The position numbers and the translations under genes were made by a program. The notes beneath the pieces were generated by a model. That model was not told where the DNA came from. It made no database searches and saw only the letters and a program-made list of their open reading frames with translations. A DNA stretch of 64,000 nucleotides from Edaphocola aurantiacus. Lineage in GTDB: Bacteria; Bacteroidota; Bacteroidia; Chitinophagales; Chitinophagaceae. This document shows, piece by piece, positions 1-64,000 of this stretch; positions within the stretch are counted from its first letter, which is position 1, and every line of letters begins with the position of its first letter. The stretch spans positions 456,089 through 520,088 of the forward strand of contig NZ_VOSI01000004.1 of NCBI RefSeq assembly GCF_019797745.1, written 5' to 3'.

Positions 1-60
1 GCCCCCGTCCACAACGTCACTTTTTTTATACACGGGGGGGCCCCCGGCTGCCCGGCCCCC
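1..60. other. GC-rich tract with G and C runs at window edge
   Basis: The first 60 bases carry a G7-C5 run at 34-45 and several self-complementary segments: GCCCCCG at 1-7 against CGGGGGGGC at 33-41, and nested GGCC/CCGG blocks. It lies just beyond the stop of the minus-strand membrane gene, with an A/T run nearby, so it could act as a terminator for that operon. The pattern is messier than other terminators here, and homopolymer errors are possible. Confidence 0.4.
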
Positions 61-83
61 AACACTTTTAATTCTATACATGT

Positions 84-803
84 TTAAGCATAAGCCAGTG
101 GATAATCTTCAAATGCTTTACGGTATATTTTCTTACTGACCTCCTGATGTACCAATTGCAGAAGTACTCCCAGCATACAAAACAAACCGATCAGGATAAA
201 GTAATGGTCTGCGAGATACAGATAACGCTCATGATCCCAGAAATAATTCAGAACGAATTTCAACTCAGGGTAACAGAATATCGTAAGGTAATAATAGTAC
301 GGACGATGTACCTGTCTGCTGATCAGCTCCTGTTTTGGGCGTTTGTAAGCATAATGAAGGAATATGGGCAATCCAATTTCATAAAGCAATGCTGTGCCGG
401 CAACGCCCAGTAAAACACTGGCCCGGAGTACCGTATGGCCTTCAGTAAAGCGGTGCAAACTCCATATCAATGCAAAGGCACAAAGCATCATGAGTATGCG
501 TGAAGTCGTAAAATAGGAGCGGAAGGTATTGCGGTAATATAATTTATGTTGCTGCTCCAACGCTTCTTCTTTCGCAGCAATAATCTTACGGAAACCGGTT
601 TTGTCAAATCCTGCGTATACCGTGTCGACCGCTGCAGTAAAGCTTAATTCCGGTCGCTCCAGCATCAATGCTTCTGTGGCATTGGCCAGGTGATCGACCA
701 GTTCTACCTGTACATCATAGTATCGGATATAGTGTTTCCGGCAGAATTGATACAGGTAATCCAGTTCCGTTTCGGTAAGCGATTGTGTTTCAGGATGCAT
801 CAT
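84..803 (-). CDS. Membrane protein paired with a PadR regulator
   Basis: A 239-residue integral membrane protein. The first ~95 residues are soluble and contain a helical stretch (VELVDHLANATEAL, about 33-46) like the short permease-prefix domains often linked to PadR regulators. Three hydrophobic segments follow at about 102-117, 126-150 and 201-219. The start codon overlaps the stop of the PadR gene by one base (TAATG), so the two are probably translationally coupled, and the membrane protein is the likely object of regulation. Two consecutive ATG codons at 803 and 800 make the exact start uncertain by one residue. I do not recognise a specific function. Confidence 0.8.
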   Translation of the reverse strand: MMHPETQSLTETELDYLYQFCRKHYIRYYDVQVELVDHLANATEALMLERPELSFTAAVDTVYAGFDKTGFRKIIAAKEEALEQQHKLYYRNTFRSYFTTSRILMMLCAFALIWSLHRFTEGHTVLRASVLLGVAGTALLYEIGLPIFLHYAYKRPKQELISRQVHRPYYYYLTIFCYPELKFVLNYFWDHERYLYLADHYFILIGLFCMLGVLLQLVHQEVSKKIYRKAFEDYPLAYA

Positions 804-1135
804 TAGGAAATTGCGGGTTTATTAAATAATTGCAGGGTAGCGATAAAGTCGTTCAGCTCATTTAACGCGTTTTTCCGGGTCGCCTGTCCTACAGGCGTCA
901 GCCGGTAATACTTACGCATACGATTGCCCACATGCTCCATTTCGGCAGTGAGTACACCTTCACCTTCCAGGCGATGCAGCAAAGGGTAGAGTGCCCCCTC
1001 AGTAATCTGTAGTGCCCCTTTGGTCAACTCTTTCACCTTTACCGTTATTTCATAACCATACATACGATTATGACTGCCCAGTAGCTGCAGGACAATCGGC
1101 TCCAGGCATCCTTTATATAAAGATTGTTTGTTCAT
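803..1135 (-). CDS. PadR family transcriptional regulator
   Basis: A 110-residue PadR-like winged-helix repressor. The N-terminal region (QSLYKGCLEPIVLQLLG) and the helix with ITEGALYPLLHRLEGEG are characteristic of the PadR DNA-binding fold, followed by the basic wing (GNRMRKYYRLTPVG). The short length, with only a small C-terminal helix, fits PadR subfamily 2. An upstream ATG at 1153 is open but falls inside a perfect promoter box at 1151-1158, so the start at 1135 is preferred. It is the first gene of a two-gene operon with a membrane protein. PadR proteins usually repress their own operon in response to small molecules; the inducer is unknown. Confidence 0.93.
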   Translation of the reverse strand: MNKQSLYKGCLEPIVLQLLGSHNRMYGYEITVKVKELTKGALQITEGALYPLLHRLEGEGVLTAEMEHVGNRMRKYYRLTPVGQATRKNALNELNDFIATLQLFNKPAIS

Positions 1136-1150
1136 AAGCCTATTTGAAAT

Positions 1151-1191
1151 CAAATATACCTAATCATTGAATACATTGGTAACTTAGGTAT
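1151..1191 (-). promoter_or_regulatory. padR promoter with candidate operator
   Basis: Read on the minus strand, TATATTTG (1151-1158) is a perfect Bacteroidota -7 box (TAnnTTTG), 16 nt before the preferred padR start. An 8-bp inverted repeat, ATACCTAA at 1156-1163 and TTAGGTAT at 1184-1191, overlaps this box and reaches the -33 region. That is where a self-repressing PadR protein would bind. The operator role is inferred. Confidence 0.55.
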
Positions 1192-1206
1192 GTGTTTAAC
1201 AAAAAA

Positions 1207-1233
1207 TTGCGCGCCCTGAAATAGGGCGCGCAA
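1207..1233 (-). terminator. Terminator after M3 peptidase gene
   Basis: An 11-bp perfect stem (TTGCGCGCCCT / AGGGCGCGCAA) with a 5-nt loop, followed on the minus strand by a T run. It lies 20 nt past the stop of the M3 oligopeptidase gene. Confidence 0.85.
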
Positions 1234-1252
1234 CAACATTAGTATATCATTT

Positions 1253-2977
1253 CTACAGACCTACTGCAGCCAGTTCTCCTTCCAGGAATCCTTTTAATTC
1301 CTGGATATACTCCGCATCAAAACTAAAGCGGATACCGGCAGTCTCGTACAGTTCCGGTAAGGTTTTGGTATAACCCAATGCCAGTGCATCCAGGTAGCGT
1401 TGCAGGGTCTCCTGCGGGTTCGCTTTGTATTGTCTCCACATCGCTACTGCACCCAGTTGTGCAATACCATATTCGATATAGTAGAATGGCACTTCATATA
1501 AGTGCAGCTGTCTTTGCCAGTTGGCTTCAAAATACTGTTCCAGCCCGCTGCGATCGATATTCTTCGGTGCAAACTCCATAAAGATACTTTTCCACGCTTC
1601 TGTACGTTCCGCTACAGTATGGCCCGGATGGGTATAGATCCAGTGCTGGAATTTATCAATGGTAGCAATCCACGGCAATACATCAATAACCCTTTCCAGT
1701 TCCTCCTGTTTGGCCTTCAGCAGATCATTCGCTTCCGGCATAAAGATATCCCAGTGATCCATAGAAAACAGTTCCATACTCATGCTCGCCAGCTCTGCGA
1801 TCTCCATCGGGTATTCTTTAAACGCACTCAAGGGCAGGTGGTGCGACTGGAAAGAATGTATCGCATGGCCACCTTCATGCATCATCGTAATTACATCATT
1901 GATGGTACCTACGGCATTCATAAATATAAATGGTACACCGGTTTCGGCCAGCGGGCAGTTATAGCCCCCCGGAGCCTTGCCAATGCGGCTATCCAGATCC
2001 AGGCGCTGCATATCTTGCATCACCTGCAGACAAGACCCAAAGTAAGGGTGCAATTTGCTGAACACTTCAATGCTTTTGTCCAGCATATCTGTACCATTGG
2101 TAAATGGCTTCAGTGGTTGCTCATTTTCCGGAACAGCATCCACATCATAAGGTCTTAATACTTCAAGACCCAGTTGCTTTCTGCGGTGTTCGAGCAGGCG
2201 TTCCTGTAAGGGTAGAATATGTGTTTTAACCGCTTCATGGAAGTTATAACAATCTTCCGGTGTATAGTCAAAGCGACCTAAAGCCCTGAATTTGTAATCT
2301 CTGTAATTGTCAAAACCGGCATTTTCTGCAATCTGCTGGCGTAATACCAGTAACTGGTCAAAGAGTTTGTCCAGTTCGGCACGGTCTTCACCTCTTCTTT
2401 CATTAACCTTTACAAATACCTCTTCTCTCAGCTTACGGTCAGGCTCCTGTAAGAACTTAGCCGCCTGTTGCAGGGTATATACCTGTTCATTCACCGTGAT
2501 GGTCATTTTGGAAGAGATCACCCCGTATTGCTGTTGCAGTACGCTCAGTTGGGCTTCCAGTGCCACATTCTCCTCGCGGTACAGGCTCAGTGCATTTTCG
2601 ATCTGGCGCAGCAGCGGGAAGTATTGGGCCTGATCCAGCTCTTTGGTAAAAGGGCTATCCATCAGCTTTTGCTGCAGGCGGTTGTTATAAGGTTTTAATT
2701 TTGGTTCTATTTCCAGGCAGAAATAATTAAATGCTTCTTCCAGTGCCGGATTGGTTGTATCGCAGGTCATTTTGATCTGCCTCCAGCAGGCATCTTCACT
2801 GATCACCGCTTCCAGCTCACTCCATTGCTGTAACCATTGCTCCAGCTGGCTTTTATTGCTGATAGATGCAGATACTAATTGTTCAAAATAAGGTTCAACC
2901 GCTTCCCAGGTTGTGATGTTAAAATCCTGTGGCAGAAAAATACGTGCAGCAGGTTGTATATGGGCGTTCAGAGACAT
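1253..2977 (-). CDS. M3 family oligoendopeptidase (PepF-like)
   Basis: A 574-residue cytosolic zinc metallopeptidase of family M3, which cleaves short peptides during protein turnover. The zinc-binding motif HEGGH is at 367-371, inside MMHEGGHAIHSF; the third ligand is expected at E395 in EIAELASMSMEL. No signal peptide is visible. The length matches Bacteroidota M3 oligoendopeptidases. It stands alone: upstream is the PorP/SprF-like gene with its own terminator, and a TATTTTTG box at 2997-3004 can serve as its own -7 element. The start at 2977 gives a normal N-terminus. The family is certain; the exact peptide specificity is not. Confidence 0.95.
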   Translation of the reverse strand: MSLNAHIQPAARIFLPQDFNITTWEAVEPYFEQLVSASISNKSQLEQWLQQWSELEAVISEDACWRQIKMTCDTTNPALEEAFNYFCLEIEPKLKPYNNRLQQKLMDSPFTKELDQAQYFPLLRQIENALSLYREENVALEAQLSVLQQQYGVISSKMTITVNEQVYTLQQAAKFLQEPDRKLREEVFVKVNERRGEDRAELDKLFDQLLVLRQQIAENAGFDNYRDYKFRALGRFDYTPEDCYNFHEAVKTHILPLQERLLEHRRKQLGLEVLRPYDVDAVPENEQPLKPFTNGTDMLDKSIEVFSKLHPYFGSCLQVMQDMQRLDLDSRIGKAPGGYNCPLAETGVPFIFMNAVGTINDVITMMHEGGHAIHSFQSHHLPLSAFKEYPMEIAELASMSMELFSMDHWDIFMPEANDLLKAKQEELERVIDVLPWIATIDKFQHWIYTHPGHTVAERTEAWKSIFMEFAPKNIDRSGLEQYFEANWQRQLHLYEVPFYYIEYGIAQLGAVAMWRQYKANPQETLQRYLDALALGYTKTLPELYETAGIRFSFDAEYIQELKGFLEGELAAVGL

Positions 2978-3004
2978 AGAAAAATTTGAATTTGCACAAA
3001 AATA

Positions 3005-3033
3005 AAAAAACCATACATGCCGTATGGTTTTTT
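3005..3033 (-). terminator. Terminator after the PorP/SprF-like gene
   Basis: A 12-bp perfect stem (AAAAAACCATAC / GTATGGTTTTTT) with a 5-nt loop, ending in a T run on the minus strand. It lies 24 nt after the stop of the PorP/SprF-like gene. Confidence 0.8.
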
Positions 3034-3057
3034 ATCAATTATTTAAAATAAATCGGT

Positions 3058-4113
3058 TTAGAACTTAGGACAAGCGAAGTTGTAACGCTTTCTTACAATC
3101 TTCTCGATAATACCGTTGTAGGTAGCAGAGAATTCTACCGCACCCTGTCCGTTAGTTGCCTGCTGGAATTTAGAAACGTTCACATCATAAGTGAAGCCCA
3201 TCTGCCAGTTAGACCATTCGAAACCTACATAAGGAGCGATCGCATCACCGTAACGGTACCATGCACCCAGGTATAAAGTAGTGTTTTTAGTATCCTCATC
3301 GTTGTACGGGTTCAGGATGAAACCTACCGCACCACCGATCAGGTATTCCCATGCAGTACCTTGTTGCTGATACATAGTGCTCAGGTAAGCAACAGTATGA
3401 GAGTTCAGGTTCAGTGCACCACCTACATAGGCAGTGTAACGGGAGTTGATTTTAACAGACACATCCGTAGCACGGCTGGTGAATTTTTCTGTAGGACGAG
3501 TTAAGTGATAATAAGAGAAACCACCATATAACATCGTGTTTTCATTGATCTGACCAGAATACAGGATACCGGCATTAAAGTCAGGGTAGGTCAGATCTGC
3601 GTTTTGCAGCCCTTCACCCGAAGTATTAGGCAGGTATACAGTAGATCTGCCGAAATCGATTTCATTACCGAAGACAAGCTTGTCAAAACGGATAGATTTC
3701 TGCACCAGAGAACCTTGTACCCCTAAAGAGATACGGTGATTTTTTTCAACACCCAAAGCTTTATGATAAGCCAGGGATAAAGTACTGGTAATATTTTGTA
3801 AGGCACCGGAACCGGCTTTGTCGTATAATACCTGTAATCCGAAACCTGCTGCATCTCCTTCAGGTAATTTACCCTTCAGAATCGGCATGTCATAAGATAA
3901 AGCACCAGTCATATAAGGATTATTCGTAACCGTATACCACTGTGATCTACCAATAACACTTACGCGATAGTCACCTGTAGTAAGACCTGTATGTGCCGGG
4001 TTAAGTGTTAATGGGGAGGCAAAGTACTGGGTAAAATGGGAATCCTGTGCAAATGACGACCCCGCGCTCAGACATAAAAAAGCCGCGGATATGCTACATA
4101 AAATTTTTTTCAT
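3058..4113 (-). CDS. PorP/SprF family type IX secretion membrane protein
   Basis: A 351-residue outer-membrane beta-barrel of the PorP/SprF family. It has a signal peptide (residues 1-22, ending SSFAQD), then the family hallmark HFTQYFASPLTLNPAHTG, followed by alternating short beta strands to the C-terminus. PorP/SprF proteins belong to the T9SS, and many Bacteroidota carry several copies that accompany particular surface adhesins. This copy stands alone: none of porK, porL, porM or porN is adjacent, and no gliding adhesin gene lies next to it. It is therefore probably an accessory paralog and not the core PorP. The family assignment is firm; the partner is unknown. Confidence 0.92.
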   Translation of the reverse strand: MKKILCSISAAFLCLSAGSSFAQDSHFTQYFASPLTLNPAHTGLTTGDYRVSVIGRSQWYTVTNNPYMTGALSYDMPILKGKLPEGDAAGFGLQVLYDKAGSGALQNITSTLSLAYHKALGVEKNHRISLGVQGSLVQKSIRFDKLVFGNEIDFGRSTVYLPNTSGEGLQNADLTYPDFNAGILYSGQINENTMLYGGFSYYHLTRPTEKFTSRATDVSVKINSRYTAYVGGALNLNSHTVAYLSTMYQQQGTAWEYLIGGAVGFILNPYNDEDTKNTTLYLGAWYRYGDAIAPYVGFEWSNWQMGFTYDVNVSKFQQATNGQGAVEFSATYNGIIEKIVRKRYNFACPKF

Positions 4114-4254
4114 CTATTTATGAATATTATGGGGTGATAGATCGGACATCTCCTTGTTCATTCCGTTCCCGAAAAATAAGGGAATTTCTTCACAATACTA
4201 TAACTTTTTCTTTAATTTTCCTAGCGATTATATAGAAAAATATTTTACTGCTTT

Positions 4255-4908
4255 TTAAAATTGAAGTTTACTTCCAAAGCACAAATCACCGGCATCTCCG
4301 AGACCGGGAACGATGTACCCTTTTGCCGTAAGCTCATCATCGATATCGCCTGTCCAGATATGGGCTTCAGGGAATTTGCGCAGTACGTTTTCTATACCTT
4401 CCGTGCAGGAAATTACATTGGCAATATGGATACTTTTCGGTTGCCCGAATTCCAGAAGACCTTCTATAGCCAGGATGAGCGAAGCGCCGGTCGCCAGCAT
4501 AGGATCTGCAATGATAAGGGTTTTGCCGTCCAGGTCCGGGCAGGTAACATAATGCTGTTCAATTTCAAACGTACCGTCAATCTTATTGTGCTTGCGGTAC
4601 GCAGCAATAAATGCACTGTCTGCATGGTCAAAATAATTAAGCAATCCCTGGTGCAGTGGTACCCCGGCTCTTAATATAGTAGCCAGTACCGGCTGTTCCG
4701 AAATGGTCTGTACCGGTTTGTTACCCAGTGGGGTAGTCGTATCCGTATGGTTATAGTCCAGCACTTTGCTGATCTCATAAGCAATTATTTCCCCTATACG
4801 CTCAGTATTTCTCCGGAAACGCATACGATCGACCTGTTTACTAACAGACCTGATCTCATGCAACCATTGAGAGAGTAGGGAGTTCTGGAGACTTAAGTTC
4901 GTGATCAT
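4255..4908 (-). CDS. upp: Uracil phosphoribosyltransferase
   Basis: A 217-residue cytosolic enzyme that joins uracil to PRPP to give UMP in pyrimidine salvage. The PRPP-binding loop is visible as LIIADPMLATGASL, and the N-terminal ATILRAGVPLHQGLL segment and the C-terminal GDAGDLCFG match Upp. An upstream in-frame ATG at 4956 would add 16 residues that look non-coding and overlap the -7 box, so the ATG at 4908 is used. The gene is monocistronic, with a well-spaced promoter at 4938-4968. The neighbour upstream is divergent. Confidence 0.95.
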   Translation of the reverse strand: MITNLSLQNSLLSQWLHEIRSVSKQVDRMRFRRNTERIGEIIAYEISKVLDYNHTDTTTPLGNKPVQTISEQPVLATILRAGVPLHQGLLNYFDHADSAFIAAYRKHNKIDGTFEIEQHYVTCPDLDGKTLIIADPMLATGASLILAIEGLLEFGQPKSIHIANVISCTEGIENVLRKFPEAHIWTGDIDDELTAKGYIVPGLGDAGDLCFGSKLQF

Positions 4909-4937
4909 TGAGCCGATTTCCTTTATATATTGAATTG

Positions 4938-4968
4938 CAAAATATGGAATTATCACTAGTTATGCAAA
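4938..4968 (-). promoter_or_regulatory. upp promoter
   Basis: On the minus strand, TTTG at 4965-4968 is separated by 20 nt from TATTTTG at 4938-4944, close to the Bacteroidota consensus (TTTG, ~19-20 nt, TAnnTTTG). The expected start of transcription is just ahead of the upp ATG at 4908. Confidence 0.65.
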
Positions 4969-5085
4969 TTAAGCTCCTGTTATATCTTTGGCCGCTTAAA
5001 CCTTGCAGAAAAGAAATATTCTAATAACTTTACAATACAATCTGCGTACAGGTAACTCTGTACGATCATTTTAAGTCTGAGTACT

Positions 5086-5739
5086 ATGACCACACATTAT
5101 AAAATAACCGGCATATGCTGTTCTGTACTGCTTATGCTGGGTTGCTCCTTCCGCGCTGCAGCGCAGCAAAAGAGTGGAGTGAACGATACCATCATCACTT
5201 ACGGTGTGGTGCTGGGTAGCGATACTTTACCCCATTTTTACCTGGAAGAGGTGCAGACCCTGGCTACTTACCTGGATCAGAACAAGAGAGACCGTATGGC
5301 CCGGCTCAGGTATAATGTAATGACCGTATGGCCCTATGCCATAGCCGCAGCCAAAATATTAAACGATGTAGATGTCGAAATGATGAAGGCCGACGGTCGT
5401 AGAGACCGTAAAAAATACCTTAAGGCTGTAGAAAGTCAGCTGAATGCCAAATTTAAAGACCCTCTGAAGAATATGTCTACTACACAAGGGGTTATATTGG
5501 TAAAGCTCATCAACCGTCAGACCGGCAAAGACTGTTATTCCATTATTAAAGAGATGAAAGGAGGCCTGAATGCGCGCCTGTCTCAGACTGCCGCTTACTT
5601 TTTCGATAATAACCTTAAAGAACAGTACGATCCTTATAACCGCGACCGGGAGATAGAAACGATTGTTCAGGAAATAGAATCTAAATACTATTATAATCAG
5701 GTTCCGGGAGTACAGATCCGGAAGATGAAAACCAAATAA
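5086..5739 (+). CDS. DUF4294 domain-containing exported protein
   Basis: A 217-residue protein with a signal peptide (hydrophobic ICCSVLLMLGCSF, then AAAQQ). A cysteine in LMLGCS could instead be a lipobox. The body matches the Bacteroidota-specific DUF4294 family: VVLGSDTLPHFYLEEV near the start of the mature protein, VWPYAIAAAKILNDVD, and STTQGVILVKLINRQTGKDCY. The family has no established function. It is transcribed away from upp, and a TATCTTTG box at 4983-4990 could be its -7 element with a leader of about 90 nt. The next gene, bshB1, begins 98 nt later, so co-transcription is possible but not shown. Confidence 0.85.
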   Translation: MTTHYKITGICCSVLLMLGCSFRAAAQQKSGVNDTIITYGVVLGSDTLPHFYLEEVQTLATYLDQNKRDRMARLRYNVMTVWPYAIAAAKILNDVDVEMMKADGRRDRKKYLKAVESQLNAKFKDPLKNMSTTQGVILVKLINRQTGKDCYSIIKEMKGGLNARLSQTAAYFFDNNLKEQYDPYNRDREIETIVQEIESKYYYNQVPGVQIRKMKTK

Positions 5740-5837
5740 TCGCTCACAGTAACTTATTGACGGTTAATTCATTAATGTTTTGTTATCGACTAAATCATTG
5801 TAGGTACAACATAATGAATTAACCGTATTTTTGCATC

Positions 5838-6572
5838 ATGAAAATTCATGTAATGGCCATTGGCGCCCATCCCGATGATGTGGAACTGGGTTGTGCAGGC
5901 ACTTTATATAATCATGTCCGTAAAGGGCAGCAGGTCGCGATTGTAGATCTTACAGAAGGTGAACTGGGTTCCCGGGGCACAATAGATACCCGCTATGCAG
6001 AAGCAGCAGCGGCATCGAAAGTACTGGGTATCGCACAGCGTCATAATCTGCAAATGGAAGATGGCTTTTTTCAGCACAGCCGTGAAAATGTACTGAAACT
6101 GGTACAGGTGATTCGCCTGCACCAGCCGGATATTATCCTGGCCAATGCACCATCTGACCGCCATCCCGATCATGGACGTGCAGCGACACTGATCCGCGAT
6201 GCAGCCTTTCTCAGTGGTCTGATCAAGATTGAAACAGCCTGGGAGGGACAGCCGCAGGCAGCCTGGAGACCCAAGCGGGTATTCCATTATATACAGGACC
6301 GCTTCCTGGAGCCATCCTTTATTGTAGATGTTACAGAGAGCATGGAAGCTAAAATGGAATCAGTTAAATGCTATGGTACTCAGTTCTTTAGCAAAGATGA
6401 TGATGGTGCACCCGTAACATATATCTCTTCAGAAAAGTTCCTGGATAAAATAAAAGAAAGAGCAGCTTTGCTGGGCAAACGGATCGGGACAACCTACGGT
6501 GAAGGATTTATTTCCGAGACAAACCTCGGAATCGCTGATCTGGACCAGCTTTTGTATCCGGAGATTGCTTAA
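5838..6572 (+). CDS. bshB1: Bacillithiol biosynthesis deacetylase BshB1
   Basis: A 244-residue zinc-dependent deacetylase of the PIG-L/LmbE family. It removes the acetyl group from N-acetylglucosaminyl-malate, the second step in making the thiol bacillithiol. Seen in the sequence are the metal motif AHPDD (10-14), DLTEGELGSRG (35-45) and HPDH at 107-110, plus the C-terminal GTTYGEGF typical of BshB1. The length is exactly that of the family. The gene is monocistronic; TATTTTTG at 5826-5833 sits immediately before the ATG. The bshA and bshC genes are not in the window. Confidence 0.95.
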   Translation: MKIHVMAIGAHPDDVELGCAGTLYNHVRKGQQVAIVDLTEGELGSRGTIDTRYAEAAAASKVLGIAQRHNLQMEDGFFQHSRENVLKLVQVIRLHQPDIILANAPSDRHPDHGRAATLIRDAAFLSGLIKIETAWEGQPQAAWRPKRVFHYIQDRFLEPSFIVDVTESMEAKMESVKCYGTQFFSKDDDGAPVTYISSEKFLDKIKERAALLGKRIGTTYGEGFISETNLGIADLDQLLYPEIA

Positions 6573-6606
6573 AAGCATAAATTAATTAATATTTTTTCTT
6601 AAAAAA

Positions 6607-6638
6607 TTTGGCTGGGTGAAATAAAAGTCGCACCTTTG
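6607..6638 (+). promoter_or_regulatory. Ribosomal protein operon promoter
   Basis: TTTG at 6607-6610, 20 nt, then CACCTTTG at 6631-6638, one base off the TAnnTTTG consensus. It is followed 29 nt later by the rpmB start. Spacing is ideal for a Bacteroidota promoter driving rpmB-rpmG-DUF4295. Confidence 0.7.
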
Positions 6639-6667
6639 CAGTCCAAAAAAATAAATATTCGTAAGAT

Positions 6668-6904
6668 ATGGCACGTGTATGTCAGGTAACCGGAAAAAAG
6701 CCTATTACAGGTCACAAAGTATCTTTCTCTAACAAGAAAGCTAAACGTCGTTTTTTGCCTAATTTGCAAACTAAGCGTTTCTTTTTAGTAGAAGAGGATC
6801 GTTGGGTGACGCTGAAAGTATCATCTGATGCAATCCGTACAATTAACAAAAAAGGACTTTTAGCAGTAGTGAAAGATCTGCGTGCTAAGGGTGTAGAAAT
6901 CTAA
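6668..6904 (+). CDS. rpmB: 50S ribosomal protein L28
   Basis: A 78-residue basic ribosomal protein of the large subunit. It begins [19 protein letters not shown] and contains [14 protein letters not shown], which are diagnostic for L28; the length is normal. It has only one cysteine near the start and no second CxxC pair, so it is probably a zinc-independent form. First gene of a three-gene cluster (rpmB, rpmG, DUF4295) whose order is conserved across Bacteroidota. Confidence 0.98.
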
Positions 6905-6936
6905 TTTAGTATTAAAATTTAAAAATATTTACTGAG

Positions 6937-7119
6937 ATGGCTAAGAAAGGCAATCGTGTTCAGGTTATTTTAGAGTGCACAGAGCATAAGAATTCTGGAA
7001 TGGCGGGAACAAGTCGTTATATCACAGTTAAGAATAAGAAAAATACGCCTGAGCGTATCGAGTTGAAAAAATACAACCCGATTCTTAAAAAAGTAACTGT
7101 ACACAAAGAAATTAAATAA
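6937..7119 (+). CDS. rpmG: 50S ribosomal protein L33
   Basis: A 60-residue large-subunit protein beginning [18 protein letters not shown] and ending [14 protein letters not shown], as expected for L33. It has a single cysteine (ILECTE) and lacks the two CxxC pairs of the zinc-binding type, so it is the C-minus form. It lies 32 nt after rpmB in the same operon. Confidence 0.98.
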
Positions 7120-7164
7120 TAATTTTGTTTGATAGGTTACTATCATTCTTAAAAACGTATTAAA

Positions 7165-7335
7165 ATGGCAAAAGCAGCGAAAACCGCGATTAAGAAAGAT
7201 CCTAACGCTAACCTGGATGCGAAAAATTACACTAAAGTAATTAAAGCTGTTCGCAGTCCTAAATCAGGTGCTTATACTTTTAAAGAAGCAATCATTCACA
7301 AAGATAAAGTGAGCGATTACTTTGCTAAAAAATAA
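7165..7335 (+). CDS. DUF4295 small basic protein
   Basis: A 56-residue lysine-rich protein starting MAKAAKTAIKKDPNANLD and ending VSDYFAKK. It lies 45 nt after rpmG in the conserved L28-L33-DUF4295 arrangement of Bacteroidota. Its size, charge and constant linkage to two ribosomal proteins suggest a ribosome-associated role, but no function is established. It is easily missed because of its length. Confidence 0.9.
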   Translation: MAKAAKTAIKKDPNANLDAKNYTKVIKAVRSPKSGAYTFKEAIIHKDKVSDYFAKK

Positions 7336-7471
7336 TTAGCATTACCGGCTATACGGTGTCTTATAAGATATTGGTTTGGTGCAGTATAATCATATGCTGC
7401 ACCAAATTTTTCGCAAAATATTGATCATACCCGGGTCTTTCCCTGGTATGTTTTTTTTGTATATTGCATCT

Positions 7472-7717
7472 ATGGAATCATTGTTTGCTATACTCTTACT
7501 GGTAGCATTAGTCATATGGTTCGTGCGCAGCAGACGCACGAAGCGTAATCCCTTTACCAAAGGTGAGCAGCAACGTATGACGATCGACGATCATTATAAT
7601 ATTGACCGGCAGCGGAAGACCCAGGAACTGGATCACCTGCTGGAGAAGATTAATCGTCACGGCATAGACAGCCTTTCCGCAAAGGAGAAAGAACGATTAA
7701 AACAACTTTCCCGGTAA
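7472..7717 (+). CDS. Small single-pass membrane protein
   Basis: An 81-residue protein with one N-terminal membrane segment (LFAILLLVALVIWFV), then a basic patch (RSRRTKRN) and a charged helical tail. The tail ends in ELDHLLEKINRHGIDSLSAKEKERL, a short motif I associate with the C-terminal tails of Bacteroidota rhomboid-like proteins (DUF6576-type). There is no rhomboid domain here. The reading frame is open further upstream, but the ATG at 7472 gives a sensible membrane anchor. It stands between the ribosomal cluster and the M28 peptidase. Function unknown. Confidence 0.7.
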   Translation: MESLFAILLLVALVIWFVRSRRTKRNPFTKGEQQRMTIDDHYNIDRQRKTQELDHLLEKINRHGIDSLSAKEKERLKQLSR

Positions 7718-7817
7718 AAACACACTCAGACAGGATACTCCTGTCTTTTTTAATGCTGTACACTTTAGTTTCTCTTTCAAATTGTTTATTTTTATTGCTT
7801 GCAATATTAAATTACTG

Positions 7818-9380
7818 ATGAGAAAATTATACCACTTCATATTCCTCGCTACAGCAGGAATATGCACTACTACTTTGCATGCCCAGCAAACCAATCCCCA
7901 CCAGTCTGTAATCAATGCCATATGGCAGGAAGGTGCTACTGACAAAAGCCTGGAAGAAAGAGCACATCAGTTCCTGGATGTAATAGGGCCGAGACTGATC
8001 GGAACCCGGGAAATGGAAAGAGCCCATCTTTTTGTCAAGAACTCCTACCTCAGTTTTGGCATCGATGCCCGTAATGAGCAATGGGGCACCTGGCGCTCCT
8101 GGCAGAGGGGTATCAGCCATATCGATATGTTGTATCCCCGCAGGATCAACCTGGAAGGTACGCAAATGGCCTGGTCACCATCGACAGGTAATAAGCCACT
8201 CAAAGCCAAAGTTATCGCCTTGCCGGACCTTTCCGACTCCGCATCGTACGATCAGTGGATGCGTAAAGAGGCCAAAGGTAAGCTGGTGATGATCGCACAG
8301 CCACAATTATCCGGCCGTCCGGATGATAGCTGGCAAGCCAATGTAAGTGCCGAGCGTTATGACAGTTTTAAAAATGCACAACGTGTTTTAACCGGCAACT
8401 GGCAGAATCGTATTAAAAAGACAGGCTTTACATCCCGTACTTTACCGGTGCAGCTGGAAGCTGCCGGTGCTGCCGGCATTATAGCCAATACATGGTCTGG
8501 AGGCTGGGGCGTAACAAGGGTATTCTCTGCCAGAACAAAGAAAATACCTTCGGTAGAACTGGGACTGGAAGATTATAATTTACTGTACCGCTACCTGACT
8601 TATGGTACCGTACCGGAACTGCAGATCACCGCAGAATCTTCATTCGGCGAAGATGTGCCTACTTATAATACTATTGCAGAAATGAAGGGCACAGCACATC
8701 CGGATCAGTATGTTGTGCTATCGGCCCACCTGGACTCCTGGGATGCCGGTACAGGAGCCACCGATAATGGAACCGGTGTCCTGACTATGATGGAAGCTAT
8801 GCGCATTTTGAAAAAAGTTTACCCTAATCCCAAACGTACCATCCTGGTAGGTCACTGGGGTGGGGAAGAGCAGGGACTGAATGGCTCAGCCTCTTTTGTC
8901 AAGGATCATCCAGAGCTGCAGGACAAGATAAGCCTTGTGCTGAATCAGGATAATGGAACGGCCCGCATTGCAGAGATCAATACACAAGGCTTTCTGAATG
9001 CATATGCCTGTTTTGACAAATGGCTTAACTACATTCCGGAAACATTTAAAAAGGAGTTAGCTATGAAGTACCCGGGTGCACCGGACAATGGTGGTTCGGA
9101 TAATGTTTCTTTTGTCTCTTCCGGCATTCCGGCGTTTTACCTTTCTGCCAAAAACTGGCATTACCGCGATTATACCTGGCATACACAGAGAGACACGTAT
9201 GACAAGATCGTTTTTGAAGACATCAGGCATAATGCCATGCTGGTAGCGATGCTGGTGTATATGGCCTGTGAAGAGCCGGAAATGATGAGCAGACAACAGA
9301 TTGTTATGCCGCTGGACATGAAAACAGGTGCTCCTAAAAAATGGCCTTCTCCTAAAGAGCCTACACGCACAGGACCTTAA
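7818..9380 (+). CDS. Secreted M28 family zinc peptidase
   Basis: A 520-residue exported aminopeptidase-like enzyme. A signal peptide covers about residues 1-22 (ending TLHAQQ). A protease-associated-type insert occupies roughly 120-260, and the M28 catalytic domain follows: H304 and D306 in AHLDSWDAG, D316 in GATDNGTG, and the acid pair E350-E351 in GHWGGEEQG. DNGGSDNVSF and a late histidine (RDYTWHTQRDT) complete the metal site. No C-terminal sorting domain is present, so it is probably periplasmic or anchored by other means. The upstream in-frame ATG at 7782 is rejected because the signal peptide is better from 7818. Substrate unknown. Confidence 0.92.
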   Translation: MRKLYHFIFLATAGICTTTLHAQQTNPHQSVINAIWQEGATDKSLEERAHQFLDVIGPRLIGTREMERAHLFVKNSYLSFGIDARNEQWGTWRSWQRGISHIDMLYPRRINLEGTQMAWSPSTGNKPLKAKVIALPDLSDSASYDQWMRKEAKGKLVMIAQPQLSGRPDDSWQANVSAERYDSFKNAQRVLTGNWQNRIKKTGFTSRTLPVQLEAAGAAGIIANTWSGGWGVTRVFSARTKKIPSVELGLEDYNLLYRYLTYGTVPELQITAESSFGEDVPTYNTIAEMKGTAHPDQYVVLSAHLDSWDAGTGATDNGTGVLTMMEAMRILKKVYPNPKRTILVGHWGGEEQGLNGSASFVKDHPELQDKISLVLNQDNGTARIAEINTQGFLNAYACFDKWLNYIPETFKKELAMKYPGAPDNGGSDNVSFVSSGIPAFYLSAKNWHYRDYTWHTQRDTYDKIVFEDIRHNAMLVAMLVYMACEEPEMMSRQQIVMPLDMKTGAPKKWPSPKEPTRTGP

Positions 9381-9513
9381 TCGTAATAGTATATCCTGAC
9401 TATCGCTGTGATGAAAACAATAAGCGATCCGTACAGAACAGATCGCTCGAAAGGCCTTATAAATCCGGCGTTAATAAAATCATTGGCTCGGTCGATAAAG
9501 CCGTAAACCACTG

Positions 9514-9660
9514 TCTGAGCGCAGCGAGTTTGCGTTTGCGACCGGCCGACATATTGATTTTTAGCCAGGGATTTATACAGCCTTGATTTTTTGGCGGTAC
9601 CTTTTGCATCAAGGCAAAAGGTAGCCAGAAAAAGGAACTCGAGGAAAAAGGTAAATCTTG
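9514..9660. repeat. Intergenic repeat with two competing hairpins
   Basis: This lies in the 355-nt gap after the M28 peptidase gene. GCCTTGAT at 9580-9587 can pair with ATCAAGGC at 9608-9615. Alternatively TACCTTTTGC at 9598-9607 pairs with GCAAAAGGTA at 9614-9623 around a 6-nt loop, extended by GGC/GCC across a 2-nt bulge. The two stems cannot form together. The element resembles a dispersed intergenic repeat I recall from related Bacteroidota, in which a CTTGAT...GCATCAAGGC core recurs. The rest of the gap holds only a weak hairpin near 9425-9447 and the terminator below. Confidence 0.6.
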
Positions 9661-9681
9661 GTTTCCTGTAAGCGGATAATC

Positions 9682-9737
9682 AATCGTATATAATAATAAA
9701 GCCCCGGTATACCGGGGCTTTATTATTATATACGATT
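9682..9737. terminator. 56-bp perfect palindrome, bidirectional terminator
   Basis: Two perfect 28-nt arms meet at 9709/9710 with no spacer. The core is GCCCCGGTA/TACCGGGGC flanked by A/T arms giving T runs on both strands. It serves as terminator for both the M28 peptidase region (+) and the lipoprotein gene (-); its right end overlaps the stop codon of the latter. Confidence 0.85.
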
Positions 9738-10227
9738 ATCTTCTTTTCCTTGTAGTCTCTTTCTGTGCAATCTTTTTATTGCCTGACTTTCGGGTATTGG
9801 AGTGCTTTTTCTTACGAGCAGCTTCTTCCTCCTTCCTTTTTTCTTCCTCTTCCTTTCTCTTCTGAGCCCGCTGTTCTGCTCTGCTCAGTTTTTTAGGAGC
9901 TTCTTCCTTGGCCTGTGGCTTTTCTCTGGCCGCCAGTGCTGCAGCAGAATCTTTCTTTTGCTGAGCCGCCAGTTGTTTGGCCATTTCTACATTATGAAAA
10001 GTATCTTTTGCCGTTGCCGGGGCAGGAGCCAGTTCTTTTTCTTCCAGGTCCATTACGATATCACCCAGGAATTGAGTATCTGTCTCCGTTACAATAGTTG
10101 CCGGATCTCCCAGTATAATGGAGCCCCTGTTGGCATCCTGCTGAACAGAATCACATGAGGTAAATCCGATATGCAAAACGCTTATAACACCCAGTATTTT
10201 AGCTCCTGTCAATATTTTCATAGTCAT
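9736..10227 (-). CDS. Putative lipoprotein with charged low-complexity tail
   Basis: A 163-residue protein. A signal peptide ends in a lipobox-like GFTSC at about residue 25, giving a predicted outer-membrane or periplasmic lipoprotein. The mature part starts with ~60 ordinary residues (including DPATIVTETDTQFLGDIVMDLEEKE). It then becomes a long Lys/Glu/Arg/Ala-rich coiled-coil or disordered segment, with runs such as KKLSRAEQRAQKRKEEEEKR, and a basic C-terminus ending TTRKRR. I recognise no family. It lies 32 nt downstream of nusB on the same strand, so it may be co-transcribed. Confidence 0.7.
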   Translation of the reverse strand: MTMKILTGAKILGVISVLHIGFTSCDSVQQDANRGSIILGDPATIVTETDTQFLGDIVMDLEEKELAPAPATAKDTFHNVEMAKQLAAQQKKDSAAALAAREKPQAKEEAPKKLSRAEQRAQKRKEEEEKRKEEEAARKKKHSNTRKSGNKKIAQKETTRKRR

Positions 10228-10259
10228 AAAAGTAGCAAAAATGATATAAAAAGCTGCAA

Positions 10260-11204
10260 TTAGTTTTTCGTACGTTCGATTTTTCTGATTTTATTTTCCT
10301 GGCTCAGTTCTTTCAACAGGTTATCCAGTACACCGTTTACAAACTGTCCGCTCTGAGGCGTGCTGTAGTTTTTAGCGACCTCAATATACTCGTTGATCGT
10401 AACTTTAGTAGGGATAGTAGGGAAGTATAAGAATTCACATACGCCCATCTTCAGCAGGATAAGATCAATCGTCGCTACACGGTCCGCATCCCAGTTGTTC
10501 AGTTTAGGCTCGATGAGTTCCATCAGTACCTGATCTCTTTCCAATACGGTCGTCATCAGGCTGCGTGCATATTCATTCTTTTCTCCGGATATGAATTGCA
10601 GGAAATTAACGCTCTTCGGACTTTTGAAAAAGTTATCTACCAGCATCATCACCATATCCTTATCATCTTCCCAACCGTCAAATGTATCGGTCATATACTC
10701 CTGGAAGTCCTCGTTGTGGGCCATTTCTTCCTTCCATATAAAGTACAGCATTGCTTTATCTTCTGCAGCAGTGCGGTCATCATTCTGGATATAGCTCAGG
10801 TACTTTTCAGTAGTACACAGGTGCTGGTACGTTTTCTTAACCCGGTCCATTTCCACCTTCTGATCCAGTTTATCTTCGCTGATGCGCTCTTGGAAGGTAG
10901 CATTCTCCAGCATATCCCAGAGATAAAGGTTCCCTGCGAGCTTAGTGTTTACGTTCATATCCGCTTCTGTCGGCAGGTATTTAGAAGAACGCTGGCGGGA
11001 ATCCGTTTCTGCGTATTGTGCAATGCGTGCCAGGTACAACATCGAAACGTTGAACAATTCAGCGGCATTAACAAATTTTTCCGTCAGCAATTGCAAGCCT
11101 TTCTTACGTTGAGCTTCTGCATCTTTCAGGTCAAATGCATCAAACGATTCCAGGGCATAAAGGGCCTGCATTACTTTAACACGGATATTTCTGCGACTTA
11201 TCAT
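10260..11204 (-). CDS. nusB: Transcription antitermination protein NusB
   Basis: A 314-residue Bacteroidota-type NusB, about twice the length of the E. coli protein because of an inserted middle region. The N-terminus (MISRRNIRVKVMQALYALES) and the C-terminal block (VATIDLILLKMGVCEFLYFP, then TKVTINEYIEVAKNYSTP and FVNGVLDNLLKEL) are the conserved NusB parts. NusB works with NusE/S10 on boxA RNA in rRNA antitermination. The longer ORF from 11279 reads through the promoter, so the start at 11204 is chosen. Start confidence is high. Confidence 0.95.
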   Translation of the reverse strand: MISRRNIRVKVMQALYALESFDAFDLKDAEAQRKKGLQLLTEKFVNAAELFNVSMLYLARIAQYAETDSRQRSSKYLPTEADMNVNTKLAGNLYLWDMLENATFQERISEDKLDQKVEMDRVKKTYQHLCTTEKYLSYIQNDDRTAAEDKAMLYFIWKEEMAHNEDFQEYMTDTFDGWEDDKDMVMMLVDNFFKSPKSVNFLQFISGEKNEYARSLMTTVLERDQVLMELIEPKLNNWDADRVATIDLILLKMGVCEFLYFPTIPTKVTINEYIEVAKNYSTPQSGQFVNGVLDNLLKELSQENKIRKIERTKN

Positions 11205-11226
11205 TGGGAAAATTAAAAATGGAGAG

Positions 11227-11234
11227 CAAAGGTA
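11227..11234 (-). promoter_or_regulatory. nusB -7 promoter box
   Basis: TACCTTTG on the minus strand is a perfect TAnnTTTG box 22 nt ahead of the nusB ATG. No clear TTTG is seen at the -33 position. Confidence 0.5.
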
Positions 11235-11363
11235 CAATTTAATCACTGAAAATATGGATAATTCATATTTTATACCCATAATTTTGACGCGCTACATACC
11301 AAATTATCCGTTATCTTTACGCATAATGTAATTTGTTGACCAAGATTTATGAAATAATAACGT

Positions 11364-12647
11364 ATGACCGTAATGCAAACCTTTATCGTTATTTCCAGTG
11401 CTCTCTTACTGTTTTTCCTGATATTTATTATTGTATTCGCCGGACTGGAATTTGCTTTTTTCGCAGCGAACAGATTAACGATTGAACTGAAGCGCAAGCA
11501 GCATACCCGTACCGGTATTTTGCTGGGCAACTTTTTTGAGTTCCCGGAACGCTTCTGGGGGGCAACTATTATCGGGTTTTATGTATCCCTGATCGGATTT
11601 TGCCTTTCCCTGCATTATCTGTCCGGGTACCTGATGAAGACGCTGCCGGAAGTACTGAGAGAATTTGAATACACCCAGCTGATCCTGGACTGGATGCTGG
11701 CCTCATCGCTGATCCTGCTGGGCATTAGTTTTATTGCCAAAAGAGGGTTTGAAAGCAATCCGGAAAGCAAGATGGCAGCCTGGGCACCATTTGTTAATTT
11801 TGTGACCCGTTTTACCAATCCGATTGCAGGCTTCTTTATCAGCTTTTCAGAAGTAATCCTGAAATACCTGTTTAATATCAAGACGAATAAGAGACAGGCC
11901 GTTTTTGAACGGGCTGATCCTAACCTTTTCCTGCGCAATTCCATACACGGACATAATGATGATGATACCCTGAACAAAGAGCTGTTCGAAAAAGTATTGC
12001 AACTGACACAAGTAAAAGTGCGTAAATGCCTGATCCCGCGCAATGAGATACTGGCAATGGATGTAAGTAGCCCAACACAGTCTGTACGTGATGCATTTGT
12101 GCGGTCTAAGTTGTCCAAGATCATTATTTATGAAAAGGATATCGATTCTGTTATCGGCTATGTGCATCACCTGGAATTGGGCAAAAATCCATCCGGAGTG
12201 CGCGAAATACTGCATAGTATTCCTACCGTTCCACAGACGATGAATGCGATTGATCTCATTCACTTATTTACCAAGGAAAGAAAAAGTATTGCCTGGGTAG
12301 TAGATGAATTTGGTGGTACCGCAGGTTTTGTGACGATGGAAGATGTGCTGGAAGAGATCTTCGGCGATATTAAGGATGAATATGATATTGAGGAATACAC
12401 TGAAAGCCAGATCGCGGAAAATGAGTACCTTTTTTCAGGCCGCCTGAAGCTGGATTACCTGAAACAGAAATATGATATTGACCTGGATGATAAAGACACA
12501 GAAACACTCTCCGGTTACATCATCAAGAACTATACTACCATTCCGAAACAGCATACACGGATCATCATTAATAAATTTGAATTTGAGATCCTACTGGCTA
12601 CACAAACCCGTATAGAAACCGTCAAATTGAAAATACTACATTCGTAA
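11364..12647 (+). CDS. CNNM/CBS/CorC_HlyC transporter-like protein
   Basis: A 427-residue protein of the hemolysin C/CorC group. The N-terminal ~190 residues form the membrane CNNM (DUF21) domain with hydrophobic segments near 8-30, 68-90 and 110-130. A CBS-pair region follows at about 210-335 (IPRNEILAMD, SKIIIYEKDIDSVIGYVH, AWVVDEFGGTAGFVTMEDVLEEIFGDI), then a CorC_HlyC domain to the C-terminus. CNNM proteins are linked to Mg2+/Co2+ efflux. In Bacteroidota this architecture also includes GldE, an accessory gliding protein; the other gld genes are not adjacent, so I do not call it GldE. It is transcribed divergently from nusB. Confidence 0.9.
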   Translation: MTVMQTFIVISSALLLFFLIFIIVFAGLEFAFFAANRLTIELKRKQHTRTGILLGNFFEFPERFWGATIIGFYVSLIGFCLSLHYLSGYLMKTLPEVLREFEYTQLILDWMLASSLILLGISFIAKRGFESNPESKMAAWAPFVNFVTRFTNPIAGFFISFSEVILKYLFNIKTNKRQAVFERADPNLFLRNSIHGHNDDDTLNKELFEKVLQLTQVKVRKCLIPRNEILAMDVSSPTQSVRDAFVRSKLSKIIIYEKDIDSVIGYVHHLELGKNPSGVREILHSIPTVPQTMNAIDLIHLFTKERKSIAWVVDEFGGTAGFVTMEDVLEEIFGDIKDEYDIEEYTESQIAENEYLFSGRLKLDYLKQKYDIDLDDKDTETLSGYIIKNYTTIPKQHTRIIINKFEFEILLATQTRIETVKLKILHS

Positions 12648-12658
12648 GGAAGCATTAT

Positions 12659-12695
12659 AAAAAATAGGGGCCGCATATTGCGGCCCCTATTTTTT
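12659..12695. terminator. Bidirectional terminator
   Basis: A 17-bp perfect stem around a TAT loop (core GGGGCCGCA/TGCGGCCCC), with A and T runs on both sides. It ends both the CNNM gene (+) and the WbqC gene (-), overlapping the WbqC stop codon by one base. Confidence 0.9.
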
Positions 12696-13327
12696 TATCG
12701 CTTTAAAATATGTGTGGCATACTTTCCCTCGCAGCAGATAAGATCCAGGATAGAACAATCCGGCAGGAAACCGGCATCTTCAGAGAACACCTGGTAATAA
12801 GGCCGCTGTGCCGCGTCTGGTATATTTTTAGGATGTATGGTATCCCTGATATCCAGGGTGTCGGCATCGTACGTTTCAATATACTCACTGCTCAGCCTTA
12901 TCTCCAGCGGACTGCCCAGAAATCTGTTGGCCCATTGTATGGTCGCAATATTCCAGTCACAGAGATTGGCCGTCTCCTCTTCAAAAAACGGGAACAGCTG
13001 GTAATCAATGTATTCAAAAAAAGGGGCATTGCCCAGTAAGGTCTGTATGGTGCGCCAGTGTACCTTCTGCCAGGGTTCTGCATAGGAAATGCCCACTGAT
13101 TGCATAGGAATTCTCTGGTTGCGGCCACTGCTTAATGGAATACTGAGTAAGGATTTTCCTTTCTTATCGGCCAGGTAATAGCGGTTACGATAAGACATTT
13201 TCTGGTAATGTTCTTTCACATCCAGGATGAGCACCGGGGCTTTCAGGGCCTCTTGCCACCAGCTTACAGGAGGAAAGGGTAGTGGCGCAGCCACTACCTG
13301 TTTGTATAAATAATCAGTTTGGGTCAT
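12695..13327 (-). CDS. WbqC family protein
   Basis: A 210-residue protein of the WbqC-like family. Recognisable blocks are HYQKMSYRNRYYLAD, the substrate-like segment KSLLSIPLSSGRNQRIPM, WQKVHWRTIQTLLGNAPFFE, and the C-terminal YYQVFSEDAGFLPDCSILDL. WbqC proteins are often found with surface-polysaccharide genes and are thought to act on sugar or lipid intermediates; no reaction is established. Its start lies 5 nt after the stop of the (p)ppGpp enzyme gene, so the two form an operon, which gives no clear functional hint. Confidence 0.9.
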   Translation of the reverse strand: MTQTDYLYKQVVAAPLPFPPVSWWQEALKAPVLILDVKEHYQKMSYRNRYYLADKKGKSLLSIPLSSGRNQRIPMQSVGISYAEPWQKVHWRTIQTLLGNAPFFEYIDYQLFPFFEEETANLCDWNIATIQWANRFLGSPLEIRLSSEYIETYDADTLDIRDTIHPKNIPDAAQRPYYQVFSEDAGFLPDCSILDLICCEGKYATHILKR

Positions 13328-13332
13328 GTAAT

Positions 13333-15579
13333 TTATGATTCTGCTGCAGAGTCAGCTTCCAGTCTTAATACTTTTTGTACACCTTCAATACGTTCAATGT
13401 TGGTACAAAGGGTATCCAGTTCTTCTTTATCTTTTACGAATACCTTAATGGTACCGTCAAATACCCCATCCTGGGAATCGATACTGATCGAGCGGATGTT
13501 GAGGCGCATCTCTGTTGTAATAACATGCGTAATACCCTGTACAATACCCACATCGTCCAGCCCGATAATACGAATACCGGTAAGGAAAGATATCTCCTTG
13601 TTTTTGGCCCACTTGATCTTCACGATGCGATGTGCATAATTAGCCAGCAGGCTCTGTGCATTAGGACAGTCGTAGCGGTGTACTTTAAGCCCTTCGCCAG
13701 AAGTTACAAAACCAAATACATCATCGCCCGGTATCGGCTGACAACAGGTAGCCAGTTTGTAGAGGATCTTATCTGAACTCTCTCCGAAGATCACCAGCTC
13801 AGCACCTTTCTGTAAAGAAGGTTTGCCTTCCTGTTCTTTATGCTCCGGCTGTGTTATGGTCTCTTTGGCCGGCTGATAGAATTTGTCACCGTTGATCGTA
13901 AAGGTCTTCAGTATTTTAAGATCAATACTGCTTACCGCTACTGCATAGTACATATCCAGCGGTGAAGGGAACTTGAAGAAGTTCGTGATCTCGTTGATAT
14001 TATGCGTATTCGGTTCCAGGTTCAAGGAGTGGAGCTTACGTTCCAGAATCGCCTTACCATCTTCCGCAATCGTACGTTTTTCTTCCCTCAGGTAATACTT
14101 GATCCTTGATTTGGATTTACCCGTAACCACAAATTTTAACCAGTCTTCCGAAGGCTTTTGTTTTGAAGAGGTAATAATCTCCACCTGGTCGCCGCTCTTC
14201 AGTACATAACTTAAAGGCACCAGTTTAAAGTTCACCTTAGCCCCGATACAACGTGCACCTAATGCAGAGTGAATATCAAATGCAAGATCCAGCGCCGTAG
14301 CACCTTTAGGCAATACGCGCATATCTCCTTTCGGTGTATAAACATATATCTCTTCTGTAAACAGATCCAATTTGAAATCCTGCAGGAAATCCAGTGAATC
14401 GGCTTCTGAATTGTTCAGGATTTCACCGATATGTTTCAGGAAGGCATCCAGCTTACTTTCGCTTTGGGTACCTTCTTTATATTTCCAGTGCGCCGCCAGA
14501 CCTTTTTCCGCAATTTCATTCATCCTCTTGGTACGGATCTGTACTTCTACCCATTTACCCGAAGGTCCCATTACCGTTGTGTGCAAGGCCTCATAGCCAT
14601 TACCTTTCGGTACGGAAATCCAGTCCCTCAGGCGTTCAGGGCTGGGGCGATAGAAATTGGTGATGATGGAGTAAACCCTCCAGCAATCTTCTTTTTCCTG
14701 CTCCCTCGGCGAATCGAGAATAATACGAATGGCGAAAAGGTCAAATACCTCTTCAAAGGCAACATTCTTATTCTTCATCTTGTTCCAGATAGAGTGCACG
14801 GCTTTAGGGCGGCCATAAATTTCAAACTTGAAATTATGATCATCCAGTTCCTGCTTTACTGGTTTGATGAATTCACGGATATACTTGGCACGGTTATTTT
14901 TCGTTTCACTCAGCTTGCGTACAATGTCAATATATACATCCGGCTGCGTATATTTCAGACTGAGATCCTCCAGTTCAGATTTGATCTCGTACAATCCCAG
15001 TCTATGTGCCAGCGGGGCATAGATAAACGAGGTTTCGGAAGCAATTTTCATTTGCTTATCCCTGGCCATACTGGTCAGGGTACGCATGTTGTGCAGCCTG
15101 TCCGCCAGTTTGATCAGGATTACTCTCGGATCTTCCGCAAGGGTCAGTAATATCTTTCTGAAGTTCTCGGCCTGCATAGAAACTCCGTTTTTGAAGTCTA
15201 CTACATTGCTGATCTTCGTCAGCCCGTCAATAATGCGGGCATAAACACTACCAAACTCCTGGCTGATATCGTCCAGGGTGATTTCTGTATCCTCTACCAC
15301 ATCATGTAGCAGGGCACAGATTGCTGAAGTAACACCCAGACCGATTTCTTCTACTGTAATACGCGCTACGGCCAGGGGGTGGAGTATATAAGGTTCCCCT
15401 GATTTACGCCGCATTTCCTTATGCGCATCAGCGGCTAATTCAAAAGCCCTGCGCAGTAGTTTGCGGTCTCCTTTTTTAATACGTTCCTTCAGTGCTTTTA
15501 ATAAAGCCCTGTATTCGCGGAGAATAAATTTCTTTTCTTGTTCTTCATCAATTTTCTTGTATAAAATCGAACTCGCCAT
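13333..15579 (-). CDS. Bifunctional (p)ppGpp synthetase/hydrolase (RelA/SpoT)
   Basis: A 748-residue long RSH protein controlling the stringent response. Domains in order: HD hydrolase (about 45-200; LHDVVEDTE at 91-99), synthetase (about 240-370; EVFDLFAIRIILDSP, PKGNGYEALHTTV), TGS (about 410-475; EEIYVYTPKGDMRVLPKGAT), a zinc-finger-like region (YKLATCCQPIPGDDVFGF, with HRYDCPNA), and a C-terminal ACT domain (about 675-745). The hydrolase motif is intact, so it should both make and degrade (p)ppGpp, as expected where a single long RSH is present. First gene of an operon with wbqC. Confidence 0.96.
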   Translation of the reverse strand: MASSILYKKIDEEQEKKFILREYRALLKALKERIKKGDRKLLRRAFELAADAHKEMRRKSGEPYILHPLAVARITVEEIGLGVTSAICALLHDVVEDTEITLDDISQEFGSVYARIIDGLTKISNVVDFKNGVSMQAENFRKILLTLAEDPRVILIKLADRLHNMRTLTSMARDKQMKIASETSFIYAPLAHRLGLYEIKSELEDLSLKYTQPDVYIDIVRKLSETKNNRAKYIREFIKPVKQELDDHNFKFEIYGRPKAVHSIWNKMKNKNVAFEEVFDLFAIRIILDSPREQEKEDCWRVYSIITNFYRPSPERLRDWISVPKGNGYEALHTTVMGPSGKWVEVQIRTKRMNEIAEKGLAAHWKYKEGTQSESKLDAFLKHIGEILNNSEADSLDFLQDFKLDLFTEEIYVYTPKGDMRVLPKGATALDLAFDIHSALGARCIGAKVNFKLVPLSYVLKSGDQVEIITSSKQKPSEDWLKFVVTGKSKSRIKYYLREEKRTIAEDGKAILERKLHSLNLEPNTHNINEITNFFKFPSPLDMYYAVAVSSIDLKILKTFTINGDKFYQPAKETITQPEHKEQEGKPSLQKGAELVIFGESSDKILYKLATCCQPIPGDDVFGFVTSGEGLKVHRYDCPNAQSLLANYAHRIVKIKWAKNKEISFLTGIRIIGLDDVGIVQGITHVITTEMRLNIRSISIDSQDGVFDGTIKVFVKDKEELDTLCTNIERIEGVQKVLRLEADSAAES

Positions 15580-15658
15580 ACTGATAAATAAAAGTCAAAA
15601 ATAGGTAATCGCAATAGTATTTGCGAAGGTTTTTAGTTGTCTCTAAGTTACATAAAAA

Positions 15659-15686
15659 AAACGGAAGCTGTAAACAGCTCCCGTTT
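15659..15686 (-). terminator. Terminator after the short T9SS protein gene
   Basis: A 12-bp stem (AAACGGGAGCTG with CAGCTTCCGTTT on the minus strand, one G-T pair) and TTTA loop, followed by a run of T. It lies 18 nt past the stop of the 122-residue protein. Confidence 0.8.
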
Positions 15687-15704
15687 ATAAATATATTGAG
15701 AAAA

Positions 15705-16073
15705 CTAATGTTGAATCATTAGTTTAGTGGTTTGAATAATTTTGCCATCGGCATTTTTCATCACCCCGATATAGATACCTTCCGGAAACTGGCTTAAACC
15801 ACCGAAAACGATATCGCTGCCTTCGCTGCTTACGTTTTGAACTGCAACGGTTTTACCGATAACATTCATCAGTTCTACAGTTTTAGCTTCATTGCGTAAT
15901 GAGGTGCTTATTTTGAAGTAAACCGTATTATTAGCCGGGATTGGATACGCGGTCATTTTACGGTCACTAACACTTAAGGTGCGCTGCTGCTCAACATTCT
16001 GAGCACTTACGTCTTGTGCTACAAATCCCAGAGGAAGCATAGCGAGTAAAAAGATTTTATAAAGAAGTTTCAT
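15705..16073 (-). CDS. Short secreted protein made mostly of a T9SS sorting domain
   Basis: A 122-residue protein. A clear signal peptide occupies ~1-24 (ending DVSAQ). After only about 15 linker residues comes a complete type A T9SS C-terminal domain: MTAYPIPANNTVYFKIS, AKTVELMNVIGKTV, and the closing PEGIYIGVMKNADGKIIQTT. There is no cargo domain. T9SS C-terminal domains are normally ~80-residue tails removed by the PorU sortase, so a protein consisting of almost nothing else is odd. It has its own near-perfect promoter and a terminator, so it is unlikely to be a gene fragment. Role unknown. Confidence 0.85.
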   Translation of the reverse strand: MKLLYKIFLLAMLPLGFVAQDVSAQNVEQQRTLSVSDRKMTAYPIPANNTVYFKISTSLRNEAKTVELMNVIGKTVAVQNVSSEGSDIVFGGLSQFPEGIYIGVMKNADGKIIQTTKLMIQH

Positions 16074-16117
16074 ATAATATAGTGTAATATTTTTATGATA
16101 TAATTCAAGTCTTGTAA

Positions 16118-16149
16118 CAAAGATATTTTATTTTCTCAGATAAAACAAA
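16118..16149 (-). promoter_or_regulatory. Promoter of the short T9SS protein gene
   Basis: On the minus strand TTTG (16146-16149), 20 nt, TATCTTTG (16118-16125): a perfect match to the Bacteroidota consensus, about 45 nt before the start codon. The 306-nt gap 16074-16379 contains this and the divergent promoter at 16314-16344; I see nothing else in it. Confidence 0.8.
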
Positions 16150-16313
16150 ATAAGTGACTCGATTTTTGGTTTTTATCAAAATGCTAACAATAAGAAGCGA
16201 ACCATTTTCGTTGTGCACTAAGTATGAGACTGGTATAGAACAGAAAGGTTAAATGGAATAAAAAAAATTATGTTTCTTATTTGGTAATTTTAGGAAAACG
16301 AGCAAAATTTGCT

Positions 16314-16344
16314 TTTGAAATATCGCAACTAATAAAGAAATTTG
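16314..16344 (+). promoter_or_regulatory. Promoter of the polyampholyte gene
   Basis: TTTG at 16314-16317, 19 nt, then GAAATTTG at 16337-16344, one base away from TAnnTTTG. It lies 35 nt before the ATG at 16380. Confidence 0.55.
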
Positions 16345-16379
16345 TACTGCGGATTTAATGTAAAAAATTGTATTGAAAA

Positions 16380-16799
16380 ATGACCACTAGTAATTCTAAT
16401 CCTGGTAAGAAAAGTACTGCCAAGAAAGCAGCAGCACCTAAAAAAGCTGCCGTGAAGAAGTCTACTGCAGCGAAAAAGGCTGATGACGATGATGATTTAG
16501 ACGAAGAAGATCTGGACGAGACCCCTAAAAAGAAGGTTGCTTCCAAATCTACTAAGAAAGCTAATGATGATGAGGACGACGATGATGACACGGATGAGGA
16601 TACAGAAGATGATTTCTACAAGGAAGAAGATGAATTCAGTGATCCTGATTTTGAAGAGTTTGAAATGCCTAAATCTAAAAAATCATCCACCGGTAAAAAG
16701 AAATCTTCTAAAGATGATGACGATGACAGCTTTGACTTCGATGAGGACTTAGGCTTTCTGAATGATGATTTTGATGATTTTGACGACGATGATTTTTAA
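16380..16799 (+). CDS. Lys- and Asp-rich disordered polyampholyte protein
   Basis: A 139-residue protein of extreme composition. Residues 8-33 are a Lys/Ala/Pro repeat of the histone H1 C-terminal type (KKSTAKKAAAPKKAAVKKS). The remainder alternates Asp/Glu runs with Lys clusters, and the last 20 residues are almost all Asp and Phe (ending FDDFDDDDF). No folded domain is predicted by eye. The basic end could bind nucleic acid while the acidic end mimics it. It is followed after 9 nt by pabB, which starts with TTG, so the two may be translationally linked. Function unknown. Confidence 0.75.
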   Translation: MTTSNSNPGKKSTAKKAAAPKKAAVKKSTAAKKADDDDDLDEEDLDETPKKKVASKSTKKANDDEDDDDDTDEDTEDDFYKEEDEFSDPDFEEFEMPKSKKSSTGKKKSSKDDDDDSFDFDEDLGFLNDDFDDFDDDDF

Positions 16800-16808
16800 T
16801 TAAAAATA

Positions 16809-18089
16809 TTGCCGTTGCGTTATCAACACACAATAGACATATCATCTTTTCCAATAAAAGATATTAAAACGAAAATGCTGAATTGGGTTAATCGATTCAG
16901 CATTTTTGCGTACCTGGATAATAATGCCTACGAGGGACTGTATAACCGCTTTGAACTGCTCGTTGGTGCTCAGGCCACAGAAATGTATACTGATGCCGCA
17001 TCACTGAAAGCCGCTGCCGGTAAGCATTGGGTATTCGGTCACCTGAACTACGATCTGAAAAATCAGTTATACCCGAGGCTGAAAAGTTCATTACCCGCTT
17101 ATTTTGATAATGACCTGCTCTCTTTTTTCAGGCCGGGTATAGTAATGTACATTCCTTATGGTAGCCTGGAGCTGATTATAGAATCAGAACAGGAGCTGCC
17201 CGAAGCGCTATGGCAGCAGGTTACAGCAGAGACTGCACATATACCAACCGATATTCCGGAGACGGATTTCATGCGCAATTTTTCGAAAGAGGAGTACATC
17301 GCTGCAGTGCAGTCCGTGCAGCAACATATTGTTGACGGAGATTGCTATGAATTGAATCTCTGTGTGGGTGCCGCTGCGAAGATTGATCATTTGCCGGCAT
17401 TGCAGGTATACCATACTTTAAATCAGCAAAATCCGGCACCGTTTTCCTGCTTGTACAGGCAGGAAAAACACTGGCTGATGAGCAGCAGCCCGGAGCGTTT
17501 TCTGTATAAACGAGGCGATACGATTATCGCACAGCCGATGAAAGGAACGATACGCAGAGGTGCTACGCCTGAAGAGGATGCGGCGCTGAAATTAGAGCTG
17601 GTAGCGGATGAGAAGGAACGTGCCGAGAATATAATGATTGCAGACCTGATGCGCAATGACCTGGCCAAACACAGTAAGACGGGCACTATTGAGGCCGTAG
17701 AACTGTTTGGAGTGCAAACTTTTCCTACGGTACATACCATGGTCTCTACGATTAAGGGAACTATGGATCAGCATGCTGGTATTGCAGAGGTATTGCTGGA
17801 TGCCTTTCCTATGGGGAGTATGACAGGAGCACCCAAGCATATGGTGATGCAGATTATAGAAGAGACAGAACACTCTAAAAGAGAACTTTATTCCGGTGCG
17901 GTAGGCTATATAACACCAGCCGGGGATTTTGATTTTAATGTAGTGATCCGTAGTTTATTGTACAATGAGCAAACGGGGCGCCTGTCTTACCATACTGGTG
18001 GTGCCATCACTATAGACAGTATTCCGGAAAAGGAATGGGCAGAGGTGCAGTTGAAAGCACTTGCCCTGGAACGAATCTTCAAAGGATAG
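16809..18089 (+). CDS. pabB: Aminodeoxychorismate synthase component I (PabB-like)
   Basis: A 426-residue chorismate-utilising enzyme. The C-terminal half has the family motifs: PMKGT at 243-247, ENIMIADLMRNDLAK, DAFPMGSMTGAPK and a closing GGAITIDSIPEKEW segment. The lysine in PMKGT is what distinguishes PabB-type enzymes from anthranilate synthase (PIAGT), so folate p-aminobenzoate synthesis is the likely role. The start is TTG at 16809, 9 nt after the previous stop; it keeps an N-terminal part (about 15-30) that family members have, while the first ATG (16875) would cut it. No glutaminase subunit gene is adjacent. Confidence 0.87.
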   Translation: MPLRYQHTIDISSFPIKDIKTKMLNWVNRFSIFAYLDNNAYEGLYNRFELLVGAQATEMYTDAASLKAAAGKHWVFGHLNYDLKNQLYPRLKSSLPAYFDNDLLSFFRPGIVMYIPYGSLELIIESEQELPEALWQQVTAETAHIPTDIPETDFMRNFSKEEYIAAVQSVQQHIVDGDCYELNLCVGAAAKIDHLPALQVYHTLNQQNPAPFSCLYRQEKHWLMSSSPERFLYKRGDTIIAQPMKGTIRRGATPEEDAALKLELVADEKERAENIMIADLMRNDLAKHSKTGTIEAVELFGVQTFPTVHTMVSTIKGTMDQHAGIAEVLLDAFPMGSMTGAPKHMVMQIIEETEHSKRELYSGAVGYITPAGDFDFNVVIRSLLYNEQTGRLSYHTGGAITIDSIPEKEWAEVQLKALALERIFKG

Positions 18090-18093
18090 CCGC

Positions 18094-18732
18094 TTACAGG
18101 GCTACATTCCACTCTTTATAAAATGCATCGAGAAAAGTGAGCATCAGCTGATGCCTTTCTTCAGCGAGCTTTCGGGCTGTTTCGGTATGCATCATATCTT
18201 TCAGGAGTAACAGCTTTTCATAGAAGTGATTAATGGTGGTACCATTAGATTTTTTATACACTTCTTTATTCATATCGGTGCGCGGCTCCTGTTTAGGATC
18301 ATGCATCGGATTATTTTTATATCCGCCGAAATTAAAGGTACGGGCAATACCTATGGCCCCGATTGCATCCAGGCGATCTGCATCCTGTACAATCTGTAAC
18401 TCAATAGGGTAGTGGCTGACCTCATTCCTGTTCTTGAAAGAAATATTGCGGATAATATATACCACCTGGTCGATCAGTTCCGGTGTTGCGCCCTGCTCCT
18501 GCAGGAATTGGGAGGCAATCTGCGGCCCTAATTGCTCATCTCCGTTATGGAATTTAGCATCAGCAATATCATGTAACAAAGCACCCAATGCAACTACTTC
18601 AGCATTGGCTTCAGGATGCTGTTGCGCAATATGCATGCTCAGCTTCCATACCCTTTCGATGTGAAACCAGTCATGGCCTGCTTCCGCGCCATCCAGTGTT
18701 TGTTGTACCAATGCTATTGCCTGATCGATCAT
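18094..18732 (-). CDS. HD domain-containing phosphohydrolase
   Basis: A 212-residue protein with an HD metal-dependent phosphohydrolase domain. The pattern is H in GHDWFHIERVWKLS (about 19-32), HD in LGALLHDIADAKFHNGDE (about 49-66), and a distal D in IVQDADRLDAIGAIG (about 124-138). This matches the YedJ/YpgQ-like group of HD hydrolases, which act on nucleotides or similar phosphates; the substrate cannot be read from sequence. It ends 4 nt from the convergent pabB stop and lies 19 nt after the transporter gene, so it is probably the second gene of an operon with it. Confidence 0.9.
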   Translation of the reverse strand: MIDQAIALVQQTLDGAEAGHDWFHIERVWKLSMHIAQQHPEANAEVVALGALLHDIADAKFHNGDEQLGPQIASQFLQEQGATPELIDQVVYIIRNISFKNRNEVSHYPIELQIVQDADRLDAIGAIGIARTFNFGGYKNNPMHDPKQEPRTDMNKEVYKKSNGTTINHFYEKLLLLKDMMHTETARKLAEERHQLMLTFLDAFYKEWNVAL

Positions 18733-18751
18733 TTCGTAATAAGATTTTAGA

Positions 18752-20002
18752 TTAGTGTTTTACGGCTGCAGGTTCGTGTTTATGCCGGAAGAAAAGGGCA
18801 AACAGGATGGCAATAACAGCAGCATAAGCGGCAAAGGAAAGCCATATTTCCTGCCACATCTTACCGCCATCCGGCAGGGTAAAGTAATGCTGGATAAGGT
18901 AGCCGCTGGTAAGGCTGCCGAATACGGCACCTATGCCATTGGTCATCATCATAAACAAACCCTGTGCAGAAGAGCGGATCTGCTTGTCTGTATTCGTTTC
19001 CACAAACAGAGAGCCGGAAATATTGAAGAAGTCGAATGCCATGCCGTAAACGATGCAAGATAAGATAATCATCCATAAACCATCATGCGGATCGCCAAAG
19101 GCAAATAGTGCGAAACGCAGCACCCATGCGATCATGCTGATGAGCATCACCTGTTTGATCCCGAAGCGCTTGAGGAAAAACGGGATGGCTAGGATAAATA
19201 CGGTTTCTGATATCTGCGAAATGGACATGATAATAGTTGAGTACTTGACCACCATAGAATCGGCATAGGCCGGTACTTTTTTAAAGTCATCTATAAACAG
19301 ATCTCCATAAGCATTGGTCAGCTGCAAAGCTGCACCCAGGAACATGGAGAAGATAAAGAACATGGCCATCTTGGAATTGGCAAAAAGCTTAAAGGCGTTC
19401 AGGCCGAGCATTTCGGTCCACTTCTGGGTAGACTTAATGGTTTTGGTTGGCGGACAGGCAGGGAGAAAGAACGCGTATAAACCAAGCAGGGCAGCAGCAG
19501 TACCGGCAATATAGAACTGGTTAGCGGAGGCCTTATTGCCCGTCAGATTGGTGATCCACATGGCTATGATAAAGCCTACAGTACCGAATACACGGATCGG
19601 CGGAAAGTCTTTGACCACATCAAATTTCCCGGATGACTTCAGCAGTGTATAAGCTATTGAATTGGACAAAGCCAGTGTAGGCATATAGAAGCACATGGCC
19701 AGCAGCATGATCCAGAAAAATGTCCCGGGATCATTGACCATAGGCAGGCAGAAAAGGGTACCGGCATATAATAGCTGCAACAGACCGTAGAGCTTTTCTG
19801 CATTGATCCATTTATCCGCTACAATGCCCATTAGTGTGGGCATGAACAGAGAGGCAATACCCATGGTGGAAAAGATCAGTCCAAACTGTGTACCATCCCA
19901 GTTGCGGGTGCCGAACCAATAATTGGCAATCGTGATCAACCAGGCGCCCCATACGAAAAACTGGAAAAAACTAAGGACTGTTAATTTTAATTTTATGCTC
20001 AT
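18752..20002 (-). CDS. Nucleoside permease, MFS family (NupG/XapB-like)
   Basis: A 416-residue inner-membrane transporter with about 12 hydrophobic segments. It begins with KLTVLSFFQFFVWGAWLIT, and the segment GLIFSTMGIASLFMPTLMGI follows, as in the nucleoside:H+ symporter branch of the major facilitator superfamily. The length is normal. It is the upstream partner (19 nt) of an HD phosphohydrolase gene, a sensible pairing if both act in nucleoside uptake and handling; that link is inferred. The cytochrome fusion gene upstream is divergent. Confidence 0.9.
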   Translation of the reverse strand: MSIKLKLTVLSFFQFFVWGAWLITIANYWFGTRNWDGTQFGLIFSTMGIASLFMPTLMGIVADKWINAEKLYGLLQLLYAGTLFCLPMVNDPGTFFWIMLLAMCFYMPTLALSNSIAYTLLKSSGKFDVVKDFPPIRVFGTVGFIIAMWITNLTGNKASANQFYIAGTAAALLGLYAFFLPACPPTKTIKSTQKWTEMLGLNAFKLFANSKMAMFFIFSMFLGAALQLTNAYGDLFIDDFKKVPAYADSMVVKYSTIIMSISQISETVFILAIPFFLKRFGIKQVMLISMIAWVLRFALFAFGDPHDGLWMIILSCIVYGMAFDFFNISGSLFVETNTDKQIRSSAQGLFMMMTNGIGAVFGSLTSGYLIQHYFTLPDGGKMWQEIWLSFAAYAAVIAILFALFFRHKHEPAAVKH

Positions 20003-20108
20003 TCTACTGCCTCCGATAATGAAAAAACCGGCTGCTAATGTACGATAAATTTGAGATGTGCATTATTAATTTAATGTGTACTTTCGGGGAGATCATAATT
20101 ACATATTT

Positions 20109-21080
20109 ATGAAGTTTAAAGTACTATTGATAATGGTTTCAGGCGGTGCCGTACTGCTGTCTTCTTTTACAAGAGGGGATCAGCAGGAGACGGATTACCG
20201 GGAGAAGGTATACCTGGATAAACGCTGTAACTGCTTTGTAAAGGAGACCTACTGGAACGGGATTAAAAGTACTTATGAACAGGTAAAGGATACATTTGAT
20301 TTTGTACCTCTGGGAAAATACATCTCCTTTTATGCAAATGGAGATACAGCAGCCGTAACCATCTATAACGATTATCAGAAGGACGGTATATACTACAATC
20401 TTTATGAAGGAGGACAGTTATGGGAAAAAGGAAGGTATCTCGCAGATAAAAAAGAAGGTTTATGGTTCTATCTCCAACAAAGCGGAGATACCGTATATAA
20501 GCAGACATTTGTAAATGATAAAGAACATGGTGACGGCTTTTTAACGTTTGAACGTGGGGGGCAAACATTCCGGGAGTACCGGTCTTATACCAATGGGCAT
20601 AACAGTGGCACCTGGAAGACTTATGTAAATGATATACTGTCGGAACAAACGGTTTATGATCGGTCGATACCGGGCAAGTATACTGTTCAGTATTATGATA
20701 CCATATCGGGTGGGCTGATATATACCACTGTTCATGCAAAGGGAAAGAAAGCCATACAGACGATCAATAGCCCGGACTTGTATAAGCAGATGCAATGGCG
20801 TGCGGCTAATATGACGGGAGAGCAGATCTTTATTGTAAATTGTGCTTCCTGTCATCATCCTTTTAAAGATGCTACTGGCCCGGCAATGAAGGGTGTATTG
20901 ACGAGACATTCGGAAGCATGGGTACGCAAATGGATAAAGAATCCGGCTGCAATGATCGCTGCCGGTGATCCTGAAGCAGTAGCTACCTTTAATCAGTGGA
21001 ATAAGACTGCCATGACAGCCTTCCCCTATATGCCTCCTAAAGAGGTGGACAAACTGATTGCCTACCTGAACAGTTTATAA
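20109..21080 (+). CDS. YwqK/MORN-like repeat protein fused to cytochrome c
   Basis: A 323-residue exported protein with an N-terminal signal or anchor (LLIMVSGGAVLLSSF). Residues ~69-180 contain repeated Y-x-N-G-x-x-x-G-x-W/Y units (GKYISFYANGD, DGIYYNLYEGGQLWEKGRY, KEGLWFYLQQSGD), as in MORN and YwqK-type repeats. A C-terminal cytochrome c domain follows, with the heme motif CASCH at 245-249 and a candidate axial Met in TAFPYMPP. One covalent heme is expected, in the periplasm. I do not know a characterised homolog. The ATG at 20109 is chosen over one at 20076 because it gives a clean signal sequence. Confidence 0.82.
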   Translation: MKFKVLLIMVSGGAVLLSSFTRGDQQETDYREKVYLDKRCNCFVKETYWNGIKSTYEQVKDTFDFVPLGKYISFYANGDTAAVTIYNDYQKDGIYYNLYEGGQLWEKGRYLADKKEGLWFYLQQSGDTVYKQTFVNDKEHGDGFLTFERGGQTFREYRSYTNGHNSGTWKTYVNDILSEQTVYDRSIPGKYTVQYYDTISGGLIYTTVHAKGKKAIQTINSPDLYKQMQWRAANMTGEQIFIVNCASCHHPFKDATGPAMKGVLTRHSEAWVRKWIKNPAAMIAAGDPEAVATFNQWNKTAMTAFPYMPPKEVDKLIAYLNSL

Positions 21081-21084
21081 AAAG

Positions 21085-21112
21085 GAAAGCGCCCCGCATG
21101 CGGGGCGCTTTC
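21085..21112. terminator. 28-bp perfect palindromic terminator
   Basis: GAAAGCGCCCCGCA meets its exact reverse complement with no loop spacer. It lies between the convergent cytochrome fusion gene (+) and groEL (-). Confidence 0.85.
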
Positions 21113-21135
21113 TATATTGATTGTATATGTTATGA

Positions 21136-22785
<1,650 letters not shown>

Positions 22786-22843
22786 TTAAAATAATAATTT
22801 AATGAAAAGCTGTAAGCATATTGCTTACAAAAGGGTGTTGCGA

Positions 22844-23131
22844 TTAGATGATCGCTAACAGATCGCTTTCACGCATGATCAACAATTCTTCACCATCGAT
22901 GTTGATTTCAGTACCTGCATATTTGCTGTATAATACCTCATCACCGGCTTTTACAGTTACCGGCTCGTCTTTTTTACCAGGACCGGCAGCGATTACGGTA
23001 CCACGTTGTGGTTTTTCTTTTGCTGTATCAGGAATGATGATTCCACCTGCAGTTTTAGTTTCGGCTGCTGCTGGTTTAATAATTACTCTGTCGTGCAACG
23101 GCGTAATGCTTGCTTGTTGTTTCTTTGCCAT
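22844..23131 (-). CDS. groS: Co-chaperonin GroES
   Basis: A 95-residue lid of the GroEL chamber. [33 protein letters not shown] is visible only in part here: the start [10 protein letters not shown] and the mobile-loop region [11 protein letters not shown] are diagnostic, and the C-terminal [15 protein letters not shown] is normal. First gene of the groES-groEL operon. The leader lacks a CIRCE element and instead carries a short hairpin. Confidence 0.99.
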
Positions 23132-23182
23132 CGAATTATGGATTTTTATAAATTAATTTTGAAATTGTTTCTTGCTGAATAT

Positions 23183-23221
23183 ATCCGGAACTAGCCGGAT
23201 GTTCATAATCCTGCAAAAATA
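23183..23221 (-). promoter_or_regulatory. groES-groEL promoter and leader hairpin
   Basis: TATTTTTG on the minus strand (23214-23221) is a perfect -7 box about 80 nt before groES. Just downstream in the predicted leader, ATCCGG and CCGGAT (23183-23188, 23195-23200) form a 6-bp hairpin. No CIRCE inverted repeat is present, so HrcA control is not supported. Confidence 0.5.
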
Positions 23222-23283
23222 CTGCCATTGCCTCAATTTGCCTATTTTGTCAGTCTGATGCTTTTTGTGCTGCCTGGAAAGCG

Positions 23284-23320
23284 AAAAAGCACCTGCCGAA
23301 ATGATAGGCAAGTGCTTTTT
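23284..23320 (-). terminator. Terminator of the pheT operon
   Basis: A 14-bp stem with one mismatch (AAAAAGCACTTGCC on the minus strand) and a 9-nt loop, followed by a T run. It lies 18 nt after the DUF6048 stop codon. Confidence 0.8.
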
Positions 23321-23338
23321 TGACACATATTATTTTAA

Positions 23339-24124
23339 TTATTTATACCACCTGATCGCATAAGCGCAGTAGAAATTAAAGTCAAATGAGGTTGATTTAT
23401 CGCCTGTCCCATAGCCTGCGATATAATTGGGAGCTACTGTTCCGTCAAATGTATTGGCGTTGAGGAAGAATTTTGCCCGCACATTCCAGCCGGCAAAAAA
23501 GCGGGGCAGCAGTTCGAAACGCATGCCTGCTGTAATCTCACCCCAATGTGCCCAGTAGTTTCTGGCCGGAGTCTCATCTTCTTTGATGCCACCAAACGGA
23601 TTGGTTACGGTAAATGTTGCCGGACCTCTCTGGCCAATGCCCAGTCCGTATCGGAAGCCAACAAAAATAATGTCCCAGTCCTTATTGTCCAGTTTGTCAA
23701 ACATGGATACATCCACACCCAGTTTGATAAATGTATTTTTTGTATTGTACTTAAGGTAATCGTAGTCGATATTGCCTCCGCCATAACCGGCTTCCAGCAC
23801 CAGGTACTTATCTTCTCTGAAAGTATAGTCAGCCATCAGTTCCAGGCCGTAGCGATTATGATAGGCCAGGCTGGCAATCGGGTGGTAAATATCAACGCCT
23901 AACCTAAACTGCCGCTCAAACGGTGCTCGCTTTTTCTTACCTACAGCAGTACTGTCCTTAACCGTTGTTTTGCTGTCTTTCGCTATAGCAGGTGCCGTCA
24001 GTGTATCCTTAACCGTAGTCAGGCTATCTGTTTTTTGCTCCTGTGCGGCCGCCTGTAGTCCCATTGCGGTACACAGACTTGTCAGCAGTAAGATATGACG
24101 TATGGACATTAGATGGTCTGGCAT
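23339..24124 (-). CDS. DUF6048 family outer-membrane protein
   Basis: A 261-residue protein with a signal peptide (HILLLTSLCTAMGLQAAAQ), then a Thr/Lys-rich linker of about 50 residues. The beta-rich domain starts at FRLGVDIYHPIASL and runs through HNRYGLELMADY and LVLEAGYGGG to the C-terminus, consistent with a small outer-membrane barrel of the DUF6048 type. No function is known. Its start overlaps the DUF6452 stop by one base (TAATG). A second Met at residue 6 would also fit. Last gene of the pheT operon. Confidence 0.82.
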   Translation of the reverse strand: MPDHLMSIRHILLLTSLCTAMGLQAAAQEQKTDSLTTVKDTLTAPAIAKDSKTTVKDSTAVGKKKRAPFERQFRLGVDIYHPIASLAYHNRYGLELMADYTFREDKYLVLEAGYGGGNIDYDYLKYNTKNTFIKLGVDVSMFDKLDNKDWDIIFVGFRYGLGIGQRGPATFTVTNPFGGIKEDETPARNYWAHWGEITAGMRFELLPRFFAGWNVRAKFFLNANTFDGTVAPNYIAGYGTGDKSTSFDFNFYCAYAIRWYK

Positions 24125-24642
24125 TAGTCTATAAAGTAAAGAATAACATGTTTGTCCTGTGCGCTCTGTGTTACCGAAGGTGTGGCAATACGAACAGAGT
24201 CCAGCAGGTGATGCGTAATCTTTACACGATTGATATTATAGTAATAGGTATACCCACATGCATTGGAGATGAAGTGGTAATTGTGATCGTAATGTAAGGT
24301 AACTGTATCAAAAATCTGCTGTGTCGAATCTGGCTGGAAGCGGTAGCGTATACTGTCCGTTTCGGGATTGAACATCACCGGTAACTGTGTTCCTTTATAC
24401 ACACCCATAAACCTGATTACCGTATCATTGCCGAGAGACAGCATAGAAGGGTAGTTTAGCGGGGTGTCCCTGACACTGACATATATACTGTCCCTACCCA
24501 ACTGATCCTTGGCAAATATGGTATCGATAATGGTAAATCCTATCTGGGCTGTAACCGTTTTAGGTACATAACACTCCTGGCTGTCCGGGTTGCAGGAAGC
24601 CAGAGCCATAAGGCATAACAGTACAGGTAAGATTGTTTTCAA
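24124..24642 (-). CDS. DUF6452 family lipoprotein
   Basis: A 172-residue predicted lipoprotein: the N-terminus VLLCLMALASCNPDSQEC holds a lipobox with its cysteine at about residue 17. The body is beta-rich, and the C-terminal DSVRIATPSVTQSAQDKHVILYFID matches the Bacteroidota DUF6452 family as I know it. DUF6452 and DUF6048 genes are commonly adjacent, which suggests they work together at the outer membrane; this is inference. It overlaps the next gene by one base. Confidence 0.82.
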   Translation of the reverse strand: MKTILPVLLCLMALASCNPDSQECYVPKTVTAQIGFTIIDTIFAKDQLGRDSIYVSVRDTPLNYPSMLSLGNDTVIRFMGVYKGTQLPVMFNPETDSIRYRFQPDSTQQIFDTVTLHYDHNYHFISNACGYTYYYNINRVKITHHLLDSVRIATPSVTQSAQDKHVILYFID

Positions 24643-24647
24643 TATGC

Positions 24648-24902
24648 TTACAGTTTTTTAATGGTATTATCTATTTCACGGATAATACTGTCTATATACT
24701 TGATGAGTGCCTGCTGATCTCCGTTATCGCCCATTCTTTTAATCATCAGCTCTTCTTCCAGCTCTTTTAATCTTTCTTTCTGGAGTGCAACGATGTCTTC
24801 AAGTGCAACAACTTTTTCGCTTAACTGCTCTGATTGTTGCTTTACAAAATTATATTGCTTTATCAATACACTCAGTTTCTCCTGTAGTTGATATAACATC
24901 AT
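24648..24902 (-). CDS. Small coiled-coil protein
   Basis: An 84-residue, strongly helical protein. Heptad-like patterning runs from about residue 5 to 55 (YQLQEKLSVLIKQYNFVKQQ, ALEDIVALQKERLKELEEEL). It follows pheT by 19 nt. A small coiled-coil gene after pheT, often followed by zapA, is a recurring arrangement in Bacteroidota, so a role near cell division has been suggested by context; no zapA is next to it here. Function unknown. Confidence 0.75.
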   Translation of the reverse strand: MMLYQLQEKLSVLIKQYNFVKQQSEQLSEKVVALEDIVALQKERLKELEEELMIKRMGDNGDQQALIKYIDSIIREIDNTIKKL

Positions 24903-24921
24903 ACCGAATTAAACGTGTGTT

Positions 24922-27330
24922 TTATAAACGAATGGTCGCTCCGATTTCTTTTTCGTATTGCTGAATTAATTTTTTCATCATATCGTCCACTTCCTCGTCT
25001 GTAAGGGTTCTGTCATTCAGCTGGAACATAAAGCTCAATGCCATAGATTTCTTATCAGCGCCCAGTTTCTCACTTTCGAAGATGTCGAATAATTCAAATC
25101 CTTTGTATGCATCCCATTTCTGGCCTTGTGCAATTTTAGCCACCTGGTCGTAGCTTACAGCTTTGTCTATTACGAGTGCCAGGTCACGTTTCATTGCCGG
25201 GAATTTCGGTAATTCGCTATACTTGATCTTAGCGGTCTCAGCAGCCTCTACCCAGTTTTTAATATCAGCCTCGATATAATATACCGCTTGTTTGATGTCA
25301 AATTCTTTTAAGCGTTTCGCATCAACAGCAATCGCTTTTGCCAGCACCGTTTTGCCACGGCGCCATTCGATCTGCTGGTCTGTTACTGCTTCCTGGAATT
25401 TCTGTATACCACTGATGGCTAATAATTGTGCTACTATGCCTTTTGCAGTATACACAGAGCTGGCTACAGCCTTGCCCTGCCAGTGTTGCGGAGCACTGTT
25501 GCCGGTAATCCATATACCTAACTTAGCTGTTTGGCTATATTTACCCACTTCAGATTGCGCATATACATTGCCCAGTTCAAACAGCATCAGGTCCTGCTGC
25601 TTACGGTTGATGTTGTAAGACAGTACCTCAAGGCCGCTTTCCATCAGTTCCGGACGCATAACGTCCAGTTCGCTGGAAAGGTTGTTCAGCATTTTTACCA
25701 GGTTAGTATATTCAGGATAATAGTTGCTGTTGGTAATAGAGTTGGTGATGATCTCATTCATCCCGATATGGCATAAATGATTTGCGATCTTCTCCTTCCA
25801 TTTACGGTCAGCCGGCTCCGGGCGCTTGTTTAAAGACATAGAGATCTGGTTCTGCACCGGAACATTGTCCAGTCCATCTATACGCAGCACCTCTTCTGCC
25901 AGGTCAGCAGCCTGGTGTACATCGGCTTTATTGGTAGGGGCAATAACTTCAAAAGTATCGCCATCTTGTTTCGTTTTTTCAAAGCCTAAGGCTTTCAGAA
26001 TATTATCAGTTACTTCCGGGGCAAATGTTTTGCCGCAGAGGGTATTGATGAAATTATAGCTGGCCGTTATCTTTCTGGGTTCCAGCACAGCAGGGTAGAT
26101 GTCCTGTACCGGACCGGCAACCTGACCACCGGCAATTTCCAGGATCAGTTGTACCGCGCGTTTCAGGGCAACCGGAACCATCTGCATATCTACTCCTTTT
26201 TCGAAATGGGTAGCCGCATCAGTTCTCAGTCCATGGTGCATAGAGGTACGACGGATTGTTTTCGGATCGAAATAGGCACTCTCCAGGAATACCTCTGTAG
26301 TGGCATCTGTAATACCCGAACCGGCACCACCGAATACACCGGCAATACAAAGTCCTTTTTCTGCATCACAGATCACCAGGTCTTCGCTGCGCAGCTTGCG
26401 CTCTTTATCATCCAACGCCATGAACGGTGTGTTCTCAGCCAGCTTCTGTACAATGATGCGGGCACCGCTGATGGCTTTGTAGTCAAATGCATGTAAAGGC
26501 TGTCCTAATTCATGCAGTACAAAGTTGGTGATATCGACAATATTATTGATCGGACGTACGCCGATTGCTTTTAAGTTTAATTGTAACCACTCCGGAGACG
26601 GAGCCACTGTAACACCGGAGAGGGTAATGCCCATATATCTCGGACAGGCCACCGTATCTTCAATACTGATCGCTATTGGTAAGGTTACCGCAGTAGTCTC
26701 CGGAATACTTACCGCAGGGTATACGGTTTCGTGTAAGGTACCGGTATGGTGAGTCAGGTAAGCACATACATCGCGTGCTACACCCAGGTGGCTCATCGCA
26801 TCGGTTCTGTTCGGCGTTAAGCCAATAGAAATCGTCTGATCAGCAGCAGAAATGTTGAAGTATGCCGCCGCAGCTTGACCTACAGGAGCATCTTCCGGCA
26901 ATACCATAATACCTGCATGGCCGGTACCCAGACCGATCTCATCTTCGGCACAGATCATACCTTCACTTACTTCTCCGCGGATCTTTGCTTTCTTGATCTG
27001 GAATGCTTCTCCTTCTGTTGGGTGAACCATTGCACCTACGGGGGCAACGACCACATGCTGACCTGCAGCTACATTAGGTGCACCACATACAATCGGTACA
27101 ATATTACCATTACCCAGGTCTACCGTAGTCAGGCTCAGTTTATCTGCATTCGGATGCTGCTCGCGGGTTAATACCTTACCGATCACTAATCCTTCCAGGC
27201 TGCCTTTTACGGCTTCTGCTTTCTCAATTCCTTCTACTTCCAGGCCAATACTGGTCAGGATGTTGCTTAATTCGTCTATTGCTACAGGTTTGGGTAAATA
27301 TTGTGATAACCAGTTGTATGAAATCTCCAT
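24922..27330 (-). CDS. pheT: Phenylalanine-tRNA ligase beta subunit
   Basis: An 802-residue subunit of the alpha2-beta2 enzyme that charges tRNA-Phe. It starts MEISYNWLSQYL, has an EMAP-type tRNA-binding domain at about 40-155, the B3/B4 editing region at about 210-395 (INNIVDITNFVLHELGQPLHAFD), B5 at about 405-480, and the C-terminal anticodon-binding domain at about 705-802 (FPAMKRDLALVIDKAVSYD). Full length. It heads an operon with a coiled-coil protein, DUF6452 and DUF6048. pheS is not in the window. Confidence 0.98.
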   Translation of the reverse strand: MEISYNWLSQYLPKPVAIDELSNILTSIGLEVEGIEKAEAVKGSLEGLVIGKVLTREQHPNADKLSLTTVDLGNGNIVPIVCGAPNVAAGQHVVVAPVGAMVHPTEGEAFQIKKAKIRGEVSEGMICAEDEIGLGTGHAGIMVLPEDAPVGQAAAAYFNISAADQTISIGLTPNRTDAMSHLGVARDVCAYLTHHTGTLHETVYPAVSIPETTAVTLPIAISIEDTVACPRYMGITLSGVTVAPSPEWLQLNLKAIGVRPINNIVDITNFVLHELGQPLHAFDYKAISGARIIVQKLAENTPFMALDDKERKLRSEDLVICDAEKGLCIAGVFGGAGSGITDATTEVFLESAYFDPKTIRRTSMHHGLRTDAATHFEKGVDMQMVPVALKRAVQLILEIAGGQVAGPVQDIYPAVLEPRKITASYNFINTLCGKTFAPEVTDNILKALGFEKTKQDGDTFEVIAPTNKADVHQAADLAEEVLRIDGLDNVPVQNQISMSLNKRPEPADRKWKEKIANHLCHIGMNEIITNSITNSNYYPEYTNLVKMLNNLSSELDVMRPELMESGLEVLSYNINRKQQDLMLFELGNVYAQSEVGKYSQTAKLGIWITGNSAPQHWQGKAVASSVYTAKGIVAQLLAISGIQKFQEAVTDQQIEWRRGKTVLAKAIAVDAKRLKEFDIKQAVYYIEADIKNWVEAAETAKIKYSELPKFPAMKRDLALVIDKAVSYDQVAKIAQGQKWDAYKGFELFDIFESEKLGADKKSMALSFMFQLNDRTLTDEEVDDMMKKLIQQYEKEIGATIRL

Positions 27331-27366
27331 ATGTTTTCAGAAAAAATACGCGTTATAATAAGGTGT

Positions 27367-27374
27367 CAAAGGTA
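27367..27374 (-). promoter_or_regulatory. pheT -7 promoter box
   Basis: TACCTTTG on the minus strand, a perfect TAnnTTTG box 36 nt before the pheT start. The -33 element is not clear. Confidence 0.45.
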
Positions 27375-27502
27375 ATAATTATCGTGCAGATAACAGCGGT
27401 TAAATCAAATTGCGGGCTTTGCCCTATTCAAAAAGATGTTAAAATCGAAAATGTGTTTGTTAATAATTTTTTACCTTTTTTTAAGATATGTATATTTGAA
27501 GG

Positions 27503-28105
27503 ATGAATAATGGGGTAGTGCTAATGACTTTGAGTATGACGGGAGTGTTACTGCAATCTTGCAGTACGGCACAATCGCATCAGAAAAGCATGGCGCAACA
27601 TACAGGTACTGCGCAGAAGAGCACCGGCTTTACTGCTTCCGAATGGAAGCGGGCTGATGGTGTACATCTGATGCCTACCTGGCGCAACCATAAATTACCG
27701 TCGGCTTATGAGGTTTATCATATAGACCCTACGGCAATCAATCGTTTTTTTACTGCTTTTCAGCAGGCAGAACAGGTACAGGCATTTACCATACCCTTAC
27801 CCGAATCTATCGGGCCACAAACATTTACTACTAAAGATGCGGGGATACTCTCAGCAGAGCTCCGCAAAAAATACCCCAACCTCTATAACCTCTCAGGAAA
27901 CACTACTACTAACCTGGCTCATATACGCCTTAACTACGACGGGCAGTATATGACAGCCATGATTACCTATCAGAACAAAACCTTCCTGCTTTCACCATGG
28001 GAAGCTACAAATGGAAGCGTCTACTACTTACTATACAACAAGAACAACACAAACGAAACTAAAAGCCCTTTTGAAAATGGAGAAAAGTCAGAAACAAGTA
28101 AATGA
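27503..28105 (+). CDS. Lipoprotein resembling a metalloprotease propeptide
   Basis: A 200-residue predicted lipoprotein (lipobox LLQSC, Cys20). Residues ~72-181 align by eye, nearly without gaps, with residues ~41-150 of the protease encoded 26 nt downstream, which is its propeptide. Shared landmarks are IPLP (97-100) against IPTP (67-70), AELRKKYPNL against EALQARFPDV, and LNYDGQYMTAMITY then TFLLSP against LDYNTFGLHVMVYD then TFLINP. The catalytic domain is absent. It may be a membrane-held inhibitor or folding helper for the protease; this is inference. The -7 box TATATTTG (27491-27498) lies only 5 nt from the first ATG, so the start could be a later ATG (27524 or 27536). Confidence 0.8.
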   Translation: MNNGVVLMTLSMTGVLLQSCSTAQSHQKSMAQHTGTAQKSTGFTASEWKRADGVHLMPTWRNHKLPSAYEVYHIDPTAINRFFTAFQQAEQVQAFTIPLPESIGPQTFTTKDAGILSAELRKKYPNLYNLSGNTTTNLAHIRLNYDGQYMTAMITYQNKTFLLSPWEATNGSVYYLLYNKNNTNETKSPFENGEKSETSK

Positions 28106-28131
28106 ATAATAAATAAACAACAATTAAAAGA

Positions 28132-30393
28132 ATGAAAAAAATACTTTTAACCGGTATTTTACTGGGTAGCTTTTGTGTTGCCCTTAATGCTCAGGATCAG
28201 TTCTGGGCTACGTCCATGACCGCACGGAATATGGATATTCCTTCTTATGGATTTACCGTTGACCAGCATGCATTACTGCAAACGCTGCAAAAGGCAGGTA
28301 CTTCTAAAGAGCAGGCCGTAAGTATGACAATTCCTACTCCGGACGGGGGCAGAATGGAATTGCTGGTATGGAAAAACAGCTTGATTCCGGAGGCATTGCA
28401 GGCCAGGTTTCCTGATGTGCAAACCTTTGATGCTGTTGTAGCCAATAGTAAGGGTATCAGTGCTAAGTTGGATTATAATACATTCGGCTTGCACGTAATG
28501 GTGTATGACGGCGCACGTACTTTCCTGATCAATCCTACAGAAGGGAGCACTAATGGCTATGCAGCTTTTTATAAGGCTGATGCCAAAAGACAGGTGATTA
28601 TGCCTTGTGTAAATACCGCAGCAGAATCTTCCCTGGTTGCCGGTGCGGAACCGATAAGGGTAGAGGAAGCGAATAGCGGCGTGACGGCGCTGCGTACAAA
28701 TGGTGCTACCCGCAAAACATACCGCCTGGCATTAAGCTGTACCGGCGAATATGCCGTTGCTGTTGCCGGAGCCAATCCGACCAAAGCAGCAGTATTTTCT
28801 GCCATGACGACTTCTATGAACCGTGTAAACGGCATTTATGAAAGAGAGCTGGCGGTGACCATGCAATTTATCCCGAATAATGATACGCTAATCTATACAG
28901 ATCCTGCTACAGATCCGTTTACGGCTAATAATAACGGTGACCAGTTATTATCACAAAACCAAAATAATACAGCTGCTAAAATCAGCAATAACAGTTACGA
29001 TATCGGACACATCTTCAGTACCGGCGGCGGCGGTATTGCTATGCTGGAAGGGGTGTGCCGCAGCAACTTTAAAGCAAGAGGTGTAACCGGCAGTGCAAAC
29101 CCTGTTGGCGATCCTTATGATGTAGATTATGTAGCACATGAGATGGGGCATCAGTTTGGTGCTAACCATACCTTTAATATTTGTAGTGGTACCGAAAATC
29201 AGTCCACAGCATATGAGCCGGGTAGTGGTGCTACCATTATGGCTTATGCGGGTATTTGTGGTACGACCAATAACCTGCAGTCTAATAGTGATGCTTACTT
29301 TCACAGTGCCAGTCTTAATGAGATTGCGATCAGTCTGGCTAATGGTTCGGCTTCTACCTGTGGTACCGCCGCAACCGGTATTTCAGCCCCTGACTTTACG
29401 GTAGATGCTGCCACTGTATATAATATTCCATACATGACACCGTTCGAGTTTGATTTTCCAACGGTAACTCCGGGAAATACAAACAGTGCGCTCACGTATA
29501 CCATCGAGCAATATAACTTAGGTAACTACCAGGAGAATGAAAACCTGGGTTCTGATTTTACAACAGGCCCTGTTTTTAGAAGCATATTTCCTGATACCGC
29601 TACTACCCGTACTTTCCCTAGCTACGCTATCCTGAAATCCGGTATTGTTTCCGGAAAAGGACATCGCCTGTCGAATGGTGCCCGCAGCTATAATTTTAAA
29701 TTCATAGCCAGAGAGGTAAAAGACGGATGGGGAGCAGTAAATGTTTCTGATCAGAACAATAATATCAATGTAATTGCAACGCCAAGACCATTTGCGATTA
29801 TTTATCCTAATACGAACGACAGTATCATCAAAAACAGTGCGACGACAATCTATTGGGATCAGGCGCATACCGGCAGTGCACCGATTAACTGTTCTACTGT
29901 GAATATCTACTTATCTGTAGATACCGGCAGAACGTATCCTATTGTGCTGGCACAAAATGTACCGAATACGGGAAGTGCGCTGGTTAATATCCCGGATATC
30001 ACCAGTACTACAGCAAGGGTAAAAATTAAAGCAAGCAATAATATTTTCTTCTCTGTATCCCGCAGAAATGTGGTGATCGGTAATACCGCAACTGCAGTGC
30101 CGACTATTGATACCGGGGGTACAACCGCAATCAAGGAACTGGCAACCGCAGAAGGCATCAGTATTTATCCTAATCCTGCTACAGATCAGGTAACCATTAG
30201 CTTAAATAAAGAAGCCGGTAATGGTACCATCCAGTTAATGAATATGCTGGGCCAAACGATCTGGACAGAAGAGCTGAGTAGACAACAGGCCAGCAAAACA
30301 GTGCCGGTAGGTCACTTAGGTAAAGGCGTATACTACATTCGTTTTGTGAATACAACCGGAGCAGTATATAACCAGAAACTGGTACTGAGATAA
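28132..30393 (+). CDS. Secreted reprolysin-like zinc metalloprotease with T9SS sorting domain
   Basis: A 753-residue protease. Layout: signal peptide (1-20), propeptide (~41-150), then the M12B/reprolysin-type catalytic domain at about 195-410 with the extended zinc motif HEMGHQFGANH (His336, Glu337, His340, His346) and a downstream Met-turn candidate (GATIMAYAG). A beta-sandwich region follows (~430-655), and a type A T9SS C-terminal sorting domain occupies ~675-753 (SIYPNPATDQVTI; ending YNQKLVLR). It is expected to be exported by Sec, moved by T9SS and cut by a PorU-type sortase. It directly follows the propeptide-like lipoprotein gene. Substrate unknown. Confidence 0.93.
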   Translation: MKKILLTGILLGSFCVALNAQDQFWATSMTARNMDIPSYGFTVDQHALLQTLQKAGTSKEQAVSMTIPTPDGGRMELLVWKNSLIPEALQARFPDVQTFDAVVANSKGISAKLDYNTFGLHVMVYDGARTFLINPTEGSTNGYAAFYKADAKRQVIMPCVNTAAESSLVAGAEPIRVEEANSGVTALRTNGATRKTYRLALSCTGEYAVAVAGANPTKAAVFSAMTTSMNRVNGIYERELAVTMQFIPNNDTLIYTDPATDPFTANNNGDQLLSQNQNNTAAKISNNSYDIGHIFSTGGGGIAMLEGVCRSNFKARGVTGSANPVGDPYDVDYVAHEMGHQFGANHTFNICSGTENQSTAYEPGSGATIMAYAGICGTTNNLQSNSDAYFHSASLNEIAISLANGSASTCGTAATGISAPDFTVDAATVYNIPYMTPFEFDFPTVTPGNTNSALTYTIEQYNLGNYQENENLGSDFTTGPVFRSIFPDTATTRTFPSYAILKSGIVSGKGHRLSNGARSYNFKFIAREVKDGWGAVNVSDQNNNINVIATPRPFAIIYPNTNDSIIKNSATTIYWDQAHTGSAPINCSTVNIYLSVDTGRTYPIVLAQNVPNTGSALVNIPDITSTTARVKIKASNNIFFSVSRRNVVIGNTATAVPTIDTGGTTAIKELATAEGISIYPNPATDQVTISLNKEAGNGTIQLMNMLGQTIWTEELSRQQASKTVPVGHLGKGVYYIRFVNTTGAVYNQKLVLR

Positions 30394-30495
30394 TTGCTTT
30401 TAATGATTATTTCACATAATGAAAGGTTCTTAATTGAGATAAATGGGTTACATTCGTTACGAAAAACTATTTATTCATCTTAAAACATTTTTGTT

Positions 30496-30684
30496 ATGGC
30501 AAACGGAAAAAGAGGCGGATTACTGGCATTAGGCCTGGCCGCAGCAGCTTACTGGATCTGGGGGATGAAAAAAGAAGATAAAGACAAAGTGAAAGAAACA
30601 GTACGTAATGCAGGCAGTCGTATTAAAGATAAATTGCCGCAGGATATTAAAGACAAGCTTCCAAGCTTTGCTTCAAAATCCTAA
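30496..30684 (+). CDS. Small YtxH-like membrane protein
   Basis: A 62-residue protein. After MANGKRGG comes a short hydrophobic segment (LLALGLAAAAYWIWGM), then an amphipathic Lys/Asp-rich helix (EDKDKVKETVRNAGSRIKDKL). This resembles YtxH-type small stress or envelope proteins, but the match is by general character only. It stands alone, 102 nt after the protease gene, with a 44-bp terminator palindrome downstream. Confidence 0.72.
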   Translation: MANGKRGGLLALGLAAAAYWIWGMKKEDKDKVKETVRNAGSRIKDKLPQDIKDKLPSFASKS

Positions 30685-30710
30685 GCTTTTTCAAAAAAAG
30701 CAGTTTAATA

Positions 30711-30754
30711 CATAAAAAGCGCGCCGGACGATATCGTCCGGCGCGCTTTTTATG
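30711..30754. terminator. 44-bp perfect palindromic terminator
   Basis: Two exact 22-nt arms without a spacer, core GCGCGCCGGACGAT and its complement, flanked by A5 and T5. It lies between the YtxH-like gene (+) and rnr (-) and can terminate both. Confidence 0.9.
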
Positions 30755-30760
30755 TGAGAT

Positions 30761-32869
30761 TTATTCTTTGTCCTTTTTTGGTTTTTTAGCCGCTTTCTTA
30801 GCTTTCGGAGGTGCACTTTTAGATGGCCTGGCATTTCTGCCTGCCTTCGCTATAGCTCCGCCATCCTTCGTCTCCTTAGGAACCCTTGGCTTTTGAGAAG
30901 GATCAGCTACGTAAGCAAAGTCGATCTGCTTTCTTTCCAGGTCGGCTCTTACTACCTGTATATTGATTCGGTCACCTATACGGAAACGTTGATTGGTATG
31001 CTGACCCACCAGTGCATAATCACTTTCTATAAATGTAAAGTCATCCCACTCTGTAAGATCGGCAACTGAGATCATACCCTCACATTTATGCTCAATCGTC
31101 TCAGCCCAGAATCCAATAGTAGATACCCCACTGATCAGCGCTTCAAATACATCGCCGATATGTTTGCTCATAAACTCTACCTGTTTATATTTATCAGCAG
31201 TTCTTTCGGCCTCCATTGCTTTACGTTCACGCTCAGAGCAATGGGCACATTTGGCTTCCATTGTTTTATCTGGTTTCACTTCATTGTCAATAACCTCCTG
31301 TACGATACGATGTACCATTACATCCGGGTAACGACGTATGGGAGAGGTGAAGTGACAGTAATCTTCAAAGCCCAATCCGTAGTGCCCAATATTCTCACTG
31401 GAGTAAATGGCTTTTGACATGGTGCGGATACCTAATTGCTCCAGGATATGCTGTTCCGGTTTACCGTGTACATCTTTCAGCATCTGGTTGAACGAACTGG
31501 CAATAGTATCCGGATTATTCAGGTTTAACTTGTAGCCGAATCGTGCTGAAAACTGGGCAAAGTTTGCCAGTTTATCTTCATTCGGAACATCGTGTATACG
31601 ATATGGGAATGGGATAGGGGCGTGGTTTACCTCGCGTTTTCCAACATATGCAGCCACCGTTCTGTTGGCCAGCAGCATAAATTCCTCAATCAGCTGATTA
31701 GCTTCTTTGCTTTCTTTTATAATGATACCAATAGGCACTCCCTGTTCATCCAGTTTGAAGCGGATTTCCTGGGAGGAGAAATTGATGGCTCCTTTGGTAA
31801 AGCGTTCTGCCCGCAGGTTCTGCGCTATACGGTGCATGGTCAGCACTTCCTCAGCATATTCGCCCTGGTCTGTTTCGATGATCTGTTGCGCTTCTTCATA
31901 GGTAAATCTATGATTGGAGTGAATCACGGTACGGCCAACCCAGTATTGTTTCACTTCTCCCTGTTCGTTGATCTGGAAGATCGCCGAGAAGGTAAATTTA
32001 TCCTCGTGCGGGCGCAGAGAGCAGAGCACATTGGAAATATGTTCCGGCAGCATCGGCAATACGCGATCCGGGAGATAAACAGATGTTGCTCTTTCATAAG
32101 CTTCCTTATCCAGTGCAGTGTTAGGGCGTACATAGTGGCTTACATCGGCGATGTGTACCCCCAGCTCGAATGAGCCGTTTTTCAATTTGCGGAAAGAGAT
32201 GGCATCATCAAAGTCTTTGGCATCAACCGGGTCGATGGTGATGGTAAAGATATCCCTGCAATCTTTTCTGCGGGCGATTTCCTCTTCCGGCAGTATATCG
32301 GGCATCGCTTCACTTTCTTTCATCGCTTCGTCCGAAAAACGCAACTGGAATCCATTGTCCAGCAGGATTTCCTTCATCGCGATCTGGTTATCTCTTTCTC
32401 CGGTCAGCAGCTCCACTACTTCACCCTGTGGGTTTTTGTTAGATCCGCTCCAGTCAATGATTTTTACAACTGCTTTATCGCCGGTTTTTCCGCCCTTCAT
32501 GTATTTCGAAGGGATGAAAATATCAAAGTTCACATTGTTTTTATCCGGTATCAGGAACCCGAAGTTCTCAGATACTTCCAGTATGCCGGTGAATTCGTTT
32601 TGTCCGCGCTTCAGCACATCAATTACTTTTCCTTCCGGTCTGCCGCTGCTGCTTATTTTTTCGACAATTACTTCAACGATATCTCCGTCAATTGCGGTTT
32701 TCATGTCATTACTACGGATGAAGATGTCTTTATCCCATCCCTCTACTATTACAAATCCCATTCCGGATTTGACTACTTCCAGTTTACCGGAAACTTTGCG
32801 TCCGGCCAATGGAGATTTTTTCTGTTTTTTCGGTATATATTTCGATTTAGCTTGATTCTTCTTCGCCAT
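30761..32869 (-). CDS. rnr: Ribonuclease R
   Basis: A 702-residue 3'-to-5' exoribonuclease of the RNase II/R family. Cold-shock-like domains occupy about 60-200, the catalytic RNB domain about 205-540 (ITIDPVDAKDFDDAISF with the acidic metal-binding cluster; DRVLPMLPEHISNVLCSLRP; YGLGFEDYCHFTSPIRRYPD), and an S1 domain about 585-670. A Lys-rich tail (PPKAKKAAKKPKKDKE) ends the protein, as in RNase R rather than RNase II. The Lys-rich N-terminus is also typical. Single gene with a terminator downstream. Confidence 0.97.
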   Translation of the reverse strand: MAKKNQAKSKYIPKKQKKSPLAGRKVSGKLEVVKSGMGFVIVEGWDKDIFIRSNDMKTAIDGDIVEVIVEKISSSGRPEGKVIDVLKRGQNEFTGILEVSENFGFLIPDKNNVNFDIFIPSKYMKGGKTGDKAVVKIIDWSGSNKNPQGEVVELLTGERDNQIAMKEILLDNGFQLRFSDEAMKESEAMPDILPEEEIARRKDCRDIFTITIDPVDAKDFDDAISFRKLKNGSFELGVHIADVSHYVRPNTALDKEAYERATSVYLPDRVLPMLPEHISNVLCSLRPHEDKFTFSAIFQINEQGEVKQYWVGRTVIHSNHRFTYEEAQQIIETDQGEYAEEVLTMHRIAQNLRAERFTKGAINFSSQEIRFKLDEQGVPIGIIIKESKEANQLIEEFMLLANRTVAAYVGKREVNHAPIPFPYRIHDVPNEDKLANFAQFSARFGYKLNLNNPDTIASSFNQMLKDVHGKPEQHILEQLGIRTMSKAIYSSENIGHYGLGFEDYCHFTSPIRRYPDVMVHRIVQEVIDNEVKPDKTMEAKCAHCSERERKAMEAERTADKYKQVEFMSKHIGDVFEALISGVSTIGFWAETIEHKCEGMISVADLTEWDDFTFIESDYALVGQHTNQRFRIGDRINIQVVRADLERKQIDFAYVADPSQKPRVPKETKDGGAIAKAGRNARPSKSAPPKAKKAAKKPKKDKE

Positions 32870-32925
32870 AATTATTCGTTTTACTTGTGTATTGTCCTCC
32901 GGGGTAAAGGTACAGTCTAAATTTA

Positions 32926-32959
32926 ATAAAAAAAGACCATCAGAGGATGGCCTTTTTTA
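32926..32959 (-). terminator. Terminator after porU2
   Basis: On the minus strand an imperfect stem built on GGCCATC/GATGGTC with flanking A and T runs. It lies immediately after the porU2 stop. Confidence 0.75.
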
Positions 32960-35900
32960 TTAACGCATTATATACAGTTTCCCGTAACCGTTCTTGAAGA
33001 ACTTATCTACTGCATTATTTTTGTTCAGTTCAATATCCTCTCCCTGACTATTGTTGGTGATTACACGGTACAGGTACACGCCATTACCCAGCAATTGACC
33101 ATACTGGTCTCTTCCGTCCCATCGGTAATCAGTGATATTTCTGCCGATATGGAGGTTGCCCAGTTCAGACTTCGTGATCTCTTTTACAACTTTACCGGTA
33201 ACCGAAATAATCTGGATTTTGAACTGGCTTGGTATCTCTGAGCCGGTCATGGTAAACACAAATTGTGTTGCTGTAGAGAACGGGTTAGGATAGTTCAGCA
33301 CATTGGTGATGGTTGGTTTGTTAAACACCACGAATCCGATTTCATATTTCTTGTTGGTTGCCCCAACCGTGTTGCCGGCTTTATCTTTGGCCGCCACCTG
33401 GATAGTATAAGTATTGTCCGCCAGTGTTGGTCTGTATTCAATATAGGCCTCATTCTTACCATTGCTTTCCGCAGGAATGAACTTACAGATTGTACCATCA
33501 AACGGAATGGTTACAAAAGTCGGGTCCGTTTCACTATTCATACTCAATTGGATCAATGCCGTATCATTGATCAGGTTATGTTTGTTTTCATCCTTCAGTA
33601 AAATACGGATCAGCGGTCGGGCCGACACTATATCTTTATTCAGGATGTGTACCCCGTCAAAGGTTACATCCATGATCGGGTTGATCAGGTCTGACTGCAC
33701 TTTGAATGGAAGATAGCCCAGGTTGTTCGGATGATATTCTTCCGGCTGGTCCTGATCAGGATTCGCCTCAACATACAATACATTTTTACCGGAATAAGCT
33801 GAAGGGTTGTACTGGAACTGGGCTACCAGCGTATCGCCTGCTGCTAAAGGTTTGTACCGTACCGAAGCCAGAGTATGGGTTACGTTGCTGGCATCAATAA
33901 GTTTGTATCGTACCAGCATGCTATCCATCGGCAGATGACTGATATTCTCAATACCCAGTTTCAGAGACAGTTGCTCTCCCTGCTGAATAGAATCTTTGAA
34001 TTCCATGGCTACCAGCTGATTCAATGCTGCCTCTGGTAAAGGTGTATACAGTACACGCCAGTAGCGCAGATCAGAAGGGGTAGACAAGGTACTATCCTTG
34101 GTATACCATTCCATACGCAGCTTTTTGTACTGTGCAGCATCGATACCGCTAAGGGAAGTATCCATATTCATAGTAGAAAATAATAAGGTCTCTGTTGCAA
34201 AATCCGGTCCGGAGAGTCCATATACATTTACAGAATTACTGTCATAGTCCAGGTGGTTATCTCTCGATTTTATCTGCCACAGCAGTTTCGTCCATGACTT
34301 GGCAGGTCCGATCACTACACTGTTCATATTACCATTATCATCGTACGAATTGAAATCGCGGTCAATATCAATTTTGGAATCGGGCAGAGCACCGACCACC
34401 TGCGATGGAACAAATGCCTGATAGCCCTTACGGCCAAAAAATATAAAAGGCTTACGACTTGTAAATTGGTCGATTTCTGTGAAACCCAGGCTTTTTACTT
34501 TATGGTACAAAGACTGTCCGCTACCATAGGTGAGTGTATCGTTCATCCAGGTATCAATATACGTTTCTCCAGAGGTTGTCGTCATAATTGATTTCATCAT
34601 TACATAAGTCCCGTCCGGTATACTCTGGATAAAATCCATTGCACTTTTACGCCCCTGAGCAGTCGTAGTCGGGAACTCGATATGATACATACGGTTTAAA
34701 CATACTGGAGTGCTGCCCGGATACTGACCTGTATTGACTGTTGCGGTAGCTGTGAGCGGACTGATCAGTACAAATTGTACCCCTCCTTCAAATACACAAC
34801 CGGCATTACCCAGGTTGATATTATTCAGGAAGTTTGAGCTATATGTCGAACTAAAACCGAATACCTGGTTTAATACTCGTAAATTATTATCCTTGGCTCC
34901 GAATTCAAACTGAGGATTAGCTTCTGTTAAGTCCAGTCCTACTCTTGTGTTTTTGGCATACTGATAGTAATGCGACTGGTTCCATCCATCAGAACCATTG
35001 GCCAGGTAGATGAATGAACTATTGTTCCATACATACTGTCCATTAATTAAGGTGTCAATGGTCGTGCGCCAGTAATACACTGTACTGTCTGCCATCTGGA
35101 AGGGAACCGTCCACTTGATTACACCACCCATACTTGTAACATTCTTAGTCTGCTTCATCGGACTGTTGAATCGCTCTGTAGTATCCAGTTCCATGATAAA
35201 ACGTGTCTCATGCAGGAATGGATTGAGGGTAGAGGCCTTCAGCTCAATATTCTGCTGATGTACGATGGAAAAGTTGTAGGGATATACGGGGGTAAGGTTG
35301 TTTTCAGAAATATACAGTTGCAGAGTAGCGCTATTGTTGGCAAATGAAATCTCATCATAGACCTCATTTTTATTGATGCGTATGGTATAATTGTTCAGGC
35401 CAACATCAGTAAGTGGATTGACAGGCACATTGAACGACAGTTGTTGCTGATTCAGGATCTTTACTTTTATGGAGTCCTGGAACAGCACTACAGAAGAACC
35501 TACTTTCGTATGGGTCAGGTATACATATACAGAATCATTGATCGCTTTTCCGAGGTTATATACTGTTGCCCTCAGGGTAAATGTATCGATAGTTGTATTG
35601 ACAATAGCCGGGTTGCTGGATAAAAGCGATTCGTCTACATAGTAGTCCGGTTTGTCAGGATTGTATACAGATAAGCCCGGATCACCTTGCAGCAACATAT
35701 TCTGCGAGTGAATAGAGGTGAAAATATTGCCGGGATTTACATTCTGCAGATTTTCAATATTGCTACGGTATTGCTGGCCCAGCGTTTTGCCGTAATTTTT
35801 ATACGCAAAATTCTGGTACATCCCCCTCATATAATTAGCCAGGTAGCTGGTCCATCCGAAGTTATCGCAGGCAATCATAGCAATAGAGCCACCATTAGGC

Positions 35901-37972
35901 ACATCAATATAGCGCTCACTGATTGTCCTCGTCGTACTTGGCGTGAAAATATTCGCAATATCACAGCCATGTGCCATAAACACCGGGAAGCGAGGTTTTG
36001 AATTGGTATTCTCAGGGTTATTCAGGTTATAATCAAATCCACTGGCCGATGCATGGCCGAAAAAGTTAACGTATTGTACTCCTGATCTCATCAGCGAATC
36101 GATCTGGGCACTGGCGTTCTCTATAACATCTGTAGAGCTTTTTCCTGTTGTGATGATTGTTGCACCGGTAAGGGTATCTTCGATAATCGCTTTACAGGCA
36201 TTCAGGCCTGCGTACAATTCTGCTTGTAAAGTAACGCCCTGTGAACCGGCAATATGGAGTCCTTTCTTTTTCCATAAACTATTGGTGAGGTTAGGGACAG
36301 CAGGCGTTTTGATGGCTTCTTCGTAAGATTTTACCTTCTCCAGGTAATTCGCAATTTCAGTATTATTCTGTACAGAAATCCTGCCTATGGCAATTGATGG
36401 GATATTACTGTAGCCGATTTCCGCCAACAGGTTATCCGATCCCGGTGTTCCTAGTGTAGGGACCATAGGATATGAGTAAGTGGCAGGATTAGATACATAA
36501 TCTCTTATGTATTCATAACTGATTCCCTTGCCGATAATAAGCATATACTCCGGCTTATTGCTCCAGCTGCTGCTGCTTTGGGCGTATTTCAGGAATCGTT
36601 TTATAGACAGTCCGTTATATTCATAACCATAGCCGAACTGGTCATAAAGATCATTGGCTTCTATGACTACCGCCTGGAAAGCGCCACCGGCTGCAGAACC
36701 ACGATAAGATTTATAATCTGCAATAGCACTGTTCGGCATGTTTATATAAGCCTTATCTGTAAGGATAAGATAATTACCCTGGTTAGCACTTTGGGTATAA
36801 TTCTTAAACGTAACCGGGATCAGTGTGGTGATTGTTTTAGGTGCCTGAGCATAATAAATACTTCTGCTGTTGCCACCAGTTGCCGGTAATACAACATTAA
36901 CTGTGCCGGAACCATTGATGTGGTAAATATTGTTGGTGGCCTGGTCAAATACGTAATGCGTATTGCTGCTGGTATTGGTTAAGGTGAGCAATTGTACCGC
37001 ATTGTTGGCGGCTACATCAAAATTAAGGCTGGATACCGATCCGAAGTTGAATGTGCGTGGATAGTATAGTCCCGCCTTCTGTACGGTAAAGCCATATTGC
37101 TGAATATTGGAAACCGTAATGGTATTACTGTTGTTCAGGGAAGCACTGTTGATATTGAAGTTTCTCCGTACAAGCGTGTAAGGTGCCAGGCCCGAGGTGT
37201 CTAATACCATGGTCCCGTTAATGTAATACTGCAGGTTATTGCCGTTCAATTTGGAATTCCATAAGGTTACCGTCTGTAAAATAGAGCTGGCACCGGTATA
37301 GATATTTGGTGTATTATAGGTAAGATTAAGTGGTGCAAATGAGGTAATGCCCCAACCTTCACCTTTATCATTTTTAGCTGAATAGTAATAGACTAGCTCT
37401 GTGCCTGTATAATAAGATTCTCCCTGGGCAAAGCTACTGCGCAAAGACGTGGTCGGTAAGGCTGTAGTCATACAATAAGGTTCTGCAGCCGGCGGAGTGC
37501 CTGGCATTACATTATTGTTCAGCGTCAGGCGGGCATTATTACCAGTAGTGTTGAAGGTAATAAAGTAATACGCCGTATCAGAAATACCGTTGACATCCAC
37601 ATCAGGCTGGTCGCCCGGATTGTTATACAGTTCTGTGTCCATCTTGCCATTGGCCTTCGTGCCATAGAACTCTATATAGTCATTGCTGCCTAAGGCACCG
37701 TTACTGCTCACATATACCGGTACTTGTACCCCCTCGCGGAATACTGAGAATTGTGTACCCTGTACACTACCCATACCATAGCTTTGTAAGGCAGCATAGG
37801 GTATGCGGTAAATACCGTTTTCTCCAACTTTAACTTTAAAATAGGTCTGGTTATAATTGATCCATTCATTCCCGTAAGGCTGGGCATAGGCGCCGTACCC
37901 GGAGAGTAGTATTACCGCCGCAAACGAAGCCGGCAGCAATTGTTTTAGTTTTTTGTAGATATTAAATTGCAT
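32960..37972 (-). CDS. porU2: Putative type IX secretion sortase PorU2 (C25 peptidase)
   Basis: A 1670-residue exported protein (signal peptide 1-30, ending GAYAQ). A gingipain-type C25 cysteine peptidase domain spans about 400-760, with the catalytic dyad visible as His640 in VNFFGHASASG and Cys670 in FMAHGCDIANIF. Long beta-rich repeats follow. The last ~95 residues (NYPNPFSTATQFVFTM, then DGRDQYGQLLGNGVYLYRV) resemble a T9SS/FlgD-like tail. It is far longer than classical PorU (about 1150-1300 residues) and sits 12 nt from a PorV-like gene, matching the PorU2-PorV2 pair. PorU removes sorting domains and attaches cargo; PorU2's exact job is unproven. Confidence 0.9.
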   Translation of the reverse strand: MQFNIYKKLKQLLPASFAAVILLSGYGAYAQPYGNEWINYNQTYFKVKVGENGIYRIPYAALQSYGMGSVQGTQFSVFREGVQVPVYVSSNGALGSNDYIEFYGTKANGKMDTELYNNPGDQPDVDVNGISDTAYYFITFNTTGNNARLTLNNNVMPGTPPAAEPYCMTTALPTTSLRSSFAQGESYYTGTELVYYYSAKNDKGEGWGITSFAPLNLTYNTPNIYTGASSILQTVTLWNSKLNGNNLQYYINGTMVLDTSGLAPYTLVRRNFNINSASLNNSNTITVSNIQQYGFTVQKAGLYYPRTFNFGSVSSLNFDVAANNAVQLLTLTNTSSNTHYVFDQATNNIYHINGSGTVNVVLPATGGNSRSIYYAQAPKTITTLIPVTFKNYTQSANQGNYLILTDKAYINMPNSAIADYKSYRGSAAGGAFQAVVIEANDLYDQFGYGYEYNGLSIKRFLKYAQSSSSWSNKPEYMLIIGKGISYEYIRDYVSNPATYSYPMVPTLGTPGSDNLLAEIGYSNIPSIAIGRISVQNNTEIANYLEKVKSYEEAIKTPAVPNLTNSLWKKKGLHIAGSQGVTLQAELYAGLNACKAIIEDTLTGATIITTGKSSTDVIENASAQIDSLMRSGVQYVNFFGHASASGFDYNLNNPENTNSKPRFPVFMAHGCDIANIFTPSTTRTISERYIDVPNGGSIAMIACDNFGWTSYLANYMRGMYQNFAYKNYGKTLGQQYRSNIENLQNVNPGNIFTSIHSQNMLLQGDPGLSVYNPDKPDYYVDESLLSSNPAIVNTTIDTFTLRATVYNLGKAINDSVYVYLTHTKVGSSVVLFQDSIKVKILNQQQLSFNVPVNPLTDVGLNNYTIRINKNEVYDEISFANNSATLQLYISENNLTPVYPYNFSIVHQQNIELKASTLNPFLHETRFIMELDTTERFNSPMKQTKNVTSMGGVIKWTVPFQMADSTVYYWRTTIDTLINGQYVWNNSSFIYLANGSDGWNQSHYYQYAKNTRVGLDLTEANPQFEFGAKDNNLRVLNQVFGFSSTYSSNFLNNINLGNAGCVFEGGVQFVLISPLTATATVNTGQYPGSTPVCLNRMYHIEFPTTTAQGRKSAMDFIQSIPDGTYVMMKSIMTTTSGETYIDTWMNDTLTYGSGQSLYHKVKSLGFTEIDQFTSRKPFIFFGRKGYQAFVPSQVVGALPDSKIDIDRDFNSYDDNGNMNSVVIGPAKSWTKLLWQIKSRDNHLDYDSNSVNVYGLSGPDFATETLLFSTMNMDTSLSGIDAAQYKKLRMEWYTKDSTLSTPSDLRYWRVLYTPLPEAALNQLVAMEFKDSIQQGEQLSLKLGIENISHLPMDSMLVRYKLIDASNVTHTLASVRYKPLAAGDTLVAQFQYNPSAYSGKNVLYVEANPDQDQPEEYHPNNLGYLPFKVQSDLINPIMDVTFDGVHILNKDIVSARPLIRILLKDENKHNLINDTALIQLSMNSETDPTFVTIPFDGTICKFIPAESNGKNEAYIEYRPTLADNTYTIQVAAKDKAGNTVGATNKKYEIGFVVFNKPTITNVLNYPNPFSTATQFVFTMTGSEIPSQFKIQIISVTGKVVKEITKSELGNLHIGRNITDYRWDGRDQYGQLLGNGVYLYRVITNNSQGEDIELNKNNAVDKFFKNGYGKLYIMR

Positions 37973-37984
37973 GGTGTGCAGGAA

Positions 37985-39175
37985 TTAAGGTTTAACAGGT
38001 GTAGAAGATGGTTCAGGCGCAGGTTGGGGTACAACAGGTACATCCTGCGGGTTTGCCGTATTCTTTTTCTGTTTATTAAAATTCAGTTTCAGAGAAACAA
38101 CATGAGAATATAAAGGGTTGTCCTGCATATTCAGGCTGGTAAAAGCATAGTCAATATGCAATTGTTTGATCTTGAACCCTACACCGATTGCCGGTTGAAA
38201 TACAAAGTACTTATTTCTATTAGTCGTATCGGTATTGTCGCCGGTCTGGTACATATTACTGATACCCCCGCGCAGGAAGATTGTATTTTTATAAGAAGCT
38301 TCCAGTCCCAGTCTCGGGTCTATGCTGATCGGTTTACCACTGATCAACGCCTGCCTTTTACCATCGGTAGTAAGGTCTGCCCCCAGTTCTGTATACAACT
38401 GAAAATCTTTCTTCGGCTTCAGGAAGTGATAGCCGAACCCGATATTCAATCTCGGGTTCATCACCTCATAGGATTTGATCGGAATTTCATTGCCGGTTTT
38501 GCTGAACACTTCTTTTTCCTTTTCGGTAAGATGGAAACTCCAGGAAGTAATAGTAGTCGTTATATCTCTCGCCATCACCCCGAACTGCCACTGGCCGGAG
38601 CGGATCTTCAGACCCAGGTCCAGGCCGGCACCCCATGCATTAGCCATACTGCCCACATTACGGTAGAGTACTTTGGCATTGGCACCCAGGCTTGCTTCAG
38701 TATTCTTTTTATGCTTAAACCAGTCCAGTTGCTGTGCATAACTGAAGGTAAAGGCATAATCACCTGCCGAGATCGCCTTCAGCTTACTATCATCAAAAGA
38801 GCCATCAGGCTGTACATAATCAAGTGTGTAGGGGATATTATCTGTGGCAAAACGTATGAAGGATATACCGATCATGCGTTTTTTATCTTTCAGTTTCATG
38901 GCCAGTGCACCGAAATCATATTTCGATATACCACCAAAATATTCGGCATGCATCAGGCCCAGTTCCGCATCATTCTGCATATTGGCCAGTCCGGCAGGGT
39001 TCCAGTAGGTAGAATATACATCGCCGGTAGCGGCAGATTGTGCACCACCCATGCTTAATCCTCTTGCTCCTACACCGATGTTCAGGTACTCATTCACATA
39101 AATACGAGATTGTGCATTAATGGCTAGGGGAAAACATGTTATAAATGATAAAATGTGTAAATTTCTTATTTTCAT
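37985..39175 (-). CDS. porV2: Putative type IX sorting protein PorV2
   Basis: A 396-residue outer-membrane barrel of the FadL/PorV type. A signal peptide (1-22, ending AINAQ) is followed by the family opening GVGARGLSMGGAQSAATGDV and YWNPAGLANM. A proline-rich tail (PVVPQPAPEPSSTPVKP) is unusual. PorV shuttles cargo to the PorU sortase; this one is paired with the long PorU2 12 nt downstream. The ORF extends to a TTG at 39214, but the -7 box TATTTTTG lies there, so the ATG at 39175 is used. Confidence 0.9.
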   Translation of the reverse strand: MKIRNLHILSFITCFPLAINAQSRIYVNEYLNIGVGARGLSMGGAQSAATGDVYSTYWNPAGLANMQNDAELGLMHAEYFGGISKYDFGALAMKLKDKKRMIGISFIRFATDNIPYTLDYVQPDGSFDDSKLKAISAGDYAFTFSYAQQLDWFKHKKNTEASLGANAKVLYRNVGSMANAWGAGLDLGLKIRSGQWQFGVMARDITTTITSWSFHLTEKEKEVFSKTGNEIPIKSYEVMNPRLNIGFGYHFLKPKKDFQLYTELGADLTTDGKRQALISGKPISIDPRLGLEASYKNTIFLRGGISNMYQTGDNTDTTNRNKYFVFQPAIGVGFKIKQLHIDYAFTSLNMQDNPLYSHVVSLKLNFNKQKKNTANPQDVPVVPQPAPEPSSTPVKP

Positions 39176-39211
39176 TTCCTTTCTGATGCTTGAGGTTTGA
39201 GTACTTAACGA

Positions 39212-39219
39212 CAAAAATA
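39212..39219 (-). promoter_or_regulatory. porV2-porU2 -7 promoter box
   Basis: TATTTTTG on the minus strand, 36 nt before the porV2 ATG. A TTTG further upstream is spaced too far (about 27 nt), so only the -7 element is convincing. Confidence 0.45.
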
Positions 39220-39277
39220 CTAAAAAAATTACGAGTTATATACTAACAAAATGTAATTCATTTACTACAAGAACGTG

Positions 39278-39308
39278 TTGACGGTTCCGATATTTCTCAA
39301 TAAATTTG
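39278..39308 (+). promoter_or_regulatory. tyrS promoter
   Basis: TTG at 39278-39280, exactly 20 nt, then TAAATTTG at 39301-39308: a perfect TAnnTTTG box, 19 nt before the tyrS start. Confidence 0.75.
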
Positions 39309-39327
39309 CGAACCTTAATGTTTAACA

Positions 39328-40611
39328 ATGAAGAACTTTATTCCGGAATTACGGGAGCGTGGATTGCTGCAGGATATGATTCCTGGTACAGAAGAATTAT
39401 TAGAGAAAGAACTGGTCAGCGGTTATGTGGGCTTTGACCCGACTGCCGACAGTCTGCATATAGGAAGCATGTTGCCCATTATATTATTAAAGCACATGCA
39501 GCTGGCAGGACATAAGCCTATCGCATTGATCGGTGGGGCCACCGGCATGATTGGTGACCCGACCGGTAAATCGGCGGAGCGTAACCTGCTGGATGAAGCA
39601 ACCATCGAAAAGAATATTGCCGGCATCCGTAAGCAGCTGGAGAAGTTCATTGACTTTGATGAGCACCTGGCTAATAAGGCAGAGATCGTGAATAATAATG
39701 ACTGGATCGGCAAATTCTCCTTCCTGGATTTTATCCGCGATGTGGGCAAGCATATTACCGTGAATTATATGCTGGCTAAAGATTCTGTACAAAAGCGCCT
39801 GGAGTACGGCCTGTCTTTTACAGAGTTTACCTACCAGTTGATTCAGGGTTATGACTTCTTTCACCTGTATACAACACAGGGCGTAAAACTGCAGTTCGGT
39901 GGTGGTGATCAGTGGGGTAATATCGTTACGGGTACAGAGTTTATTCGCCGCAAAGCTCAGGGCGAAGCTTTTGCCTTTACCTGTCCGTTGCTGAAAAAAG
40001 CGGATGGAGGTAAGTTTGGTAAAACCGAAAGCGGAAACATCTGGCTGGATCGTAATAAAACATCACCATATGTATTCTATCAATACTGGTTGAATGTAAC
40101 TGATGATGATGCGAAGAACCTGATCAGAATATTTACGTTCATCCCGGTTGCAGAGATCAATGCCCTGATTGCAGAGCATGAGACCGCACCGCACCTGCGT
40201 CTGTTGCAAAAACGTCTGGCTGAGGAAGTGACCACTATGGTACACTCTAAAGAAGACCTGGAGTTTGCACAGCAGGCTACAGAGATCTTGTTTGGGAAAG
40301 CTACGGAAGAAGCGCTGACCGCATTAAGCGAGCAGCAATTGCTGGAAGTGATGGATGGTGTACCACAGGTAACTTATAGCAAAGCGGCATTGGAAGGAGA
40401 GGGTATAGACCTGATCACTTTCTTTGCGGAAAGCGGTATCTTCCCTTCTAAAGGAGAAGCCCGTAAGATGCTGCAAAGCGGTGGGGTGAGTATGAATAAA
40501 AATAAAATTCAGGGTATTGAAGCACGCCTGGAGGCTACTCAGTTACTGAATGATAAATATGTATTGTTCCAGAAAGGTAAGAAACAATATTACCTGGCTG
40601 TGTTTGAATAA
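39328..40611 (+). CDS. tyrS: Tyrosine-tRNA ligase
   Basis: A 427-residue class I aminoacyl-tRNA synthetase that charges tRNA-Tyr. The Rossmann fold carries the HIGH-type motif as HIGS (in DSLHIGSM) and the second motif as [26 protein letters not shown] and [13 protein letters not shown] are diagnostic of TyrRS. The C-terminal ~70 residues form an S4-like RNA-binding domain ([19 protein letters not shown]). Full length, single gene, with a strong promoter and a 22-bp terminator. Confidence 0.98.
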
Positions 40612-40622
40612 TACAAATGCAC

Positions 40623-40669
40623 TTTACTAAAAAAGGGACTGATCGAAGATCAGTCCCTTTTTTAGTAAA
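40623..40669. terminator. Bidirectional terminator after tyrS
   Basis: A 22-bp perfect stem with a GAA loop (GGGACTGATC against GATCAGTCCC), A6 on one side and T6 on the other. It lies between convergent tyrS and the TfoX-like gene. Confidence 0.9.
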
Positions 40670-40683
40670 TGTTATGCTGATTG

Positions 40684-41004
40684 TTATTGCATTCTTGTTT
40701 TCTGGCTTCTTACATATTGTGCCGCAATTGCGGCCAATTCGGGCCATCTGTCTTTATGTGCAAAAGGTACCTGTATCCATTCTTTCATCGGGCGGCCCTT
40801 GCCGGAAGGGTCGAACAGCAATGCACCTTCCAGTTGCTGTGCCTCTTCCCGTATGGTTCCAGTCAGTTTAAAAACCATTGCCTCCTGGAAAAAGCTGGCA
40901 AATGCTTTCCCTTCAATTTTAAAACAAGGCTTACCAAACATCTGGCTGGATACAGCATTGGGTACAGATTGTCCGATCTGTTCGTATGTCTCTATTGCAT
41001 TCAT
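40684..41004 (-). CDS. TfoX/Sxy N-terminal domain-like protein
   Basis: A 106-residue single-domain protein. The segment VSSQMFGKPCFKIEGKAFASFF, with VFKL soon after, and the later GRPMKEWIQVP match the TfoX N-terminal-like fold found in many small bacterial proteins. Despite the name, these short proteins are not known to be competence regulators in Bacteroidota. Single gene with its own terminator. Function unknown. Confidence 0.8.
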   Translation of the reverse strand: MNAIETYEQIGQSVPNAVSSQMFGKPCFKIEGKAFASFFQEAMVFKLTGTIREEAQQLEGALLFDPSGKGRPMKEWIQVPFAHKDRWPELAAIAAQYVRSQKTRMQ

Positions 41005-41069
41005 ATTTGCTGAGTATGATCACAAAAGTATATCAATTCTGCATAAAACGATACTACAGTAGAGCACAT

Positions 41070-41438
41070 TTATTTTGCGATAGCAGCTTTAATCACCTGT
41101 TCCAGATCCGCCCAGGCACCACCATTATATACATGCTTAAAGCCCCTTTCTTCTAAGAGTTGCTGCACTTTTACACTCCTTAATCCGTGCGAGCATACAG
41201 TAATATATGTTTTGGCAGTATCTAATTCTGTATAGCGTTCGCGTATCGTTCCCAGCGATATATTGACCGAGCCTTCAATATGTCCGGTCGCATACTCCTG
41301 TGGTGTGCGCACATCGAGTATTACAGCCCCGCGCTCGATTAATTGGTCCAGACCTTTAGTCATGGTCGCATAGCGATAGGTTCGGTAACCAGCATAGATC
41401 AGCAACAATGTACTGGTAATAATAATTATAGCTTTCAT
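41070..41438 (-). CDS. Membrane-anchored rhodanese-like protein
   Basis: A 122-residue protein: an N-terminal membrane anchor (IIIITSTLLLIYAGY), then a rhodanese domain with DVRTPQEYATGHIEGSVNI and the catalytic Cys82 in VCSHGLRS. Rhodaneses move sulfane sulfur, for example from thiosulfate to an acceptor. It is the last gene of a three-gene operon and overlaps the DUF3817 gene by 4 nt (ATGA). The TetR operator upstream suggests it is induced by a small molecule, perhaps a sulfur or oxidative signal; this is inference. Confidence 0.9.
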   Translation of the reverse strand: MKAIIIITSTLLLIYAGYRTYRYATMTKGLDQLIERGAVILDVRTPQEYATGHIEGSVNISLGTIRERYTELDTAKTYITVCSHGLRSVKVQQLLEERGFKHVYNGGAWADLEQVIKAAIAK

Positions 41439-41740
41439 TGTTTACGTAAAATCTGACGGTCTATATAAAAGGTTCCGAATGGGATAATGCAGGCCAGCAG
41501 TACCTTCCAGGTAGTAGTCCGGAAGCGCCAGCGTTGTTCTATACCTGTGCTTACAGTATTGAATACAAAGAGCAGGAATAAGGCGCCGTGTACAGAGCCC
41601 ATGAGTTGTACCGGTTGCGGATACTGGAACAGGTATTTCAGTGGCATGGCAATAAACAACAGCAGGATAAGGGAGATTCCCTCCAGGAATGCAATGATGC
41701 GCAGCCTGCCGATCTTCGTTTTAAATAAGGATACAAGCAT
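41435..41740 (-). CDS. DUF3817 domain membrane protein
   Basis: A 101-residue integral membrane protein with three hydrophobic segments. The family opening KTKIGRLRIIAFLEGISLILL, the middle VQLMGSVHGALFLLFV and the end IPFGTFYIDRQIL match DUF3817. The function of this family is unknown. Middle gene of the TetR-controlled operon, 3 nt after the first gene and overlapping the rhodanese gene by 4 nt. Confidence 0.92.
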   Translation of the reverse strand: MLVSLFKTKIGRLRIIAFLEGISLILLLFIAMPLKYLFQYPQPVQLMGSVHGALFLLFVFNTVSTGIEQRWRFRTTTWKVLLACIIPFGTFYIDRQILRKQ

Positions 41741-41743
41741 AAT

Positions 41744-42202
41744 TTATCTGATATATGGTCTGGTGGCAAAGGGAGAAAAGGGCCAGGGAATGGCGATAAA
41801 AATAATCAGTAAGGCAAGTGCATACCACAAAGCCATGGTACGGAATTTATTCCGGTCGCTGTTCTGCCTTTTGGACAGCGATGAACCTATGGTGATGAGT
41901 ATAATCGCGATCAGCATAAGTATTGCGTGTATCAGACTGAAAAAGGTAATGTCGAACTGCTGCCTGGCCTCTGCGTTATGCTCCCGGAAAAATCGGGTTA
42001 TAGGGCTTTGTGCATAGAGCAATATACCGGCAATTAGCTGTATATGCGCAATGGTAGCGGTCCAGTGGCGAATAGCATTATCCGTTTTGCCAAAGTTGCG
42101 CTGTTTCCATAAACCGGTACAGGCAGTAATCAGTGAGAGAATAAGGCTCAGCAATACCAGCCAGCGGAGCAAAGAGTGATAAACAGTAAGTGTCTGATAC
42201 AT
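41744..42202 (-). CDS. Four-helix membrane protein (cytochrome b-like annotation class)
   Basis: A 152-residue integral membrane protein with four hydrophobic helices (about 9-30, 45-65, 85-105, 122-140). MYQTLTVYHSLLRWLVLL and the ending IPWPFSPFATRP are characteristic of a Bacteroidota family sometimes labelled cytochrome B. Two or three histidines lie in helices, but heme binding is not shown. First gene of the operon behind the TetR operator. The ORF is open to 42265, but that would start inside the operator, so 42202 is chosen. Confidence 0.8.
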   Translation of the reverse strand: MYQTLTVYHSLLRWLVLLSLILSLITACTGLWKQRNFGKTDNAIRHWTATIAHIQLIAGILLYAQSPITRFFREHNAEARQQFDITFFSLIHAILMLIAIILITIGSSLSKRQNSDRNKFRTMALWYALALLIIFIAIPWPFSPFATRPYIR

Positions 42203-42220
42203 GATTTTCAGTTGACAGGG

Positions 42221-42258
42221 CAAAGGTAAATTAAAAAACATACCAATTAGTATGTTTT
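42221..42258 (-). promoter_or_regulatory. TetR operator and promoter
   Basis: AAAACATAC (42235-42243) and GTATGTTTT (42250-42258) form a 9-bp inverted repeat around AATT, with one mismatched pair. On the minus strand a perfect -7 box TACCTTTG (42221-42228) lies directly downstream, so the palindrome covers the -33 region of the promoter for the membrane-DUF3817-rhodanese operon. It sits between the tetR stop and the first operon gene, a textbook repressor position. Confidence 0.8.
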
Positions 42259-42270
42259 GTGTCAAAAAAA

Positions 42271-42864
42271 TTACCTCAGCATATTGAGATAGTTTTTTAG
42301 CTCCTTCAGATAAGGAAGATATACCGATTTACTGTTCTCCAATTTGCCGAAATTACGAATACCCCAATAGCCAGACATAACGAAGAGTGTTACCTGGCGG
42401 GCATTTACATCCTTACGGACAATGCCTTTTTTCTTGCCTTCATTCAGGGAATCAATCATTACCTTTTGCCATTGCTGGTTCAGTTCATTTAACGCCTTGC
42501 TGAAATCTTTGTTCCACGGTGTCATTTCCTGGGTCAGGTTAGCTGCAGGGCAGCCATATTCTACTTTCAGAAAATCATTTTCCATCAGCAGTCCATGCAT
42601 CATATCATATATGGTATTCAGTGGGTCTGCGGCATGTTTAAACGGACCAATGAAACCCTCTGTGAGTGTGGGTTTCAGGATCTCGTTCACGATTGCTTCG
42701 CCCATTTCATCTTTATTTTTGAAATGGTAATAAAAGGCCCCTTTAGTGACCTGTGTTGTCGCCAGTATATCATCTATACTTGTGGTCTGATAACCCCTGG
42801 TATAGATCAGTTCAAATGCCTTCTGAAGGATATGCAGCCGGGTGGCTGCCGCTTTTTTCATCAT
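42271..42864 (-). CDS. TetR/AcrR family transcriptional regulator
   Basis: A 197-residue repressor. The DNA-binding domain occupies ~8-55 (ILQKAFELIYTRGYQTTSIDDILATT and TKGAFYYHFKNKDEM in consecutive halves). The C-terminal ligand domain (~75-197) contains VEYGCPAANLTQEM, a pattern seen in the Bacteroidota TetR group with a C-terminal TetR_C_33-like domain. The palindrome at 42235-42258 is its likely operator. The ligand is unknown; Cys in YGCPAAN could be redox-active, but that is speculative. Confidence 0.94.
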   Translation of the reverse strand: MMKKAAATRLHILQKAFELIYTRGYQTTSIDDILATTQVTKGAFYYHFKNKDEMGEAIVNEILKPTLTEGFIGPFKHAADPLNTIYDMMHGLLMENDFLKVEYGCPAANLTQEMTPWNKDFSKALNELNQQWQKVMIDSLNEGKKKGIVRKDVNARQVTLFVMSGYWGIRNFGKLENSKSVYLPYLKELKNYLNMLR

Positions 42865-42932
42865 GATTTTTGCGTTATGCTCTGGTGTAAGCGGAAGTGT
42901 AATTTACAGCTTTACACAGAATTGAGGGCATA

Positions 42933-42962
42933 AAAAATGCTCATACAGAGATGAGCATTTTT
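42933..42962 (-). terminator. Terminator of the nrdB-nrdA operon
   Basis: A 12-bp perfect stem (AAAAATGCTCAT/ATGAGCATTTTT) with a 6-nt loop and T run on the minus strand. It lies 22 nt after the nrdA stop. Confidence 0.85.
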
Positions 42963-42984
42963 CCGTTATGGCATTCATAAGTGT

Positions 42985-44631
42985 TTACGATTCACAACTG
43001 CTGCAGGTAACCAGATTGTTCACCAGTTCTTTCGATACGCTCTGGCTACGTTGGTAATACAGCGTTTTAACACCCAGTTTCCATGCCTCGATCATCAGGC
43101 GGTTTACATCTTTGATCGGCATATTGGATGGGATGTTCAGGTTCAGACTCTGTGCCTGGTCTATAAAGCCCTGGCGGATAGATGCCTGCTGAATGATCTC
43201 CAGTTGAGATATTTCTTTGAATGTTTTGAATACATCTTTTTCCTGTTGTGTCAGCTCTGTAATATGCTGTACACTACCATTGTTCAGCATGATGCCTCTC
43301 CAGATTTCTTCATTATCCAGACCTTTCTCTTCCAGCAAAGCTTTCAGGTACTTGTTCTTACGCATGAAGTTACCTTTCGACAGACCAGCTTTGTAATAGT
43401 TACTGCTGAATGGTTCAATGCCCGGAGAGCACTGGCCCAGGATCGCCGAAGATGAAGTCGTAGGCGCAATCGCCAGCAGGGTAGTATTTCTTCTTCCATA
43501 TCCTTTCAGAATTTCCGGTTCGCCGTAGATATAGCTCAGCTCCGCCGTTGCTTTTTCCGATTTTTCGTGGATATGTTTAAAGATCTCGTTGGTCAGTTGT
43601 TTGGCGCGCAGCCCTTCAAAAGGAATACGGTTTTTCTGCAGGTATGAGTGCCAGCCCAGCACACCAAGGCCCAGGGCACGGTGTCTTTTGGCAAAGCGGT
43701 TCGCTGCAGCCAGGTAATAATTGTCTTCTGTTTTTACGATAAACTCCTGCAATACCGCATCCAGGAAGAAGATGGCCATTTTTACCGCTTCTGTATCTTT
43801 CCATTCATCATACAGCTCCAGGTTCATGGAAGACAGGCAGCAGATAAATGATTCGTCGATTGTAGACGGCAGGGCAATCTCAGAACACAGGTTACTGGCA
43901 TTGATCTGCAGGCTCAGGTCTTTGTATACCTGCGGCTTGTTACGGTTTACATTATCGGAGAAGAACAGGTATGGTAAACCTTTCTGCTGGCGCGATTCCA
44001 GGACTTTAGCCCAGATCTCACGCTTCTGCATATCACCGTCGATCATTTCCTGCATCCAGTAATCCGGAATACATACCGCGAAGAACAGGTTCTGAATCGG
44101 GTGGCCAATGTTCTTAATGTTTAAAAATTCTTCTACATCCGGATGGTCGATATCCAGGTAGGCAGCAAAAGCCCCGCGGCGTACGCCACCCTGAGAGATC
44201 GTATCCATAGCCGTATCGAACAGTTTCATGAAAGAAACCGCACCGCTACTTTTACCATTATCGGTTACCGCAGTACCACGGGCACGCAGTCCGCCGAAAT
44301 AGCCGGAGGTACCACCGCCGATCTTGGTCTGCATGATCACCTCGCCCAGTTTATGGGTAATACCTTCGATATGGTCCGGGATATGTACATTAAAGCAGGA
44401 AATCGGTAAGCCCCTTTCGGTACCCATATTGGCCCAGATCGGAGAGCTCAGGCTCATCCAGCCTTTCTCGATCAGCTCCTTAAAACCTTCTTTATATTCC
44501 GGTTTGTACAGGCGCTGTGCTGCTGCACCGGCAATACGGTCAATAGCACCCTCTACGGTTTCACCTTTCAGTAAGTAGCCTCTGTTTAATATTTGCTCAC
44601 TTTCTTCATTGAGCCACCATAATCTTTCCAT
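42985..44631 (-). CDS. nrdA: Class I ribonucleotide reductase large subunit
   Basis: A 548-residue catalytic subunit that reduces ribonucleoside diphosphates. The active-site set is present: Cys79 (PISCF), NLCSE at 247-251 with the thiyl-radical Cys249, Cys264/265, and the C-terminal redox pair CSSC (543-546). The two tyrosines of the radical path (TLYYQR) are also seen. No N-terminal ATP-cone is present, so the usual overall-activity site is missing; this short form occurs in some Bacteroidota subclasses. It is the third gene after nrdB and a thioesterase gene, under the riboswitch. Confidence 0.96.
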   Translation of the reverse strand: MERLWWLNEESEQILNRGYLLKGETVEGAIDRIAGAAAQRLYKPEYKEGFKELIEKGWMSLSSPIWANMGTERGLPISCFNVHIPDHIEGITHKLGEVIMQTKIGGGTSGYFGGLRARGTAVTDNGKSSGAVSFMKLFDTAMDTISQGGVRRGAFAAYLDIDHPDVEEFLNIKNIGHPIQNLFFAVCIPDYWMQEMIDGDMQKREIWAKVLESRQQKGLPYLFFSDNVNRNKPQVYKDLSLQINASNLCSEIALPSTIDESFICCLSSMNLELYDEWKDTEAVKMAIFFLDAVLQEFIVKTEDNYYLAAANRFAKRHRALGLGVLGWHSYLQKNRIPFEGLRAKQLTNEIFKHIHEKSEKATAELSYIYGEPEILKGYGRRNTTLLAIAPTTSSSAILGQCSPGIEPFSSNYYKAGLSKGNFMRKNKYLKALLEEKGLDNEEIWRGIMLNNGSVQHITELTQQEKDVFKTFKEISQLEIIQQASIRQGFIDQAQSLNLNIPSNMPIKDVNRLMIEAWKLGVKTLYYQRSQSVSKELVNNLVTCSSCES

Positions 44632-44634
44632 ATC

Positions 44635-45027
44635 TTAATCTAATATTTTAATGGGCTTTTTATTTTCGTCGATCGCTACGAAGGTAAACATACCGCTGAT
44701 CGATTTTTTGCGTTCTTCGCTGAACATGGTTTCCTGGAAAATCTCTACCGATACCTTAAGGCTGGTATTACCAATCTCGGTAATGCGGCCCACCAGTTCT
44801 ATGATCGTATCGGCAGGAATAGATTCCTTGAAATCGATCTGGCTGGAGGAGATCGTCACCATTCTTTTACGGCTGAAACGGGTAGCTGCAATAAAGGCTA
44901 CTTCATCCATCATATGCATGGCCGTACCACCGAATAAGGTGTTGTAGTGATTGGTTGTATTCGGGAAAACCACTTTAAAGATGCGGGTTTCCGCATTCTT
45001 GATTCTTTCTTCTATACTTAAGTTCAT
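44635..45027 (-). CDS. Hotdog-fold acyl-CoA thioesterase
   Basis: A 130-residue acyl-CoA hydrolase of the YciA/BACH type. TNHYNTLFGGTAMHMMDEVA carries the family's G-G motif, and VDFKESIPADTIIELVG-like sequence follows. It lies between nrdB (23 nt before) and nrdA (3 nt after) on the same strand, so it must be part of the RNR operon and share the cobalamin riboswitch. No biochemical link between the thioesterase and deoxynucleotide synthesis is known to me. Confidence 0.93.
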   Translation of the reverse strand: MNLSIEERIKNAETRIFKVVFPNTTNHYNTLFGGTAMHMMDEVAFIAATRFSRKRMVTISSSQIDFKESIPADTIIELVGRITEIGNTSLKVSVEIFQETMFSEERKKSISGMFTFVAIDENKKPIKILD

Positions 45028-45050
45028 CTTATGGGATCGTTGAATTAGGA

Positions 45051-46025
45051 TTAGAACAGGTCCATTGCAGTTATACTCTTATCGTGTTTGGTGTAGTCTA
45101 CCGGGCGTTTTGCAAAGAAATCGTCCAGGCTATTGGCAAACACTTCTTCTTCAAACCACTGCATCGGCATATATTCCGCTTCAGAAATATTATAGATTTT
45201 AGACAGGCCGATTTTTGCCAAGCTATCGTCAATACGGTATTTCATAAAGTTCAGGATATCATTTTTGCTGATCTTTTCCAGGTCGCCGTCTTCGAAAATC
45301 CAGTCCAGGATTTCTGATTCGATCAACAGCGATTCTTTCACAATCTCCTGTATCTGCGCTTCTTTGATCGTATCCAGGTATTCAGGGAATTCTTTTTTGA
45401 TCTGGTTGATGATGTAGATACCCGCATTCGCATGCAATTGCTCATCTACAGAAGTCCATGCAATGATGTTGCTGGTATTCTTCATGTATCCTTTGAAACG
45501 GGTAAAGTACAGGATGATCGCGAACTGGCTGAATAAAGATACATTTTCGATCAGGATGGTAAATAATACCAGTGAAGTAATGTATTCCTGAGGCTCATCG
45601 CTTTTTGCATTTTTCAAAGCTGCGCCCAGGTACTGGATACGTTTTTTGATGGCCGGAATGTCCAGTATCTTTTCAAACTCACTGCTGTAGCCTAGCACTT
45701 CCAGCAGGCGGGAGTAGGCTTCAGAGTGGCGGAATTCACATTCTGCAAAAGTACTGCCCAGTCCGTTAAATTCCGGTTTAGGCAAGTGCAGGTACAGGTT
45801 ACCCCAGAAGGTTTTTACACTTACCTCGATCTGTGCGATCGCTAGCAGGCTTTTCTTGATGGCCTGTTGCTCAGCAAAGTTCAGGTGAGAGTGGAAGTCC
45901 TGGAGATCTGCGGTAAAGTCAACCTCTGAGTGTACCCAGAAGGATTTGTTGATCGCATCGGTAAATTGCAGCACCTCCGGATATTCGAAAGGCTTATAAT
46001 TTTGTCTGAAGTCGAAAATACTCAT
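45051..46025 (-). CDS. nrdB: Class I ribonucleotide reductase small subunit
   Basis: A 324-residue ferritin-like subunit that makes the radical. Metal ligands can be placed at Glu67 (IEVSVKTFW; usually Asp in E. coli), Glu97 and His100 (ECEFRH), Glu160 (TILIENV), Glu195 and His198 (DEQLHAN). The radical Tyr is Tyr104 (HSEAY), so it is a tyrosyl-radical type. No ATP-cone at either end. The C-terminal tail (KSITAMDLF) is the docking peptide for NrdA. First gene of nrdB-thioesterase-nrdA, with a leader of about 270 nt that holds a cobalamin riboswitch. Confidence 0.96.
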   Translation of the reverse strand: MSIFDFRQNYKPFEYPEVLQFTDAINKSFWVHSEVDFTADLQDFHSHLNFAEQQAIKKSLLAIAQIEVSVKTFWGNLYLHLPKPEFNGLGSTFAECEFRHSEAYSRLLEVLGYSSEFEKILDIPAIKKRIQYLGAALKNAKSDEPQEYITSLVLFTILIENVSLFSQFAIILYFTRFKGYMKNTSNIIAWTSVDEQLHANAGIYIINQIKKEFPEYLDTIKEAQIQEIVKESLLIESEILDWIFEDGDLEKISKNDILNFMKYRIDDSLAKIGLSKIYNISEAEYMPMQWFEEEVFANSLDDFFAKRPVDYTKHDKSITAMDLF

Positions 46026-46155
46026 AGCGTTTACTTTTTACGTGAACAGTTTATTATGTTTTATATCGCAAAAAGCAGGGTCAGCGTACTGGTGTATGGC
46101 CAGAGCGGCATACACAGAGTGGCAGACTTGCTTTTAAGCGAAAGCAAAAATCGTT

Positions 46156-46279
46156 GGTATTAAACAGGCATCCTGGCTTATACACACAGTGTATTTACAG
46201 TTGCGCTACAGCTCGTGAGTTACACACGATTCCCCTGGTTTCAGTTCGGTATGCGGTTACATACTAAATGTTTAATACC
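46156..46279 (-). ncRNA. Cobalamin riboswitch in the nrdB leader
   Basis: Read on the minus strand: closing stem P1 is a perfect 11-bp pair (GGTATTAAACA at 46269-46279 with TGTTTAATACC at 46156-46166). The conserved B12-box core AGCTGTAGCGCAACTGTAA is present, preceded by GGGGAATCGTGTGTAAC and followed by AAGCCAGGATGCCTG, matching the cobalamin aptamer consensus. At about 124 nt it is compact. The ~130 nt between it and nrdB form the expression platform and contain a TTGCTTT/AAAGCAA hairpin. Cobalamin would be expected to turn the operon off. Confidence 0.9.
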
Positions 46280-46300
46280 CATTAAGAACCTTTCGGTTTC

Positions 46301-46308
46301 CAAAGGTA
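46301..46308 (-). promoter_or_regulatory. nrdB operon -7 promoter box
   Basis: TACCTTTG on the minus strand, a perfect TAnnTTTG box 22 nt upstream of the riboswitch P1 stem. Transcription should start just before the aptamer. Confidence 0.55.
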
Positions 46309-46484
46309 ATATCCCGTACTTTATTTTAAGAAAGGAGATATGCACAGCGTGTTGATAATGTTGGGAAAGGTAGGCCTGTATTGACTTTACGCATGCTGGA
46401 TAAGTGCAGGGGCTGTTTTGGACATAGCCCCGGTCTCAAAGCCTTTACTGGCTGGGCAGTAGGTGGCAGAACCGTATTTTTTGA

Positions 46485-46492
46485 TACCTTTG
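46485..46492 (+). promoter_or_regulatory. NUDIX gene -7 promoter box
   Basis: TACCTTTG, a perfect -7 box, 11 nt before the preferred ATG at 46504. This supports that start over the longer ORF from 46381. The gap 46309-46484 shows only a GGGGCT/AGCCCC hairpin near 46409-46431. Confidence 0.5.
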
Positions 46493-46503
46493 GAACATAT
46501 ATT

Positions 46504-46917
46504 ATGAGCACATTATTTAACGTTCGGGTATACGGAATCGTGATCAACGAACAGCAGGAGGTACTGTTGAGCGAGGAACAATACGGCAAGCATCATTTTG
46601 TGAAATTCCCGGGAGGGGGACTGGATTACGGAGAAGGCGCGATTGAGTGTATACACCGTGAATTTGAAGAGGAGTTGTGTTTACGCATCAAACACTGTAC
46701 CCATTTCTATACCACCGATTTCTTCCAGAAGTCTATGATGGACGATACCCAGATCATCAGCATTTATTATATCGTAGAGCTGGAAGAAGGGCAGGAGATA
46801 CCTGCACATTCCGATACCGGTATTTTATATTTTCATCCGATCAATGAAAGCCTGGAATCAAAGCTGAGCCTGCCGATCGATAAGGTGGTGGGGAGGATGT
46901 TGGAGAATAAAGTGTAA
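46504..46917 (+). CDS. NUDIX hydrolase
   Basis: A 137-residue hydrolase of nucleoside diphosphates linked to another group. The NUDIX box is at about 37-60 and reads GGGLDYGEGAIECIHREFEE then EL, matching Gx5Ex7REUxEExGU except that the final glycine is Cys (EELCL). The fold before it (VYGIVINEQQEVLLSEE) is standard. Substrate not predictable. The start is set at 46504 by the promoter box. It is the last core-type gene before the accessory block. Confidence 0.9.
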   Translation: MSTLFNVRVYGIVINEQQEVLLSEEQYGKHHFVKFPGGGLDYGEGAIECIHREFEEELCLRIKHCTHFYTTDFFQKSMMDDTQIISIYYIVELEEGQEIPAHSDTGILYFHPINESLESKLSLPIDKVVGRMLENKV

Positions 46918-46959
46918 AAAGAGGTCTGGCAATTTAATTGTCAGACCTCTTTTTACACT
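46911..46959. terminator. Bidirectional terminator after the NUDIX gene
   Basis: An 18-bp perfect outer stem (AGTGTAAAAAGAGGTCTG against its complement) plus several inner pairs. It overlaps the NUDIX stop codon and ends 4 nt from the stop of the convergent 481-residue ORF. Confidence 0.88.
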
Positions 46960-46962
46960 TTG

Positions 46963-48408
46963 CTAATTGGATGCTTTAAAGATGTCCAGTTCATAGCCAA
47001 GCTGAATCTGATAAAAATTGTATTTATTATTTTCAAGTAGCCAGTTGCGTCTAAATCTCCAGAACATTTTGGAATCAGTATTAATTTTAAAAAAAACATT
47101 GAACCAGACAGTATTATAAGCATTAGCAAACATATCATTATACTCAAATCGTTTGTTAGATATATCAATCCACCTGCGATCATACCCAAACGATAAGCCA
47201 TATCTTGAGTCTGGTTTAATTTCACACATGATTCCGAATCCGTAAGAAGTTGTATTGACTCTAGAGATATTCTGACTTTGTAGTTGTGTTATCGTTCCTT
47301 GAATGATTTTTAAAGAATCAGCAACAGGAGTGGAGCCATAAGCAAAATTTCCATTAAGTTGAAAATTTAGTTTTCTATTTTGAAGATTAAGTTTAAACAG
47401 ATTTAGATCCATGCCAAAACTCCATTGCTGATACTGCAGTACTTTCAATGGATTTAATGTGAAGTGATTTGTACTGTCTACCAAACTCTTGTTCTTATCC
47501 AAATCAAATGAATCCAAATATAAATACCTATTGTTTTCTTCAATTTTGTTTAGAGATAATCGTGGTTCTATAAAAGCAAACATTCCACCATATATGCCAT
47601 TCTCGTTAACTATTTCACTTAATGGCTCAACTTTTCCGGTAAGTATATTTATTTTTTTTGACACTTCAATTTGTACTAATCCATTTGGTTCATTATCGCT
47701 CAAGCCTCTAAAGTCTGTGTATGCTCTCGCTGTTAGTATTCGAGAACGCTTTTCTTTTTTTAGCTCTACAATGGAGTTAGGCTCACTTAATTCTACTTTG
47801 CAATTAGTGGGGCTATAGTCTTCATTGTCGGTTTCTGAAACAACTTTATAATCAAGTATATTACTCAGCATAAAGTAAGCGTTGTGGGATTTGCTGTTTA
47901 TAAAGTCACTCTCTACAAATGAAGAATCAGGAATATTTTGTGTAGCTTTTTTATAAAGTGTATTTATTAATTCTCTTGTATTTCCAGAGTATATCCTCAT
48001 AAGGCTAAATCGGTCTGGGTCAAACTTTCCGGTAATGCTTATAGGTTTATTATTGCGAAACCTGATTGTATTAGTGCCATATACTTGCGTGTATTCATTT
48101 ACAACAGGTAAAAGGTCTGCAAAGATGTTTTTTATACCTCCATCTTCAAACTCAACAGTGACATTTTTGATCTCAAATTTTACTGGAATAAATAAAGCGG
48201 CATTGGCTGTTTCCTTGACACATTTACATCTTTTTTTAGAACAACAATTTGATTTAATACCGTTACTTTTTTGACCAGAGGTTATGCTTTGGTTTGTTTT
48301 CCTATAGGGGACCTCGATATTTATATCGATGAATTTTCTCTTTAGAGTTATATATGCAGTGACGGGTTCATCGTCCTGAAATTCTGCTCTCGCTTTGATC
48401 TCATACAT
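46963..48408 (-). CDS. C-terminal part of a frameshifted exported protein
   Basis: A 481-residue open frame of unknown family. The N-terminal half contains a Cys-rich patch (NCCSKKRCKCVKE, about 53-66); the last ~150 residues alternate polar and hydrophobic residues with aromatic ends (YGLSFGYDRRWIDISNKRF; ending YELDIFKASN), suggesting an outer-membrane barrel. The frame is open for 82 more codons upstream without any start codon, and those codons read as ordinary protein. The ATG at 48408 is therefore not the true start, and this ORF is the 3' part of a gene that begins at 49028 (next entry). Markedly AT-rich compared with flanking core genes. Confidence 0.55.
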   Translation of the reverse strand: MYEIKARAEFQDDEPVTAYITLKRKFIDINIEVPYRKTNQSITSGQKSNGIKSNCCSKKRCKCVKETANAALFIPVKFEIKNVTVEFEDGGIKNIFADLLPVVNEYTQVYGTNTIRFRNNKPISITGKFDPDRFSLMRIYSGNTRELINTLYKKATQNIPDSSFVESDFINSKSHNAYFMLSNILDYKVVSETDNEDYSPTNCKVELSEPNSIVELKKEKRSRILTARAYTDFRGLSDNEPNGLVQIEVSKKINILTGKVEPLSEIVNENGIYGGMFAFIEPRLSLNKIEENNRYLYLDSFDLDKNKSLVDSTNHFTLNPLKVLQYQQWSFGMDLNLFKLNLQNRKLNFQLNGNFAYGSTPVADSLKIIQGTITQLQSQNISRVNTTSYGFGIMCEIKPDSRYGLSFGYDRRWIDISNKRFEYNDMFANAYNTVWFNVFFKINTDSKMFWRFRRNWLLENNKYNFYQIQLGYELDIFKASN

Positions 48409-49028
48409 AATTTCTAAAGCCTTATGATCTACATCGGTACTTAATTTTTCAAATGGTGTATTATTTTTTAAATATAAGTCCGCTAGTTCATTCCGGAAAA
48501 TTTCTTTAAATTCTTCTTCTTTAAATTCAGGAAATGGTATTTCTTTACTTGCCTGGGGTTCTGAAACATTTTGTAGGAAGGCTTTATATATTGATAGTAA
48601 TTCCGTTACACTGTACCTATCTGTTTTTGATGCACCTTCAAATATATCCTTGCCATGTTATTCTGCTATTTTGAATGTTTTTAAGTCCCGCAATGTAATT
48701 TGGAAGCAGAGCAATAGTATCTATAATTTCATCTCCTGCATTTTTTAAAAAATCAGATGTCTCTTTTGCCTTTTTACTAGAATCAACGGTTGTCACTGCA
48801 TTTAAAAAGAATTCTGTTCGTAGAAATTTTCCGTGTCAATATCTGCAATAGGATTAGGCTGTGTTAGGGTTGATAATTTTAAGGTATGTATATTGCCATC
48901 CCTTTTGTATTGGTATTGAAAGACCTGGCGTTTAAATACAAAGCTACCATAAAGTGTTTTTTGGGAGTTTGAGTAAAAGCAGAAAATGCGATTAGAGAAA
49001 TCGAGACAAAGAAGATTAGTTTCTTCAT
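48409..49028 (-). pseudogene. N-terminal part of the same gene, broken by three frame changes
   Basis: The true start appears to be the ATG at 49028, giving a clean signal peptide (MKKLIFFVSISLIAFSAFTQ). Three frame changes follow. One is near 48903-48906, where one more base in a T4 run (A4 on the coding strand) would keep the frame. One is near 48804-48808, where one more base in an A5 run would do so. One is near 48655-48662. Reading through all three gives one protein of about 690 residues joining smoothly to the 481-residue ORF. This is either a decayed gene or two homopolymer sequencing errors plus one more. Confidence 0.7.
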
Positions 49029-49193
49029 AAAAAGTGATTTTGAAGGTTAAATAGTACTCATTGCAAAACACTCCTTCTGATTCAATCCATAATTATTCTG
49101 TTTTTTATGGATAATATTGTACAATAAAAATACTTCTTCAACCCTACCTCTGTCAAGGGTATTTCTCCCGTTCTTAAAGGGGGAAATATACAT

Positions 49194-49246
49194 ACCATAA
49201 AAGAGCATAGCCCCGGCCGAAGGCCGGGGCTATGCTCTTTTATGGT
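49194..49246. terminator. 25-bp-stem palindromic terminator
   Basis: A perfect 25-bp stem with a GAA loop; core GCATAGCCCCGGCC/GGCCGGGGCTATGC with A and T runs outside. It ends the minus-strand gene at 49257. The rest of the gap 49029-49193 shows no feature I can name. Confidence 0.9.
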
Positions 49247-49256
49247 TGATAATGCG

Positions 49257-49955
49257 TTATTTATAATACACAATCTGCCGCTCCGTGATCATTGTCTTGC
49301 CGTTTACATGGTCCAGTCTCAGTGTCCAGTTATGATTGCTGTCTGATTGCATGTAGTGATAAGTCGTCTGTATAATACTGTCCTTATTATTTAATACTTT
49401 GAATGTATCGGAGGCGGCGACCAGGTTTTCCTGGGCATCATATTTCATGCCGCGTAAGTACGTCGATCGGTCATTGTTATCCACAACGCGGGTATGCGTC
49501 AAATGGCCCATTGCATTAACCTGGTTGTACAGTTTTTTCTGCAGGTTATTATTGATATAACAGTGTGCTTCCTGCGCATAAAAATCCAGCAAATAGCTGA
49601 ATATAACCCATTGCTCCTCCTGCCCGGTGGCCATATCCGTATTCGTTGTATTGCCAATGCGCCCATTGATGTAAGAGGGTACAGACTTCGCCAGCAGTTT
49701 GCCGGAGGCATCATAGATGTTATACTGTAACTCATCACCTTGCTCCGAAAAAACAAATTGATGTTTGTGGCCCTCCGCTTGCTCCGATAATTTGCGGCCT
49801 TTGGCATCTGCCGGATAGGAAGTGAGGCGCAATTCTTTGACCTTCCCATGCAGGTTATGAGAAGTCCAGCCGTTGTACTTAATTTTGGTTTCATTTTGCT
49901 GTGTAAAACTGAATAGTGCACACAATGCCAGTAGGTATAATATTCCTTTCTTCAT
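49257..49955 (-). CDS. Exported hypothetical protein
   Basis: A 232-residue protein with a signal peptide (ILYLLALCALFSFTQQ). The mature part begins with KYNGWTSHNLHGKVKELRLTSYPA. Its spaced G/Y/D residues (EQGDELQYNIYDASGKLLAKS; GMKYDAQENLVAASD) resemble the short YD-type beta hairpins of Rhs-like or YwqK-like proteins. I recognise no defined family. It lies 4 nt after the DUF4287-like gene and may share its transcript. Confidence 0.75.
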   Translation of the reverse strand: MKKGILYLLALCALFSFTQQNETKIKYNGWTSHNLHGKVKELRLTSYPADAKGRKLSEQAEGHKHQFVFSEQGDELQYNIYDASGKLLAKSVPSYINGRIGNTTNTDMATGQEEQWVIFSYLLDFYAQEAHCYINNNLQKKLYNQVNAMGHLTHTRVVDNNDRSTYLRGMKYDAQENLVAASDTFKVLNNKDSIIQTTYHYMQSDSNHNWTLRLDHVNGKTMITERQIVYYK

Positions 49956-49959
49956 GCGA

Positions 49960-50175
49960 TTATTTTGGGTTTTCTTCCTGTTTCAGATACAAGGTCGTTA
50001 AAGTTCTGGCCCAGTAGCGGGGCACATTATATTCCTGTTGCAGATGCGCTACCACATCATTCGACTTTTTGTCCTTTGCCTGAAAGGCATCCAGTATCCC
50101 GATCCATGTTGCGATCTCCTTTCCCGTTTTCTCGATCACCTGCTCATTGCTCACATTCCAGTAGTCCTGTTTCAT
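49960..50175 (-). CDS. DUF4287-like small protein
   Basis: A 71-residue helical protein. The pattern NEQVIEKTGKEIATWIGILD, then VVAHLQQEYNVPRYWARTLT, matches DUF4287-type domains, in which a TGK motif and a late W-A-R/Q-T motif recur. Function unknown. The ORF is open back to 50289, but that longer reading crosses a strong terminator hairpin, so the ATG at 50175 is chosen. Confidence 0.8.
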   Translation of the reverse strand: MKQDYWNVSNEQVIEKTGKEIATWIGILDAFQAKDKKSNDVVAHLQQEYNVPRYWARTLTTLYLKQEENPK

Positions 50176-50239
50176 ACTTAATGATTTATACTGATGCATA
50201 TTAATACATTTTTTGAATTGTACCGACACAAATGCGCAT

Positions 50240-50323
50240 AAAAAAATCATCATCTCCGGAATGCCCGGAGATGATGACCCTCTCTTCATTGAATACAGCT
50301 CATCTGTACACTTGCAATTTAAT
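50240..50323 (-). ncRNA. Candidate small RNA or leader attenuator
   Basis: On the minus strand a perfect -7 box TACCTTTG (50330-50337) is followed about 50 nt later by a strong intrinsic terminator: 13-bp stem TCATCATCTCCGG/CCGGAGATGATGA (50247-50259, 50265-50277), 5-nt loop, then seven U. The product would be about 84 nt with no convincing ORF. It could be a free small RNA, or an attenuator for the DUF4287-like gene 64 nt further on. Inferred from layout only. Confidence 0.45.
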
Positions 50324-50368
50324 GCCTTACAAAGGTAAGCTGTTCGGGCAGGGGCTACGCCGGGTGTT

Positions 50369-50653
50369 TCACCCCTTTATAAAGGGTGTGCCGGAGTGGG
50401 GAGGAGGTAGTAATAACAATTCGGTACTGCTCCGACAGATTTTCCTTCTGACTGCATCATAACTCACTCTGACTACATAATAATTCGTTCTGATGGTATC
50501 ATAATCTGTTCTGTTCATAAAATATTTTCTTCTGTCAGCATCATAATGCATACTGCTGGTAACATAATTCGTTCTGTCTGTGTCATAATCCACTCTGGCT
50601 GTCAAATAATCCATGCTGTAATCATATTTATTCATACTGCTGGCAGGTAACAT
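50369..50653 (-). CDS. Possible tyrosine-heptad repeat small protein
   Basis: A 94-residue open frame that runs through the 21-bp repeat array. In this frame each repeat unit becomes a heptad, about nine in a row, nearly all ending in Tyr, for example LTARVDY, DTDRTNY, DADRRKY, DTIRTNY (consensus D-T/A-x-R-x-x-Y). After the repeats there is a short tail (LLLLPPPHSGTPFIKG). No signal peptide or known family. The frame could be open by chance because the unit length is a multiple of three. No clear promoter or ribosome-binding site. Confidence 0.3.
   Translation of the reverse strand: MLPASSMNKYDYSMDYLTARVDYDTDRTNYVTSSMHYDADRRKYFMNRTDYDTIRTNYYVVRVSYDAVRRKICRSSTELLLLPPPHSGTPFIKG
50457..50603. 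repeat. 21-bp tandem repeat array
   Basis: Seven consecutive units of exactly 21 nt, degenerate outside a fixed core: positions 11-15 are almost always YTCTG, and most units begin TCATAAT. Less regular units extend the array to about 50410-50645. Example units are TCATAATCTGTTCTG at 50499 and TCATAATCCACTCTG at 50583. Two helical turns per unit would put every core on the same face of DNA. The 664-nt gap 50176-50839 holds this array, the candidate RNA above and the promoter below. Confidence 0.85.
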
Positions 50654-50759
50654 AACTATGCACAGGCAATAATTTAGTTGGTTGATGAAAATAAATCAAG
50701 AAGAAAATGCTGATAGTCAATATGCTGTAAGAAAATAATGAAATCGTTTACAGTACTGC

Positions 50760-50789
50760 ATTGTAAGGTTTTTTTGATACTTATATTTG
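50760..50789 (+). promoter_or_regulatory. Promoter of the 185-residue ORF
   Basis: ATTG at 50760-50763, 18 nt, then a perfect -7 box TATATTTG at 50782-50789, 50 nt before the ATG at 50840. Confidence 0.6.
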
Positions 50790-50839
50790 AGTAGCAAAAC
50801 CTTTGCGATACCTATTGTAAATCATTAAACTAAAATGCT

Positions 50840-51397
50840 ATGAATCAGAAAGAAGTCAATTTTCTGTCGATGTGCCGTTCGGTACAGCAGGTGCTGGACA
50901 CTTACAAGACAACCTGGTGGGCTGTCCCGGTTTTTGTCCAGAATGTCGAAATGTTTACACAGCTGGTCAGCGAGCTGTCTACAGCTGCTAAAGGAGCAGA
51001 GCTACGCTCAACAGGTGTTACGGAGCATAAACTGGACACCGAAGTCCGGGCTGTGCAACTGGCGGTGAATCTGGCGAAAAGGGCCAGCGTTTATGCACTG
51101 GATACCAATAATCCGGCATTGCATGATCAGTTAAGGATCTCCCGGACAGCTTTAATCCAGCGACCCGATAACCTTACCCTGTCTAAACTACGGGATGTTT
51201 ACACCCGCCTTCAGGCACTGGCCGCACAATTGCAGCCTTACTTTATTACAGAAACCGATCTGAACAATCTGAACGAACTGAACAATGCGTTTGAGCAACA
51301 GATCAGCCGACCGCGTACCACGATTGTGGAGCGCAAGACGTACAATCAGGAGCATATACCAGAGCAGATTGCGCAGTCTGCGCCTCTGCCTGTATAA
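50840..51397 (+). CDS. Helical hypothetical protein, C-terminus lost by frameshift
   Basis: A 185-residue, mostly helical cytosolic protein (VQQVLDTYKTTWWAVPVFVQ near the N-terminus, then long amphipathic helices). It resembles a Bacteroidota family of unknown function whose members end with a helix of the type KLDKLMxLFxxSxPxFYxxYxxAR. Here that ending is found in another frame just past the stop (see next entry). The residues QIAQSAPLPV before the stop look like out-of-frame reading. The family itself has no known role. Confidence 0.65.
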   Translation: MNQKEVNFLSMCRSVQQVLDTYKTTWWAVPVFVQNVEMFTQLVSELSTAAKGAELRSTGVTEHKLDTEVRAVQLAVNLAKRASVYALDTNNPALHDQLRISRTALIQRPDNLTLSKLRDVYTRLQALAAQLQPYFITETDLNNLNELNNAFEQQISRPRTTIVERKTYNQEHIPEQIAQSAPLPV

Positions 51398-51521
51398 GAT
51401 CGACAGCCTTATGAACCTGTTTTCCGATACTGCCCTGGAGCGGGAATACAGGTCTGCACGCATGATCCAGAACCTGGGCAGCCGCTTTGAGCAAAACCCG
51501 GAGGAGGGTATGGAGGAATAG
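51385..51521 (+). pseudogene. Displaced C-terminal segment of the preceding gene
   Basis: In another reading frame, the segment LYKIDSLMNLFSDTALERE then YRSARMIQNLGSRFEQ continues the preceding protein in the way family members normally end. A single-base indel near 51376-51390 would join them into a protein of about 226 residues. There is no separate start or ribosome-binding site. Confidence 0.6.
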
Positions 51522-51524
51522 TTG

Positions 51525-51560
51525 AATAGATAAAGGAGCCGGGAGACTCCTTTATCTATT
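51525..51560. terminator. Terminator between the frameshifted gene and kwaB
   Basis: A 14-bp perfect stem (AATAGATAAAGGAG/CTCCTTTATCTATT) with an 8-nt loop. It follows the displaced C-terminal segment by 3 nt and faces the kwaB stop. Confidence 0.75.
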
Positions 51561-51626
51561 GTTGAATTATATTTGTGACTCGCACTAAGCATAGGAGCTA
51601 GTGGGGTAGTGATATCTAACTTTACA

Positions 51627-52604
51627 TTATTCCCCACCATTTTCTATTTGTGTATTGTCTTCAACAGATATATCATCTTTCGCCAAACTATCATAGTATA
51701 ACTTTGTTAGTTCAGATGTTAGTAGGTCGTCATTCAAAATTTTGATTAACAAATCTTTAGATACTCGAGTGTCTAAAAGAAACTGTGTTCCTTCTTCATT
51801 ATATCTCATCCTATTTCTAGTAAAAGGATGAGTCTTTGCAAATTCAATAATGTTTGCATTTGGTATATTATTTTTGATCACAGGTGAGTTCCTAGCTACT
51901 TTTGTTAGTTTCCTAGCGAAGCTTATGTTGTTTACAAGTTCCTCAAGTGCTGTAATGTTATTAATTAGCTGCATTTCACTAATCACACTTAAGCTAATGG
52001 CTGCCTCTCTTGTGATAATATCATAAAAGCCAAAACTTCTCTCAATAGCGTTTAAGTCAATTATAATAATTTCACCCGCAACCCTCATTAATTGGAATTT
52101 GGGTGTAATTCTTAATAGCTGATCTTCAAATCTTTCAAGTCGTTGATTATGTTTCATAAAAAGGTAACCACCTCTTCCAATAACTTCAACTGAAGAGAGT
52201 TTTTTATACAGCGTTACCTCGTTAGAATCATCAGCAATAACAACAATAAGAGAATTGATATCTGATAATTGATGAGAATTAAAATTAAAGGTTTGCAAAT
52301 TATCATTTCCAATAACTTCCTGTAACATTTGTAATTCTTGTGGCACTTCTAAATCATATTGATAAAAGCATCTTCCCCTTTCGTCAGCAGTTGACAGTTG
52401 TAATACAGCATAATCATCCTTTGAAATGACAAAATTTTGTATTGCATCAAGGAATATGTTTTTTAATATCGGTAAATCATCGCCTTTAATATCTAGCTTT
52501 TGAGGTTCTTCAATATTATTAATGTTAGCATAAAATATGATTTGCAGTTCTCCTTCAGGGTTATTTACAAATTCGAGGGCGATATCTAATTCTTGTTTAT
52601 TCAT
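51627..52604 (-). CDS. kwaB: Kiwa anti-phage protein KwaB (DUF4868)
   Basis: A 325-residue cytosolic protein of the DUF4868/KwaB family. Landmarks are LYKKLSSVEVIGRGGYLFMK, the block RFEDQLLRITPKFQLM then IIIIDLNAIERSFGFYD (about 150-195), and the C-terminal LIKILNDDLLTSELTKLYY. In Kiwa, KwaB works with the membrane protein KwaA; published work assigns KwaB a DNA-binding role that blocks phage replication. The kwaA stop overlaps its start by 8 nt, so they are translationally coupled. The pair is strongly AT-rich relative to the flanking core genes, suggesting recent transfer. Confidence 0.92.
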   Translation of the reverse strand: MNKQELDIALEFVNNPEGELQIIFYANINNIEEPQKLDIKGDDLPILKNIFLDAIQNFVISKDDYAVLQLSTADERGRCFYQYDLEVPQELQMLQEVIGNDNLQTFNFNSHQLSDINSLIVVIADDSNEVTLYKKLSSVEVIGRGGYLFMKHNQRLERFEDQLLRITPKFQLMRVAGEIIIIDLNAIERSFGFYDIITREAAISLSVISEMQLINNITALEELVNNISFARKLTKVARNSPVIKNNIPNANIIEFAKTHPFTRNRMRYNEEGTQFLLDTRVSKDLLIKILNDDLLTSELTKLYYDSLAKDDISVEDNTQIENGGE

Positions 52605-53181
52605 TTTGCTTTACTTTATATGCGTAATAAATTCGCTCATCGAGTTTAAAGTATTTTACTCGATCGTTTTCTGTTAATTTATTTCTACTAATTATTATTT
52701 TATTTTGTCTATTTTCTCCATTTCTAAATTCCCCATCTACTTTATAAATCTTGAATTGAAGTATTGCTAATGTGGGATTTGCATAAAATATATCTGTTCT
52801 GATATATATTGAGCCGATAGCGAGAAGAAGGATAAAGAAAACAATTACATACCTTATGTTTTCGAATTGAAAACAAACAAGTGGAATAATATATGTAGTT
52901 AAAAAAGTTAAGTGTTCATAATCTATATTTTCAATTGCAATTATTTTAAAAGAAAGTTCTGGGGTTCCTTTCATTTTAAAAGCAAAATCAGAATAAGAAA
53001 TACATCCAATTATTAAGGCAAGCAAGCAAATTGCAGGGATAGTATTTGTTTTTAATAGAGTTGAAAATCCAACAAATGAACAGTCTTTTGAAAAGCAAAT
53101 TGGTATTTTAGCTGTTATTATTATAATTAAAACAAATAACAACCATAATGATAAAAAGAAGAGCCCAATTTTTCTAATCAT
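52597..53181 (-). CDS. kwaA: Kiwa anti-phage membrane protein KwaA
   Basis: A 194-residue protein with four membrane segments (from IGLFFLSLWLLFVLIII; IPAICLLALIIGC; LTFLTTYIIPLVCF; YVIVFFILLLAIGSIYI) and a soluble C-terminal tail. The core ENIDYEHLTFLTTYIIPL and YANPTLAILQFKIYKVDGEF match KwaA as I know it. KwaA senses phage at the membrane and passes the signal to KwaB. The frame is open to 53268, but the ATG at 53181 puts the first membrane helix near the N-terminus as in the family. It precedes and overlaps kwaB. Confidence 0.88.
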   Translation of the reverse strand: MIRKIGLFFLSLWLLFVLIIIITAKIPICFSKDCSFVGFSTLLKTNTIPAICLLALIIGCISYSDFAFKMKGTPELSFKIIAIENIDYEHLTFLTTYIIPLVCFQFENIRYVIVFFILLLAIGSIYIRTDIFYANPTLAILQFKIYKVDGEFRNGENRQNKIIISRNKLTENDRVKYFKLDERIYYAYKVKQNE

Positions 53182-53390
53182 AGAATATAGATAATTTTTT
53201 GGATCATTATTGTTACTTGTTATGTAAAGTAAAATTAACTTCCGGTAATTGGTTATCAATGATATCATTCACCCTTTTACCTTCCGTCTTTTTCCCCTTG
53301 ACTTTCTCCAGAATAAAACAGGTCCCTAAAGTGTGAGTAAATGTAATTGCCTATACATAAGGGATTCACTTTTTCGTTATCCTACAAAAA

Positions 53391-53476
53391 CAATACAAAA
53401 GTTAGCTTGCATTAAGGACAAATAGCAATAGATGGGCTTTACCTTTACTGCCTTACTAATGCCAAACTTCAAGCCT
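53391..53476 (+). repeat. Leader copy 1 of the duplicated gene pair
   Basis: This segment, from ACAATACAAAAGTTAG to the ATG, aligns with 54221-54309 before the second paralog: TACAAAAGTTAG, then GATGG, TTTACTGC, CAAAC and CCTATGAAAA recur in order at matching distances. The duplication therefore included the leader. The rest of the gap 53182-53390 shows no other feature. Confidence 0.7.
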
Positions 53477-54163
53477 ATGAAAAGAAGAAAACAAGCCATC
53501 ATTGCCTTGTCGGCACTGCTCTTATGCGCAGAATGCTGCTCCTTTTATATGTTTAAAAAGCATCGGCCATCTACAGCGGTACTACAGCCGCAGGCGCAGC
53601 GGCAGATCACCTTCCCGGGTAATATACACCGAACTATCAACTTCCTGGACACCGCAGATTTCAGGAAACGGCCGCAGGCCTGTGTGTACAGCTGGGCTAA
53701 GGAAACTACTACACCGGCAGAGATGGAGCGGCTCTTAAACGGCTTCGGTATTAGGAATATCAATAATAAAGCGCATTTGCTGTGCACGATTCTCTATTGC
53801 AACAGGGATGAGGTTGCGTACAGTTTAAAAGCAGAAAATATATACGGTATATTGGTGATTACCAATGATGAGCAGGGGTATATGTACACGCAGCTGTTCC
53901 GGAGAAACGGCGCACACTTTGACCACCTTAGAGCATTCGATGCCAAAATCTGGAGACTGTATTGCAAGATGCAGGATGATATAGCGAAGGTCTTAAGCGG
54001 CAGGAAAACAGACCTGGGTTATTCCGTAAATATTGGATTTAAAGAATCGACATACAAAGAAGCCCGTAGAGGACTTGAAACAGATCTGTTGCAGGAGGCG
54101 ATCGATAAGGCCTTAGATACACTTGCTACCGTAACAGAAATGCCTTTGTCTCCGGACCAGTGA
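53477..54163 (+). CDS. Lipoprotein-like protein, paralog 1
   Basis: A 228-residue exported protein. The N-terminal hydrophobic segment (IIALSALLLCAECCSFYMF) holds cysteines that could serve as a lipobox. The body shares about half its residues by eye with the first ~220 residues of the next gene: ITFP, FLD, TTP-EM, LNxFGI, IYGxL, GYMYTQ, KIW-LY, GRKTxLGY, YK-AR. No known family recognised. It ends where the paralog begins its extra domain. The frame is open to 53432, but the ATG at 53477 corresponds to the start of the paralog. Confidence 0.75.
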   Translation: MKRRKQAIIALSALLLCAECCSFYMFKKHRPSTAVLQPQAQRQITFPGNIHRTINFLDTADFRKRPQACVYSWAKETTTPAEMERLLNGFGIRNINNKAHLLCTILYCNRDEVAYSLKAENIYGILVITNDEQGYMYTQLFRRNGAHFDHLRAFDAKIWRLYCKMQDDIAKVLSGRKTDLGYSVNIGFKESTYKEARRGLETDLLQEAIDKALDTLATVTEMPLSPDQ

Positions 54164-54216
54164 TGTCAAACCAAACCAAAGTATGGCATTGAAATGTTAA
54201 TGGGATAATACGGTGA

Positions 54217-54309
54217 AAAAACAGTACAAAAGTTAGTGCGACTCAAAGACAGGTTGAAAACAGATGGTTTTAGTTTTACTGCTTTAATCAAACCAAATAT
54301 TTCAGACCT
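54217..54309 (+). repeat. Leader copy 2 of the duplicated gene pair
   Basis: Aligned counterpart of 53391-53476 (AACAGTACAAAAGTTAG to the ATG at 54310), showing that the tandem duplication covered the 5' region as well as the gene. Confidence 0.7.
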
Positions 54310-55584
54310 ATGAAAAAAGCAAAACTAATCATCATCGCTTTGTCCGTACTGCTGCTATGTGCAGGAATGGTTACCTTTTATTCCTGTAGTAAAGAGGCCC
54401 AGCCCGGACAATGTGGATACGGGCCAACCGTACTAAAGTCGCATATACAGAAGCAGATTACTTTTCCGAACAAATTAAGTAAAACGGTCAGTTTTTTGGA
54501 TATGAATGAATATAGGAATCGCCCGGATGCATGTATATATGCCTGGGCTGAAGAAAGTACTACACCAAAAGAAATGGTACAGATATTAAATAGTTTTGGA
54601 ATTTCAGAAATACATAACCCGGATAATCTGTTAGGAATTATTACTTATTATAATAGCGATTCCACACCATACCGCTTAGATAATGATTTGATTTATGGCT
54701 TCCTTTTATTGACCACTGATGATAAAGGCTATATGTATACACAGGTATTCCAGAGAAAGGGTAACGACTTTGTGCATCTTCCTCAGTTTGACTCAAAAAT
54801 CTGGAAACTTTATATGGATCAGCGTAATGATTTGGCTCAAATCCTGAATGGAAGAAAAACAAACCTGGGATATGCCGTGAGGATTATTTATAGACAGAGC
54901 AGTTATAAACAAGCAAGAATAGGTACAAGGACTAACTCTTTTCAACACCAGATAAGCAATGAATTAAAAGGATTGTCTACATTGGAGTACAGTAATGCGA
55001 TTATGAGAAAGTTTACTGAGCCGGAACATGCAGGAAATAGAAAATGTACTATAGATGAGTGTAAAGTAACGGGAAATGGTCATTGTTCTGATGCCTTCCC
55101 GTCAGAAATCGCTTTTTGTGATGAGGATAAAACCATAGGGGAGACCTGTGGCGGAAAAGTGGCCTACCAGATTGCTGCTGCAACAAATAATAATGTGATG
55201 AATGCGACGGTTCACTTTCGGGATTATGTATTAAGTCAATCCAGCTATGGAATACACTTTACAGAAGACCTGGAATATGTAGGATACATTTTTACACAGC
55301 ACTTATCTGTTGCTGACGCAGTAGAAGTGGTGGGTGTTATGGAAAGTACTATTTATCCATTAGCGCGAAAGTTAATCAGTCCTGATGTACTGGATGATAA
55401 CAGTATATTTATTACTGCTCCTCAGGCTACTACATTGCAAAATATCATTACCCGCATTCGCGCAGTATCAGATGATCGATTGTATCAGGAGATCCTGGAT
55501 GAGATGAGTGCTAATGTTACTTATGTACAGGGAAAGACAACGGTACAGGTCTATACAGATCTGGTGCCTGGTCAAGGTTCATAA
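54310..55584 (+). CDS. Lipoprotein, paralog 2 with Cys-rich extension
   Basis: A 424-residue predicted lipoprotein (VTFYSCSKEA, lipobox-like Cys at about residue 26). Residues ~45-220 match paralog 1. The C-terminal ~190 residues are unique: a cysteine-rich stretch (CTIDECKVTGNGHC, then IAFCDED and GETCGGK; five cysteines within about 45 residues) followed by a helical region. The spacing suggests disulfide bonds, so a periplasmic or surface location fits. Function unknown. Possibly an envelope protein of the accessory block next to Kiwa; no link to defence is shown. Confidence 0.8.
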   Translation: MKKAKLIIIALSVLLLCAGMVTFYSCSKEAQPGQCGYGPTVLKSHIQKQITFPNKLSKTVSFLDMNEYRNRPDACIYAWAEESTTPKEMVQILNSFGISEIHNPDNLLGIITYYNSDSTPYRLDNDLIYGFLLLTTDDKGYMYTQVFQRKGNDFVHLPQFDSKIWKLYMDQRNDLAQILNGRKTNLGYAVRIIYRQSSYKQARIGTRTNSFQHQISNELKGLSTLEYSNAIMRKFTEPEHAGNRKCTIDECKVTGNGHCSDAFPSEIAFCDEDKTIGETCGGKVAYQIAAATNNNVMNATVHFRDYVLSQSSYGIHFTEDLEYVGYIFTQHLSVADAVEVVGVMESTIYPLARKLISPDVLDDNSIFITAPQATTLQNIITRIRAVSDDRLYQEILDEMSANVTYVQGKTTVQVYTDLVPGQGS

Positions 55585-55590
55585 AAAAGA

Positions 55591-55636
55591 AAAAAAGAGC
55601 AGCGCACTTATCAGAATAAGTGCGCTGCTCTTTTTT
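55591..55636. terminator. 21-bp-stem terminator
   Basis: A perfect 21-bp stem (core GAGCAGCGCACTTAT and complement) with a CAGA loop, A6 before and T6 after. It ends paralog 2. Confidence 0.92.
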
Positions 55637-55648
55637 ATGTTATACAAT

Positions 55649-55735
55649 GGAGGAGATTCCTCGATTGCACTATGTTTCACTCGGAATGACGTATTACGCG
55701 GGATTCCCCGTATTTCACTCGGAATGACTTTATGT
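55649..55735. repeat. Two copies of a GATTCC...CTCGGAATGAC repeat
   Basis: TTTCACTCGGAATGAC occurs exactly at 55675-55690 and 55713-55728, each preceded by a GATTCCTCG or GATTCCCCG box. Units of this kind are dispersed in many bacterial genomes. They mark the boundary between the accessory block and aspS. Confidence 0.7.
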
Positions 55736-55746
55736 GAAGTATTTCC

Positions 55747-57516
55747 TTACAGATTTACCTTCAATTTCAGTTCATCCAGTTGCTTAGGCTCTACATGTGC
55801 CGGAGCATCCAGCATCACATCACGTCCGGAGTTGTTTTTAGGGAAAGCAATAAAATCACGGATGCTTTCTTCACCACCCAGCAGGGCACACAGACGGTCG
55901 AAACCGAATGCCAGTCCGCCGTGTGGAGGCGCACCGTACTCGAAGGCACCTAATAAGAAGCCAAATTGCTCCTGGCTTTCTTCTTTGCTCATGCCTAAAG
56001 CGGCAAACATTTTCTCCTGCAATTCTCTCTGATAGATACGGATAGAGCCACCACCGATCTCCGTACCGTTCAGTACGATATCGTAGGCATTGGCATTGAT
56101 CTCGCCAAAACGGCTCTGATCGTTCATCAGTTCAATATGCTCTGGTTTCGGTGCGGTGAACGGATGGTGCTTGGCATACCAGCGGTTATCTTCTTCGTTA
56201 TGTTCAAACAACGGGAAGTCTAAAACCCACAGCGGAGCAAACTCTTCCGGATTGCGCAGACCCAGTCTTTCGCCCATTTCCAGGCGCAGGGTGGCCATAG
56301 CGGCACGGGTACGGTCTTCACCGCCGGCCAGCATCAGGATGATATCTCCTGCCTGAGCGCCACAGGATTCTGCAATCGCTTTCTGACGATCTTCGTCGAA
56401 GAATTTGTCAACAGAACTCTTATAAGTACCGTCGGTATTACATTTGATGAACAACAACCCGGTCATGCCGATCTGTGGGCGTTTAACCCACTCCGTCAGT
56501 TCATCAGTTTGTTTACGCGTATACTCTGCACCATTAGGCACGCAGATGGCTAAGATACTTTCCGCCTCATTAGTTACCTTGAAGTCTACACCGTTCAGGG
56601 CTTCACAATGTACGGTATTGCTGACTTTCAGGTTCTGGATCTTCATTCCGAAACGGATATCCGGCTTGTCATTACCATAGTCACGCATAGATTCGTGCCA
56701 GGTCATGCGCGGAAATGCATCGTTGATCTCCAGTCCTTTAATTTCTTTAAAGATATGCTTGAACATGCCTTCGAAGGTTTGCAGGATATCTTCCTGTTCT
56801 ACGAAGCTCATTTCACAGTCGATCTGGGTAAATTCCGGCTGGCGGTCTGCACGCAGATCCTCATCACGGAAACATTTTACCACCTGGTAGTATTTATCAT
56901 AACCGCTCACCATCAGCAATTGCTTAAAGGTCTGCGGGCTTTGCGGCAGGGCATAAAACTGACCTTCGTTCATACGTGATGGTACGATGAAGTCACGGGC
57001 ACCTTCCGGGGTAGATTTGATCAGGAATGGTGTTTCGATATCCATAAATCCTTGCTCATGCAGGTAGTTACGGGCAGCACGGTTTACCTGGTAACGCAGC
57101 TCCAGGTTACGGCGCAGGGTAGGGCGACGCAGATCCAGGTAGCGGTATTTCATACGCAGCTCGTCACCACCATCAGTTTCTTCTTCGATGGTGAATGGCG
57201 GTACCGCAGATTTGTTCAGGATGGTATATTCCGTTACTTCAATTTCAATATCACCGGTTGGTAATTTAGGGTTCTTGCTGCTGCGCTCGATCACCTTGCC
57301 TTTTGCCTGGATCACGTATTCGCGGCCCAGTGGGTTCTCGTTCAGCTGTGCAGTCATGGCCTCATTAAAGTATAGCTGGGTGATACCATAACGGTCACGC
57401 AGGTCTACGAAAGTGATGCTTCCGAATTTACGGGCGATCTGCACCCAGCCGCTCAGGCTTACTTCCTCATTGATATGTGTAGCGCGGAGTTCCCCGCAAT
57501 TGTGCGAACGATACAT
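55747..57516 (-). CDS. aspS: Aspartate-tRNA ligase
   Basis: A 589-residue class II synthetase of the bacterial type. The order is: an N-terminal OB anticodon-binding domain (about 1-110; [20 protein letters not shown]), motif 2 ([20 protein letters not shown]), an inserted GAD domain at about 280-420, and motif 3 ([20 protein letters not shown]). Length and layout match bacterial AspRS. It is transcribed away from the accessory block, which ends at its 3' side. Confidence 0.98.
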
Positions 57517-57562
57517 TATAATATGTTGTAAAATTATTTTATAGTATTAAAGACAAATCAGT

Positions 57563-58291
57563 TTAGGTATACAACCCACCGTTGATGGAGATTACCTGAC
57601 CGGTAATGTATCCTGCATCTTTAGACGCCAGGAATTTTACCAGTGCCGCCACTTCCTCCGGTTTACCGAAACGGTTCATCGGAATCATGGCAGACAGTTC
57701 TTTTTCATTCAGGTCGCTGGTCATATCCGAAGCAACGAAGCCTGGAGCAATCGCATTAACCGTAATATTACGCTTAGCAATCTCCTGTGCCAAAGCCTTG
57801 GTCGCACCAATGATGCCTGCTTTAGCTGCAGAATAGTTCACCTGTCCCGGCATACCTTTCAGCCCGCTCAGCGATACAATATTGATGATGCGGCCGAAAC
57901 GGTTCATCAGCAAAGGTTGCATAATCGTACGGGTTACATTGTACATACCTTCGAGGCTGGTATCCAGTACCGAGCGCCATTGCTCATCTTCCATAAAGGC
58001 CATGAGCACATCATTACGGATGCCTGCATTATTGACCAGTACTTCTATGGTATTGCCTTTATTAGCTTCTATCCAGCCACCCAGAGCAGCGGTTACGTCT
58101 TCTTTTTTCGCTACATCGAAGGGTAATAAAACAGCTTCCTGTCCGGCAGCCTTTACCAGTTCCGCAGTCTCTTCAGCTGCGGTTACATTCCCTTTGTAAT
58201 TGATGATCACCGGGTAACCCAATTGCGCCAGGGCTACGCAAACTGCGCGTCCTATGCCTCTTGAGCCTCCGGTAACTAATGCATACTTCAT
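57563..58291 (-). CDS. fabG: 3-oxoacyl-ACP reductase (FabG-like SDR)
   Basis: A 242-residue short-chain dehydrogenase using NADPH to reduce 3-oxoacyl-ACP. The cofactor loop is TGGSRGIG (about 7-14), NNAG follows, and the catalytic Ser-Tyr-Lys set is visible with YSAAK. The ending GYITGQVISINGGLYT is typical of FabG. Several FabG-like enzymes also serve pigment or polyketide pathways; with a probable aryl-polyene cluster 3-6 kb away that is possible, though aspS and glnS neighbours suggest a housekeeping role. The ATG at 58291 is chosen over 58324 (an unrelated extension). Confidence 0.9.
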   Translation of the reverse strand: MKYALVTGGSRGIGRAVCVALAQLGYPVIINYKGNVTAAEETAELVKAAGQEAVLLPFDVAKKEDVTAALGGWIEANKGNTIEVLVNNAGIRNDVLMAFMEDEQWRSVLDTSLEGMYNVTRTIMQPLLMNRFGRIINIVSLSGLKGMPGQVNYSAAKAGIIGATKALAQEIAKRNITVNAIAPGFVASDMTSDLNEKELSAMIPMNRFGKPEEVAALVKFLASKDAGYITGQVISINGGLYT

Positions 58292-58310
58292 ATTTGTCTG
58301 TAGATGTATT

Positions 58311-58345
58311 ACCGATTGAAGCAAGCTGGGCTTCCTTCAATCGGT
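58311..58345. other. Hairpin between glnS and fabG
   Basis: An 11-bp perfect inverted repeat (ACCGATTGAAG/CTTCAATCGGT) with a 13-nt loop in the 70-nt gap. There is no T run, so it may be an RNA-processing or regulatory hairpin in the fabG leader and not a terminator. Confidence 0.5.
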
Positions 58346-58361
58346 GTATTCATAATCAGGT

Positions 58362-60029
58362 TTATCCTTTCTTTTGTTCTTTGCTCCAGCTGTCTTTCAG
58401 ACCTACTGTTTTGTTGAACACGATATGGTCAGCAGTACTGTCTGTATCTAAAGCAAAATAACCGATACGCAGGAACTGGAAACGGTCCGCAAGGGTAGCA
58501 TCTTTCAGTGCCGGTTCGATATAAGCTTTAGAGATTGTGCTTAAAGAATCTGTATTGATATAATCTTTAAAATCTCCTTCTTCAGTAGCCGGGTTTTCCA
58601 CCTTGAACAGGCGGTCATATAGGCGAATCTCCGCAGTCTCTGCAGTGTTGGCATCTACCCAGTGCATGGTACCTTTTACCTTAATGCCGCTGGTATCGCT
58701 ACCGCTCTTGCTTTCCGGGAAATAAGTACAATATATTTCCGTTACATTTCCGTTTTCGTCTTTTTTGAAACCGGTACATTCCACGATATACGCATGCTTC
58801 AGGCGGGATTTCAGTCCTACGCCCAGGCGGAAGTACTTGGCCGGAGGGTTCTCCATAAAGTCATCACGCTCGATCCATAAAGTATTACTGAAGCTGATCG
58901 GACGGTGACCGCCGTTTTCATCCTCAGGGTTATTCTCTGCACTCAGTGTCTCGGTTTGTCCTTCCGGATAATTGGTGATGATCAGTTTGATCGGGTCCAG
59001 TACTGCCATACGGCGCAGGGCTACTTTATTCAGGTGCTCGCGCACACAGAATTCCAGCAGGCCTATGTCGATCAGGTTTTCACGCTTCGCCACACCGATG
59101 GTTTCTGCAAACTTGCGAATGCTCTCCGGTGTATATCCTCTGCGGCGCATACCACTGATGGTAGGCATACGCGGATCGTTCCAGCCATTCACTTGTTTTT
59201 CGTTTACCAGTTGCAGCAGTTTACGCTTGCTCATCACCGTATAATTCAGGTTCAGGCGGGCAAACTCGTATTGATGTGAAGGGAAGATTCCCAGCTTATC
59301 AATACACCAGTCATATAATGGTCTGTGGTGGATAAACTCCAGGGTACAGATCGAGTGAGTAATCTTTTCAATACTATCACTTTGTCCGTGTGCAAAATCA
59401 TACATCGGATAGATGCACCATTTATCACCGGTACGGTGGTGATGTGCATGTTTGATCCGGTAAATGATCGGATCGCGCAGCAGCATATTCGGATGCGCCA
59501 TATCTATTTTGGCACGCAATACTTTCTCACCATCGGCATATTTACCTTCCCGCATTTCCGTAAACAGTTGCAGGTTTTCAGCAACCGTTCTGTCGCGGAA
59601 TGGGCTGTTCGTACCCGGACGGTCAATATTGCCTTTTGTGGCAGCGATCTCTTCCGAGGTAGAATCGTCTACATAAGCCAGTCCTTTTTTGATCAGGTCT
59701 ACCGCAAAGTCATGTAATTGATCGAAATAGTCGGAGGTATAATGCAGTTCATCCCAGTCGAAGCCCAGCCAGCGCACATCATTCATGATGCTCTCTACAT
59801 ACTCGGTATCTTCGGTTACAGGGTTGGTATCGTCGAAGCGCAGGTTGCACTTGCCGTTATATTTTTTAGCCAGGCCAAAGTTCAGGCAGATCGATTTGGC
59901 ATGACCTATATGTAAATAACCGTTAGGCTCGGGTGGGAAGCGTGTGTGTACACGGCCTTCGTGGGTTCCGGCTTCCAGGTCTTTTTCAATAATTTCTTCT
60001 ATAAAATTCAGAGAACGTTCTTCGCTCAT
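58362..60029 (-). CDS. glnS: Glutamine-tRNA ligase
   Basis: A 555-residue class I synthetase. The HIGH motif is in FPPEPNGYLHIGHAKSICLN (about 31-50) and the KMSKS motif appears as VMSKRK. The C-terminal half is the two-barrel anticodon-binding region. It groups with glutaminyl and not glutamyl enzymes (LEFIHHRPLYDWCIDKLGIF). Having GlnRS means the cell need not rely on the amidotransferase route for Gln-tRNA. Single gene with fabG after it. Confidence 0.97.
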   Translation of the reverse strand: MSEERSLNFIEEIIEKDLEAGTHEGRVHTRFPPEPNGYLHIGHAKSICLNFGLAKKYNGKCNLRFDDTNPVTEDTEYVESIMNDVRWLGFDWDELHYTSDYFDQLHDFAVDLIKKGLAYVDDSTSEEIAATKGNIDRPGTNSPFRDRTVAENLQLFTEMREGKYADGEKVLRAKIDMAHPNMLLRDPIIYRIKHAHHHRTGDKWCIYPMYDFAHGQSDSIEKITHSICTLEFIHHRPLYDWCIDKLGIFPSHQYEFARLNLNYTVMSKRKLLQLVNEKQVNGWNDPRMPTISGMRRRGYTPESIRKFAETIGVAKRENLIDIGLLEFCVREHLNKVALRRMAVLDPIKLIITNYPEGQTETLSAENNPEDENGGHRPISFSNTLWIERDDFMENPPAKYFRLGVGLKSRLKHAYIVECTGFKKDENGNVTEIYCTYFPESKSGSDTSGIKVKGTMHWVDANTAETAEIRLYDRLFKVENPATEEGDFKDYINTDSLSTISKAYIEPALKDATLADRFQFLRIGYFALDTDSTADHIVFNKTVGLKDSWSKEQKKG

Positions 60030-60128
60030 GGTAATGTTTTGTTATAAAATGTTACATAACGCTGCAAATATACCTAATGCAGCCTAGCTGATAAAATAAT
60101 GGGAGATAATTTATGCAGGATATAAAAA

Positions 60129-60150
60129 TGCCCGGCTCAGGGGCCGGGCA
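60129..60150 (-). terminator. Terminator after the DUF4834 gene
   Basis: An 8-bp GC-rich stem (TGCCCGGC/GCCGGGCA) with T run on the minus strand, 28 nt after the DUF4834 stop. Confidence 0.75.
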
Positions 60151-60178
60151 AATCTGCTATAAAAAAGGTGGGTGAGTG

Positions 60179-60397
60179 CTATTTGACTTCTTCGTAATCA
60201 ATAAATTCACCATCCAGTCTTTGATTGGGCTTTTGCTTTTCGGCACGCTGGTTGTTCATCGCATTCATATGCTGCTGCATATCCTGCATCTGCTGTCGGG
60301 CAGCACGGGTTACCTGCATTATAGGCAGTAAGAAACGCAGCACGAAACGTGCGATAAGGCTGATTACGATTAAAAAAATTAATATCTTCAGAAACAT
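60179..60397 (-). CDS. DUF4834 family small membrane protein
   Basis: A 72-residue protein: membrane segment at about 2-27 (LKILIFLIVISLIARFVLRF), a Gln/Met-rich helix (RQQMQDMQQHMNAMNNQ), then DGEFIDYEEVK at the end, which is the DUF4834 signature. The family is common and uncharacterised in Bacteroidota. Single gene with its own terminator. Confidence 0.88.
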   Translation of the reverse strand: MFLKILIFLIVISLIARFVLRFLLPIMQVTRAARQQMQDMQQHMNAMNNQRAEKQKPNQRLDGEFIDYEEVK

Positions 60398-60471
60398 AAT
60401 GCATCAAAGATAGGAAGAAATCTACTTTCGGGGAAATTGTTTAGGTAAACTATAACGTTTTTGGCAGAACA

Positions 60472-61071
60472 CTATTCCTTAATGTTTATGGCCGGAATGG
60501 GATAGGCACCGACTGCATTGAACAGTAATTCCCTCTGCACCTTCAGCTTTTGCAGGAAGGGCATAATATCGTCACCGTAGGCCCTTTCGCTGGCTGCAAA
60601 AAGCACGATGATGTCTTTACCTGCAGCATCTTTAGTGCTTTTATACCGGTACACATTGCGTTCCATCATCTCCAGGTGTTCTCCGTCTGGTGTCAGTTCG
60701 CAAAGCAGGAAGTCCAGAATGATTTCTCCGTCTTTTTCAAAGACTTCATATTTTACTATCGGGTTTGTTTCCTTGAGCTTGTCCAGTTCTGCAATTTTCT
60801 TTGCCACGGCACTTTTTATGCTCTTAGGTCCGATAAGTACCTCAACAAGAACCAGTTTTTTGAAATGCTCCAGGGTATCGCCCTTAGGCAGGTATTCCTG
60901 TTTGAAATAGTTAGCCATAGGGTGGGAAGACCATACGAGTTGATAAGATATGGCTGCAAGCTGTACCGGGCCTTTGATGCCCAGGTAATCCTTTGTATGT
61001 TGTTGTGCAAAACTAAAAGTGCTGAGAAGTATGCCTGCAAGCGTAGACAGAATGCCGTGTTTAATGTTCAT
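60472..61071 (-). CDS. Exported hypothetical protein
   Basis: A 199-residue protein with a signal peptide (ILSTLAGILLSTFSFAQQ). The mature domain is a mixed alpha/beta sequence (VQLAAISYQLVWSSHPMANY; VLVEVLIGPKSIKSAVAKKI; IVLFAASERAYGDDIMPFL). No recognised motif. It lies 34 nt after the small membrane protein gene at 61106, so they may be co-transcribed. Function unknown. Confidence 0.75.
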   Translation of the reverse strand: MNIKHGILSTLAGILLSTFSFAQQHTKDYLGIKGPVQLAAISYQLVWSSHPMANYFKQEYLPKGDTLEHFKKLVLVEVLIGPKSIKSAVAKKIAELDKLKETNPIVKYEVFEKDGEIILDFLLCELTPDGEHLEMMERNVYRYKSTKDAAGKDIIVLFAASERAYGDDIMPFLQKLKVQRELLFNAVGAYPIPAINIKE

Positions 61072-61105
61072 TTGATGCCCTTGTTATGCTGCAAGATAGT
61101 AAACA

Positions 61106-61339
61106 TTATTCTGCATACGTCTCCAGTGTAGTGGAAACCGTCATGATAACCGCTATCAGCACCACGATCACGAGGAATAGGGCAGAGGTCCAGAGTATAG
61201 CCTCCCTGCCTACTACGTGATAAGATCCGTTGTATTCTTCAATTAAAATTTTTCGCCTTTTGACGGGATTACGATGTTTCACGTAGAGGTAAATCCGCCC
61301 GAAAGTCTGTGTTATCATATCAATCCGAAAGTAGTCCAT
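61106..61339 (-). CDS. Small membrane protein
   Basis: A 77-residue protein with a basic N-terminal half (VKHRNPVKRRKILIEEYNG) and one membrane helix near the C-terminus (AILWTSALFLVIVVLIAVIM), so a C-tail-anchored topology. No family recognised. It lies between the ATL gene (54 nt before) and an exported protein gene. Confidence 0.6.
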   Translation of the reverse strand: MDYFRIDMITQTFGRIYLYVKHRNPVKRRKILIEEYNGSYHVVGREAILWTSALFLVIVVLIAVIMTVSTTLETYAE

Positions 61340-61393
61340 TGCCGCACCTTTGAAAACTGATATAAAGGTACAGAGGCAAATACTATCGTTTTC

Positions 61394-61729
61394 TTAAAAC
61401 TCTGCCGCAAGGGTGTCCGGATCCCAGAAAACAGTGCGAAAATCTACAATTTTATCATTTTTTATAGAAATTCCCTCTGCTTTCAGGCGATCTTCCATCT
61501 CCGTAGGGGTGTCAAAATGAAAACGACCGGTCAGTTTACCGGCACTGTTGACCACACGGTGTGCGGGTACATCGGGCAGGTTATGGCTGTTGAACATGGC
61601 ACGGCCTACAATGCGGGCGGTACAGCCGTAACCGACACATTTTGCGATAACACCATAACTGCATACTCTGCCATACGGGATAAGCCGTACGATATCATAT
61701 ATAGCCTGGTATTGTGCTAAAGTGTCCAT
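61394..61729 (-). CDS. Alkyltransferase-like protein (ATL)
   Basis: A 111-residue protein of the MGMT C-terminal domain type. The active-site motif PCHRV of O6-methylguanine methyltransferases is PAHRV here (Pro55, Ala56, His57, Arg58), so the acceptor Cys is replaced by Ala and no direct alkyl transfer is possible. Such ATL proteins bind alkylated bases and recruit nucleotide-excision repair. The start overlaps the stop of the ketoacyl-synthase-like gene by one base (TGATG), an unusual link to a pigment cluster. Confidence 0.93.
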   Translation of the reverse strand: MDTLAQYQAIYDIVRLIPYGRVCSYGVIAKCVGYGCTARIVGRAMFNSHNLPDVPAHRVVNSAGKLTGRFHFDTPTEMEDRLKAEGISIKNDKIVDFRTVFWDPDTLAAEF

Positions 61730-62322
61730 CAGTTGAAGATACGACTTAATTGTTCAGGGGTAAACGGTTCCCCTTTAGGTTCGGCTGAGACCCAGATCAG
61801 GCGTACATCCAGCTGATCTCCATAAGCCTCGGCAAAGCCGCAGAGACAGGCAGATGTATTGCGCTGTTGTAATAAGTCGGTAACGTAAAATGCAGTGAAG
61901 GGAATATCTAACTGCTCAGAAAGGGTGCACATCTGCTCTCCTTTAAACTGGTTGCGTATACAGATTTCACCCAGCATAATATTGGGTAATGTATAGACAA
62001 ACAGGGCAGGGGAAGCCAGTTCTGTACGGGAAGCTTCAAACTTCTCATCCACATCCATACAGCCGTTGCTGGTGGTTAATACTGTAGCCACCCGGTCTTT
62101 ATCTTCGATATCACCCAGGGTTTGCACCAGTACTTCCGTAGCGAGAAAGGCAGCTTTGGACAGGAGGTCCATCTTAAAGAATTTAGGATAGCTGATGCCC
62201 AGACTGCGGTATAATGTTGTGATCGTTTCACTAAAGCTATCGCCCTGCAGCTGGTGCAATACCTGCCCGTCTGCAATGAGCGCATCTTTACTTAGTGAAA
62301 CGACATGATGGATATACAACAT
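61729..62322 (-). CDS. Ketoacyl-synthase-like accessory protein (pigment cluster)
   Basis: A 197-residue protein resembling the N-terminal half of a beta-ketoacyl synthase (Ketoacyl-synt_2-like; SKAAFLATEVLVQTLGD, RVATVLTTSNGCMDVDEKFE, PNIMLGEICIRNQFKGEQ). The catalytic Cys-His-His set of a full KS is not all present. Short KS-like proteins are standard parts of aryl-polyene and flexirubin clusters, where they work with full KS partners. It starts 6 nt after the FAD oxidoreductase gene and overlaps the ATL gene by one base. Confidence 0.8.
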   Translation of the reverse strand: MLYIHHVVSLSKDALIADGQVLHQLQGDSFSETITTLYRSLGISYPKFFKMDLLSKAAFLATEVLVQTLGDIEDKDRVATVLTTSNGCMDVDEKFEASRTELASPALFVYTLPNIMLGEICIRNQFKGEQMCTLSEQLDIPFTAFYVTDLLQQRNTSACLCGFAEAYGDQLDVRLIWVSAEPKGEPFTPEQLSRIFN

Positions 62323-62328
62323 TGACGA

Positions 62329-63561
62329 TTATTTATTATGCTCGAGGAAGTTGACTAATGCACTTACCGAGCGCTCATGATTTTTAACGAAAGGATTGGT
62401 ATCATCCCACACATAACCGGCCAGCACAGAACAGATCTGGGCTTTCACATCCTGGTTCTTATTGTCTGCAAAGAAGATTTTGTACAGGTCGCCGGTGTAC
62501 CATGATTTTACATAGGTACGGAATACATCTACACCTTTCTCCATATATCTCATATACTCATTTTCCCAGTCTACGTTTTCGCCTTTCAGGTGTTTGATCA
62601 CCAGGTTAGCCGCTTTCTGAGAAGATACCGTAGCCAGGGTTACGCCTGAAGAGAAGATCGGGTCCAGGAATTCAGTTACATTGCCCGTCAGCACGAATCC
62701 TTTTCCGAAGAATGTGGTGGAGGTCGCACTCCAGCCTTGGAGGATACGCGGTTCAAATTTCCATTCCACATCTCTGAAACGCTCGCGCAGATTAGGTTCT
62801 GCCTCGATCATTTTCCTGAATTTTGTTACGATATCTTCATCGCTGCCGTATTGGTCAAAATACTCAGGCAGGGCCACAAAGCCTACAGAGGTTACGCCGG
62901 TTGCAAAAGGAATAGTCCAGATCCAGCAATCAGTATCCTGTGCATAGATCACGATGCGGTTCGGCTCCTCTACCGTCATCCTGCGCGGATCTTCCATATG
63001 GCAGAATATCGTTTTGCGGGTAGGCAGCTGTGCCGGTTTGTCCAGGTTGAACATACGCGGGATCACGCGGCCATAGCCGCTGCCATCCACTATAAATTTA
63101 GCCGCTACCTGGAAGGTAGTGCCATCTTCTTTCTGAATCGTTGTAATGCTGTGTCCCTGCTCGTCGATCTTGATATCGATCACTTCGCTCAGGTAATGTA
63201 CCGGTATGCCTTTGCGCTCACACTCATCTGCCAGGGTGCTGTCAAAATCAGCACGGGGCATCTGCCAGGCATACTTATAACCATCTGAATGCTGTTCGTT
63301 AAAGGTGAAGTCACATATGGCCCCATCTTTAACAAATTTGGCACCCCATTTCTCCTGAAACTGCTTTTCTTTCAGCGCCGGCATGAAACCCGCTTCCTCC
63401 AATGCTTCCAGGCAGCGGGGCAGTAAGCTCTCGCCGATTACAAAACGGGGAAACTGCATTTTTTCTACAATCTCAACATTGTATCCTGCATTCTTTATAA
63501 TAGAGGCTGCAACTGTACCTGCAGGTCCGGCACCGATAACCAGTACGTCGGTTTGTATCAT
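62329..63561 (-). CDS. FAD-dependent oxidoreductase (flavin halogenase-like)
   Basis: A 410-residue flavoenzyme with the FAD motif GAGPAG (about 8-13), the WIW-type segment (DTDCWIWTIPFATGV) seen in the tryptophan-halogenase family, and GNVTEFLDPIFSSGVTLA, the second FAD contact. The halogenase WxWxIP motif is present as WIWTIP, but members of flexirubin-type clusters with this motif need not halogenate. It is probably a tailoring oxidase of the pigment. It lies between the methyltransferase and KS-like genes. Confidence 0.88.
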   Translation of the reverse strand: MIQTDVLVIGAGPAGTVAASIIKNAGYNVEIVEKMQFPRFVIGESLLPRCLEALEEAGFMPALKEKQFQEKWGAKFVKDGAICDFTFNEQHSDGYKYAWQMPRADFDSTLADECERKGIPVHYLSEVIDIKIDEQGHSITTIQKEDGTTFQVAAKFIVDGSGYGRVIPRMFNLDKPAQLPTRKTIFCHMEDPRRMTVEEPNRIVIYAQDTDCWIWTIPFATGVTSVGFVALPEYFDQYGSDEDIVTKFRKMIEAEPNLRERFRDVEWKFEPRILQGWSATSTTFFGKGFVLTGNVTEFLDPIFSSGVTLATVSSQKAANLVIKHLKGENVDWENEYMRYMEKGVDVFRTYVKSWYTGDLYKIFFADNKNQDVKAQICSVLAGYVWDDTNPFVKNHERSVSALVNFLEHNK

Positions 63562-63599
63562 TTCTAATAATTTGTTTTGTTCTACAGAAATGGAGAAAA

Positions 63600-64000
63600 T
63601 TATTTCTTACGAAGTTCGAGTATTGTATGGCTCAAACCGATATTATCATTGGTTGCGATGATGTCAAAACCAGCCTCATCGATCAGTTTATAAAATACCG
63701 CACTATCATACATCTGGCTGTTGCCGTTTGCCATAGTGGTAAAGTATAATGAAGTCATTTGCAGCGCAAATGCTGAGGTCTCGAATTTTTGTCTGTCCCA
63801 GAAGGTTTCGTTGATGAAAATGCGTGTTTCCGGTCCTGCTGCCTTGTGGCATTTCTTCAGGATACCGATGATCTCTGCATCTGAAAAGCAGTCCAGGAAC
63901 TGGCTCATCCAGATGATGTCATATCCTTCCGGCAGGCTCAGGCTATTGTCCAGCACATTGTGGTTATAATATTGTACACGGCCTTTGAATCCGGCTGCAT
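63600..64000 (-). CDS. SAM-dependent methyltransferase, 5' end beyond window
   Basis: The C-terminal ~133 codons of a class I methyltransferase: YDIIWMSQFLDCFSDAEII, RIFINETFWDRQKFETSAF, and the ending LSHTILELRKK. The frame stays open to the window edge (AGFKGRVQYYNHNVLDNS upstream), so the gene is truncated by the window and not broken. In flexirubin/aryl-polyene clusters a methyltransferase of this type modifies the aromatic head. It precedes the FAD oxidoreductase by 38 nt. Confidence 0.85.
   Translation of the reverse strand, partial: AAGFKGRVQYYNHNVLDNSLSLPEGYDIIWMSQFLDCFSDAEIIGILKKCHKAAGPETRIFINETFWDRQKFETSAFALQMTSLYFTTMANGNSQMYDSAVFYKLIDEAGFDIIATNDNIGLSHTILELRKK

What the first reader, a model, noticed from the sequence alone, without database searches (positions are those of the whole stretch)
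51627..53181. Kiwa anti-phage system (kwaA-kwaB) in a Bacteroidota island
A four-helix membrane protein with KwaA landmarks overlaps by 8 nt a DUF4868/KwaB protein, both AT-rich against a GC-richer background. Kiwa is a known two-gene defence. The copy is complete and sits in a block with degraded genes, repeats and duplicated genes, so the neighbours deserve testing as additional defence components.
Basis: partly seen in the sequence, partly recalled or inferred. Interest (0 to 1): 0.7.

Follow-up and report, generated by a model that had tools for sequence, protein, structure and literature searches.

The report
Ordinary Kiwa anti-phage gene pair
This is a complete, intact copy of the known two-gene bacterial anti-phage system Kiwa (kwaA-kwaB), probably gained by this species through gene transfer into a variable stretch of its chromosome; it is ordinary, and none of the genes around it proved to be a further defence gene.

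Summary
The finding is right in its core. Window 52597-53181 (-) encodes KwaA (194 aa) and 51627-52604 (-) encodes KwaB (325 aa), overlapping by 8 nt. Both pass the curated NCBIfam cut-offs (KwaA 234.7 bits against 100; KwaB 352.8 against 200), hit PADLOC Kiwa models at 8e-79 and 2e-115, and match the solved Kiwa proteins over nearly their whole length. The pair is intact and AT-rich (29% G+C against 43%), but Kiwa pairs in other hosts are 27-34% G+C too. KwaB is absent from all 60 relatives searched, four congeners included. The nearest congener (AspS 97% identical) has the same neighbouring genes without Kiwa. The closest KwaB relatives (66-72% identical) lie in distant Bacteroidota, which argues for horizontal transfer. 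The suggestion that the neighbours are extra defence components is not supported: they have no defence-model hit, and most are present in the Kiwa-less congener. The surroundings are a variable interval with one broken AT-rich gene, a tandem repeat and a duplicated small exported-protein gene, not a defence island. Likely mechanism: the one established for Kiwa (membrane-sensing KwaA lattice, DNA-binding KwaB). A new member of a known kind, of low interest.

The parts
52597..53181 (-). kwaA, 194 aa, membrane subunit of Kiwa
   Evidence: NF041622 234.7 bits (cut-off 100); PADLOC KwaA 8.4e-79; PDB 9mrg/9mrx/9o0i KwaA 1e-40; fold match 9mrx_A E 5.5e-15; start by alignment with orthologues
51627..52604 (-). 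kwaB, 325 aa (DUF4868), DNA-binding effector subunit of Kiwa
   Evidence: NF041623 352.8 bits (cut-off 200); PADLOC KwaB 1.6e-115; PF16162 117.7 bits (cut-off 26.3); PDB KwaB 1e-33; fold search finds only KwaB entries at E <= 0.001
52597..52604 (-). ATGAATAA overlap of the two genes, implying one transcript and coupled translation (inferred)
   Evidence: sequence; the same 8-nt overlap in L017, L019 and L022, 4 nt in L018 and L020
51554..53283 (.). approximate extent of the segment that the nearest congener lacks
   Evidence: DNA similarity to G001 ends at 51553 and resumes at 53284-53323; approximate because the right flank was also rearranged

Best explanation
A complete Kiwa anti-phage system acquired by horizontal transfer. 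By homology, KwaA forms membrane-embedded tetramers that sense a phage-induced disturbance of the inner membrane; KwaB dimers bind to them, building a lattice, and bind the incoming phage DNA, stopping replication and late transcription without cutting it. Shown here: both genes, intact, in the usual order and overlap, full-length similarity to the solved proteins, absence from close relatives. Inferred: expression, complex formation, DNA binding and defence in this host.
For: Family models; solved-structure sequence matches; fold matches; kwaA directly before kwaB in all nine close relatives examined, with full-length alignment of both proteins; absent from 60 relatives and from the corresponding locus of the nearest congener. 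Mechanism from PMC12904381, which reviews Zhang et al. 2025; a streptococcal Kiwa was shown to protect in PMC11514479. The host carries a RecC and a RecB-like protein, with which Kiwa was reported to interact.
Against: KwaB is only moderately similar to the characterised protein (24-25% identity in the fold alignment). The AF2 models are of low confidence (mean pLDDT 63 and 52). No promoter beyond chance level was found upstream of kwaA (that scan does not cover Bacteroidota promoters).
Confidence: 0.95

Rival explanations
1. Kiwa is one module of a larger defence island here, with the neighbouring genes (46963-49071, 49257-50289, 50840-51521, 53432-55584) as further components.
For: The interval varies between congeners, and in relatives Kiwa does sit among defence genes: between HsdS and HsdR in L019, near a PDC-S32 gene in L022.
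Against: No neighbour has a PADLOC hit except a weak generic match in the NUDIX gene, which the genus shares. Orthologues of 49257, 49960, 50840 and 54310 exist in the Kiwa-less congener G001. The paralogous pair 53432/54310 is known only from G000 and G001 among 41 relatives.
Confidence: 0.04
2. The pair is a decayed or silent relic of Kiwa.
For: The same variable interval holds a frame-broken gene (about 46963-49030), and no clear promoter was found.
Against: Both frames are full-length and align without breaks to orthologues; the coding overlap is intact.
Confidence: 0.05

Closest known systems
Kiwa (KwaA-KwaB) of the solved structures, PDB 9mrx, 9mrg, 9mrr, 9mtn, 9nyu, 9o0i
   Same: Two genes, full-length homology of both proteins, helical membrane part of KwaA followed by a C-terminal beta domain
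   Different: Sequence divergence (about 40% identity for KwaA, about 25% for KwaB); no gene added or lost
Kiwa of Flavobacterium frigoris DSM 15719 (L022), Vicingaceae MAG (L018), Hoylesella pleuritidis (L020)
   Same: 67-72% identical KwaB and overlapping kwaA
   Different: Different neighbours, in L022 one defence-candidate gene

Membership tests
Kiwa | KwaB (DUF4868) above curated cut-off | tested here: met
   NF041623 352.8 against 200; PF16162 117.7 against 26.3
Kiwa | KwaA-type membrane partner adjoining kwaB | tested here: met
   NF041622 234.7 against 100; 8-nt overlap
Kiwa | Fold of KwaA as in the solved tetramer | tested here: met
   9mrx_A TM 0.68, E 5.5e-15, although mean pLDDT is only 63
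Kiwa | Fold of KwaB as in the solved dimer | tested here: inconclusive
   Foldseek's only significant hits are KwaB entries, but the low-confidence model superposes poorly (TM 0.36); the sequence match is full-length
Kiwa | KwaA-KwaB lattice, DNA binding, phage restriction | not testable with these tools
   needs experiment

The most novel reading that the evidence does not exclude
A flanking lineage-specific exported-protein gene pair (53432-55584), found only in this species and its nearest congener, has been co-opted to work with Kiwa at the cell envelope.
Probability: 0.02. Interest if true: 0.5.

Novelty: new member of a known kind. Interest (0 to 1): 0.12.

Why it matters
It adds one clean Bacteroidota Kiwa copy with a Kiwa-free congener for comparison; among 395 genomes of the phylum only 4, this one included, pass the KwaB cut-off, so the typical form is uncommon there. 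It changes nothing in the understanding of Kiwa.

Tried and rejected
Extra defence components: rejected by PADLOC, Pfam and NCBIfam scans and by presence in the Kiwa-less congener. Mobile carrier: no KwaB relative in 50,697 phage records or by scan of viral contigs; only two 35% relatives on Emticicia plasmids, no DNA-level plasmid match; no integrase, transposase or tRNA recognised next to the pair. Clean insertion junction: not defined, because the 54310 orthologue lies inverted relative to aspS in G001; the 40-bp boundary stretch at 53284-53323 is single-copy in each genome, hence no sign of an attachment repeat. Terminator and promoter scans gave nothing above chance. The primary Kiwa paper is not held, so residue-level tests of DNA binding or of the KwaA-KwaB interface were not made.

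Full report
Observation. Two minus-strand genes lie at the stated place. kwaB, 51627-52604, encodes 325 aa; kwaA, 52597-53181, encodes 194 aa. The genes share the 8 bases ATGAATAA. The same overlap is seen in three of the nearest relatives and a 4-base overlap in two more. The pair is 29.3% G+C against 43.4% for the rest of the window.

Identity. KwaB: PADLOC 1.6e-115, Pfam PF16162 117.7 bits against a cut-off of 26.3, NCBIfam NF041623 352.8 against 200. KwaA: PADLOC 8.4e-79, NF041622 234.7 against 100. Both match the solved Kiwa proteins nearly from end to end. An AF2 model of KwaA (mean pLDDT 63) has four long helices followed by a beta domain, and all its significant structural matches are KwaA, best 9mrx_A with TM 0.68. 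A poor KwaB model (mean pLDDT 52) still finds only KwaB entries at a significant level, but it superposes badly, so for KwaB the sequence evidence is the stronger.

Distribution. Of 61 genomes of the genus, family and order, only this one has a KwaB, and of 21 only this one a KwaA. In 395 genomes of the phylum 13 have any KwaB match and 4 pass the cut-off. The closest copies, 66-72% identical in KwaB, come from Flavobacterium, Vicingaceae, Hoylesella, Paludibacteraceae and a contig binned as Methanosarcina (the last possibly a binning error). High similarity to distant hosts together with absence from near ones argues for horizontal transfer. Low G+C by itself is weak evidence, since Kiwa pairs are 27-34% G+C in other hosts as well.

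Sister locus. G001, whose AspS is 97% identical, keeps nrdB, the NUDIX gene, 49257, 49960, the 21-bp repeat region, 50840 and an orthologue of 54310, and has no Kiwa. Similarity ends at 51553 and resumes at 53284, which brackets the two genes closely. The right flank is rearranged (the 54310 orthologue is inverted), so the ends are approximate, and gain here cannot be told from loss there by this pair alone; absence in G002-G004 and in the family favours gain. In place of the AT-rich broken gene (about 46963-49030), G001 carries a rhomboid-like protein (by eye) and several small exported proteins; G002 has yet other content. The interval between nrdB and aspS is thus a variable spot.

Neighbours. 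None of the neighbours hits a defence model, apart from a weak, generic match in the NUDIX gene, which is shared across the genus. Genes that a Kiwa-less congener keeps are unlikely to be dedicated Kiwa parts. In relatives, by contrast, Kiwa does lie among defence genes: in L019 between type I specificity and restriction genes, in L022 near a PDC-S32 gene.

Mechanism. According to the review PMC12904381, KwaA tetramers in the inner membrane bind KwaB dimers in a fence-like lattice, sense infection at the membrane and bring KwaB to the entering DNA, which KwaB binds without cutting, stopping replication and late transcription. PMC11514479 reports activity of a streptococcal Kiwa and cites a link to RecBCD. 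This host has a RecC and a RecB-like protein (the RecB match is just below its curated cut-off). Applying the mechanism here is inference from homology.

Verdict.

Noticed in passing
50447-50660: Degenerate 21-bp tandem array (about ten units, TCTGnnnGnnTCATAATnCnT) between divergent genes; the congener G001 has an array at the same place with a 105-bp higher period (L023 4636-4881), and a second array lies elsewhere in the genome (G000:C3 about 51573-51729, L057). Role unknown; it leaves an open minus-strand frame rich in tyrosine-aspartate-arginine repeats, probably not a gene.
   Followed up: partly
46963-49030: AT-rich (33% G+C) gene, by eye with a signal peptide, broken by about three frame changes; absent from congeners, one distant relative (31%) in G007 of the family.
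   Followed up: partly
53432-54163 and 54310-55584: Tandem paralogues with signal sequences (49% identical over 225 aa), the first lacking the C-terminal half; found only here and, as one copy in inverted orientation, in the nearest congener.
   Followed up: partly
53284-53323: Forty bases 90% identical to the start of a small open frame of about 49 codons in G001 (L023 2007-2046); single copy in each genome; seems a relic at the edge of the Kiwa segment.
   Followed up: partly
L019 464-8001: In a Paludibacteraceae MAG the Kiwa pair sits between the specificity and restriction genes of a type I restriction system, as a passenger.
   Followed up: no
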